Source of the DNA: an uncultured Clostridium sp.
GTDB taxonomy: Bacteria; Bacillota; Clostridia; Lachnospirales; Lachnospiraceae
Assembly: GCA_946553025.1 (NCBI GenBank)
Contig: CAMNRM010000045.1
Span: 1-41,263 of the forward strand
Direction: 5' to 3'
DNA: 41,263 nucleotides
How positions within the stretch are numbered: the first letter of the stretch is position 1; every line of letters starts with the position of its first letter. The notes under the pieces were generated by a model. The model saw only the letters and a list, made by a program, of their open reading frames with translations, was not told the DNA's origin and made no database searches. Made by a program: the position numbers and the translations under genes. Of the stretch, positions 1 through 41,263 are shown piece by piece.

Positions 1-115
1 CAGCTTAGTGAAGTGCGCCCATTTTTGGGCTGTCCTCTACTTTCTTTCACACTAACTTACCTCCAAGATGGAAAAATGGATGTTTTATTGGCCTGTTTGT
101 TCTGTGTTTTTGTCG

Positions 116-760
116 TCAGGCGCGATCGAGCATATCGTTTTTTTCCTGCTCAAAATGTTTTTTTAAGAGTTCTGATGCCAGAGAAAGATTGCGTTTTTCC
201 AGGGCATCGGCGATTTTTTTATGTTCGGCGGCCACACACGCCATGGTGGATGGGAGAAGCTGGTATTTATTCGTTAAGATGGTCAGCTGGCTCCGCAGAA
301 GTTCGGCGGCATGGTAGAGTCGGGAATTGTTCGCATACTGGAAGAAAAGATCGTGGAAATCGTCAGAAAGATTGCGGAAGGTATCAAAATCTTCGGCAGA
401 CAGGGCCTCTTCCTGAAGGCGCATATTTTTGGCAATGGCCAGAATAAAGTTGTCGGATGTTTCCTCCTCCATTGCCGCGCACATCGCTGTGTTGTCCAGG
501 GCAAAGCAGAAATCGTAAATTTCCCGGATATCCTTTTTGGTCAGGGTAATGACGGTTGCGCCGACATTGGTTACCGATTCCAGCAGCCCTTCCTGGGCCA
601 GCCGTCGGATCGCTTCCCGTGCCGGAGTGTAGCTTGTAGAAAAATGCTCCTGGATCATCTTTACCGTAATCTTTTCTCCGGCAGCAAGGGTTTGGTTAAT
701 AATATCTTTTCTCAGCTGCTGATAAATCTGTTCGGAAAGGGTGACCTTTTCGAGTTTCAT
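116..760 (-). CDS. GntR-family transcriptional regulator, FCD (FadR-like) subfamily
   Basis: This is a 214-residue DNA-binding regulator. Residues about 5-70 form a GntR winged helix-turn-helix, with the typical run SYTPAREAIRRLAQEGLL in the recognition region. Residues about 75-205 are an all-helical FCD domain, recognisable from the Asp/His pattern DDFHDLFF and the late EHKKIADAL helix; FCD domains usually bind a metal and a small carboxylate ligand. I chose the ATG at 760 because AGGAGGT lies just upstream; an in-frame ATG at 820 would add 20 residues unlike the family. It diverges from the ABC-F gene at 966 and could regulate it, but FCD regulators usually control catabolic genes, and the true target may lie left of the window. 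The ligand is unknown. Confidence 0.9.
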   Translation of the reverse strand: MKLEKVTLSEQIYQQLRKDIINQTLAAGEKITVKMIQEHFSTSYTPAREAIRRLAQEGLLESVTNVGATVITLTKKDIREIYDFCFALDNTAMCAAMEEETSDNFILAIAKNMRLQEEALSAEDFDTFRNLSDDFHDLFFQYANNSRLYHAAELLRSQLTILTNKYQLLPSTMACVAAEHKKIADALEKRNLSLASELLKKHFEQEKNDMLDRA

Positions 761-825
761 GATAAGACCTCCTGTGTGATGATGCGGGTGTTTTGTCTTT
801 TTTCCGGCAAAATCATCCATTTTTA

Positions 826-854
826 ATTTTACTGAATTTATCGGGGAAATGCAA
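826..854 (-). promoter_or_regulatory. Candidate sigma-A promoter for the GntR gene
   Basis: Read on the minus strand, TTGCAT (849-854) and TAAAAT (826-831) are separated by 17 bases, a standard vegetative spacing. The -10 box lies about 65 bases before the chosen start codon. Confidence 0.5.
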
Positions 855-877
855 GGGAAAAATCTGTAAAATTAGGT

Positions 878-907
878 TTGAAAATGCAGAAAAATATGTG
901 TTATGAT
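878..907 (+). promoter_or_regulatory. Candidate sigma-A promoter for the ABC-F gene
   Basis: TTGAAA (878-883) and TATGAT (902-907) are 18 bases apart. Transcription would start near 914, so the 26-bp palindrome at 918-943 would sit at the very start of the 5' leader. Confidence 0.5.
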
Positions 908-917
908 AGAGAAAAAG

Positions 918-943
918 GTTGCTGTGAACGTGTGAACAGTAAC
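918..943. repeat. 26-bp dispersed palindromic repeat, copy 1
   Basis: GTTGCTGT, a 10-base centre, then ACAGTAAC. The arms pair along all 8 positions if one G-T pair is allowed. It is one of five related copies in the window (3604, 6048, 9737 and 10614 are the others). Confidence 0.6.
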
Positions 944-965
944 AGAAAAAGCACAGGAGGCAGAT

Positions 966-2885
966 ATGCTTTATCAGATTATGGATGGGACGGTGAGCGT
1001 GGGCGGTGTTACGGTTCTGTCCCATATTGATTTTGCCATTAAGGGCAGGGAAAAGATTGCCGTGGTGGGGAAGAACGGTGCAGGGAAAACGACGCTTCTT
1101 CGGGTGATTGCCGGGGAGCTGGATTTAGATCGGGATGATAAGCGGATGGGACCGGGGATTGTCTGCTCGGAAAAGATTACGGTGGGGATGCTTTGCCAGG
1201 GGAGGGCATCCGATAAGGATAAAACGGTGGAAGAGCTTCTCTTAGAGGGCGCGTCGGGTTTTGCCGGGGATTCGCCGGAGAGGTTTGCCTATGAACTGGA
1301 GTACGATAAGCTCTTTACCGGGTTTGGGTTTTTGCGGGAGGATAAGGTAAGAAAGCTTTCTTCCTTCTCCGGGGGAGAGCAGACAAAGATTTCTCTGATT
1401 CGCCTGCTGCTGCAAAAACCAGATGTCCTGCTGCTGGATGAGCCTACGAACCATTTGGACATAGCTGCGGTGGAGTGGCTGGAGGAATATATGCGATCCT
1501 ATCCCCATGCCGTGGTTTTCGTATCGCATGACCGTTTTTTTCTGGATCAGGTGGTAGATGTCGTGGTGGAAGTGGAAAATGGGAAGCTTAAGCGCTATCC
1601 GGGAAATTATACCCATTACCGCAGACAGAAGGTGAAGGATCTTGCCATCGCAAAAAAGGCTTATGAGCGGCAGCAGGAGGAATTACAGCGGTTAAATCAG
1701 TTGGTGGAGCGGTTTAAACACAAGCCCAACAAGGCAGCCTTTGCCCGTTCCCGCAAAAAGATAGCCGGGCGGATGGAAATTCTGGAAAAGCCGATGGAGG
1801 ACAGTGTGCACATCTTTACCGGGAATATCGATCCCCTGGTTTTGGGCAGCAAATGGGTGATTGAGGCGGAGCATTTAAAGCTGGGCTATGCGAAAGATAA
1901 GGTGATTTGTGAACTTTCGCTTCGGGTAAAGCGGGGGCAGAAAATCGGGATTATCGGGGACAATGGGGCAGGAAAAACGACCTTTTTAAAGACGGTTGCC
2001 GGGTTAATGCCTTCCCTGGGCGGAAAATGTACCCTGGGGAATCGGACGGTGATGGGGTATTTTGACCAGCACTCGGCAGAGATTGTTTCGGAAAAGACGG
2101 TGGCGGAGCATTTTCATGATTTATTTCCGGCACTGACCCAGAAGGAGGTAAGAAGTGTTTTGGGGGCCTATCTTTTCCGGGGGAGGTTAGCGCATGGGAA
2201 GGTTGGTGTATTGTCCGGGGGAGAGAAGGCAAGGCTGGTTTTAGCGGAGCTTTTGCAGAGCAGGCCAAATCTTTTACTTTTGGACGAGCCGACGAACCAT
2301 ATGGATATTCAGGCAAAGGAAACATTAGAGTCTGCATTTGCCGCCTACACGGGGACAATTCTGTTTGTTTCCCATGACCGCTATTTTATCCGGCAGGTGG
2401 CGGATGCCCTGCTGATTTTTGAGGGAGAATCGGTGCTGTACTATCCCTTTGGCTATGAACACTACCGGGAAAAATGCAGGCAGAACCGGATGGGCGGGAT
2501 TGCAGCGCGGATTCAGGCGGAGGATCAGGCATTGATTGCCGGGCTTCGCGCTGTTCCTAAGGCAGAGCGGCACCAGTTAAAAGAAATCGGTACAGAGGAA
2601 GCTTACCAGGACTGGAGGATGGCCCTTGCCGGGGAAGAACTTAACAAGGCCCGGCGGCAGGTGGAACATCTGTGGGAGGAAGCCGAAAGGTACAGACAGG
2701 AGGAAGAAAAGCGCAGGGAGGAAGAGTGGAGAAAATGGGTGGAAATAGGGATGCATGAAGAGAAGGCGATTGCTAAAGGGGCAAAAGCAGGGGGGATTTT
2801 TAGAGAATTGTCGGCTTGCTGGGAGGAGTGGACAGAGGCTTGTATTCGGTGGTTGGAGGCTTATGAGGAGGGAAATGAGGGGTAA
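966..2885 (+). CDS. ABC-F family ATP-binding protein
   Basis: This is a 639-residue soluble protein with two ATP-binding cassettes and no membrane segment, which defines the ABC-F group of ribosome-associated ATPases. The first cassette has Walker A GKNGAGKT (35-42), signature SGGEQ (135-139) and Walker B LLLDEPTNHLD. The second has GDNGAGKT (331-338), SGGEK (417-421) and DEPTNHMD. The linker (about 225-275) is rich in Lys, Arg and Gln as expected for the interdomain helices. A charged coiled tail of about 120 residues follows the second cassette, making the protein longer than most resistance-type members. AGGAGG precedes the ATG. Known family roles are translation-factor activity or protection from ribosome-targeting antibiotics; the sequence alone does not say which. 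Confidence 0.92.
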   Translation: MLYQIMDGTVSVGGVTVLSHIDFAIKGREKIAVVGKNGAGKTTLLRVIAGELDLDRDDKRMGPGIVCSEKITVGMLCQGRASDKDKTVEELLLEGASGFAGDSPERFAYELEYDKLFTGFGFLREDKVRKLSSFSGGEQTKISLIRLLLQKPDVLLLDEPTNHLDIAAVEWLEEYMRSYPHAVVFVSHDRFFLDQVVDVVVEVENGKLKRYPGNYTHYRRQKVKDLAIAKKAYERQQEELQRLNQLVERFKHKPNKAAFARSRKKIAGRMEILEKPMEDSVHIFTGNIDPLVLGSKWVIEAEHLKLGYAKDKVICELSLRVKRGQKIGIIGDNGAGKTTFLKTVAGLMPSLGGKCTLGNRTVMGYFDQHSAEIVSEKTVAEHFHDLFPALTQKEVRSVLGAYLFRGRLAHGKVGVLSGGEKARLVLAELLQSRPNLLLLDEPTNHMDIQAKETLESAFAAYTGTILFVSHDRYFIRQVADALLIFEGESVLYYPFGYEHYREKCRQNRMGGIAARIQAEDQALIAGLRAVPKAERHQLKEIGTEEAYQDWRMALAGEELNKARRQVEHLWEEAERYRQEEEKRREEEWRKWVEIGMHEEKAIAKGAKAGGIFRELSACWEEWTEACIRWLEAYEEGNEG

Positions 2886-2951
2886 ATGGATTTATTGTAT
2901 TTCGTATGTTTACGATAAAAATGCCATATCAAACTAAGGAATAAAATAAGG

Positions 2952-3020
2952 AAAAGAGCAGTAAACGGAATCATCTGCCTGATTTCAAGGTATGTTATGA
3001 TGATGGATTACTGCTCTTTT
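2952..3020. terminator. Bidirectional terminator between convergent genes
   Basis: AAAAGAGCAGTAA (2952-2964) pairs perfectly with TTACTGCTCTTTT (3008-3020). A T-run follows on the plus strand, and a T-rich stretch follows on the minus strand. The long 43-base loop contains further short pairing (ATCAT with ATGAT). It separates the ABC-F gene from the minus-strand gene at 3029. Confidence 0.75.
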
Positions 3021-3028
3021 TTTATGAA

Positions 3029-3541
3029 TTAGCTAAAAACGGTGTTCCGGCGCAGATAGCCGTTATTGTCTTTTTGGCGGAGTTCATTTTCTACCTGTGC
3101 CAGTTTTTGTTCCAGTTTTTTGACTTTTTCCTCATCGGTTTCTGCCTGGATCTGCTGTTCAAGGGTTTTCTTTTCTTCTTTCAGTTTTTCGATTTCCCGC
3201 ACCGCTTTATCGTTATTGCCCTTGCAGATTTCCGGTTCGGGTTTTTGGGGGGTTTTCTCCGGGTTGTTTGCTTTTGGGTTTTTATCAGGATCATCAAAAT
3301 GAATTTTCTTTTGTCCGTCCTCCCCCTGTTCCATCCAGTAGCGCCCGGACGATTCATGCTTTTCTTCCGGGAGATATTCGTCTTTTTCTGGTTTTGCAAA
3401 TTTTGGGGCTTCTTTTGTTTCGGCTTGTTTTGTTTTTGCTTCTTTGACCTTGGTTTCATGTACGTTTGACGGGTCTTTTACCCCGGTTAGTGCAGGATGG
3501 GACTGTGCTGCCCGGGAAGGCGCTGCAAAAATAGGTGTCAT
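3029..3541 (-). CDS. Uncharacterised Lys/Glu/Pro-rich protein with C-terminal coiled coil
   Basis: I do not recognise this 170-residue protein. It has no signal peptide or membrane segment. The N-terminal third contains three tandem 5-residue units KVKEA, KTKQA, ETKEA (31-45). A middle part has a Pro/Lys/Asn-rich stretch (about 80-105) after a short non-repetitive segment with SSGRYWMEQGEDG. Residues about 110-155 look like a coiled coil (repeated EKL/LEQ heptad-like spacing). AAGGAGG sits 8 bases upstream of the ATG, so translation looks real. It stands alone, converging on the ABC-F gene and lying downstream of the sensor kinase on the same strand. Function is unknown; a structural or scaffold role is only a guess. 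Confidence 0.7.
   Translation of the reverse strand: MTPIFAAPSRAAQSHPALTGVKDPSNVHETKVKEAKTKQAETKEAPKFAKPEKDEYLPEEKHESSGRYWMEQGEDGQKKIHFDDPDKNPKANNPEKTPQKPEPEICKGNNDKAVREIEKLKEEKKTLEQQIQAETDEEKVKKLEQKLAQVENELRQKDNNGYLRRNTVFS
3407..3451 (-). repeat. In-frame 15-bp tandem repeat, 3 units
   Basis: Three consecutive 15-bp units encode KVKEA, KTKQA and ETKEA (residues 31-45 of the unknown protein). It is one of five in-frame tandem repeats in the window. Confidence 0.6.
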
Positions 3542-3603
3542 CGCTTATTCCTCCTTTTTGTCCAATGATGTTTGTGTGTTTTGATGACTTTACGTGTTCT
3601 GGT

Positions 3604-3654
3604 GTTATTGTTTATACGTTCAGGTTACACGTTCAGGCTACATGTTTAGTTTAC
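3604..3654. repeat. 26-bp palindrome relic merging into 13-bp tandem repeats
   Basis: GTTATTGT plus a 10-base centre (3604-3621) resembles the left arm of the dispersed palindrome; its right arm is degraded. Overlapping it are three 13-bp units: ACGTTCAGGTTAC (3616-3628), ACGTTCAGGCTAC (3629-3641), ATGTTTAGTTTAC (3642-3654). They lie about 75-110 bases upstream of the minus-strand gene starting at 3541, so they could be promoter-region direct repeats. Confidence 0.5.
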
Positions 3655-3764
3655 TGTTTATGGATGAAATTGCAAGACTTCTGACCTGAACTGCTTTCTG
3701 TAGGTAATGAAATGACGGGCCAGTATAGATGACATGACTACGGACGAAGGTTTAGGGTTTTGCA

Positions 3765-5048
3765 TTAACGAATATTCAGCAGTACATGCAGGCAGAAGCA
3801 CTGTTCTTTTTTTTCGATCTGCATTGCGCCGTGGTATTTTAAGGCAGCCGCCTGGATGTTTTTCAGGCCAATGCCCATGGGGGGAAGCGGATCGGCGGAA
3901 CAGGTATTTGTAAATTCCAGACGATAAAAATCCCCCTGCTGTTCTCCTAAGATATGGATGAAGGGCCGTTCGCTGTCTAGGGAAAGGCAGGCGTTAATGG
4001 CATTGTCCAGGGCATTGGAGAAAATAATGCACAGATCAAAGTCATCAACTACATCATTTGCCGGAAGAAGCAGGGAAATATCGGTGGAAATTCCGCAGTT
4101 TTTTGCACGTTCGAGTTTTTCGCCAAGAAGGATATCGATGGTAGGGTTTCCTGTAGGGCAGGGGAAGGAGAGTGAAGAGGAAATATTTTCCAGTTTTTGA
4201 AGGTAACTTTGGGCGGCTTCCAGGTTTTCCGTGTTCAGAAGTCCGTGCAGGACGGACAAGTGGTTTCGGATGTCGTGGCGGAAAGCCCTGGTTTGCTCGT
4301 CGCGCATCTGTGCTTCGGCAATGTAGGTTTTCTGCGCCTGGGCAGCCTGCGTTAAGGAAGCCAGTGCAGCCTGGGTCTGAAAGCTTTTGCAGGTGCGCTG
4401 CCAGGCATACTGCGTGCAGAAGAGCGCAGCCAGTCCAAGAGCCTGCATAACCAGCAGAAGGAGTTGTTTTCCGGTATGGGTAAAGGAATCCATTATGTGT
4501 ACGGGTACTATGCTGTAGGCGGTTTGCAGGATGTATAATTCTATGATAAAAAAGAACAGAACCGGAAACAGCAGCAGTTCAATGTAAGGGGCATCCTCTT
4601 CGTTTAAGGACAGGTTTTTGACGAGGAGGTTGTAACAGCAGAAACAAAGGACGCAGGTCAGTATGGCCGATAAAAAGATAAGAAGAAAAAGCAGCGGTGT
4701 TTTTCCCAGAAAATAGGGCAGGATGATCACTTCAATGGCATTCATCATGCCAAAAGAAAGCTGCGTTATGTAAAGGGCAAGAACGGAAGCCGTTAAAGAA
4801 ATCATAGGATGATTTTTGGATAAAAAGCGATGAATGGTATACAGCATAAGAAGTTCAGCGCCGATTGCCAGGATTGCGGGAACCAAAAATGCAGAAAAGA
4901 TGAGTTCCATAAGATTAAGCAGGAAGAGATAGGCAGCAAAATACCGGTATTTCAGTGTTTTTCCGGTGAGCCGTCCAATAAAGATAAGGTGCATCATCCC
5001 CTGCATGGTAAGGGTAAACAGATTAAGAAAAACAGTAAGGTAATTCAT
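3765..5048 (-). CDS. GHKL-domain sensor histidine kinase (AgrC/LytTR-partner type)
   Basis: This is a 427-residue membrane kinase. The first 215 residues are hydrophobic with about six transmembrane segments, as in peptide-sensing AgrC-like kinases. A coiled linker (about 220-250) leads to the phospho-acceptor motif FRHDIRNH with His258. The ATPase part has the N-box NALDNAINA (345-353) and the G-box GIGLKNI (392-398), the GHKL pattern of kinases that partner LytTR regulators. A GAAAGGA ribosome site precedes the ATG. The regulator gene lies 125 bp upstream on the same strand and is the obvious partner. No signal-peptide precursor or AgrB-like protease gene is seen nearby, so the stimulus is unknown. 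Confidence 0.9.
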   Translation of the reverse strand: MNYLTVFLNLFTLTMQGMMHLIFIGRLTGKTLKYRYFAAYLFLLNLMELIFSAFLVPAILAIGAELLMLYTIHRFLSKNHPMISLTASVLALYITQLSFGMMNAIEVIILPYFLGKTPLLFLLIFLSAILTCVLCFCCYNLLVKNLSLNEEDAPYIELLLFPVLFFFIIELYILQTAYSIVPVHIMDSFTHTGKQLLLLVMQALGLAALFCTQYAWQRTCKSFQTQAALASLTQAAQAQKTYIAEAQMRDEQTRAFRHDIRNHLSVLHGLLNTENLEAAQSYLQKLENISSSLSFPCPTGNPTIDILLGEKLERAKNCGISTDISLLLPANDVVDDFDLCIIFSNALDNAINACLSLDSERPFIHILGEQQGDFYRLEFTNTCSADPLPPMGIGLKNIQAAALKYHGAMQIEKKEQCFCLHVLLNIR

Positions 5049-5173
5049 GGCAGAAGTCTTTATCCTTTCTTCTGGCAGTTGATAGCAGCATAGGTATATA
5101 AGGAAGTAGCAGAGCGGAGGGCCTGCCCCAGTTTATCGGGCATTCCGAGTTTCCTTTGACCTGGGGAAAGCAT

Positions 5174-5947
5174 TCAGGGAAGGTTTATCGTCCGGCTTTT
5201 CATGTAATGCAGCAGTGCCTGGGTCAAATCACGTTCGCGCAGCCGGGAAACGGGGATTTCCTTATCCTGCATCAGAATCACCCGGCCGTCGTGACAGCCG
5301 CGGACATGGGCGAGGTTGACTAAGTAGCTTCGGTGGCATTTAAAAAATCGTCCGTCAACCTTCCGCTCCAGATCTTCCATCTTGCCGTAATAATCGGTGA
5401 TGCTGCCATCGATCTGATGAATATAAATTTTCCGTCCCATCACTTCTCCATAGAGAATTTTGGACAGGGGGATAATTTCACAGGAATTTCCCTTTTGGAT
5501 AATGAGATTTTTTTGCTGATCCGTGCGCTGGCTTAACGTGTGAAGCACCCGGTTCATTGTCCGCCGGAAACGGACATCCTCCAGCGGTTTGACCAGATAA
5601 TCGTAGGCTTCAACACTGAAGGCGTCAAAGACATATTCTGCCAGAACCGTGATAAAAATCAGCAGGCTCCGGCTTCCCTGCCTGCGCAGCTTTCTGGCTG
5701 TTTCCATGCCGTCCGGCGGAGGCATCTGGATATCTAAAAAAATAACATCGAACACATTTCCGCATTTAAGTAGGGAGGGCCCATCAGAAAAGCAGCGGAT
5801 GGAATAAAAGGAAGCACTTTTTGGCGGATGTTCATTTATCTGTTTATTAGCCTGTTTATTGATTTGTTCATCCATATATTGTGAAAGACGGCGGGAAAGT
5901 TCCTCCGCCATCCATGGTTCATCGTCGCAGATTGCAAAATTTATCAT
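5174..5947 (-). CDS. LytTR-family response regulator
   Basis: This is a 257-residue regulator. Its receiver domain (1-125) has the acidic pair CDDE (7-10) and the phospho-acceptor Asp72 in FLDIQMPPPDG. The C-terminal half (about 145-245) is a LytTR DNA-binding domain, with the family pattern around RFFKCHRSYLVNL. Between receiver strand/helix elements, residues 28-39 are a tandem QINK, QANK, QINE insertion, unusual for a receiver domain. It precedes the sensor kinase in the same orientation, so the two are probably cotranscribed. LytTR regulators commonly bind paired direct repeats and autoregulate; no convincing pair was identified here. Confidence 0.92.
   Translation of the reverse strand: MINFAICDDEPWMAEELSRRLSQYMDEQINKQANKQINEHPPKSASFYSIRCFSDGPSLLKCGNVFDVIFLDIQMPPPDGMETARKLRRQGSRSLLIFITVLAEYVFDAFSVEAYDYLVKPLEDVRFRRTMNRVLHTLSQRTDQQKNLIIQKGNSCEIIPLSKILYGEVMGRKIYIHQIDGSITDYYGKMEDLERKVDGRFFKCHRSYLVNLAHVRGCHDGRVILMQDKEIPVSRLRERDLTQALLHYMKSRTINLP
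5831..5866 (-). repeat. In-frame 12-bp tandem repeat, 3 units
   Basis: Three 12-bp units encode QINK, QANK and QINE (residues 28-39), placed after the first helix of the receiver domain. Length is a multiple of three, so the frame is kept. Confidence 0.65.
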
Positions 5948-6047
5948 GTTTTCACCACACTATTGCCCAGAATAACTCCAGAATACCAGAAAATCAGCGT
6001 GCAGGCAATGCTGTTGTTATAAAATGATGATATTTTGTTATGAACTG

Positions 6048-6073
6048 GTTACTGTTCATATGTTCAAAGTAGG
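6048..6073. repeat. 26-bp dispersed palindromic repeat, degraded copy
   Basis: GTTACTGT followed by a 10-base centre (TCATATGTTC) and AAAGTAGG, in which 5 of 8 right-arm positions still match ACAGTAAC. It lies between sigG and the response regulator gene. Confidence 0.5.
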
Positions 6074-6087
6074 ATGAACGATTGCGA

Positions 6088-6867
6088 TTAGCTAAGGTAA
6101 TTTTTCATAATCTTCAATGCGTTTTTTTCCAGCCTTGATACCTGAGCCTGGGAGATATGGATTTCTTCGGCAACCTCGGTTTGGGTTTTGCCTTCAAAGA
6201 AACGCATATCGATAATGTGGCGCTCGCGCTGGGGGAGTTTTTTCATGGCTTCATTTAAGGAAATATCCTCCACCCAGTTTTCCTCTAAGTTTTTTTTGTC
6301 GCTGATTTGATCCATTACAAACAGAGGATCGCCGCCGTCGGTAAATACCGGCTCGTAAAGGCTTACCGGGCTTTGGATGGCGTCAAGGGCGTAAGTAACC
6401 TCTTCCTTGGTTGCCCCAACCTCGTCGGCGATTTCCATAATGGTCGGCTCCTTCATGTTCTTTTTCATCAGTGCTTCCTTGGCGTAAATGGCTTTATAGG
6501 CGGTGTCACGGATGGAGCGGGATACCCGGATACTGTTATTATCCCGAAGAAAGCGTTTGATTTCCCCGCAGATCATGGGAACGGCGTAAGTGGAAAAGCG
6601 TACTCCCTGGCTGATATCAAAGTTATCGACCGCTTTCATTAGACCGATGCAGCCGATTTGGAAAAGATCATCGACATTTTCCGCATTATTGGCGGTAAAG
6701 CGCTGGATAACACTTAGGACAAGGCGGAGATTGCCTTTGATGTAGGCTTCGCGGGCAGATTTATCGCCCTGAAGAATTTTCTGGAATAATTCTTCCTTTT
6801 CTTCATTGGTCAAAAGGGGCAGCTTGGATGTGTTTACACCGCAGATTTCTACTTTGTATACAGACAT
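6088..6867 (-). CDS. sigG: RNA polymerase sporulation sigma factor SigG
   Basis: This 259-residue sigma-70 family factor directs late forespore transcription. The N-terminal motif KVEICGVNTSKLP is the hallmark of SigG (the region bound by the anti-sigma factor Gin in Bacillus). Region 2 has NLRLVLSVIQRF and the -10-recognition stretch FDISQGVRFSTYAVPMI; region 4 ends with the helix-turn-helix KTQTEVAEEIHISQAQVSRLEK. Length and layout match Bacillus and clostridial SigG throughout. I chose the ATG at 6867, with GGAGG 10 bases upstream; an in-frame ATG at 6882 overlaps this ribosome site and would add five residues not found in the family. The usual neighbours (sigE, spoIIGA) are not in the window. 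It is the strongest evidence that the organism makes endospores. Confidence 0.96.
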   Translation of the reverse strand: MSVYKVEICGVNTSKLPLLTNEEKEELFQKILQGDKSAREAYIKGNLRLVLSVIQRFTANNAENVDDLFQIGCIGLMKAVDNFDISQGVRFSTYAVPMICGEIKRFLRDNNSIRVSRSIRDTAYKAIYAKEALMKKNMKEPTIMEIADEVGATKEEVTYALDAIQSPVSLYEPVFTDGGDPLFVMDQISDKKNLEENWVEDISLNEAMKKLPQRERHIIDMRFFEGKTQTEVAEEIHISQAQVSRLEKNALKIMKNYLS

Positions 6868-6985
6868 TTTCCTTACCTCCATCGTTGCAATATAACTTAC
6901 CTACTTCAAATGATGGACATTTTGGTAAGATTTTATACGGCTGGAAAGATGAAAAAAATTTCCTGAAAAAAGATGGTAAGGGGGC

Positions 6986-7013
6986 TTGACAGATGAAAGA
7001 GAGTTCTTAAACT
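6986..7013 (+). promoter_or_regulatory. Candidate promoter 1 for the DUF362 lipoprotein gene
   Basis: TTGACA (6986-6991) and TAAACT (7008-7013) are 16 bases apart. The -10 box overlaps a small inverted repeat GAGTT-CTTA-AACTC (7001-7014), a possible operator. Confidence 0.4.
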
Positions 7014-7026
7014 CACAGATAAAATT

Positions 7027-7041
7027 ATGCCTGGCAGGCAT
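7027..7041. promoter_or_regulatory. Perfect 15-bp palindrome, possible operator
   Basis: ATGCCTG-G-CAGGCAT is a perfect dyad between the two candidate promoters of the lipoprotein gene. It has no T-run, so it does not look like a terminator; a repressor site is plausible but unproven. Confidence 0.4.
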
Positions 7042-7064
7042 GGTTTGCTATGAAAAAAGAGTAT

Positions 7065-7093
7065 TTGAAGTATTGCGGATGTTAAGGTAAGAT
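7065..7093 (+). promoter_or_regulatory. Candidate promoter 2 for the DUF362 lipoprotein gene
   Basis: TTGAAG (7065-7070) and TAAGAT (7088-7093) are 17 bases apart, about 50 bases before the GTG start. Confidence 0.4.
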
Positions 7094-7145
7094 CATTTTA
7101 TAAAGGAAACAGGTCAATGCAAAAAAGAAAGAGGGGTTTATGTAA

Positions 7146-8723
7146 GTGAAGAGAAGAAATTTTATTGTTATAGGTTTGGCAGCAGTTATGCTTTCCGGGT
7201 GCAGCGGGCAGACAACCGCAGAAACGACATCGGCACAGGCAGGTATTCAGGCAGAAAATACGCAGGATATGGTTTTTGGGGAAGCCGGAGGGAATGCTAC
7301 AGAATCCGAAAATGATGTTTCTACCGTAAGGGCAGCGGCAGACGGAGAGGGTGTTTCTGGCGGTTCAGTTACGCCGGGAGCAGCAAATGTTCTGGAGAAT
7401 GCCGGGGAAGCGTCGGAAAAATCCGTGGTTTATATGACTACATCCATCACTCCGGAAGGGCTTATGGCGGTTTATGATGCCCTTGGAAGCGAGGTAAGCG
7501 GCAGGGTGGCAGTGAAACTGAGCATGGGCGAGCCGGGAGGGCATAACTTTTTATCCCCGGATTTGATTAAGGATCTGGTGGCGCGGGTAAACGGGACGAT
7601 TGTAGACAGCAATACGGCCTACGGCGGACGGCGTGCCAGTACCGAGCTTCACCGTCAGGTGGCCCAAGATCATGGGTTTGCAGCGATTGCGCCGATTGAT
7701 ATTCTGGATGCCGAAGGGACACTGGATTTGCCGGTGGAGGGCGGAAAACATCTGACAAAGGATATTGTAGGGGCTAATCTGGCAAATTATGATTCTATGC
7801 TGGTGCTTTCCCATTTTAAGGGCCATGCCATGGGCGGATTTGGCGGGGCTTTGAAAAATATTTCGATTGGGATTGCCTCATCCAACGGAAAGCTGCTGAT
7901 TCATTCCGGCGGGTCAAGTGACAGAAGCTGGTCCGGCGGTACGCAGGATGATTTCCTGGAATCCATGGCGGAGGCGTCCAAAGCTGTTAATGATTACATG
8001 GGCGGAAAGCTTCTCTATATTAATGTGATGAATAATCTGTCGGTGGACTGCGACTGTGACAGCAATCCTGCCGAGCCGGATATGCATGACATTGGTATCC
8101 TGGCTTCCACGGACCCGGTGGCGTTAGATCAGGCTTGCGTAGATCTGGTTTATGCGGCAGAGGACGGCGCATCTTTGATTGAACGGATGGAGTCGAGAAA
8201 TGGTATTCTTACCGTGATTCACGCCGAGGAAATGGGACTGGGAAGCAGGGCGTATACGCTGGTAAATATTGATGAAAAGGCACAGGAAATACAGGGACAG
8301 CAGGTATCCCAGGGCGTTCAGGAGGAAAATCAGAATGTTCAGGAGGAAAATCAGGGCGTTCAGGAGGAAAATCAGATGAAGATTCAGGCGGGGGATCGGG
8401 AAATGACGGCTGTGCTGGCGGATAACTCATCGGCGCAGGCATTAAAAGAACTATTGAAGAATGGGCCTTTAACCATTGCCATGCATGATTATGCAAAGAT
8501 GGAAAAGGTGGGGCCTATCGGTCAGAATCTTCCCACAAACGATGAGCAGATTAGCACAGTCCCCGGGGATATTATTCTTTATCAGGGAAATTCTCTGGTT
8601 ATTTATTATGATACCAATGCATGGAACTTCACCAGGATTGGGAAAGTCCAGGGAGTGACCCAGGAGGAATTAAAAGAAATTCTTGGCGAGGGAGATGTTA
8701 GCGTTACGTTTTCCCTGGAATAG
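7146..8723 (+). CDS. DUF362-domain lipoprotein with C-terminal cyclophilin-like domain
   Basis: This 525-residue protein is probably anchored outside the membrane: it starts with a lipoprotein signal ending LSGC (Cys19), then a 70-residue low-complexity spacer. Residues about 95-380 match DUF362, with conserved-looking HNFLSPDLI, SHFKGHAMGGFGGALKN and DPVALDQACVDLVY. Residues 390-410 are three VQEENQ-containing repeats acting as a hinge. The last 115 residues resemble the small cyclophilin-like fold (GPLTIAMHDYAKMEKVGPIG, PGDIILYQGNSLVIYYD). Translation starts at GTG 7146; the ATG just upstream is followed directly by TAA. It is probably cotranscribed with the permease at 8818. DUF362 members have no settled biochemical role, so the function is open. 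Confidence 0.88.
   Translation: MKRRNFIVIGLAAVMLSGCSGQTTAETTSAQAGIQAENTQDMVFGEAGGNATESENDVSTVRAAADGEGVSGGSVTPGAANVLENAGEASEKSVVYMTTSITPEGLMAVYDALGSEVSGRVAVKLSMGEPGGHNFLSPDLIKDLVARVNGTIVDSNTAYGGRRASTELHRQVAQDHGFAAIAPIDILDAEGTLDLPVEGGKHLTKDIVGANLANYDSMLVLSHFKGHAMGGFGGALKNISIGIASSNGKLLIHSGGSSDRSWSGGTQDDFLESMAEASKAVNDYMGGKLLYINVMNNLSVDCDCDSNPAEPDMHDIGILASTDPVALDQACVDLVYAAEDGASLIERMESRNGILTVIHAEEMGLGSRAYTLVNIDEKAQEIQGQQVSQGVQEENQNVQEENQGVQEENQMKIQAGDREMTAVLADNSSAQALKELLKNGPLTIAMHDYAKMEKVGPIGQNLPTNDEQISTVPGDIILYQGNSLVIYYDTNAWNFTRIGKVQGVTQEELKEILGEGDVSVTFSLE
8313..8375 (+). repeat. In-frame 21-bp tandem repeat, 3 units
   Basis: Three nearly identical 21-bp units encode GVQEENQ, NVQEENQ, GVQEENQ (residues 390-410), forming the linker between the DUF362 and cyclophilin-like domains. 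Confidence 0.85.
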
Positions 8724-8787
8724 GGCAATTGGGTTACAGAAAACGGCACATAAACAGCTATGCAGACCGGAAATCTAAGAAAAGAAA

Positions 8788-8803
8788 AACCGATTCGTCG
8801 GTT
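8788..8803 (+). promoter_or_regulatory. Small hairpin next to the permease ribosome site
   Basis: AACCGA-TTCG-TCGGTT can form a 6-bp stem with a 4-base loop ending one base before AAGGAGG of the permease gene. It may influence translation initiation or mRNA processing between the two genes. Confidence 0.35.
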
Positions 8804-8817
8804 AAGGAGGCAGAAAG

Positions 8818-9732
8818 ATGGATTGGTTTTCTCTGTTCAGGCGTGAGTTCATCTATATTCGTTATTATTTTATCATTCAGCTGCAGCAGATCGCGGTTTA
8901 CTGGATGCTTGGCATGGTCATCGGATCGCTGGTTTCTGTATTTGCCAAGGATGCCATACATAACGGTTTTGCCGGGATGAAAGAAAAGAAATGGGGCGTG
9001 TTCGGGATTGTTTTGGCAAGTCTTTTGGGGATTGCCTCGCCGCTTTGTATGTACGGCACTATTCCCATTGCCGCCTCCTTTTCCCGCCATGGAATGCGTC
9101 ATGACTGGCTGGCGGCGTTTATGATGAGCAGTGTGCTGTTAAATCCGCAGCTTCTTATTTACAGTATGGCACTTGGCGGGGCGGCGGTGGCGGTAAGGTT
9201 GATTTCCTGTACATTATGCGGCATTGCCGCCGGGCTGGCAGTGTATTTTCTGTATGGAAAAAAGCCGTTTTTTGATTTTAGCGGATTTGAACCCCGCGCC
9301 AGCCATGACACCGATCCGAACCTTTTAATGCGTCTGGTAAAAAATCTGGGAAGAAATATCCGGGCGACGGCACCCTGGTTTTTGATGGGTGTCCTGCTCT
9401 CGGCATTATTTCAGCGCTATGTTCCAGCTGACCGATTTGCAGCATTTTTCGGAAAAAGCAATGAAGGGTTTGGCGTACTGATGGCAGCGACGGTTGGCGT
9501 ACCGCTCTATGCCTGCGGCGGCGGAACGATTCCTCTCCTACAGCAGTGGTTACTTTCCGGGATGAGCATGGGAAGTGCTTCCGCTTTTATGATTACCGGA
9601 CCGGCAACAAAAATCACGAATCTCGGCGCGTTAAAAATTGTCCTGGGCATCCGGCGGTTTGCAGGCTATCTTGGCTTTGTGATGCTTTTTTCTCTGGTGA
9701 CGGGGCTGGCGGTGAATGCCGTGTGTGGGTAA
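8818..9732 (+). CDS. Permease of the ArsP/DUF318 family
   Basis: This 304-residue membrane protein has about eight predicted transmembrane segments. Two half-repeats carry the family signatures: CMYGTIPIAASFSRHG in the first half and YACGGGTIPLLQQWLLSG in the second, each followed by a stretch ending in an Asn/Thr-rich motif (SSVLLNPQLL and ITGPATKITNLGA). ArsP-type permeases export organoarsenicals in some bacteria, and related ones move other or unknown substrates. AAGGAGG precedes the ATG. It lies 94 bp after the DUF362 lipoprotein on the same strand, suggesting that the lipoprotein serves this transporter. No ArsR-type regulator is nearby, so a link to arsenic is not supported. Confidence 0.85.
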   Translation: MDWFSLFRREFIYIRYYFIIQLQQIAVYWMLGMVIGSLVSVFAKDAIHNGFAGMKEKKWGVFGIVLASLLGIASPLCMYGTIPIAASFSRHGMRHDWLAAFMMSSVLLNPQLLIYSMALGGAAVAVRLISCTLCGIAAGLAVYFLYGKKPFFDFSGFEPRASHDTDPNLLMRLVKNLGRNIRATAPWFLMGVLLSALFQRYVPADRFAAFFGKSNEGFGVLMAATVGVPLYACGGGTIPLLQQWLLSGMSMGSASAFMITGPATKITNLGALKIVLGIRRFAGYLGFVMLFSLVTGLAVNAVCG

Positions 9733-9736
9733 GGAT

Positions 9737-9762
9737 GTTACTGTTTATGTATTTACAGTAAC
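9737..9762. repeat. 26-bp dispersed palindromic repeat, perfect copy
   Basis: GTTACTGT (9737-9744) and ACAGTAAC (9755-9762) are perfect inverted repeats around a 10-base centre. It lies between the convergent permease and DUF1016 genes but lacks a T-run, so it is not a standard terminator. Confidence 0.65.
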
Positions 9763-9821
9763 GCAAGGATTCCTTACGGAACATGCCCCGCCTGCAAAAG
9801 TGTTTGTAAATCCCGGCATAG

Positions 9822-10229
9822 TTATCCCTCATGTTCTTCAATCCGCTTGCGCTCAATTTCAATTTCACGCTGCAATTCCTCGGCAGTGGGCAGGGCAAAG
9901 CGATAGTGTGTCCAGGTCAATTGCGAACGCAGTGCGTTCGTATTTGGAAACATCACATAAAACTTCTTCATCTGCTGCAATGTCCGCACAGAAAAGCCCT
10001 TGCCAAAGTCCTTGGTCAAACGGCTGGACAACTCCTGTAAGACAGATTTTCCATAATCAGCCCGGGCATTACCATTTTGCTCATGCTCTACGATGATGCG
10101 CCCAATCTGCCAATAGGCTTGTACCATCGCAAAATTGACTGCGCTGTATGCCTGATTGCGCGACAGCAGGAGAGTTTCTTTTATTTCGGAGTAGATGTCC
10201 TCATAGGGAGTTAGGTTAAGGTCAGCCAT
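9822..10229 (-). pseudogene. DUF1016 (YhcG-like) protein, internally deleted remnant
   Basis: This 135-residue frame begins like the DUF1016 N-terminal domain: YEDIYSEIKETLLLSRNQAYSAVNFAMVQAYWQIGRII, then LSSRLTKDFGKGFSVRTLQQMKKFY and LTWTHYRF. Full-length YhcG proteins are roughly 330-380 residues and continue into a PD-(D/E)XK nuclease domain. Here the sequence jumps from the WTHYR motif straight to LPTAEELQREIEIERKRIEE, which resembles the extreme C-terminus of the family. The likely cause is an in-frame deletion of the nuclease core. The ATG at 10229 is preceded by GGGAGGA, 4 bp after the small upstream gene. It may still make a short protein, but it cannot be an active nuclease. Confidence 0.75.
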
Positions 10230-10233
10230 TTTA

Positions 10234-10410
10234 TCAGTCCTCCCGCTTTTGAAGCCGCTGCTGTTGCTCATAAAATTGTTTGGCAAGTTCCTTTAACTCA
10301 TCTTCATAGGCTTTTCTATATGCCTTCTCCCATTCAGTGTAATTAGGGTTATTGTCAATGCTCTTTTTGAAAATTTCAATAAGCGCATTAATAAAATCCA
10401 GTTCATTCAT
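10234..10410 (-). CDS. Small hypothetical protein, 58 residues
   Basis: This frame encodes a charged helical peptide (NELDFINALIEIFKKSID, then YRKAYEDELKELAKQFYEQQQRL). I recognise no family. The ATG at 10410 overlaps the end of a broken upstream frame, and GGAGA lies upstream. It ends 4 bp before the DUF1016 remnant, so the two were probably cotranscribed. It may be an accessory part of the same decayed unit. Confidence 0.45.
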   Translation of the reverse strand: MNELDFINALIEIFKKSIDNNPNYTEWEKAYRKAYEDELKELAKQFYEQQQRLQKRED

Positions 10411-10555
10411 CTTCCAATTTCTCCTTGACCGTTTCCTCACTATTAGCTTCAAAATTTTCAATTTCTCCAACAAACTCGCATTCTGTAAAACAGATTCACT
10501 GTTCTTCTACCATTTCCATAATATCACAAACATTACATCTTAGGGCTGTGCCGAT
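10403..10555 (-). pseudogene. Relic of a small Cys-containing (zinc-ribbon-like) protein
   Basis: On the minus strand one frame reads LRCNVCDIMEMVEEQ, a TGA at 10496-10498, then CFTECEFVGEIENFEANSEE and further to a TGA at 10403 that overlaps the next ATG. The CxxC near the start and the acidic, amphipathic remainder look like real coding sequence interrupted by one stop. No start codon is visible above the CxxC because a TAA precedes it, so it is also truncated. A Sec codon is unlikely, as no SECIS-like hairpin or selenoprotein family match is evident. Confidence 0.35.
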
Positions 10556-10613
10556 TTAAAGATTTCTGTTGCTTATTATAACACGACTAATCCCTAAACA
10601 CAAGATTTCCTCC

Positions 10614-10638
10614 GTTGCTGTGACATGTGAACAGTAAC
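10614..10638. repeat. Dispersed palindromic repeat, 25-bp copy
   Basis: GTTGCTGT, a 9-base centre, then ACAGTAAC. Apart from the centre it matches copy 1 at 918-943 base for base in both arms. Confidence 0.6.
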
Positions 10639-10677
10639 GTAAACACTTCCTTATCAACGTAAAAATAAAATTTCCTG

Positions 10678-10706
10678 TTGTCTTTTCTCCTTCTTCCTAC
10701 TATAAT
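10678..10706 (+). promoter_or_regulatory. Promoter for the adenine methyltransferase pair
   Basis: TTGTCT (10678-10683) and a perfect TATAAT (10701-10706) are 17 bases apart. Transcription would start near 10713, giving a leader of about 180 bases. Confidence 0.6.
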
Positions 10707-10720
10707 AAAAAGTGCTTTCG

Positions 10721-10810
10721 AGGTAACCGTAAACGTATCTGAGCGGTTACCTTTCGTCTGCCCATCTCAGAATTTGTTTTTGTAAAAATATAGAAATCAA
10801 CAGAGATGGG
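10721..10810 (+). promoter_or_regulatory. Two inverted repeats in the methyltransferase leader
   Basis: AGGTAACCG (10721-10729) pairs with CGGTTACCT (10744-10752), a perfect 9-bp dyad with a 14-base spacer just downstream of the likely start site. CCCATCTC (10761-10768) pairs with GAGATGGG (10803-10810) around a 34-base loop. The first may be an operator or leader hairpin. Confidence 0.45.
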
Positions 10811-10892
10811 AAACCAAAAAGCAGAGAAAGATAAAAATCAGCAGCCGGAACAGAGAAGCCGTTCTGGTATACTTTTCGGGAAGAGGTTTAGG

Positions 10893-11726
10893 ATGAATCA
10901 TTCAACAATCGTTCCGTTCATCAAGTGGGCGGGGGGAAAGCGTCAGCTTTTGGATCAGATTAAAGAGAGGATGCCAAAACAGTATAACCGCTACTACGAG
11001 CCTTTTGTGGGCGGAGGGGCGGTGGTTTTTGAACTGCAGCCGGAAAGGGCAGTGATTAATGATATTAACCGGGCGTTAGTGAATGCTTACCGCCAGATCC
11101 GCAGCCTGCCGGAAGCCTTTTTAAGTGCAGTCAAGGCATTGGACGGGCAGATGTGGGAGGACGGTAAGGCGTATTACTACATGCTCCGCGAGCGCTATAA
11201 CGATAAACTGATGAAGGAAGAGTTTGATACCGAACTGGCTGCCCTGTTTGTCTTTATGAATAAACACTGTTTTAACGGCCTGTACCGGGTCAATGGAAAA
11301 GGCCTTTTTAATGTCCCCTACAATAACAGCCGCCTTCAGTCGGTTGACGAGGCATCCATCCGCGAGATTTCTGCCTATTTAAAGAAGATTGTGATTATGG
11401 AAGGTGATTTTGAGGTCGCCTGCGCAGAGGCCAAAGAGGGCGATTTCCTCTTTTTTGACAGCCCCTACGCCCCATTAAACCCGGATTCCTTTGAATCCTA
11501 CACCAAGGAAGGCTTTGATATCGAAAGCCACCGCCGCCTTGCCCTGTTATACGGGGAACTGACCAAAAAAGGCTGCTACTGTATGCTGACCAATCATAAC
11601 ACGGAATTTATTCATGAACTGTACGGCAATCAGGGCTATACGATGGATGTTGTCAGTGTAAAGCGCCTGATTAATTCGGATGCGAAAAAGAGGGTGGGGG
11701 AGGAAGTGATCATTTGCAACTACTGA
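10893..11726 (+). CDS. DNA adenine-N6 methyltransferase, D12 class (DpnM/Dam-like)
   Basis: This 277-residue enzyme should methylate adenine, probably in GATC, as DpnM and Dam do. It has the AdoMet motif I near the start (FIKWAGGKRQLL, 9-20), the FVGGGAV loop (38-44), the NKHCFNGLYRVNGKGLFNVPY stretch around 123-143 and FESYTKEGFD after the catalytic motif. The catalytic motif IV, normally DPPY, reads DSPY (Asp189-Tyr192). I chose the ATG at 10893, with AAGAGG upstream; the frame stays open above it, but those residues are poorly conserved-looking. It overlaps the second methyltransferase by 13 bp, as in DpnII-type loci, yet no restriction gene follows. Confidence 0.88.
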   Translation: MNHSTIVPFIKWAGGKRQLLDQIKERMPKQYNRYYEPFVGGGAVVFELQPERAVINDINRALVNAYRQIRSLPEAFLSAVKALDGQMWEDGKAYYYMLRERYNDKLMKEEFDTELAALFVFMNKHCFNGLYRVNGKGLFNVPYNNSRLQSVDEASIREISAYLKKIVIMEGDFEVACAEAKEGDFLFFDSPYAPLNPDSFESYTKEGFDIESHRRLALLYGELTKKGCYCMLTNHNTEFIHELYGNQGYTMDVVSVKRLINSDAKKRVGEEVIICNY

Positions 11727-12646
11727 CCTTAAAAGAAATCCTGCCGCAAAAAGCAGAACCCTATTACCAGTCAGAAACCGCCTGCCTGCTCTGCGGCGAT
11801 GCTTTTGGGCTGTTAAAAAAAATAAAGACGGAGAGCATCGATATGATCTTTGCTGATCCGCCTTATTTTTTGAGCAATGGGGGAATTACCTGCCGCTCCG
11901 GGAAGATGGCTTCTGTGAACAAAGCTTCCTGGGATAAGCAGGAGGAGATATTTGGAAAAGAAAAGGAAGCTTTCAGAAACCAAGAAGAAGCAGATGAAAA
12001 TCAAGAAGAAGCTTATGAGAATCAAAAAGAACGAAAAAGAAAGACAGACAAAAAACAAAAGAGCAGCCTTCTCGCTGACAGACACCGTTTTAACCGACGC
12101 TGGATTCGCCTCTGCCGCCGTGTATTAAAGCCCAACGGCACGATCTGGATTTCCGGCACCATGCACAATATCTATTCCATCGGCATGGCCTTAGAGCAGG
12201 AAGGCTTTAAAATCATCAATAACATCACCTGGCAGAAAACCAACCCTCCGCCCAATATCTCCTGCCGGTGTTTCACCCATTCCACCGAAACCATACTCTG
12301 GGCAAAAAAGGATGAACCGCGTGCCCGGCATTATTTTAACTATCAGAAAATGAAAGAAGAAAACGGCGGAAAGCAGATGAAGGATGTGTGGACAGGGGGA
12401 CTGACCAGGGCTTCAGAAAAGAAAGAGGGAAAGCATCCCACCCAGAAACCCGAATATCTGCTGGAGAGAATCGTTTTGGCATCGACAAGCGAGGGAGAAA
12501 TCATCCTTGACCCGTTCTGCGGCTCCGGCACCACGGGCGTTGCCGCCCTGCGATATGACAGAAAGTTCATCGGAATCGACCAGGAAGAAACCTATCTGGA
12601 AATATCCCGGCGCAGGCTGGAAAAGGTGTGGGAGGAAAAACAATAG
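11714..12646 (+). CDS. DNA adenine-N6 methyltransferase, beta class (DpnA-like)
   Basis: This 310-residue protein has catalytic motif DPPY (48-51) near the N-terminus and the AdoMet-binding motif LDPFCGSGTTG near the C-terminus, the order of beta-class enzymes such as DpnA (M.DpnIIB). RSGKMASVNKASWDK and CRRVLKPNGTIWISGT are also typical. Between them, residues about 75-120 form a Lys/Glu-rich insertion containing three 7-residue repeats. Translation starts at TTG 11714 inside the end of the previous gene, so the two are translationally coupled. In DpnII systems, DpnA methylates GATC on single as well as double strands. The third gene of such systems (the endonuclease) is absent: the next gene is coaX on the other strand. 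Confidence 0.88.
   Translation: MQLLTLKEILPQKAEPYYQSETACLLCGDAFGLLKKIKTESIDMIFADPPYFLSNGGITCRSGKMASVNKASWDKQEEIFGKEKEAFRNQEEADENQEEAYENQKERKRKTDKKQKSSLLADRHRFNRRWIRLCRRVLKPNGTIWISGTMHNIYSIGMALEQEGFKIINNITWQKTNPPPNISCRCFTHSTETILWAKKDEPRARHYFNYQKMKEENGGKQMKDVWTGGLTRASEKKEGKHPTQKPEYLLERIVLASTSEGEIILDPFCGSGTTGVAALRYDRKFIGIDQEETYLEISRRRLEKVWEEKQ
11969..12031 (+). repeat. In-frame 21-bp tandem repeat, 3 units
   Basis: Three 21-bp units encode AFRNQEE, ADENQEE and AYENQKE (residues 86-106) in the middle of the DpnA-like methyltransferase. Confidence 0.75.
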
Positions 12647-12670
12647 CATTGGCAGAAAGCCAGAGAAAAA

Positions 12671-12714
12671 GATGCAGGCAACAAAGAGGCGTCAAGGACA
12701 GCACTGCCTGCATC
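12671..12714 (-). terminator. Terminator downstream of coaX
   Basis: GATGCAGGCA (12671-12680) and TGCCTGCATC (12705-12714) form a perfect 10-bp stem. On the minus strand it is followed by CTTTTTCTC-like sequence, so it probably ends the coaX transcript; the plus strand lacks a T-run. Confidence 0.6.
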
Positions 12715-12724
12715 CCATCAAAGA

Positions 12725-13504
12725 TTAACTATGTCGTACCGCCGTATTTCTCCGATATAACGTCAAAAGCCCTTTAAGCAGCAGGGCATCATCATAGACA
12801 ATTTTATGGCGGCAGAGCGGCGTAATCAGCCTTGCCAGCCCCCCGGTAGCGACGATGGAGGCCGTCTGCCCAAGTTCCTGTTCCATCCGGTCGATTATAC
12901 CGTCAATCTGGGCAGCATTTCCATAAATAATCCCGCTGCGCATACAGTCAATCGTATTCTTCCCAATCACCTTTCCCGGTGTTTCCAGGCTGATATAGGG
13001 AAGCTGGGCCGCCTTCCCGCTTAAGGAATCCAGGGAAACCTTAAGACCGGGCAGGATAACGCCGCCGATGTAGTTTCCGGCAGCATCCACCACGGACATC
13101 GTGGTAGCCGTACCCATATCGATAATAATAATGGGCAGGGGATGTTCCCGGATAGCAGCCACAGCGTCCACAATTAAATCGCTTCCCACGGTCTTGGGAT
13201 TATCCATCAGAATATTCAGCCCGGTTTTCATCCCCGACCCTACCAGAAGCGGCTTTTTCTTAATAATTTTCTCCACGGCCCGCAGAAGCGTACCATTCAG
13301 CGGAGGAACCACCGAAGAGAGGATGGCACCCTCGATTTCTCCTAAGGGAATCTGATAAATCTCTAAAATATCCTTAATATTCACGGCATATTCAATATCG
13401 GTCTTGGACGGATTGGTGGTAATCCTCTCGACAAAGCTGGTTTTATCCTCATCAATACCGCCGATAACGATATTGGTATTGCCCATATCAATTGCTAAAA
13501 TCAT
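12725..13504 (-). CDS. coaX: Type III pantothenate kinase
   Basis: This 259-residue enzyme phosphorylates pantothenate, the first step of CoA synthesis. Family motifs are the N-terminal phosphate loop IDMGNTNIVIG (5-15), SSVVPPL (about 65-71) and DMGTATTMSVVDAAGNYIGG (about 130-150). Type III kinases need a monovalent cation and resist CoA feedback. I start at the ATG at 13504, preceded by AAAGGAG; an in-frame ATG at 13522 would add six residues before the phosphate-loop strand. It diverges from coaBC, which performs later steps of the same pathway, so the shared 102-bp intergenic region may coordinate CoA synthesis. Confidence 0.95.
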   Translation of the reverse strand: MILAIDMGNTNIVIGGIDEDKTSFVERITTNPSKTDIEYAVNIKDILEIYQIPLGEIEGAILSSVVPPLNGTLLRAVEKIIKKKPLLVGSGMKTGLNILMDNPKTVGSDLIVDAVAAIREHPLPIIIIDMGTATTMSVVDAAGNYIGGVILPGLKVSLDSLSGKAAQLPYISLETPGKVIGKNTIDCMRSGIIYGNAAQIDGIIDRMEQELGQTASIVATGGLARLITPLCRHKIVYDDALLLKGLLTLYRRNTAVRHS

Positions 13505-13606
13505 CAGGGAACTCCTTTCCATAAAAGGGATTTTGTGTTATACTACGAAACGAAGTCATTTTATCATGAAATAAATCAAAATACAATATGTATGGGGGAA
13601 AGCTTT

Positions 13607-14809
13607 ATGTTGACAGGAAAAACCATTATTTTAGGCGTGAGCGGAGGAATCGCCGCCTATAAAATCCCTAACCTTGCCAGTATGCTGGTCAAACAGGGGG
13701 CAGAGGTTCGCGTGCTGATGACGGAAAATGCCGCCAATTTTATTACACCGATAACGTTTGAAAGCTTAACCGGCAATAAATGCATCATTGATACCTTCGA
13801 TCGAAACTTTGAATTTAGCGTAGAACACGTCGCTCTGGCAAAGAAAGCGGACGTCCTTTTGATTGCCCCGGCGACAGCGAACGTGATTGCCAAGCTTGCC
13901 CATGGAATCTGCGACGATATGCTGACGACAACCGTGCTGGCCTGTTCCTGCCCGAAACTCATTGCCCCGGCGATGAATACCAGGATGTATGAAAATCCGA
14001 TTTTGCAGAATAATCTAAGAATATGCAAAAACTTCGGCATGACCGTAATCGAACCGGCCTTAGGTTATCTGGCCTGCGGCGATACAGGAGCGGGAAAAAT
14101 GGCAGAACCGGAAGTTCTCTTCGACTATCTCTGCCAGGTCGCCGAATATCCAAAGGATCTTATCGGAAAAAAAGTGCTGGTCACTGCCGGCCCCACCAGG
14201 GAATCCATCGATCCCGTGCGCTTTATTACCAACCATTCCACCGGAAAGATGGGCTATGCCATTGCCCGTGCAGCCGCAAGACGCGGTGCAGAAGTCACGC
14301 TGGTTTCCGGCCCGGTTGAACTTCCCAGACTTCGCTTCGTCAATACTATTCCTGTCAATACCGCAAGGGAAATGTTTGAGGTCGTAAGCCTCTACGCCGG
14401 AAACCAGGACGCCGTAATCAAGGCCGCCGCCGTAGCCGATTACCGTCCCGCCATGACTGCAGCAGAAAAAGTAAAAAAGAGCAACGAAGAACTAACCCTT
14501 GCCCTGGAAAAAACAGACGATATTTTAGCCTGGCTGGGCGAACACCGCTGGGGCGGTCAGATTCTCTGCGGCTTTTCCATGGAAACCGAAAACCTCCTGG
14601 AAAACTCAAGAAAAAAACTCGAAAAAAAGAATATCGATATGATCGTTGCCAATAATTTAAAAGTAAGCGGTGCAGGATTCGGCACAGACACCAATGTCGT
14701 CACGCTGATCACCAAAGACGGCGAAGAAGAACTGGAAAAAATGAGCAAGGACGAAGTAGCCCACCGTATCCTGGATAAAATCTTCGGCGTACAGAGGAAA
14801 GAAGGCTAA
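13607..14809 (+). CDS. coaBC: Bifunctional phosphopantothenoylcysteine decarboxylase / phosphopantothenate-cysteine ligase
   Basis: This 400-residue protein joins cysteine to 4'-phosphopantothenate (C-terminal CoaB) and decarboxylates the product (N-terminal CoaC, FMN-dependent). In the CoaC half the catalytic His74 lies in SVEHVALA, PAMNTRMYEN (121-130) is the substrate-binding motif, and Cys157 sits in GYLACGDTGAGKMAEP. The CoaB half starts near residue 185 with KVLVTAGPTRESIDPVRFITN and has the KVKKS lysine motif. The ATG at 13607 follows a GGGGGAAA ribosome site; earlier ATGs in frame would add an unrelated leader of 24 residues. Plus-strand C clearly exceeds G from here to about 16.5 kb, unlike most of the window. 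Confidence 0.96.
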   Translation: MLTGKTIILGVSGGIAAYKIPNLASMLVKQGAEVRVLMTENAANFITPITFESLTGNKCIIDTFDRNFEFSVEHVALAKKADVLLIAPATANVIAKLAHGICDDMLTTTVLACSCPKLIAPAMNTRMYENPILQNNLRICKNFGMTVIEPALGYLACGDTGAGKMAEPEVLFDYLCQVAEYPKDLIGKKVLVTAGPTRESIDPVRFITNHSTGKMGYAIARAAARRGAEVTLVSGPVELPRLRFVNTIPVNTAREMFEVVSLYAGNQDAVIKAAAVADYRPAMTAAEKVKKSNEELTLALEKTDDILAWLGEHRWGGQILCGFSMETENLLENSRKKLEKKNIDMIVANNLKVSGAGFGTDTNVVTLITKDGEEELEKMSKDEVAHRILDKIFGVQRKEG

Positions 14810-14860
14810 CCCCTAAAATGCTATAATATGCCATGAAACATGCACAAAACGGAGGAAACG

Positions 14861-15703
14861 ATGAAATTACAACAATTTACCATCCAAGTCCCGGAACAAA
14901 AAACCGGCGAAGCCACATTAACCTTATACCAACTGGATAATCTCGGTGTAGCACCGGAAAAAAAGCGCCCCCTGGTCATTGTCTGCGGCGGCGGAGGCTA
15001 CTGGAACATCTCCGACAGAGAAAAAGAACCCATCGTTATGCAGTTTTTAACCATGGGCTGCAACGCCTGTCTATTAGAATACAGCGTAGCCCCCAACGTA
15101 TTCCCCACATCCCTTTGCGAACTGGCTTCATCCGTAGCATTAGCCAGAAAAAACGCCAAAGCCTGGGGAATTGACCCTGAAAAAATCATTACCTGCGGTT
15201 TCTCCGCTGGCGGTCACTTAGTCGCCAGCCTGGGCGTATTCTGGGACAAAAAATTCGTCTACGAAGCACTAAACCTCACCCCCGAGGACATAAAACCCAA
15301 CGGTCAAATCCTGGCTTACCCCGTCATCACCAGCGGCGAAAAAGCCCACCCCGGCTCCATCAATAAACTTCTGGCCGAAAAAGCCCAGGACAAAACAATG
15401 CGTGAACAAATATCCCTGGAAAAACAGGTAACCCCCAACACCCCCAAAACCTTCCTGTGGCACACCGTCCCCGACGATACCGTCCCCGTAGAAAACAGCC
15501 TTCTCTTCGCCCAGGCCCTGATTAGCGCAGGCGTAAGCTGTGAACTCCATCTCTACCCCGTCGGCGGACACGGCTTATCCTTATGCAAAGAAGAAACCGC
15601 CGGAACCCAGGACTGCACCCTAGAACCCTACTGCGCAAGCTGGATCGATCTGGCAAAAGCCTGGATGGAACTAAACTACCAGTGCCTGTCCATGCGCTCG
15701 TAA
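14861..15703 (+). CDS. Alpha/beta hydrolase (esterase, BD-FAE/acetylesterase-like)
   Basis: This 280-residue cytoplasmic hydrolase has no signal peptide. The oxyanion-hole motif is VCGGGGYW (41-48), the nucleophile is Ser115 in GFSAGG, and Asp205 or Asp206 plus His237 (GGHG) complete the triad. The pattern resembles acetyl-xylan or feruloyl esterase-like hydrolases that remove acyl groups from sugars. GGAGG lies 6 bases before the ATG at 14861. It sits 51 bp after coaBC and 39 bp before prfC, without an obvious pathway link. Codons here very often end in C or A and rarely in G. The natural substrate cannot be told. Confidence 0.88.
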   Translation: MKLQQFTIQVPEQKTGEATLTLYQLDNLGVAPEKKRPLVIVCGGGGYWNISDREKEPIVMQFLTMGCNACLLEYSVAPNVFPTSLCELASSVALARKNAKAWGIDPEKIITCGFSAGGHLVASLGVFWDKKFVYEALNLTPEDIKPNGQILAYPVITSGEKAHPGSINKLLAEKAQDKTMREQISLEKQVTPNTPKTFLWHTVPDDTVPVENSLLFAQALISAGVSCELHLYPVGGHGLSLCKEETAGTQDCTLEPYCASWIDLAKAWMELNYQCLSMRS

Positions 15704-15742
15704 AAGCATGTAAATATATATTTTTTTTCGGAGGAAACTACA

Positions 15743-17335
15743 TTGTCCAACTTAACAGAAGAAATAAAGAAACGCCGAACCTTCGCCATCATTTCCCACC
15801 CCGATGCAGGAAAAACCACCTTAACCGAAAAATTCCTGCTCTACGGCGGTGCCATCAACCTTGCCGGAACCGTAAAAGGCCGCAAAGCCTCCAAACACGC
15901 CGTTTCCGACTGGATGGAGATTGAAAAGGAAAGAGGAATTTCCGTCACTTCCTCCGTCCTCCAGTTCAACTACGACGGTTATTGCATCAACATCTTAGAC
16001 ACCCCGGGCCACCAGGATTTCTCGGAAGATACCTACCGCACCTTAATGGCTGCCGATTCCGCCGTCATGGTCATCGACGGTTCCAAGGGTGTGGAGGCGC
16101 AGACGATCAAACTCTTTAAGGTCTGCGTAATGCGCCACATTCCCATTTTCACCTTCATCAACAAACTGGATCGTGAGGCCAAAGACCCCTTCGAGCTGAT
16201 GAGTGATATTGAGGAAGTCTTAGGAATCCGAACCTGCCCCGTCAACTGGCCCATCGGCTGCGGAAAAAGCTTTAAAGGCGTATATGACCGCCATACCAAA
16301 ACCATCACTACCTTCACCGCCGCCATGGGAGGTGCAAAGGAAGTCGAGCACCAGGAGTTTTCCATCGACGGAACCGATGTGGATGCGCTGATTGGCACGG
16401 ATTACCATGACCAGCTGAAAGAAGAAATCGAACTTTTGGACGGTGCCAGCGATGCATTTGACCAGGAAAAAGTGAGTGCAGGCGAACTGTCCCCGGTATT
16501 TTTCGGGTCAGCCCTTACAAACTTCGGCGTGGAAATCTTCCTGAAATACTTCCTGCAGATGACTACATCCCCGCTCCCGCGAAAAACGACAACGGGAATT
16601 GTCGATCCGTTCAGTAAGGATTTCAGCGCCTTCGTCTTTAAGATTCAGGCCAATATGAACAAGGCCCACCGCGACCGCATTGCCTTTATGCGGATTGCCT
16701 CGGGAAAGTTTACGGCAGGGATGGAGGTCAACCACATCCAGGGCGGGAAGAAAATCCGTCTTTCCCAGCCCCAGCAGATGATGGCGCAGGACCGAAAGAT
16801 TGTCGAAGAAGCCTACGCGGGGGATATTATCGGCGTGTTCGACCCCGGAATTTTCTCCATCGGCGATACCCTGTGCTCCTCCAATGAAAAGGTAGAGTTT
16901 GAAGGGATTCCCACCTTTGCCCCCGAACACTTTGCCCGGGTGCGGCAGATGGATACCATGAAGCGGAAGCAGTTTTTAAAGGGCGTATACCAGATTGCCC
17001 AGGAAGGCGCTATTCAGATCTTCCAGGAATACAACACGGGGATGGAAGAAATTATTGTGGGCGTCGTGGGTGAACTGCAGTTTGAAGTCCTGACCTATCG
17101 CCTGGAAAATGAATACAATGTTGAAGTAAAACTGGAAAAACTTCCCTATGAATACATCCGCTGGGTAGCGAATAAAGATGAAATTAATGTAGAAAAGATC
17201 CAGGGAACCTCCGATATGAAGCGGATTAAGGACTTAAAGGACAATCCCCTTCTGCTCTTTGTCAATAGCTGGAGCGTGCGCATGGTGGAGGAGAGAAACC
17301 CTGATTTGCGGTTGAGTGAGTTTGGACGGAATTAA
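15743..17335 (+). CDS. prfC: Peptide chain release factor 3
   Basis: This 530-residue translational GTPase removes RF1 or RF2 from the ribosome after termination. GTP-binding motifs are SHPDAGKTTLTE (19-30), the G2/switch region KERGISVTSSV, DTPGHQDF (about 88-95) and NKLDREA (about 142-148). Length and C-terminal domain match RF3. The start is TTG at 15743 with GGAGG upstream; no ATG fits better. The C-terminus ends NPDLRLSEFGRN, and the bases directly after the stop encode a decayed second copy of this end (see 17301-17410). Confidence 0.95.
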   Translation: MSNLTEEIKKRRTFAIISHPDAGKTTLTEKFLLYGGAINLAGTVKGRKASKHAVSDWMEIEKERGISVTSSVLQFNYDGYCINILDTPGHQDFSEDTYRTLMAADSAVMVIDGSKGVEAQTIKLFKVCVMRHIPIFTFINKLDREAKDPFELMSDIEEVLGIRTCPVNWPIGCGKSFKGVYDRHTKTITTFTAAMGGAKEVEHQEFSIDGTDVDALIGTDYHDQLKEEIELLDGASDAFDQEKVSAGELSPVFFGSALTNFGVEIFLKYFLQMTTSPLPRKTTTGIVDPFSKDFSAFVFKIQANMNKAHRDRIAFMRIASGKFTAGMEVNHIQGGKKIRLSQPQQMMAQDRKIVEEAYAGDIIGVFDPGIFSIGDTLCSSNEKVEFEGIPTFAPEHFARVRQMDTMKRKQFLKGVYQIAQEGAIQIFQEYNTGMEEIIVGVVGELQFEVLTYRLENEYNVEVKLEKLPYEYIRWVANKDEINVEKIQGTSDMKRIKDLKDNPLLLFVNSWSVRMVEERNPDLRLSEFGRN

Positions 17336-17410
17336 AAAAGAAGTTCCGATTTGCAGTTCAGTGAATTTAGGCGGAATTAAGTAAAAACGGATATTTGCAG
17401 CTGAATAAAT
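17301..17410 (+). repeat. 45-bp tandem duplication of the prfC 3' end
   Basis: The segment 17301-17335, ending in the prfC stop, is repeated at 17346-17380 with about seven mismatches. Read in the prfC frame after the stop, it gives SSDLQFSEFRRN and a second TAA, aligned to NPDLRLSEFGRN and its stop. A weaker third fragment starts near 17388. The period of 45 bp equals 15 codons. Confidence 0.65.
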
Positions 17411-17476
17411 CATAGCGAAATAATAAAACAGAACAGAATATAGGACGATAAATAACGGACTGAGGAGGCAGAAGCG

Positions 17477-18880
17477 ATGATTAAAGAAAAGATAGAAGCT
17501 TATATGGAAGCCCACCGGCAGGAGATGATTGAGGATATCTGTACCCTCTGCCGGATTAACAGTGAAAAGATGCCGTATAAGCCGGGAATGCCCTTTGGCG
17601 AGGGAACATTTCAGGCTCTTGCCGAGGCGCTTACCATGGCTGAAGGTTATGGGTTTTCGGTGAAGAATTATGATAATTATGTCGGCACGGCGGATTTAAA
17701 CCAGGGGGAGCGCTGTCTGGATATTCTGGCGCATTTGGACGTTGTTCCGGCTGGCGAGGGATGGGAGGTAACTGAACCCTTTTCGCCGATTGTTAAAGAC
17801 GGGAAACTCTACGGGCGCGGGACAGCCGATGACAAGGGCCCGGCCGTTGTGGCGCTCTATGCCATGCGTGCCGTAAAAGAACTGGGGATTCCGGTGACAA
17901 AAAACTGTAGGCTGATTCTGGGAACCGATGAAGAGTGCGGAAGTTCGGATATTGCCCATTACTATGAGGAAGAAGCAGAAGCGCCGATGACCTTCTCCCC
18001 GGACGGGGCTTTTCCTGTGGTCAATGTAGAAAAAGGAGGATTGCCCGGACATTTTACCAGAGAATTTCCGGCATCCGAAGCGCTTCCAAGACTGATTTCC
18101 CTCGATGCGGGAATTAAGTTAAATGTGGTTCCCGGAAAGGCCAATGCCACGGTAAAAGGACTGGATTTGTCTGACCTGTGCGACCTTGCCCGAACGCTGG
18201 AAGAAGAAACCGGGGCAGAATTTCAGATTAAGGCAGACGAAGATGTGGCCTATATTACCGCTGTGGGAAAGGGCGCTCATGCCTCCACGCCGGAAGAAGG
18301 GGTGAATGCACTGACAGCCCTTCTGGTTTTACTGACCCGGCTTCCCCTGGCGGACTGTGCACAGGTGGAGGCATTAAGCGACCTTTTAACCCTGCTGCCG
18401 CACGGAGATGTTCACGGCGAGGCTCTGGGCGTGGCGATGGAAGATGAGGTTTCCGGCATCCTGACCCTGGCTTTTTCACTTCTTCATGTGGAGGACGGTT
18501 ATCTAGAGGGAAGCTTTGATATCCGCTGTCCGATCTGTGCAAATGAAGAAAATCTTTTAAAGCCCATAAAAGAAAAGATGGGTGAAAAAGGATTTGTTCT
18601 GACGAATAAGACAATGAAGCCCCCGCACTATGTTGACGGAAACTCGGTATTCGTCCAGACGCTTTTAAAAGCCTATGAAGTTTACACAGGAAGAGAAGGA
18701 CGATGCGAGTCCATGGGCGGCGGAACCTATGTTCATAACTTGAAAAACGGCGTGGCTTTCGGCGCGTCGATGCCGGGAACGGATAACCGGATGCACGGGG
18801 CCGATGAGTTTGCCGTGGTGGATGAACTAGTGACGGCGGCGAAGATATTTGCCCAGGTGATTGCGGATTTATGTAAGTAA
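17477..18880 (+). CDS. pepV: M20 family dipeptidase PepV
   Basis: This 467-residue cytoplasmic metallopeptidase should split dipeptides taken up as nutrients. The di-zinc site is visible as His87 in ILAHLDVVPAG, Asp119 in GRGTADDKGP, the Glu pair 152-153 in GTDEECGSSD, Asp176 in SPDGAFP, and a late His in GTDNRMHGADE. The large inserted lid domain (about 190-385) gives the PepV length rather than the shorter PepT or ArgE pattern. GAGGAGG precedes the ATG. It stands between prfC and the sugar kinase on the same strand. Confidence 0.93.
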   Translation: MIKEKIEAYMEAHRQEMIEDICTLCRINSEKMPYKPGMPFGEGTFQALAEALTMAEGYGFSVKNYDNYVGTADLNQGERCLDILAHLDVVPAGEGWEVTEPFSPIVKDGKLYGRGTADDKGPAVVALYAMRAVKELGIPVTKNCRLILGTDEECGSSDIAHYYEEEAEAPMTFSPDGAFPVVNVEKGGLPGHFTREFPASEALPRLISLDAGIKLNVVPGKANATVKGLDLSDLCDLARTLEEETGAEFQIKADEDVAYITAVGKGAHASTPEEGVNALTALLVLLTRLPLADCAQVEALSDLLTLLPHGDVHGEALGVAMEDEVSGILTLAFSLLHVEDGYLEGSFDIRCPICANEENLLKPIKEKMGEKGFVLTNKTMKPPHYVDGNSVFVQTLLKAYEVYTGREGRCESMGGGTYVHNLKNGVAFGASMPGTDNRMHGADEFAVVDELVTAAKIFAQVIADLCK

Positions 18881-19062
18881 TTTTCTCGATTGTCCTTTGT
18901 ATGTTACTGGGGTTAGGGTTGCATGGGAAAATAAAAAAGAATGTGCAGAAATGGTAGAAAAGTATATCCATCCGGGAACTCGTGAATGCAAATCCTTTCA
19001 GGATGGGCGGACTTTGTCCGATAAGGTATACAAAAACTGCACAAAAAACGGAGGTAAGGAAG

Positions 19063-20022
19063 ATGAAAAAAAAGTACGATGTTCTGGCATTGGGCGAACT
19101 GCTGATTGATTTTACGGAAAATGGAATCAGCGGACAGGGAAACACGATTTTTGAGGCAAACCCGGGCGGCGCTCCGTGTAATGTTCTGGCGATGTTAAAT
19201 AAGCTGGGGCATAAAACCGCATTTATGGGAAAAGTGGGCGTGGATATTTTCGGGAACAAGCTTAAAGCGGTCTTAGACGAGGTCGGCATCGATACCTCTG
19301 CCCTGGTAATGGACCCTGATGTGCGCACCACCCTGGCTTTTGTGCAGACCTTTGCCGACGGCGACCGGGATTTTTCCTTTTACCGTAATCCCGGGGCAGA
19401 TATGATGCTGAAAGAGGAAGAATTAAAAACCGATATGCTTTCCGAATGTGAAATCTTCCACTTCGGAACCCTCTCCATGACCCACGATGAAGTGCGCAGG
19501 GCAACGAAAAAAGCCATTGCCCTGGCAAAAGAAAGCGGTGCTCTGATTTCCTTCGACCCGAACCTGCGCCCGCCGCTCTGGTCCTCCCTGGATCTGGCAA
19601 AAGAGCAGGTGGCTTACGGCCTTGGTCAGTGCGATGTGTTAAAGATTTCGGACAATGAAATCCAGTGGTTTACCGGAAAAGAAGATTACGACGAAGGGAT
19701 TGCCGTACTGCAGGAAACCTACCATATTCCGCTGATTCTCCTCTCCTTAGGCAAAGAGGGAAGCCGGGCTTACTATAAGGGACTTCGGGTAGAAAAGGCT
19801 CCTTATTTGCAGGAAAACACCATCGAAACCACAGGAGCCGGAGATACCTTTGGCGGAAGCTGCCTGCATTTTGTATTAAAGTACGGTCTGGATAATCTGG
19901 ATGAAGAAAAGCTTCTGGAAATGCTGTCCTTTGCCAACGGCGCAGCATCATTGATTACAACCAGAAAAGGTGCGCTGAAGGTGATGCCGGAGGTGGATGA
20001 GGTTAAGAAGCTGATACAATAG
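19063..20022 (+). CDS. PfkB-family carbohydrate kinase (fructokinase-like)
   Basis: This 319-residue kinase belongs to the ribokinase/PfkB family. Signature 1 is seen around GGAPCNVLAMLNKLG (35-49), and signature 2 is TTGAGDTFGG (257-266), with catalytic base Asp261. The N-terminal LALGELLIDF strand and DVRTTLAFV lid are most like bacterial fructokinases, but sugar specificity cannot be proven by eye. The ATG at 19063 follows GGAGG by 6 bases; upstream in-frame ATGs lack a comparable site. No sucrose hydrolase or sugar transporter lies beside it. Confidence 0.88.
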   Translation: MKKKYDVLALGELLIDFTENGISGQGNTIFEANPGGAPCNVLAMLNKLGHKTAFMGKVGVDIFGNKLKAVLDEVGIDTSALVMDPDVRTTLAFVQTFADGDRDFSFYRNPGADMMLKEEELKTDMLSECEIFHFGTLSMTHDEVRRATKKAIALAKESGALISFDPNLRPPLWSSLDLAKEQVAYGLGQCDVLKISDNEIQWFTGKEDYDEGIAVLQETYHIPLILLSLGKEGSRAYYKGLRVEKAPYLQENTIETTGAGDTFGGSCLHFVLKYGLDNLDEEKLLEMLSFANGAASLITTRKGALKVMPEVDEVKKLIQ

Positions 20023-20048
20023 ATAATTGGCAGAATAGCAAAAATAAT

Positions 20049-20245
20049 ATGATACCAGGGTCAAAAGGTCGAAAATTCGACGAAAGCTTGCTTTCAGGAG
20101 AATTTTTGAACTTGGGACCCGCCAAAAACATGAAAAAGTAGCCCGATAGGGCGGATTTTGAATGTTTTTAGGATTGCGGGAGCACGAAGTGCGGAGCAAT
20201 CTGTATCATAAGAAGCGGCAAAAGACCTTTTGACGCTTCTATCAT
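20049..20245. mobile_element. MITE-like or structured repeat element, 197 bp
   Basis: The ends 20049-20070 and 20224-20245 are inverted repeats of 22 bp with 19 matches, beginning ATGATA and ending TATCAT, both containing GTCAAAAGGTC or its complement. Inside are nested hairpins: AAAATTC (20072-20078) with GAATTTT (20100-20106) enclosing GAAAG/CTTTC; AAAAACAT (20124-20131) with ATGTTTTT (20162-20169) enclosing GCCC/GGGC; and GATTGC (20172-20177) with GCAATC (20196-20201) enclosing GCAC/GTGC. It has no transposase. It could be a non-autonomous mobile element or a structured RNA. Confidence 0.6.
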
Positions 20246-20256
20246 AATATAAATGG

Positions 20257-20306
20257 ATACAAAACAGGCTGGAAGTTGCTTTGATTTCCGGCCTGTTTTG
20301 TATTTC
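20257..20306 (+). terminator. Rho-independent terminator
   Basis: ACAAAACAGGCTGGAA and TTCCGGCCTGTTTTGT form a long stem with one mismatch around an 11-base loop, followed by a T-rich run. It probably ends transcripts from the sugar kinase side before the nucleoside operon promoter. Confidence 0.75.
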
Positions 20307-20428
20307 TTTAAATATCTGTTTTCATAGTCTAGCATAAAGCCATCACAATCCCTATCGTCCATTTGCATAAAAAATCGGATAAAAAACCAGCATTTTTCAC
20401 AAAGTTACTATACACTTTATTTTTGAGG

Positions 20429-20457
20429 TTTACAAATATAAAAACTTGTGTTATATA
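20429..20457 (+). promoter_or_regulatory. Promoter of the nucleoside uptake operon
   Basis: TTTACA (20429-20434) and TATATA (20452-20457) are 17 bases apart in an AT-rich setting, about 60 bases before the lipoprotein ATG. Confidence 0.6.
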
Positions 20458-20515
20458 TTAATCATAGTTGTTGAACAAGTTATGAAAAATGTATAATCTT
20501 AAAGGAGGAAACAAC

Positions 20516-21556
20516 ATGAGAAAGCGAAGTAAACGGCTGGCAGCGTGGGCGATGGCGGTGGGAGTGAGTTTTTCGCTGGCTGGCTGCGGGTCGCCGGATG
20601 CAAAAACAGCAGGTGCCAAGCAAAGCACGGCGCACATCGGAATTATTTTCACACAGGCAGGTCTGGGAGGAAATTCTTTTAATGACCTGGCACTCGAGGG
20701 CGTGAAGAGGGCGGCTGGGGAACTGGGAATCACCTATGATCAGGTGGAGCCAAAGTCCGTTGCCGATGAGGAAATTATCCAGGATGAGATGGCTTCTTCC
20801 GGGGAATATGAGCTGATTATCTGCGTGGGCGATGAGCAGGTCGATGCGCTGAATAATGTAGCGTCGGTCTACACGGAACAGCATTTTGCCCTCTTAGACG
20901 CAACCTCACAGCTTCCCAATGTGGCTTCGTATTCCTGTAAAGCCCAGGAGGGGAGTTTTATGGTCGGTGCCCTTGCGGTCTTAGCTAAGCAGGAACAAAT
21001 CGACGCCAGGCTTTCGGATGGCAGCACCATTGGTTTTATCGGCGGCGTGGATAACCCGCTGATTAATGAGTTTGCCGCGGGCTACCGCGCAGGTGCTCTC
21101 TACGTCAATCCCGAGGCAACGGTTCTGATGGATTATGTCGGCGGTTTTAATGACCCGACGACGGCGCGGACCATTGCCAATACCTTCCACGAAAAAGGCG
21201 CTGATGTGATTTTCCATGCTTCAGGTGCGTCCGGGATGGGGTTATTTCAGTCGGCGGAGGAGAAGGGATTTGTCAGCATTGGAGTGAATTTAAACCAGAA
21301 TACCATTGCCCCGGATTATATTATGGCGAGTATGTTGAAAAAGCTGGATACCTGCGCTTACCATGCCATTGCCAGCGTCGTTGAGGGCACCTATACCGGA
21401 GAAAACCAGCTTTTAGGCTTAAGCGACGGGGGTGTGGATTTTACGGTGGAAGGCAGCAATATTCAGGTTCCCGAGCGTGTACTTTCGCGGTTAGATGAGA
21501 TTCGGGAAGGCATTGTAAACGGGGAAATTAAAGTTCCGAATACACTGGAAAAATAA
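20516..21556 (+). CDS. BMP-family nucleoside-binding lipoprotein
   Basis: This 346-residue substrate-binding protein feeds a nucleoside ABC transporter. It has a lipoprotein signal ending LAGC (Cys24), then the BMP/PnrA fold: IGIIFTQAGLGGNSFNDLALEGVKRA at the first strand, GFIGGVDNPLINEFAAGYRAGA in the middle and DVIFHASGASGMGLFQSAEEKG later, all typical of purine nucleoside-binding PnrA-like proteins. AAGGAGG precedes the ATG at 20516; an ATG at 20489 lacks a site. The next three genes encode the ATPase and two permeases, so this is a complete BMP-type importer. Confidence 0.92.
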   Translation: MRKRSKRLAAWAMAVGVSFSLAGCGSPDAKTAGAKQSTAHIGIIFTQAGLGGNSFNDLALEGVKRAAGELGITYDQVEPKSVADEEIIQDEMASSGEYELIICVGDEQVDALNNVASVYTEQHFALLDATSQLPNVASYSCKAQEGSFMVGALAVLAKQEQIDARLSDGSTIGFIGGVDNPLINEFAAGYRAGALYVNPEATVLMDYVGGFNDPTTARTIANTFHEKGADVIFHASGASGMGLFQSAEEKGFVSIGVNLNQNTIAPDYIMASMLKKLDTCAYHAIASVVEGTYTGENQLLGLSDGGVDFTVEGSNIQVPERVLSRLDEIREGIVNGEIKVPNTLEK

Positions 21557-21560
21557 AAAA

Positions 21561-21612
21561 GAACAGAAAAACCTGAAAAAAAAAGAGAACAGTAAAACCT
21601 GAAAAAAAGAAG
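21561..21612 (+). repeat. 26-bp imperfect tandem repeat in an A-rich spacer
   Basis: Two units starting GAACAG at 21561 and 21587 share GAACAG-WAAAACCTG and then an A-run. The spacer separates the lipoprotein gene from the ATPase gene; no terminator hairpin is evident. Confidence 0.5.
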
Positions 21613-21661
21613 GTTAAAGAACGAAAAAAACAGGAAAAGAAATAAGAAAGGGGAGAGCATA

Positions 21662-23167
21662 ATGGATGCAATTAAGATGCAGGGAATTGTCAAGTGTTTC
21701 GGCCCTGTGCGGGCAAATGACGGGATTGATTTTACCGTGAAACAGCAGGAAATCCATTGTCTTTTGGGGGAAAACGGCACGGGGAAGAGTACGCTGATGA
21801 ATATTCTTTTCGGCCTGTATCACCCGGACGAGGGGGAGATTTTTATCCATGGAAAAAAGGCGGCGATTGCCAATCCAAACGACGCCTATGCCTTAGGGAT
21901 CGGGATGGTGCATCAGCATTTTATGCTGGTGAATCAGCTTACGGTGCTGGAAAATATTATTATCGGAAAGGAACAGGGCGGGCTGTTTTTAGACCCGAAA
22001 AAGTGTGAGGAAAAGGTTTCGGAACTGATTAACCGCTTTGGTTTTCAGATTGATCTGCATGAAAAAGTGGTGAATCTTTCGGTGGGAATGCGCCAGAGGG
22101 TGGAGATCTTAAAGACGCTTTACCGGGGAGCGGATATTATTATTCTGGACGAACCCACCGCAGTTCTTACGCCGCAGGAGGTTGAGGAACTGTTTAAGAT
22201 TCTCAGGCAGTTAAAGAAGGACGGAAAGACCATTGTCTTTATCACCCACAAGTTAAACGAAACGATGTCCCTGTCCGACCGGATTACCGTTATCCGCAAG
22301 GGAAAGGTGGTATTTCGGTGCAGGACCGCGGATACCGATGAAAAGGAACTGGCAACGCAGATGGTGGGACGTTCGGTGGAAACGGTGGTGGCAAAGAAGG
22401 GTACGGTTTCCGGCGAGGCGGTTTTGGAATTAAAAAATGTCCGTCTGCAGGATAAGGCGCAGGAAACGGTGAGTTTAACGGTTCATGCCGGGGAAATCCT
22501 GGGCATTGCCGGGGTGGACGGCAACGGGCAGCAGGAGCTTGAGGCGATGATTGTCGGAAACCAGAAGGTGAAGGAGGGGAGCATCCTTATCCATGGAACG
22601 CCGGTGGAGAAGATGTCGGTGAAGGAGAGAAAAAAGCTGGGTCTTGGCTATATTCCCTCCGATCGGCATAAAAACGCCATGGTTTCCAGCTTTTCTATCG
22701 CGGAAAACTTCCTTCTCGGCTACCAGGATAACCTGGAATACTGCAGGCACGGCTTTATCCGTTTTGACGCCCTGCGGAAGGATGCCGGGGAGCAGGTGGA
22801 GAAGTTTGAAACCCGGCTGGCAGGGCTTGATCAGGAAATCGGACAGCTGTCCGGCGGAAACCAGCAGAAGGTGATTTTCGGGCGGGAAACCAGCCACGAT
22901 CCCGGATTTATGCTGGTGGCGCAGCCGGTGCGCGGTTTGGATATCGGAGCGATTGAGAAGGTACATAAAACGCTTCTGGAATTAAAGGAGCAGGGCAAGG
23001 CGATTTTGCTGATTTCAGCGGAATTATCCGAGGTAATGAACTTAAGCGACCGCATTGCCGTGCTGTACGAGGGTGAGGTCAGCGCCCAGTTTGCCAATGG
23101 TGAGTACACCAAGGAAGAAATCGGACTGTTTATGACCGGAAAACGAGCAGGAGGTGCGAAAGGATGA
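21662..23167 (+). CDS. Nucleoside ABC transporter, double ATPase subunit
   Basis: This 501-residue protein has two fused ATP-binding cassettes, as in the NupO/RbsA type. The first has Walker A GENGTGKST (36-44), the Q-loop VHQHFMLV, a divergent signature LSVGMRQR and Walker B IIILDEPTAVL. The second has a degenerate Walker A (GVDGNGQQE), but an intact LSGGNQQK signature and a divergent Walker B (LVAQPVRGLDIG), which is normal for this family where one site is inactive. GGGGAG precedes the ATG. It overlaps the next permease gene by 4 bp, so the proteins are made together. Confidence 0.93.
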   Translation: MDAIKMQGIVKCFGPVRANDGIDFTVKQQEIHCLLGENGTGKSTLMNILFGLYHPDEGEIFIHGKKAAIANPNDAYALGIGMVHQHFMLVNQLTVLENIIIGKEQGGLFLDPKKCEEKVSELINRFGFQIDLHEKVVNLSVGMRQRVEILKTLYRGADIIILDEPTAVLTPQEVEELFKILRQLKKDGKTIVFITHKLNETMSLSDRITVIRKGKVVFRCRTADTDEKELATQMVGRSVETVVAKKGTVSGEAVLELKNVRLQDKAQETVSLTVHAGEILGIAGVDGNGQQELEAMIVGNQKVKEGSILIHGTPVEKMSVKERKKLGLGYIPSDRHKNAMVSSFSIAENFLLGYQDNLEYCRHGFIRFDALRKDAGEQVEKFETRLAGLDQEIGQLSGGNQQKVIFGRETSHDPGFMLVAQPVRGLDIGAIEKVHKTLLELKEQGKAILLISAELSEVMNLSDRIAVLYEGEVSAQFANGEYTKEEIGLFMTGKRAGGAKG

Positions 23168-24195
23168 AAAAGAAAAAGATGATCCGGGAACTGGGGAAAT
23201 CCCTGGCAGCGATTGGGATTGCCCTTTTGATTGGCGCGTTGTTTATACTTTTGTCGGGGGAATCTCCGATAGAAGCCTACGGTGCGTTGTTAAAAGGTGC
23301 TTTGGGAAGCCCAAAATCCATTGCCAATACCATCAGCAAAAGCATTCCACTTGCCTTTACCGGGCTGGCGGTGGCCTTAGGTTCCCGCTGCGGTATGTTA
23401 AATATCGGTGCCGAGGGCCAGCTTCACGCCGGGGCAATGGCGGCGACCCTCACCGCTTTGCAGTTTTCCTTTCTGCCGGGGCCTCTTTTGATGGTGGTCA
23501 GCATCCTTGCAGGGATTTTTGCGGGAATGATTGTCGGCAGTATCCCGGGATTTTTCCGGGCAAAGCTAAATACCAGCGAAGTGATTGTGGCGATTATGCT
23601 CAACTATATCTGTACATTGTTCACCTCCTGGCTGGTCAACGGGCCGGTGAAGGCGCAGGGTTCGACAGCACAGACCCATGTGATCCCGGAGAGCGTATGG
23701 TTTGGACGGCTGATGCCCCAGACCCAGCTTACCGGCTCCCTCTTCCTTCTCCTTATCGTGGCAGCCGCCCTGTATATCTTTCTGTGGAAAACCTCCCTTG
23801 GCTATCAGCTTCGTGCGGTGGGGGCAAATGCTTCGGCGGCAGGCACGGCGGGGATTAAGGTTTCGCTGTTTCTGGTTATGTCCATGGTATTAAGCGGCGG
23901 CCTGGCAGCGCTTGCCGGGGTTACGGAGGTCTTTGGCAAATACCACCGGTTTATCGAGGGCTTTTCTCCGTCCTTTGGCTTTACGGGAATCGCCGTGGCG
24001 ATTTTAGGAAGGAACCATCCGGCGGGTGTGCTTTTAACTGCGCTTTTATTCGGCATGATGGATATGGGTGCGCTGCGCATGAGCCGCGTGACCAATGTTT
24101 CCACGAACATGGTCACCGTTGTCCAGAGTCTGGTCATCCTTCTGGTGGCGGCACCGGAATTAATTCAGTGGCATAACAAGAGAAAGAGAGGATAA
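23164..24195 (+). CDS. Nucleoside ABC transporter permease 1
   Basis: This 343-residue permease belongs to the branched-chain/BMP-type inner-membrane family with about eight to ten transmembrane segments. Family stretches are SIPLAFTGLAVALGSRCGMLNIGAEGQ and the coupling-region motif around GYQLRAVGANASAAGTAGI (ATPase-contact loop), then GFTGIAVAILGRNHPAGV. It overlaps the ATPase gene by 4 bp and is followed after 4 bp by the second permease. It corresponds to NupP-like subunits. Confidence 0.92.
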   Translation: MKKKKMIRELGKSLAAIGIALLIGALFILLSGESPIEAYGALLKGALGSPKSIANTISKSIPLAFTGLAVALGSRCGMLNIGAEGQLHAGAMAATLTALQFSFLPGPLLMVVSILAGIFAGMIVGSIPGFFRAKLNTSEVIVAIMLNYICTLFTSWLVNGPVKAQGSTAQTHVIPESVWFGRLMPQTQLTGSLFLLLIVAAALYIFLWKTSLGYQLRAVGANASAAGTAGIKVSLFLVMSMVLSGGLAALAGVTEVFGKYHRFIEGFSPSFGFTGIAVAILGRNHPAGVLLTALLFGMMDMGALRMSRVTNVSTNMVTVVQSLVILLVAAPELIQWHNKRKRG

Positions 24196-24199
24196 GCAA

Positions 24200-25105
24200 A
24201 TGGCAGGGATGAATAATTTTTTGGCACTGATGCTTCAGCTTTCCGTTCCCCTGGTTTTGGGTGCCCTCTGCGGCACCATTGCCGAGCGCGGCGGAATCAT
24301 CCTTCTGGGTGTGGAGGGGATGATGCTTTTGGGGGCGTTTGCCGGTGTGGCAGGTTCCTTTTTTACCGGATCGGCGTTTTTAGGGGTTGTGGTTTCGGTG
24401 CTTGCCGGAGCGCTGACCGGATGGGTTTATGCGCTGTTCTGTCTGAAATGGAAGGCGCACCAGTCCGTGGTCGGCGTGGGCGTGAACCTTTTTGCCAGCG
24501 GGATTACCGCGGTTTTATTAAAGGCAGTCTGGCACACAGAAGGCATGTCCGACCCGGTAAAGGCGGTGGCAAACGTAACGGTTCCGGTGATCTCGGATAT
24601 CCCCATTGTCGGCGCATTCTTTAAAAATCAGTCGCCCTATCTTTATGGGATGCTGATCATTGTCGCTGCGGTTTGGGTGCTGTTTTATAAGACGAAATTT
24701 GGCCTGCGCTATCGGGCTATCGGCGACCAGCCCCACGCCGTACAGACCGCCGGGGTTCCGGTCAACCGCTACCGCTATATTGCCATGATGTCCGCCGGGG
24801 CAATCGCAGGGCTTGCAGGTTCTTACCTTTCTCTGTCACAGAATAACCTGTTCGTCACGGATATGACCGCCGGACGCGGATTTATGGGGCTTGCCGCCAA
24901 TATCTTCGGCGGATGGCAGCCCGTCGGCTCCTTACTTGCCGGACTGGTCTTTGCCGTCGCCCAGGCTGCAAGATTTTACCTCACCGATCTGTCCATCCCT
25001 TCGCAGATTGTCCAGATGCTTCCCTACATTATTACCCTGCTGATTCTTTTATTTGTCGGAAAACGGGTAAAGGGACCGGAAGCCCTTGGCAAATTGGTCG
25101 ATTAG
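24200..25105 (+). CDS. Nucleoside ABC transporter permease 2
   Basis: This 301-residue permease is the NupQ-like partner. Motifs are LVLGALCGTIAERGGIILLGVEGMML near the N-terminus, FGLRYRAIGDQPHAVQTAGVPVNRYR (ATPase-contact loop) and GRGFMGLAANIFGGWQPVGS. It pairs with the preceding permease to form the transmembrane pore. The operon continues with the GntR regulator and the phosphorylase homologue downstream. Confidence 0.92.
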   Translation: MAGMNNFLALMLQLSVPLVLGALCGTIAERGGIILLGVEGMMLLGAFAGVAGSFFTGSAFLGVVVSVLAGALTGWVYALFCLKWKAHQSVVGVGVNLFASGITAVLLKAVWHTEGMSDPVKAVANVTVPVISDIPIVGAFFKNQSPYLYGMLIIVAAVWVLFYKTKFGLRYRAIGDQPHAVQTAGVPVNRYRYIAMMSAGAIAGLAGSYLSLSQNNLFVTDMTAGRGFMGLAANIFGGWQPVGSLLAGLVFAVAQAARFYLTDLSIPSQIVQMLPYIITLLILLFVGKRVKGPEALGKLVD

Positions 25106-25149
25106 GTTTATACTACCAGTAAAACAAGTGATGGAAGGAGTATATACCT

Positions 25150-25893
25150 GTGATGAAGAATGTGATCAAAGAAAAGAACGTAAAAATCCCTTTATATGTA
25201 ACCGTGTATGAAACGATCTGCCAGTGGCTGAAGGAAGGAAAGTATAAGCCGGGGGATAAGCTTCCCGGGGAAAATATCCTGGCAGAGCAGTTTAAGGTGA
25301 GCAGGGGAACCTTACGGCAGGCCATGCTCCTTCTGCAGGAGGACGGATTAATCGGAAATCATCAGGGAAAGGGAAATATCGTCCTTTCCAACCAGGATTT
25401 GGAGTCAAACGGGCTGGAAAAGGTGGGAAATCCCATCATTGACTTTTGCGTCCGTCCCATTGACCGGATAACGACCACCATCGGCTTCCAGCCCGCCACG
25501 CGCAAGCACCAGGAGGTCTTAAAGCTTAAGCCTTCCAGTATAGTGGCGGTGATTGATATTACGTATTACAGCCAGAATGCGCCCGTCGGCTTTGCCATGG
25601 TCTATATGCCGCATGAGATCCTCGATAAAGGGGAAGTGGATTTGGAGAATACCGACAGCGTCTATGATTTTTATGCCAGGCTTTTATCCTCCGGCAATCT
25701 CTACAGCGACACCCGCCTGCGCATCGTCCATGCCAGGGAAAGGCTTGCGGGGATTTTGGAGATACCGGAAAATGATCCGCTTTTAATTATGGAAGAGGAG
25801 CTGTATACCGAGTATGATATCCCGGTATTGTCCCATAAGATGTATATGGGGGCGGATCTTTATGAAATTTGTCTGAAAAGGAAGAGTAAGTAA
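25150..25893 (+). CDS. GntR-family regulator, HutC/UTRA subfamily
   Basis: This 247-residue regulator has a winged helix-turn-helix (about 15-80; KLPGENILAEQFKVSRGTLRQAMLLLQEDGLI) and a UTRA effector-binding domain (about 95-240), which usually senses a small metabolite. The first in-frame start is GTG 25150, followed directly by ATG 25153; AAGGAG is 9 bases from the GTG, which slightly favours it. It sits between the nucleoside importer and the deoD homologue on the same strand, so a nucleoside-related effector and local autoregulation are likely but inferred. Confidence 0.9.
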   Translation: MMKNVIKEKNVKIPLYVTVYETICQWLKEGKYKPGDKLPGENILAEQFKVSRGTLRQAMLLLQEDGLIGNHQGKGNIVLSNQDLESNGLEKVGNPIIDFCVRPIDRITTTIGFQPATRKHQEVLKLKPSSIVAVIDITYYSQNAPVGFAMVYMPHEILDKGEVDLENTDSVYDFYARLLSSGNLYSDTRLRIVHARERLAGILEIPENDPLLIMEEELYTEYDIPVLSHKMYMGADLYEICLKRKSK

Positions 25894-25978
25894 AGATAAG
25901 CAGGCAAGAAAGTAAATAATAAAGAGGGCAAAATAAAAAAGTAAAACAAAGAAAGCAGAAACAGAATGGAGTGACAGA

Positions 25979-26680
25979 ATGAAAACTTTTCACAATGAAG
26001 CGGAGCTGGGACAGATTGCAAAAACCGTCCTGATGCCGGGCGACCCTCTCCGTGCGAAATATATCGCAGAAACTTATCTTGAAGATGTGATTTGCTATAA
26101 TCAGGTTCGGGGGATGAACGGCTATACCGGGTATTACCAGGGGCAAAAGGTGTCGGTGCAGGGCAGCGGCATGGGGATTCCCTCCATGGGGATTTATTCC
26201 TATGAGCTTTTTCACCATTACGGCGTGGAAGAGATTATCCGCATCGGTACAGCCGGAGCCGTTCATGAATCGGTTGCGGTAGGCGATTTAATCTTTGCCA
26301 TGGGGTGCTGCACGAACTCCAACTTTGCCGCACAGTACCATCTTCCGGGAAGCTTTGCTGCGGTTGCGGATTATTCCCTGCTGGAAAAGACGGTGGGGTT
26401 TGCCAGAGAAAAGAATCTTTCCTTCCATGTGGGCAATGTGTTCAGTTCAGATGTATTTTATGAGAATTTGAATGGAGAGAAGGGAACATGGGCAAAGATG
26501 GGTGTGCTTGTTCAGGAAATGGAAACATTTTCCCTTTATTGTACAGCAGCAAGGGCAGGCAGGAGGGCACTCAGTATCTTAACCGCAGGCAGCAGCCTCC
26601 ACAGCAGCGCCGCCCTGACCAATGAAGAACGGGAAAAAAATTTGGATGCGATGATACGGTGTGCGCTGGCGTTTGCTTAG
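25979..26680 (+). CDS. deoD: Purine nucleoside phosphorylase homologue (DeoD type) lacking the catalytic Asp
   Basis: This 233-residue protein aligns with hexameric DeoD phosphorylases that split purine nucleosides with phosphate. His5 and GDPLRAKYIAE (21-31, phosphate-binding Arg25), GSGMGIPS (62-69), RIGTAGAV (88-95) and QEMETFSLY (179-187, ribose-binding Glu) fit. The base-activating Asp of E. coli DeoD (Asp204, in TVSDH) is replaced: the matching stretch reads TAGSS, with Ser205. The downstream Arg (E. coli Arg217) is kept in NEER. Activity may therefore be changed, restricted to unusual purines or lost. The gene closes the nucleoside uptake operon, which supports a nucleoside-related role. 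Confidence 0.85.
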   Translation: MKTFHNEAELGQIAKTVLMPGDPLRAKYIAETYLEDVICYNQVRGMNGYTGYYQGQKVSVQGSGMGIPSMGIYSYELFHHYGVEEIIRIGTAGAVHESVAVGDLIFAMGCCTNSNFAAQYHLPGSFAAVADYSLLEKTVGFAREKNLSFHVGNVFSSDVFYENLNGEKGTWAKMGVLVQEMETFSLYCTAARAGRRALSILTAGSSLHSSAALTNEEREKNLDAMIRCALAFA

Positions 26681-26825
26681 ATATAGGTAAAATTGGCGGG
26701 AGTAAGGTAAAAAGAGATTGCAAGGAGAAATCGTCAAGGATAGTGTAGCTTTACCTGGAATATAAAATTTATAGATAAATCAAATATATTCTTATGGTAG
26801 AATTTGATAATATTTGGTACAATAC

Positions 26826-26857
26826 AGGTGCCGGGGAACGCATCCCCTGCACCTTTT
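26826..26857 (+). terminator. Hairpin terminator upstream of lacZ
   Basis: AGGTGC-C-GGGG and CCCC-T-GCACCT form a stem of 10 pairs with one mismatch and a 7-base loop, followed by TTTT. It probably ends the nucleoside operon transcript; because it lies within an AT-rich upstream region of lacZ, a role as attenuator is also possible. Confidence 0.6.
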
Positions 26858-26923
26858 GCAATCGAGGAGCAGGAAAGAAGCCTCACCTGCTCAATGAAAA
26901 GAGCAGTAAAAAAATCAAAATAG

Positions 26924-30199
<3,276 letters not shown>

Positions 30200-30200
30200 T

Positions 30201-30962
30201 TTATAAGAAATTTTTTAAATATTCTCCCACAGAACGGCTCATTTCCCGGGAAAAATCACTGTTGTATTTTCGGCTGCAGAAAGCCTGCATCCAGGTGGAA
30301 AAATCACCATCCGGGCAGTTTTTCTGCAGCATTTTTTTAAGTTCTTCACTGTCCATAGAGCGATATCCGTTTTCATGGACAATATAGTTTAAGTCGCAGC
30401 GCACAGGTTTTTTTCGGTCTTTTTGCTGCTGCACAGGGTAGCCGAAAACCAGCATGGCAGCGGGGAAAACATAGGGCGGAAGATGAAGAATCTGACGGTG
30501 AAGTTCGCATTGTTCCATAATATCCCCAATGTAGCAGGAGCCGATCCCCAGGCTTTCGGCGGCGCATACGGCGTTCTGAGCGGCAATCACGGCGTCGCTC
30601 ACCGACAACATCAAATCCCCTGCACCGGGCTTTCTGGGGGCGCAGTTTTGGCTGGCGAATGCATCGTACCATTTCTGACAGTCGGCGCAGAAGATGAGAA
30701 CCATCGGTGCCTTGGCGATAAAAGGCTGGTGGTCGCAGCTTTCGGCAAGCTTTTCTTTTAAGCTCTGGTCCGTAATATCCAAAATCGTATAAAGCTGCTG
30801 GTTCCCCGCCGTAGGTGCCTGCATGGCGGCACGGAAAATCAGTTCTTTGATTTCCGGTGCAATGGTTTCTTCTGTAAAAACACGGACAGATTTTCGCTCG
30901 AAAAGTTCTTTAATGGTTTGGGTTGCGGCATTTACTGCATTGTTTTTTTCTGTTTTTGTCAT
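30201..30962 (-). CDS. Nitroreductase-family FMN oxidoreductase
   Basis: This 253-residue protein has the FMN-binding start FERKSVRVFTEETI (about 20-34), APTAGNQQLYTILDI in the middle and GIGSCYIGDIMEQ plus AMLVFGYP late, the standard nitroreductase pattern. A cluster of basic and Asn/Gly residues follows (KKPVRCDLNYIVHENGYR). Members reduce nitro compounds, quinones or flavins with NAD(P)H. I start at the ATG at 30962, with GAAAGGA upstream; an ATG at 31088 would add 42 atypical residues. It converges with lacZ, 1 bp between stops. The true substrate is unknown. Confidence 0.88.
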   Translation of the reverse strand: MTKTEKNNAVNAATQTIKELFERKSVRVFTEETIAPEIKELIFRAAMQAPTAGNQQLYTILDITDQSLKEKLAESCDHQPFIAKAPMVLIFCADCQKWYDAFASQNCAPRKPGAGDLMLSVSDAVIAAQNAVCAAESLGIGSCYIGDIMEQCELHRQILHLPPYVFPAAMLVFGYPVQQQKDRKKPVRCDLNYIVHENGYRSMDSEELKKMLQKNCPDGDFSTWMQAFCSRKYNSDFSREMSRSVGEYLKNFL

Positions 30963-31117
30963 AGAGGTTTTTCCTTTCTGCTTGTGTTGTCTAAGCAATG
31001 CTTTGTTTTGCTGTATTATACGATATTGTAATGGTTTTAACAGGAAAATGGAATAGTTATTGTGAAAAATTTGTTCAGTATTTTGCAAAAAGATACAAGG
31101 ATTTTCCTGCCAACCCC

Positions 31118-31146
31118 TTGTTTTCTTTTCGGATTACGTGTAGAAT
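31118..31146 (+). promoter_or_regulatory. Candidate promoter for the GltD-like gene
   Basis: TTGTTT (31118-31123) and TAGAAT (31141-31146) are 17 bases apart. In the leader, GAAACATGCGCAGAA (31182-31196) and AAAACATGCACAGAA (31214-31228) form a spaced direct repeat; a related AAACATGCACAAAA occurs upstream of the esterase gene at 14836. Confidence 0.45.
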
Positions 31147-31256
31147 ATGCCATGAGTAAGGAAGCATGAATTTCCGGTCATGAAACATGCGCAGAAATAT
31201 CTGTTTGCGCTGTAAAACATGCACAGAATAAGGGAAACCATAAAGGAGGATGATTT

Positions 31257-32492
31257 ATGGCATTACATGTAATGGATGAAGCAAACCGCTGTTTACAGTG
31301 TAAGGTACCCCAGTGTCAGAAGGGCTGTCCCATTAATACGAATATCCCGGAAGCAATCCGCCTGTTAAAGGAAAATAAGCTGGATGACGCCGGAAGGATG
31401 CTGTTTGAAAATAATCCGCTGACGACGGTGTGCAGCCTGGTGTGCAACCACGAAAAGCAGTGTGAAGGGCATTGTGTGCTGGGTAAAAAGGGCGCTCCGG
31501 TGCATTTTTCCACGATAGAAAACTATATTTCCACCACCTATGCCAATAAGATGACCCAGGGTCCGGCCCCTTCCAATGGGATGCGGGTTGCCATTATCGG
31601 CTCCGGCCCGGCGGGAATTACGATTGCCATTATTTTGGCAAGGTACGGCTATAAGGTGACGATTTTTGAGGGAAAGGATAAGATGGGCGGCGTTCTCCGC
31701 TACGGAATCCCGGAATTTCGCCTGCCAAAGAGCGTGCTGGACGATATTCAGTACCGCCATCTGGAGTTAAAGGGAATCCAGTTCAGACCTAACACCAGCA
31801 TCGGTACGGCCATCGGCATCGACGATCTGTTCCGGGACGGCTACAAGGCTATCTTTATCGGAACCGGGGTCTGGAATCCAAGGTCGCTGCACATCAAGGG
31901 GGAAACCTTTGGCAACGTGCATTTCGGCATTAACTATCTGAATAATCCCGACAGCTACAAGCTTGGCGAGCGGGTGATTGTTATCGGTGCGGGCAATGCC
32001 GCCATGGATGTGGCAAGAACGGCAATCCGCAAGGGTGCACGTTACTTAACCTGCTTCTCCCTGACCAAAAAGATTGCCGCCAGCGAGTATGAGTTCAGCT
32101 ATGCACAGCTTGAGGGTGTAAATTTTGAGTATAACAAAGAACCGGTGGAAATCAAGGATGACGGGGTGATTTTCCGCGATTTGGAGGAAGATGAAGAGGG
32201 GAATTTAACGCCGATTGAGGGAACGGAAAAACTCTATCCTTCCGACAGCGTGATTATCTCCATCAGCCAGGGGCCGAGAAACCGGATTGTTTCCACGACA
32301 GAGGGGCTGAAGGCGAATGAAAAAGGACTTCTGGTTGCCGACGAAACCGGTCATACCTCCCGCCCGGGAATCTTTGCCTCCGGCGATGTGGTCAACGGGG
32401 CAAGAACCGTAGTAGAAGCGGTTGCGCACAGCAAGGTCGTGGCAGAATCCATGCACCAGTATATGCAGAGTTTGCCTAAGGATGAAGCGTAG
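31257..32492 (+). CDS. NAD(P)H-dependent flavoprotein, glutamate synthase small-subunit (GltD) type
   Basis: This 411-residue oxidoreductase has an N-terminal Cys-rich domain (Cys12, Cys15, Cys20, Cys24 and a second set CSLVCNHEKQCEGHC), which holds Fe-S clusters in the family. Then come an FAD-binding loop IIGSGPAGIT (about 113-122), a second dinucleotide fold VIGAGNAAMDVART (about 243-256) and the C-terminal FAD motif GIFASGDVVNGARTV. GltD-like proteins pass electrons from NAD(P)H to partners such as the glutamate synthase large subunit or other enzymes. Here no large subunit gene is near; AGGAGG precedes the ATG. It may be an independent electron-transfer module. Confidence 0.9.
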   Translation: MALHVMDEANRCLQCKVPQCQKGCPINTNIPEAIRLLKENKLDDAGRMLFENNPLTTVCSLVCNHEKQCEGHCVLGKKGAPVHFSTIENYISTTYANKMTQGPAPSNGMRVAIIGSGPAGITIAIILARYGYKVTIFEGKDKMGGVLRYGIPEFRLPKSVLDDIQYRHLELKGIQFRPNTSIGTAIGIDDLFRDGYKAIFIGTGVWNPRSLHIKGETFGNVHFGINYLNNPDSYKLGERVIVIGAGNAAMDVARTAIRKGARYLTCFSLTKKIAASEYEFSYAQLEGVNFEYNKEPVEIKDDGVIFRDLEEDEEGNLTPIEGTEKLYPSDSVIISISQGPRNRIVSTTEGLKANEKGLLVADETGHTSRPGIFASGDVVNGARTVVEAVAHSKVVAESMHQYMQSLPKDEA

Positions 32493-32518
32493 GGGGATGA
32501 AAAGAAAAGGATAAAAAA

Positions 32519-33043
32519 ATGGCAAAAAGCAATGGAAAAAGCAAAAACCCTTCCGCCAAAGTCGCCGTATACGGCCTTCTGCTGGCTCTGGCGATGGTGT
32601 TTAGCTATGTGGAAACCTTAATTCCCATTTCGTTAGGTGTCCCGGGGGTTAAGCTGGGGCTGGCAAATCTGGTGACGATGGTGGGATTATATACCATCGG
32701 TGTCCCCGGGACAATTGCCGTCAACCTCCTGCGCATAGTCCTGACGGGCTTTACCTTTGGAAATATGTACAGCATGCTCTACAGCCTTGCCGGTGCCGCG
32801 TTAAGTCTGGTGCTGATGCTTCTCGGCAAAAAAAGCGGCTGGTTTGGTTCGGTCGGCGTAAGTATTATCGGCGGCGTGGGCCACAATATCGGTCAGCTTT
32901 CCATAGCAGCATTTACCGTGCAGACCCTGGGCGTATTTTCCTATCTGCCGGTGCTTCTGGCTGCGGGAACGGTTGCGGGGGCATTGATTGGGCTTTTGGG
33001 GGGGATGATTGTCCAGAGAATCCACAGAATACTAAACAATTAA
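32519..33043 (+). CDS. Gx transporter family membrane protein (heptaprenyl diphosphate synthase component I-like)
   Basis: This 174-residue protein has about five hydrophobic segments and the Gly-rich family pattern PISLGVPGVKLGLANLVTMVGLYTIG followed by VNLLRIVLTGFTFGNMYS and GGVGHNIGQLSIAAF. Such proteins, once named after heptaprenyl diphosphate synthase component I, are membrane components probably acting in substrate uptake; their ligand is not settled. It starts 26 bp after the GltD-like gene, and the two likely form an operon. Confidence 0.82.
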   Translation: MAKSNGKSKNPSAKVAVYGLLLALAMVFSYVETLIPISLGVPGVKLGLANLVTMVGLYTIGVPGTIAVNLLRIVLTGFTFGNMYSMLYSLAGAALSLVLMLLGKKSGWFGSVGVSIIGGVGHNIGQLSIAAFTVQTLGVFSYLPVLLAAGTVAGALIGLLGGMIVQRIHRILNN

Positions 33044-33060
33044 ATTCATATTTTTTCAGA

Positions 33061-33088
33061 AAATCCGGCATAAATCAATGCCGGATTT
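33061..33088. terminator. Hairpin between convergent Gx-transporter and PucR genes
   Basis: AAATCCGGCAT (33061-33071) and ATGCCGGATTT (33078-33088) form a perfect 11-bp stem with a 6-base loop. The right arm lies inside the last codons of the PucR gene. T-tails are weak on both sides, but position and symmetry fit a bidirectional terminator. Confidence 0.65.
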
Positions 33089-34250
33089 CTTCGTATATTT
33101 TCTGCCATTGCAAGATAAGCATAAGTGATTTAATACTGAGAGAATAGCTGTTGGTTACGGGGACATTGAGGATTTGATTAATGGTGGAAAGCCGGTGACG
33201 GATGGTGTTGTAATGGACGTATAAAGCCGCCGATGTTTCTTTGATGGAAGCATTATGTTCATAAAAACTTAGAAAGGTTTTGTAATATTCCGTTCCGTTT
33301 TCGCGGTCATATTGTCCTAAAATATGGATGGAACTATCGATAATCTGCTGCAGTTCTTCCTGGTTTGCAGGGTTTAAAAGAATGCGGAAAATGCCCATTT
33401 GCGAAAAGCAGGTAACGGGGCATTTGTTCTTTTCTGCGATATTCATTGCCAGGGCAATCTGTGCTTCTTTATAGCTTTTTGAGGTATAAAGGAGCTTTTT
33501 ATATGCGCGTCCTACGCCCAGATGAAAGGCATAGTCCGGGAATTGTTTCTGGATGGTATCGGCAAGAGAAAAGGATGATTTTTCTAAAAATATTTCGGGT
33601 TTTTCTATTTTTTCCAGGTCACAGATAAGAATATAATGCCGGGGATTGGCAAGCATCCAGGTAAATCCATGCTGTTTGCTTAATTCCTGTAATTGCGGTT
33701 GAATCTCAGGAAAGACAGGGGAAAGAACAGCGCTTCCAAGCGATTTTTTTAAACTCCAGCCTAAAGCAATTCCCTGGTTTCGCAGGATTGTACTGTGTTC
33801 GTCGTCCAGCAGCAGGGACATCAGAAAGTCCTTGTCATAGCGGTAGGAAAGATCGTGATATTCGCTGCGGATAATCTCATAGGTAATGGTGGTAATCAGC
33901 TGTGTGGAGGTGCAGTGCGCAGGCAGGGCAATCACAGGAAAGCCCAGTTTATTTGCGGAGGAAAGTATCGCTTCCGGCAATTCGGGGATGTGGCGGCTGA
34001 TTTTAATCGCCAGGCCGGCACAGCCCTTATTGTACAGGGCATAGATTAGATTCATGCTCCACTCCGGGTTGTCTTTAATTAACTGCGCATTGTTGAGAAC
34101 CAGAGTATTTTTGGTTAGGTATTTCGTGCTGTCCGTGCTTTCCAACAGGGCAATGCCTTCGACGCTTCGCTGCAGGCCGGAAGCTCCTGCCAACAGCCGT
34201 GCATGTTCCATGACCGGAAGTTCGATGATATCTCGAATTAAGATTCCCAT
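33075..34250 (-). CDS. PucR-family transcriptional regulator
   Basis: This 391-residue regulator has the PucR N-terminal domain (about 1-120; IRDIIELPVMEHARLLAGASGL), a middle GGDEF-like/CdaR region and the C-terminal PucR helix-turn-helix (about 325-385) with NASIKETSAALYVHYNTIRHRLSTINQIL. Family members control purine, amino-acid or diacid catabolism and are often activators responding to the substrate. I start at the ATG at 34250, preceded by GGAGAGG. It diverges from the hydrolase-to-glycyl-radical-enzyme cluster at 34553 and is the natural candidate for its control. Confidence 0.9.
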   Translation of the reverse strand: MGILIRDIIELPVMEHARLLAGASGLQRSVEGIALLESTDSTKYLTKNTLVLNNAQLIKDNPEWSMNLIYALYNKGCAGLAIKISRHIPELPEAILSSANKLGFPVIALPAHCTSTQLITTITYEIIRSEYHDLSYRYDKDFLMSLLLDDEHSTILRNQGIALGWSLKKSLGSAVLSPVFPEIQPQLQELSKQHGFTWMLANPRHYILICDLEKIEKPEIFLEKSSFSLADTIQKQFPDYAFHLGVGRAYKKLLYTSKSYKEAQIALAMNIAEKNKCPVTCFSQMGIFRILLNPANQEELQQIIDSSIHILGQYDRENGTEYYKTFLSFYEHNASIKETSAALYVHYNTIRHRLSTINQILNVPVTNSYSLSIKSLMLILQWQKIYEEIRH

Positions 34251-34552
34251 AGTCCTCTCCTTTGCTGTTTTTTGTAAAATTTTTCCGCAGATAAATTGTA
34301 GCACACTTTTAGCAAAAAGAAAATTGCTTTTCTAAAATGTTCAAAAAAATGACAAATTCCGGGTGACTTTTCGTCAAAATGCAGTAAAAATCGTTTTTTC
34401 ATTGTCACCGTTGCCAATCAGGAAGGGCATAAATTGTTGTTGCAAACAAAGAAAAAAGAAAAAATTGACATTTAACATTTAGGTATTGTATAGTGATTTC
34501 AGATAACATACGGAAAAGAAATAAATTTATCATATAAAGGAGGTAGTAGCAA
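34251..34552. promoter_or_regulatory. Divergent regulatory region of the glycyl radical enzyme cluster
   Basis: On the plus strand TTGACA (34465-34470) and TATAGT (34489-34494) are 18 bases apart. TGAC-TTTTC-GTCA (34364-34376) is a small inverted repeat about 100 bases upstream, a possible regulator site. The region is otherwise AT-rich with no gene. Confidence 0.5.
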
Positions 34553-35611
34553 ATGACAAAGGCAGTACAGGAATGGAAAGAGAAGAAGTTTGGGCGGGTG
34601 ATTACCGAAGAAGAAATCATGCGGAGAAGCCATCCGGCGTGGCCGTACATGTATTTCAATCCTGGTCGGGCGGTTGACCCCGAAGAGGTGAATGAACTTC
34701 TGAAAGGTGCCATTGACGTACATATCCATGGAGCACCTTTGGGGGGATGGCTTCCGGGACGGCCCACCATGGTTCAGACATGTATTGACGCCAGTGAAGC
34801 AGGGATGAAGGCTCTGGTGTTTAAGGATCATCATACGATGGTCAACAACTGTGCCATTATTATTCAGGACTTTTTGGATCGCATGGCGAAGGATAAGGCC
34901 GAGAGAGGGGAAACCTTTACGCCGGTTCAGGTATTTGGCGGTATTACCTTAAATGAGTACGTGGGCGGCATGAACTTATCCGCGGTAAAGAAAGCCCTGG
35001 ATTATGGGCGCTGTAAAGAGGTTTGGCTTCCTTCCCTGAGTGCGGCACACCAGAAGGATGCGATGGGGCAGACCGGCGGTATCCGTGTCAGTGACTGCAA
35101 GGGAACGCTGACCCAGGAAATGATGGATGTTTTAGATGTTTTAGCCGAGTACAATGACAATACGGCTGGTGAGCGGGTTGTACTTTCCGCGTGTCATGTT
35201 TCCAATGAAGAAAAGTACGATATCCTGGCTTATATCAAGAAGAAGGGAATGGATGTTAAGGTACTTCTGGATCATATTACCCAGGAACTGACCATCCTTA
35301 CGCCGGAGGAAGCAAAGGAAATGATCGATATGGGCGGCTATCTGGAGTTTGCAGAAACAACCTGTATCCCGTGGCCGGGAATGCAGGATTCGATTATTGC
35401 CTTTGACTACAGCTTTTCCTTAATTAAAGAATTAATCAAAGAGAAAGGACCGGAACAGCTGGTGCTGATTACCGATGCAGGGCAGCCGGGGAATGAGCCG
35501 GTTCCAGGCTGGAGGGCGTTTATTAAGACCTTGCTTGCACAGGGCGTAGATGAAAAAGATATCCGGGTAATGCTGAGAGATACGCCGGCGATGCTGTTGG
35601 GAAAGATATAA
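34553..35611 (+). CDS. DUF6282-like metal-dependent hydrolase family protein
   Basis: This 352-residue protein looks like a member of the amidohydrolase superfamily. The metal-binding pattern IDVHIHGAP (His57, His59) follows a short N-terminal extension, then FKDHHTMVNNC (His93, His94), LSACHVSNEEKYDI in the middle and VLITDAGQPGNEP (late Asp). Such enzymes cleave cyclic amides, amines or related bonds with one or two metal ions. GGAGG precedes the ATG. It is the first gene of the cluster and is followed after 4 bp by the activase gene. A ring-opening or deaminating step in the pathway is plausible, but the substrate is unknown. Confidence 0.75.
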   Translation: MTKAVQEWKEKKFGRVITEEEIMRRSHPAWPYMYFNPGRAVDPEEVNELLKGAIDVHIHGAPLGGWLPGRPTMVQTCIDASEAGMKALVFKDHHTMVNNCAIIIQDFLDRMAKDKAERGETFTPVQVFGGITLNEYVGGMNLSAVKKALDYGRCKEVWLPSLSAAHQKDAMGQTGGIRVSDCKGTLTQEMMDVLDVLAEYNDNTAGERVVLSACHVSNEEKYDILAYIKKKGMDVKVLLDHITQELTILTPEEAKEMIDMGGYLEFAETTCIPWPGMQDSIIAFDYSFSLIKELIKEKGPEQLVLITDAGQPGNEPVPGWRAFIKTLLAQGVDEKDIRVMLRDTPAMLLGKI

Positions 35612-35615
35612 AGCG

Positions 35616-36518
35616 ATGAAGGGAATTATTTCGGAAATTACCAGTTTCTCCACACATGATGGTCCGGGAATTCGCACCACGGTATTTTTAAAAGGCTGTC
35701 CTCTGCGGTGCCGGTGGTGTTCTAACCCCGAAACCTGGAATCCGGTGTTTCAGCTTTACTTTATGCAGCGCAAGTGTACAGGGTGCAAAAAATGCGAAGC
35801 GGCCTGCCCGCAGTCGGCGATTGGCCCGGCAGATGCCGGGAAGGATCGGATTCGACGAACGGACTGCAATCTCTGTAAAAAATGTCTGGATGTTTGTCTG
35901 CCGGGTGCTTATCGGATTTCCGGCACCATCTATGAGTCGGAGGAATTGTTCCGAAAGATTCAGCGGGATAAACCGTTTTTTGGCGAGGACGGGGGGCTGA
36001 CCATCAGCGGCGGCGAGCCCCTCAGCCAGCCGGAATTTACCAGAGAAATGTTTGCGATGTGTAAACAGGATGGGATTTCCACCGTTTTGGACACCAGCGG
36101 TTTTGGGAAATGGGAAGATTTAGAAAAAATATTGGATTATACCGATATGGTTTTGCTTGATGTAAAGCTTATGGATGAGGAAGCCCATAAAAAATGGACG
36201 GGGGTTTCCAATCAGATTATTTTAGAGAATGGAAGGCGGATGGCAGAAAGGGTTCCTGTGCGGATCTCGCTTCCGCTGATTCCCGATGTCAATGACAGTG
36301 AAGAAAATTTACAGCAAACCGCAGCATTTGCAAAAGCATGTGGGATACATTGGATAGATCTTAATCCTCTGCACGTTCTTGGTGCAGCAAAATATGAAAG
36401 TCTTGGGATGGAATCACCGTACATCAATTTTAGAACGATGGAGAAAGAAGAAGTTGAAAAGGCCGTTTCTCTTTTCAGGGATAACGGATTACAGGTTTCT
36501 GTGGGAAGAATGATGTAA
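35616..36518 (+). CDS. Glycyl radical enzyme activating protein (radical SAM)
   Basis: This 300-residue enzyme installs the glycyl radical on its partner using S-adenosylmethionine. The radical-SAM cluster binds Cys28, Cys32 and Cys35 (CPLRCRWC). An inserted double-cluster ferredoxin domain has Cys54/57/60/64 and Cys84/87/90/94, typical of activases for non-PFL glycyl radical enzymes. LTISGGEPLSQPEF is the SAM-binding GGE motif, and DVKLMDEEAHKKWTG follows the family. The gene lies 4 bp after the hydrolase gene and two genes before the radical enzyme at 37913, its obvious target. Confidence 0.95.
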   Translation: MKGIISEITSFSTHDGPGIRTTVFLKGCPLRCRWCSNPETWNPVFQLYFMQRKCTGCKKCEAACPQSAIGPADAGKDRIRRTDCNLCKKCLDVCLPGAYRISGTIYESEELFRKIQRDKPFFGEDGGLTISGGEPLSQPEFTREMFAMCKQDGISTVLDTSGFGKWEDLEKILDYTDMVLLDVKLMDEEAHKKWTGVSNQIILENGRRMAERVPVRISLPLIPDVNDSEENLQQTAAFAKACGIHWIDLNPLHVLGAAKYESLGMESPYINFRTMEKEEVEKAVSLFRDNGLQVSVGRMM

Positions 36519-36591
36519 GTCATGACTGAAGGCCCAAACAGGCAGGGCATGACTTCTCAGATAAATACAATACTTTTTAGGAGGATGAGTT

Positions 36592-37872
36592 ATGGCAAAT
36601 TTAAAAACTAACTTTTTAGGATTTGAACTGAAAAATCCTGTTGGCGTGTCTTCCTGCGATTTTGGCGGGCATGAATATTTAGCAAAGAGAGTAATTGATC
36701 AGGGTATCGGATGGCTGACCGGCAAGACCTGCCACCGGATTAACGGTCCGCACCGCTGGCCTCGTCCGTTCTTTTATTCCTTAAAGAAATTCGGACCGGA
36801 GTTAAAGGACTCCTGGGTTTGCAGCCAGATGTTCCACAACATGCCTTACGAGGAATGGCTCGAGAAGGAAGGGCCAAAGATTGTTAAGCTCTGCCATGAT
36901 AACGGCGTTATGTACATAGGAAGCGTGGCATGTGCGGGAACCGATGCAAAAGAGTGGGCTTCGATGTGCCGGGATATGGAACAGTTAGGCTGTGATGCCG
37001 TTGAACTGGATACCGGCGGCCCGCACGCAACCTTTGGTGCCGTGGAATCCGAGAAAGACTGCGGCGCTCCTCTGGCCATGGACCCGGAGAAAGCTTATGC
37101 GGTTGCAAAAGCCTGTGTAGAATCCGTAAAAATTCCGATTATCTTTAAGTGTACGCCGCAGTGTGTAAACCAGGCTGCTGTTGCACTTGCTATCCAGAAA
37201 GCAGGCGCACACGCGATTTCTGCGAATAATTCCTTATACGGAACCTGGATTGACCATGAAACCGCAACCTTCTACGGCGGTCCTTACGCAGTGGGCGGAC
37301 TGATGGGACGTACCTGGCAGGTATTCTCCCTGGCAAAGCTTCTGGAAACTACCGCAACCTTAAAGAATTATCCGGTGATTGGTATCGGCGGTATCTTTAC
37401 CTGGGATGACTGTATCCGTTACTTAATGGCTGGTTCTTCCATTACCGGTTTATGTTCTGCGGTATACAGCAGGGGCGTAGGTGTTTTGAAGGATTGTATT
37501 GAAGGCATGGATGCCTTTATGGATCGCAAGGGCTACAAATCAATTGATGATTTCAAGGGATGTGTTGTTGATCAGTTTATGTATGTAAGAGATTATCCGA
37601 GAGAGCAGTGGATGGCAGCAAAATCGCCGATTCTTCCTGAATTTAAGATGGAAAACTGTACGAAGTGCGGACTCTGTGCGAAGGTATGTCCTTACGGGGC
37701 AATTGCAATGACGGAGAACGGGCCGCAGGTAAATACCGATGTATGTATGGGATGCGGCTGGTGTATGGGCCATTGTACGGCAAAAGAGCAGGTGATCAAT
37801 ATGGTTCGCCGCGATACCAAAGAACTTATCTGGGACGGGCGCGGAACACATGAAGCATGGTATAAAGACTGA
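36592..37872 (+). CDS. PreA/dihydroorotate-dehydrogenase-like flavoprotein with C-terminal 2[4Fe-4S] ferredoxin
   Basis: This 426-residue protein has a TIM-barrel flavin domain (about 1-330; LKTNFLGFELKNPVGVSSCDFGG at the start, VIGIGGIFTWDDCIRYLMAGSS for FMN phosphate binding) and a ferredoxin domain with Cys356/359/362/366 and Cys385/388/391/395. This layout matches PreA, the NAD-dependent dihydropyrimidine dehydrogenase subunit. The place of the catalytic Cys (LNxSCPH in relatives) reads ELDTGGPH, with Gly143, so the proton donor is missing or different. No PreT partner is adjacent; the GltD-like protein at 31257 is a conceivable but unproven electron donor. A role in reducing or oxidising a pathway intermediate is inferred. 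Confidence 0.85.
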   Translation: MANLKTNFLGFELKNPVGVSSCDFGGHEYLAKRVIDQGIGWLTGKTCHRINGPHRWPRPFFYSLKKFGPELKDSWVCSQMFHNMPYEEWLEKEGPKIVKLCHDNGVMYIGSVACAGTDAKEWASMCRDMEQLGCDAVELDTGGPHATFGAVESEKDCGAPLAMDPEKAYAVAKACVESVKIPIIFKCTPQCVNQAAVALAIQKAGAHAISANNSLYGTWIDHETATFYGGPYAVGGLMGRTWQVFSLAKLLETTATLKNYPVIGIGGIFTWDDCIRYLMAGSSITGLCSAVYSRGVGVLKDCIEGMDAFMDRKGYKSIDDFKGCVVDQFMYVRDYPREQWMAAKSPILPEFKMENCTKCGLCAKVCPYGAIAMTENGPQVNTDVCMGCGWCMGHCTAKEQVINMVRRDTKELIWDGRGTHEAWYKD

Positions 37873-37912
37873 AAAATCAGAAGCAGACAGATTAGTGAGA
37901 AAGGATGATTGT

Positions 37913-40375
37913 ATGGGTGCAAAAATAATCCCAAGAGAAGTCATTGGCAAACCGTCAACGCCGAGAGTTGATTTTCGGTATAAGGAATTAATCAGCAAGG
38001 AAGCCTATATTGATTCTGAGCGTGCGGTGCTTTATACCGATTATATTAAGGAACACTGGAATGAACCTATGTATGTCCGGGCAGGAGGGGCATTAAAACA
38101 TGTACTTTCCAACCTGACGCCGAAGATCTGGAAGGATGAACTTCTGGTCGGAAGCCAGTCCAGGTACTTTTTAGGAATGCAGGTTTTCCCGGAGTACGAG
38201 GCATGGATGCTGGAAGGGTTTAAGAAAATTAAACGTGAAGAAGAAAGCTACATGGAAGGCACACTCCAGAAACGTGAGGGGGAGCGCCTGGGCATTAACC
38301 GTATTTTCCCGGAGGACAGCAAAAAGATTCTGGAGGTAGCTACCTTCTGGGAGGGTAAGGATTGGAGAAGCCAGTCCGAAGCCTATCTGAAGGAAACGAT
38401 GGAGGACTATGACGATATCGAAAAGATGATGCAGCAGCTTGTATTCCTCCGCTTTATGTTCGATGTTCCTGAAGGCCGGGTAATTGTTGATTATCAGAAA
38501 ATGCTTGATTTGGGCTGCAACGGATTAATTAAGATTGCCAGGGCTCAGATGAAAAAGATTGGCAATTTACAGAACAAAGAGGATTTTGACCGCTATAACT
38601 ACTATAAGGGCACCATTATGGCCTTGGAAGGATTAATTGCCTTTGCCAATCATTACGCCGATGAAGCCCGGAGGCTTGCAAATGAAGAAAAGGACGAAAA
38701 GAGAAAAGAAGAACTGCTGATGATTGAAAAGATCTGCCGCAAAGTTCCGGCAGAACCGGCAGAAACCTTCCGGGAAGCGATTCAGTCCTTCTGGTTTACG
38801 CAGTTATGTCTGTTTATCGAATTAAACGGAAGAGGGATATCGCCGGGACGCTTTGACCAGTATATGTACCGTCCTTATTTGCAGGAAACCCAGTCGGGCG
38901 GGATTACGGATGAAGAAGTGCTGGAATATCTGGAACTGCTGCGGATTAAGTGTACGGAGCTGACCCGGGCACATGCAACCTTTACCGAGTCCTATCTTGG
39001 CGGCAGCATTTACCAGAACTTAACCCTTGGCGGGGTTGACCGTTATGGGAAACCGGCAGAAAACCGTCTGTCGGAACTGGTTTTGCAGGCAGGAATTAAT
39101 GTGCGCACCTGGCAGCCGACGATTTCGGTGCGCTGGCATGATCAGATGTCGGATCAGTTTAAAAATGCGGTTGTTACCTGTATTAAGGCCGGTTCAGGCT
39201 ATCCGGCGATTTTCAATGATGAGATGGCAACGGAGCGGTTTATGGAGTACACAGGAGCTTCTTTGATTGATGCCAGAGATTGGGCACCCTGCGGCTGTGT
39301 GGATATGCAGATCTGCGGAAAACGTATGGCAATGTATTCGGTTCCGCATACCAATAATCTGAAGATTTTTGAACTGGTGATGAATAATGGTGTAAACCCG
39401 GTAACCGGCGATAAGCTGATGGACAGTGAAGTTGATTTTGAAACGGCGACCTATGAGGAGATTGAGCGGGAATACAGCCGGATGATGCACCATATTATTG
39501 CACGGGAGGAGGAGTATTGGAATGCCATTATGCTGGTACACAATGACCTGGGCCTGGTTCATCCCATTATGTCCGCACTGTTAGACGACTGTCTGGAAAA
39601 GGGCAAGCACGCCTATGAGGGCGGATGCCGCTACAATGACCCGGCCTACGTTATCTCCTGCGGTCAGATCAATGTGGCGAACAGCCTTTCCGCGATTAAG
39701 AAGAATGTATTTGAAGAAAAGAGGTTTACGTTAAAAGAGTTAAAAGAAGCCATTGCCGCTGATTTTGAAGGCTATGACAGCATCCGCAAAGCCCTTCTGG
39801 ATGCGCCCAAGTACGGCAATGACGATGATTATGTGGATGATATTGTTATTCGTCTGTACGACGAGTGGGCTTCGGCAGCAACCCAGGTAACGAACTGGGT
39901 GGGAAAGAAGTGGCAGCCAAGTACCCTTTCCGTAACCACACAGGTGCTTTTAGGCAAGGCGTGCGGGGCAAGCCCGGACGGACGTAAGGCAAAAGATTTC
40001 CTGGCGGACGGCGCATTATCCGCATTCCCGGGAACCGATATGGAAGGCCCGACCGGATTAATTCGTTCGGCAACCAAGATCCATACGCAGAAGCTTCAGT
40101 CCACGTTATTTAATATGAAGTTTAACCCGACGGCCATCGAGGGCAAGGCGGGAAGCGAGAAGTTTATTAAGTTAAACGATGCCTATTTCAACCTTGGCGG
40201 TTATCAGATTCAGTATAATATCGTGGATCGGAACATGCTTTTAGATGCTCAGGAGAAGCCGGAAAATTACACCGATTTGATGGTGCGCGTGGCAGGATTT
40301 ACGGCGCGGTTTATCGACCTTGGGCCGGATGTACAGCGTCAGGTTATTGAAAGAACGGAGTTTGAAGCGCTGTAA
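37913..40375 (+). CDS. Glycyl radical enzyme of unknown substrate
   Basis: This 820-residue protein has the PFL/diol-dehydratase fold layout: an N-terminal PFL domain, ELNGRGISPGRFDQYMY and NLTLGGVDRYGKPAENRL in the barrel, the thiyl-radical loop DWAPCGCVDMQ (Cys462, with a further Cys460) and the C-terminal glycyl motif RVAGFTARF with Gly795. The family carries out difficult C-C, C-N, C-O or C-S cleavage anaerobically. After the thiyl Cys most eliminating members have Glu two residues on (GCVE); here it is Asp464. No N-terminal microcompartment signal is apparent. I start at the ATG at 37913 after AAAGGAT; an ATG at 37850 lies inside the previous gene. Specificity is not predictable from sequence by eye. 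Confidence 0.9.
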   Translation: MGAKIIPREVIGKPSTPRVDFRYKELISKEAYIDSERAVLYTDYIKEHWNEPMYVRAGGALKHVLSNLTPKIWKDELLVGSQSRYFLGMQVFPEYEAWMLEGFKKIKREEESYMEGTLQKREGERLGINRIFPEDSKKILEVATFWEGKDWRSQSEAYLKETMEDYDDIEKMMQQLVFLRFMFDVPEGRVIVDYQKMLDLGCNGLIKIARAQMKKIGNLQNKEDFDRYNYYKGTIMALEGLIAFANHYADEARRLANEEKDEKRKEELLMIEKICRKVPAEPAETFREAIQSFWFTQLCLFIELNGRGISPGRFDQYMYRPYLQETQSGGITDEEVLEYLELLRIKCTELTRAHATFTESYLGGSIYQNLTLGGVDRYGKPAENRLSELVLQAGINVRTWQPTISVRWHDQMSDQFKNAVVTCIKAGSGYPAIFNDEMATERFMEYTGASLIDARDWAPCGCVDMQICGKRMAMYSVPHTNNLKIFELVMNNGVNPVTGDKLMDSEVDFETATYEEIEREYSRMMHHIIAREEEYWNAIMLVHNDLGLVHPIMSALLDDCLEKGKHAYEGGCRYNDPAYVISCGQINVANSLSAIKKNVFEEKRFTLKELKEAIAADFEGYDSIRKALLDAPKYGNDDDYVDDIVIRLYDEWASAATQVTNWVGKKWQPSTLSVTTQVLLGKACGASPDGRKAKDFLADGALSAFPGTDMEGPTGLIRSATKIHTQKLQSTLFNMKFNPTAIEGKAGSEKFIKLNDAYFNLGGYQIQYNIVDRNMLLDAQEKPENYTDLMVRVAGFTARFIDLGPDVQRQVIERTEFEAL

Positions 40376-40468
40376 AAAGGATGCAGAGAAGCAAAGATTT
40401 TAGTTTACGAGTGCCGGATGGGTGTAAAATAGGAACAGTAGCAGAATAAACAGCAGTAAAGGAAAATA

Positions 40469-40500
40469 GCAGGGTCATGATCATGTGACCCTGCCTTTTT
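40469..40500 (+). terminator. Terminator after the glycyl radical enzyme gene
   Basis: GCAGGGTCA (40469-40477) and TGACCCTGC (40486-40494) form a perfect 9-bp stem with an 8-base loop, followed by CTTTTT. The MFS gene starts 19 bases later, so it is either read through or has little independent expression. Confidence 0.8.
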
Positions 40501-40518
40501 AAAAAGGGGTGAAAACGA

Positions 40519-41263
40519 ATGAAGAACAAATTTCGGCTGGGTTATGGAATTACGGGGTTTATTTTATTGATTTTTCTGGGGATGATTTATGCGTGGTCTA
40601 TTTTTATTAAGCCGCTGGAAATGGAGTTTGGCTGGCTCCGCTCCCAGACTTCTCTGATTTTTACGATTTCAATGATTGGTTTCTGTGTGGGGAACCTGGC
40701 GGCAGGGCAGATTACGCCGAAAACCTCGCCCAGAGTAAGTATCTTAATCGCGGCGGTTGTGATTGGTATTGGGTTTATTGCCTCCTCCTTTACCTCGTCG
40801 CTTCCCTGGATTTATATTTCCTACGGCGTGGCCTGCGGATTTGCGGTGGGTATCGGGGCGAATACGATATTGAGTACAACGCTGAAATGGTTCGCTGACC
40901 GGCAGGGTGTGGCTTCCGGTGCCCTGCTGATGGGGTTTGGCTTTGGAAGCATGGCGCTCAGTCCGTTTGTTACCATGCTGTTAAACAATATCGGATGGAG
41001 AAAAACGTTTTTTGTTCTGGGGATTATTTTCTCTATACTTTTAGTGATCGGGGCAATGATTATTAAAAATCCGCCAAAGGAATTTTCCGATGAACTGGTG
41101 GAAAAGGCCAGGAAAAATAACGTGATTTCTTCAAGAGATTTTGAAACGAAGGAAATGCTTCGCTCTCCATCCTTTTGGCTGTTTATGGTCTGGATTGTTC
41201 TTATCGGGGCGGGAAGCCTGGCCTTAATCAGCAATGCGGTTCCGGCAGCCTCCGATATCCTGG
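40519..41263 (+). CDS. MFS transporter of the OFA (oxalate/formate antiporter) type, 3' end outside window
   Basis: At least 248 residues are present; the frame runs off the window end. It begins GITGFILLIFLGMIYAWSIFIKPLE, characteristic of the OFA family, and continues with about six transmembrane segments and the central loop (ELVEKARKNNVISSRDFETKEML) ahead of the second half. OFA members exchange or import small organic anions. AAAGGGGTG precedes the ATG. The position right after the glycyl radical enzyme makes it the likely substrate importer or product exporter of the cluster, although a terminator separates them. Confidence 0.85.
   Translation, partial: MKNKFRLGYGITGFILLIFLGMIYAWSIFIKPLEMEFGWLRSQTSLIFTISMIGFCVGNLAAGQITPKTSPRVSILIAAVVIGIGFIASSFTSSLPWIYISYGVACGFAVGIGANTILSTTLKWFADRQGVASGALLMGFGFGSMALSPFVTMLLNNIGWRKTFFVLGIIFSILLVIGAMIIKNPPKEFSDELVEKARKNNVISSRDFETKEMLRSPSFWLFMVWIVLIGAGSLALISNAVPAASDIL

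Follow-up and report, generated by a model that had tools for sequence, protein, structure and literature searches.

Glycyl radical enzymes (GREs) account for the gut products p-cresol, skatole, and trimethylamine. They are defined by a C-terminal RVxG[FWY] motif (PMC11528403). The closing step of p-cresol formation is catalyzed by HPAD, and skatole and toluene arise from products of amino acid fermentation through IAD and PhdB, respectively (PMC13285125). In IAD, the residues Glu1 (Cys+2) and His514 have been named, and the authors modeled His514 against the indole N-H (PMC6181972). Other systems reduce rings and then open them. For instance, a two-step scheme is established in which YgfK dearomatizes reductively and SsnA then hydrolyzes (PMC12507026), and a clostridial PydA without the NAD(P)H part runs on reduced ferredoxin (PMC7332683). 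The phloroglucinol (PGR and DPGC) and resorcinol reductase pathways also proceed through reductive dearomatization and then hydrolytic cleavage, as in the scheme that we propose below, and differ from it in that PGR is NADPH-dependent, DPGC is a cyclase-family enzyme whose closest characterized homologue is isatin hydrolase, and no GRE is named for the phloroglucinol cluster in the sections consulted (PMC10470551). For the ferredoxin-dependent resorcinol reductase, no gene is given in the portions of the literature that we searched.

Layout and copies of the locus

The locus described here occupies the end of contig C45 of an uncultured Clostridium sp., all 41,263 nucleotides of which make up the window. 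A PucR-type transcriptional regulator (33075..34304, minus strand; PucR, GGDEF_2, and HTH_30 domains) diverges from a plus-strand set comprising an amidohydrolase-like metal hydrolase of the DUF6282 family (PF19799; 34553..35611, 352 aa), a radical SAM GRE activase (35616..36518, 300 aa), a PreA/dihydroorotate dehydrogenase (DHOD)-like flavoprotein with a C-terminal Fe-S cluster domain (36592..37872, 426 aa), a GRE (37913..40375, 820 aa; PFL-like 572 bits, Gly_radical 91.7 bits), and an OFA/lactate-type MFS transporter recognized by domain and model matches (40519..41263), of which only the initial 248 aa are present because the contig stops at 41263. The intervals between these plus-strand genes are 4, 73, 40, and 143 bp. 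The sequence-only reading had named all of these genes, and the open reading frames and domains confirmed each one on the strand given. It had also reported no aldehyde dehydrogenase or microcompartment shell, and domains of neither kind were found in the 19 window proteins scanned. A PreT-like NAD(P) oxidoreductase gene that it did not mention (31257-32492, plus strand) is the second gene before the regulator.

For the GRE, we took the ATG at 37913 as the start, the longest frame opening at 37850 and overlapping the preceding gene, while the first 18 codons of the PucR frame may be untranslated, given the internal Met start MGILIRD. Upstream of the DUF6282 gene lies a sigma-70-like promoter candidate (TTGACA-18-TATAGT, 34465..34494, plus strand; 11/12 matches), from a scan whose 11 sites are no excess over the 13.2 in shuffles. 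A terminator-like hairpin of 11 pairs followed by a T run separates the GRE and transporter genes (40469..40494, plus strand), and here too the scan as a whole yielded no excess (9 hairpins vs 8.9 in shuffles).

Within this genome, the four-gene core occurs three times, each time intact and in identical order, in the window and on contigs C100 and C54. Contigs C45, C100, and C71 may follow one another in tandem. The dN/dS ratios are 0.056-0.215 in 11/21 gene pairs with estimable dS and are rough, since most of these dS values exceed 1. Among the sampled Bacillota, strong matches were found in 2/398 genomes for the GRE, 2/368 for the PreA-like protein, and 2/368 for the DUF6282 subtype (a third DUF6282 match is weak); because only the best candidates per genome were scored (GRE 2, PreA-like 4, DUF6282 up to 5), extra copies are undercounted, and two of the three copies in this genome appear. 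All three gene types match strongly in just one pair of genomes, namely this one and G547, which belongs to a different class. Since this genome was in the draws by design, the independent support amounts to one genome. In G547, the GRE gene adjoins the DUF6282 gene and the activase gene adjoins the PreA-like gene, and these pairs sit at two contig ends in the orientation expected of one split cluster. The module is thus rare in the genomes sampled, and its ecological weight is, as far as known, limited for that reason. The sequence-only reading had asked whether the neighbors of the GRE are conserved in other genomes, and in part they are: the DUF6282, activase, and PreA-like genes accompany the GRE in all three copies and, as two pairs, in G547, but PucR and the transporter were not seen in G547. 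PucR occupies the same place in the C100 copy and was not seen beside the C54 copy; the conserved core includes neither PucR nor the transporter.

The glycyl radical enzyme

The window GRE carries the hallmarks of the superfamily, with a C-terminal RVAGF motif in which Gly795 (codon 40295..40297, plus strand) is the radical site predicted by alignment, and a mid-chain loop, CGCVDMQ, in which the alignment places the thiyl Cys462 followed by Val463 and Asp464 (39296..39304, plus strand). As in other GRE systems, a radical SAM activase is encoded alongside (TIGR02494, 315.6 bits vs a cut-off of 174.35), with a CxxxCxxC motif and ferredoxin-like clusters. The domains and radical sites are those of glycerol/propanediol dehydratase, CutC, HypD, and HpsG/HpfG, and HPAD likewise combines a GRE bearing the Cys loop with an activase. 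Nevertheless, the enzyme matches 12 NCBIfam models and reaches the cut-off of none. The best is the IAD model NF033718 (646.7 vs 1100 bits), which gives 701 bits for the G547 orthologue and 1576 bits for a control IAD from genome G433. HypD, CutC, HpsG/HpfG, and PRK09983 can be rejected as equivalogs (413-466 bits vs cut-offs of 1000-1109), as can HPAD (NF033715, 481 vs 1150 bits). An HPAD-type Fe-S small subunit gene is absent between the window core genes, because the gaps of 4-143 bp are too small for one; around the C100 and C54 copies, frames were listed only if they were 130 aa or more.

IAD is the nearest relative in a tree of 13 rows, where the family, including the G547 orthologue, stands next to the IAD clade (joint support 100/100) and forms its own clade apart from a true IAD. 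This tree is midpoint-rooted and does not contain HPAD, AAD, or PhdB, and branching inside or outside the arylacetate decarboxylases is not readable from it. Two incomplete frames (L015 and L016) were kept in the 15-row alignment and left out of the tree, a partial sequence (L017) and the C2 sequence of this genome (a stop within the match) were left out of both, and 38 residues ahead of the likely start were trimmed from the G547 row. The window GRE is 36.5% identical to IAD and, like it, has an EGR motif with Arg189 (codon 38477..38479, plus strand, placed by alignment). Among the 11 other GREs aligned, this arginine is common only to the two members of the IAD clade, the remaining nine having His (7/9) or Glu (2/9). 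The enzyme differs from IAD in its length (820 aa vs 868 in the model), in its PreA-like and DUF6282 companions, and at both named residues: the usual Cys-x-Glu loop is Cys-x-Asp throughout the family, and the His514 position (Cys+14) is Ser476 in the window GRE and Ala in the other three members. Together with the NF033718 score, these replacements rule out membership of IAD.

In line with the sequence-only reading, the enzyme does not cluster tightly with a characterized family, as far as the tree and the NCBIfam matches, none of them for AAD or PhdB, cover these. The alignment suggests a new subfamily of GREs with Cys-Val-Asp. Further searches returned distant relatives. A contig scan with the single GRE gave eight, at 29-34% identity; since its patterns derive from one sequence, an orthologue at the distance of that in G547 could escape it. 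A tblastn search of plasmids (E 1e-100) gave 12 records with identities of at most 35.5%, and there was no match in the viral contigs scanned with A1 and A2.

The flavoprotein and the DUF6282 hydrolase

The PreA-like protein pairs a DHOD-fold flavin domain with an Fe-S domain, and its best solved relative by profile is dihydropyrimidine dehydrogenase. It resembles PreA/PydA, YgfK, and UacX in these domains and in being paired with an amidohydrolase-type gene. However, it matches the PreA model NF006183 only weakly (158.8 bits vs a cut-off of 335), the NLSCPH-type loop reads LDTGGPH, and the catalytic Cys (C671 of the pig enzyme) is replaced by Gly143; the low score and the missing Cys exclude a true PreA. 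The solved chains aligned show Ser or Ala at the Cys671 position, presumably as variants of that residue, and the PreA of Caballeronia has the Cys. Given this replacement, pyrimidine-type ring reduction is uncertain. Yet a DHOD-like relative of 24.7% identity, found in a purine-type cluster of Cetobacterium, also lacks the whole PreA Cys loop; its neighbor genes point to UacX, which weakens the objection to ring reduction based on the Cys. As for an oxidoreductase partner, PreA/PydA systems differ again, since none of the four places has a PreT-like gene adjacent to the core. The window alone has one, 4.1 kb upstream. The other copies and G547, within flanks that contig ends cut short, showed none nearby, so that an obligate partnership can be set aside.

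The DUF6282 protein matches its Pfam family over the full domain (144.6 bits vs a cut-off of 26.8). In an alignment of 11 sequences, the GRE-linked subtype has a longer N-terminal region, with about 55 residues ahead of the HxH motif; the candidate metal ligands are H57, H59, H215, H241, and D308, roles that we assume from the amidohydrolase superfamily, and K91 is invariant. To judge from the literature searched, the family is named in no paper and has no described function. When PDB sequences were searched with the alignment, weak hits to phosphotriesterase homology (1bf6, E 0.0039) came up together with hits that look like chance, of which designed repeat proteins (2.4e-6) ranked above 1bf6 and renins below. 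Identity between the subtype and the seven distant relatives in the alignment is 28-34%. Of the 45 plasmid records with matches, six were inspected, one of them without annotation; in four of the five annotated stretches, the distant relative belongs to an aromatic or organic-acid cluster, which is clearly aromatic in two (Halorussus and Thermus).

A possible pathway and its alternatives

The module itself is well supported: the genes that it contains, their conservation and co-occurrence, the place of the GRE in the tree, and the residue replacements were all observed. As to its function, our leading but tentative reading, to which we would give somewhat less than an even chance, is an anaerobic catabolic module of four genes in which the GRE cleaves, and perhaps decarboxylates, an anionic aromatic or heteroaromatic acid, while a ring is reduced by the flavoprotein and then opened by the hydrolase, much like the work of YgfK and SsnA. 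The individual steps are inferred. In the window copy, a PucR regulator and an OFA-type transporter for carboxylates would complement the core, and a carboxylate bearing an aromatic or heteroaromatic ring would be imported. The activase would generate a radical on Gly795, which would pass to Cys462, while Arg189 may hold the anionic group of the substrate and Asp464 may stand in for the usual Glu. The GRE would then break a C-C bond, through a decarboxylation like that of its sister IAD, or a different bond adjacent to the ring; the flavoprotein, with reduced ferredoxin as the probable donor, would dearomatize or reduce the ring, and the DUF6282 protein would hydrolyze it open. The genes for a DHOD-fold reductase and a putative ring-opening hydrolase are present and co-occur, and by analogy, they could work in a Pyd/Uac-type scheme. 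Because His514 is replaced by Ser or Ala and Glu1 by Asp, the chemistry of the GRE may not be decarboxylation. Two further points weigh against this reading: HPAD and IAD yield p-cresol and skatole as end products, for which further ring enzymes are unneeded, and G547 is a single data point with a cluster split over two contigs.

A bolder version of the same reading, which we hold with slightly more reserve, is an undescribed pathway of anaerobic ring degradation with a new Cys-Asp class of GRE, a ferredoxin-fed DHOD-fold ring reductase, and a DUF6282 ring opener, whose three diverged copies would serve related substrates. If so, enzymes like the ferredoxin-dependent resorcinol reductase could be of the same type as the PreA-like flavoprotein, and a further class of GRE with an altered catalytic dyad would widen GRE chemistry. 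In any case, three orphan subtypes (a sub-cut-off GRE, a Cys-less PreA-like flavoprotein, and a DUF6282 subtype) are joined in one testable unit, and therefore one activity found would constrain all three.

The order of steps could also be reversed, with the PreA-like and DUF6282 proteins reducing and opening a ring to give a linear carboxylate. The GRE would then act on this as a lyase or dehydratase, by elimination or cleavage at a C-N, C-O, or C-C bond, with Asp464 as the base. In the PFL2 group, many GREs are indeed eliminases relying on the acidic residue in the Cys-x-Glu loop, and the position of the DUF6282 gene at the head of the operon, the HpsG and HypD matches (466 and 459 bits, both under cut-off), and the top PDB bit score, that of glycerol dehydratase (452 bits), agree with this order. 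CutC is likewise among the best PDB bit scores, and PDB 7e7l, labeled hydroxyphenylacetic acid decarboxylase, gives 357 bits. Nevertheless, we consider this order unlikely: His164 and Asp447 of glycerol dehydratase, which we take to bind the diol, are replaced by Arg189 and by Ser or Ala, and the nearest GRE clade is a decarboxylase. Relative to the group of glycerol/propanediol dehydratase, CutC, HypD, and HpsG/HpfG, the enzyme has Asp464 for Glu and stays below cut-off wherever models exist.

Alternatively, the GRE might be a terminal decarboxylase that frees an end product, as the end steps of HPAD, IAD, and PhdB exemplify, while the other two enzymes produce an arylacetate-like substrate from a precursor. 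This is improbable in our view, given that genes for an oxoacid:ferredoxin oxidoreductase, an acyl kinase, or an aminotransferase were not noticed beside the copies in the reading frames and partial domain scans, whereas such partners adjoin HPAD in C. scatologenes or are invoked for its pathway (PMC13285125).

The substrate ring proposed by the sequence-only reading, an N-heterocycle or a cyclic amide or imide with DUF6282 as the cyclic amide hydrolase, finds some encouragement in PucR, in the PreA family membership, and in the loop-less relative from the purine-type cluster of Cetobacterium. We give it an equally low probability, as the Cys of dihydropyrimidine dehydrogenase is missing and the distant DUF6282 relatives lie mostly in the aromatic or organic-acid clusters described above; a carbocyclic ring, phenolic or otherwise, is no less likely than an N-heterocycle or cyclic amide.

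Finally, activases require a low-potential electron, and the PreA-like gene adjoins the activase gene in all three copies and in G547, but a dedicated electron carrier in place of a catabolic enzyme is very improbable, because known GRE systems, to our knowledge, manage without such a flavoprotein partner and the entire DHOD domain is retained, with this genome and G547 sharing about 60% identity in it.

A conserved four-gene core and its copies

The gene set described in the sequence-only reading is present in full and on the strands claimed: a PucR regulator gene on the minus strand (33075-34304) diverges from plus-strand genes for a DUF6282 protein (34553-35611), a glycyl radical enzyme (GRE) activase (35616-36518), a PreA/DHOD-like protein (36592-37872) and the GRE itself (37913-40375), followed by an OFA-type MFS transporter gene cut by the contig end. 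The gaps within the four-gene core are 4, 73 and 40 bp. A promoter-like site (34465-34494) and a terminator-like hairpin ahead of the MFS gene (40469-40494) come from motif and hairpin scans whose total numbers of sites were not above those in shuffled sequences. Every module protein passed at least one Pfam cut-off, which rules out chance matches as a concern. A PreT/GltD-like NAD(P) oxidoreductase with a Fer4_20 domain, encoded near the module (31257-32492), could feed electrons to the PreA-like protein, and no such gene was seen adjoining the other module copies. Elsewhere in the window, a single ORF (7146-8723) fuses a DUF362 domain to a cyclophilin-like domain (Cyclophil_like2).

The same genome encodes three GREs of this family, those on contigs C100 and C54 being 93% and 78% identical to the window copy. 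The C100 copy has the same gene order and its own PucR gene; a complete MFS gene lies before the module, and a second MFS gene begins after the GRE. In the C54 copy the four genes recur in unchanged order; no PucR gene was seen with it, and the roughly 220 bases remaining after its GRE contain no MFS gene. Directly upstream of it, on the same strand, lies a gene for an OYE-type flavin oxidoreductase (Oxidored_FMN and Pyr_redox_2; locus L008, 7405-9357), which may add enone reduction for the substrate of that copy. Of 21 gene pairs (those with G547, a genome from another class of Bacillota, included), dS was estimable in 11, most of these estimates being above 1, and saturated in the other 10; dN/dS in the 11 ranged from 0.056 to 0.215, so that the module copies look to be in use.

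The window contig (C45) and C100 have identical terminal bases inside an MFS gene, and C100 and the reverse of contig C71 have identical starting bases, corresponding to the MFS C-terminus. From these shared contig-end bases, the contigs themselves not being joined, we infer a tandem C45-C100-C71 split by the assembler. That the contig ends fall in near-identical MFS genes (locus L007 on C100, 1-245 and 634-1863; C71, 23271-23507) suggests tandem duplication of the whole module. Identity between the window and C100 copies is 89-95% in the GRE-MFS part and 80% in the DUF6282-PreA part, as if gene conversion had acted on the former. On another contig (L047, C79, 135-4522), a related OFA-type MFS gene (53%) adjoins another PucR regulator gene, and AroM-like and DUF1177-like genes, named by reading, come next.

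Conservation within the Bacillota

The multi-genome searches covered the Bacillota, the phylum of the window, and each draw contained the genome itself by design, so that independent support comes from one genome, G547, whose taxonomy has only the phylum in common with it. At E <= 1e-160, the GRE search gave matches in 4 of 398 genomes, namely its own, G547 (1563 bits), G554 (615) and G433 (603). The PreA-like alignment at 1e-70 found 2 of 368 genomes (its own and G547), and the DUF6282 alignment at 1e-30 found three of 368, with at least 584 bits in the same two and 133 in G542. In family, genus and class draws, which had differing thresholds and overlapping genomes, the GRE was found in 1 of 397, 1 of 11 and 1 of 391, every match being its own genome, and in the order of G547 it was found at 1e-190 in 1 of 20, G547 itself. 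Within these Bacillota draws, the GRE family is rare.

In G547, the GRE gene adjoins DUF6282 at the end of contig C67, a cut activase gene adjoins the PreA-like gene at the end of C105, and the gene directions are those expected of one split cluster. Of the DUF6282, PreA-like and PucR neighbours whose co-occurrence was to be checked, G547 showed the first two, each in one of these adjacent pairs, and no PucR gene was seen; the genes preceding its GRE encode a sensor kinase and a response regulator of the sigma-54 type. Given this pattern across the copies and G547, the conserved core consists of four genes, and the regulator and transporter are variable.

Placement and residues of the glycyl radical enzyme

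The window GRE has its glycyl site at Gly795 (in RVAGF) and carries Cys462. It fell under the cut-offs of all 12 NCBIfam models listed, the best scores being 647 for indoleacetate decarboxylase (IAD; cut-off 1100) and 558 for PFL2-3 (cut-off 678), and solved GREs reached at most 452 bits. In a tree of 13 rows, the family formed one group (100/100), two IAD-type rows another (100/99), and these six grouped together (100/100). Among the models and sequences compared, the missed cut-offs and this separation from the IAD-type rows speak against tight clustering with a characterised family, which would have counted against the earlier reading. The GRE of G433 is a true IAD by NCBIfam (1576 bits), and that of G554 is IAD-like (870 bits, under the IAD cut-off).

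In an alignment of 15 GREs, Cys-x-Asp is confined to the four family members, eight have Cys-x-Glu and three have neither; Arg189 is common to the family and both IAD-clade GREs, the other nine having His (seven) or Glu (two). According to PMC6181972, Glu1 is present in IAD and 4-hydroxyphenylacetate decarboxylase, and His514 of IAD is modelled against the indole N-H. In contrast to IAD, the window GRE has Asp464 at the Glu1 position, and His514 is replaced by Ser476, or by Ala in the three remaining family members. Judging from these residues, the pocket would have kept a candidate for anion binding and lost the indole contact.

Two other observations concern GRE genes. Another GRE relative in the same genome (33%; L006, C2, 59717-62173) has a stop codon inside the match. 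In G554 (L025, 4291-10232), the IAD-like GRE, with its activase, lies between genes of the 2-hydroxyacyl-CoA dehydratase type and a TrpB-like gene (names assigned by reading), which is one more GRE context still to be characterised.

Flavoprotein, hydrolase and possible chemistry

The alignment of the PreA-like protein with dihydropyrimidine dehydrogenase covers the FMN and Fe-S parts of that enzyme, whose catalytic Cys is replaced by Gly143. Since the catalytic-Cys loop is likewise missing in a Cetobacterium relative from a uric-acid-type cluster, ring reduction may be compatible with this loss. The DUF6282 protein carries an HxH motif followed by two more His and an Asp, arranged as in amidohydrolases and therefore candidate metal ligands, together with an invariant Lys. 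The stretch before HxH has about 55 residues in the module proteins, and no more than about 30 in the seven distant relatives of the alignment.

Reductive dearomatisation by YgfK followed by hydrolysis by SsnA is established (PMC12507026), and a clostridial PydA that lacks the NAD(P)H domain takes its electrons from reduced ferredoxin (PMC7332683). By analogy with YgfK and SsnA, the PreA-like protein and DUF6282 would reduce and then hydrolyse some type of ring, and the GRE might act, before or after them, on an anionic acid, most simply by decarboxylation, as in its sister clade. A ferredoxin-dependent resorcinol reductase is spoken of in a phloroglucinol paper (PMC10470551), the one source in the literature searched to use the term, and no gene for it was seen; resorcinol-type compounds are just one candidate substrate class. 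Nothing seen in the same literature, from which most subscription papers are missing, pointed to a GRE cluster of this kind, and its sole co-mention of "glycyl radical" and "PucR" was in uric acid work.

"DUF6282" is unmentioned in this literature, which covers few subscription papers. Matches to the protein occur in 45 plasmid records, and contexts were taken from six of them: catechol 2,3-dioxygenase and 4-carboxy-4-hydroxy-2-oxoadipate aldolase in Thermus; a benzoate transporter and AMP-binding proteins in Halorussus; aldolase, MmgE/PrpD or fumarylacetoacetate hydrolase-type genes in Roseomonas and Pelagibacterium; an uninformative context in Priestia; and a Fusobacterium record without annotation. 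A fourth, different DUF6282 gene of the ordinary type is present in the genome of the window (L038, C21, 8615-9505); the stretch around it contains no GRE, and its neighbours, named by reading, are family III CoA-transferase, HpcH-type aldolase and SDR-like genes.
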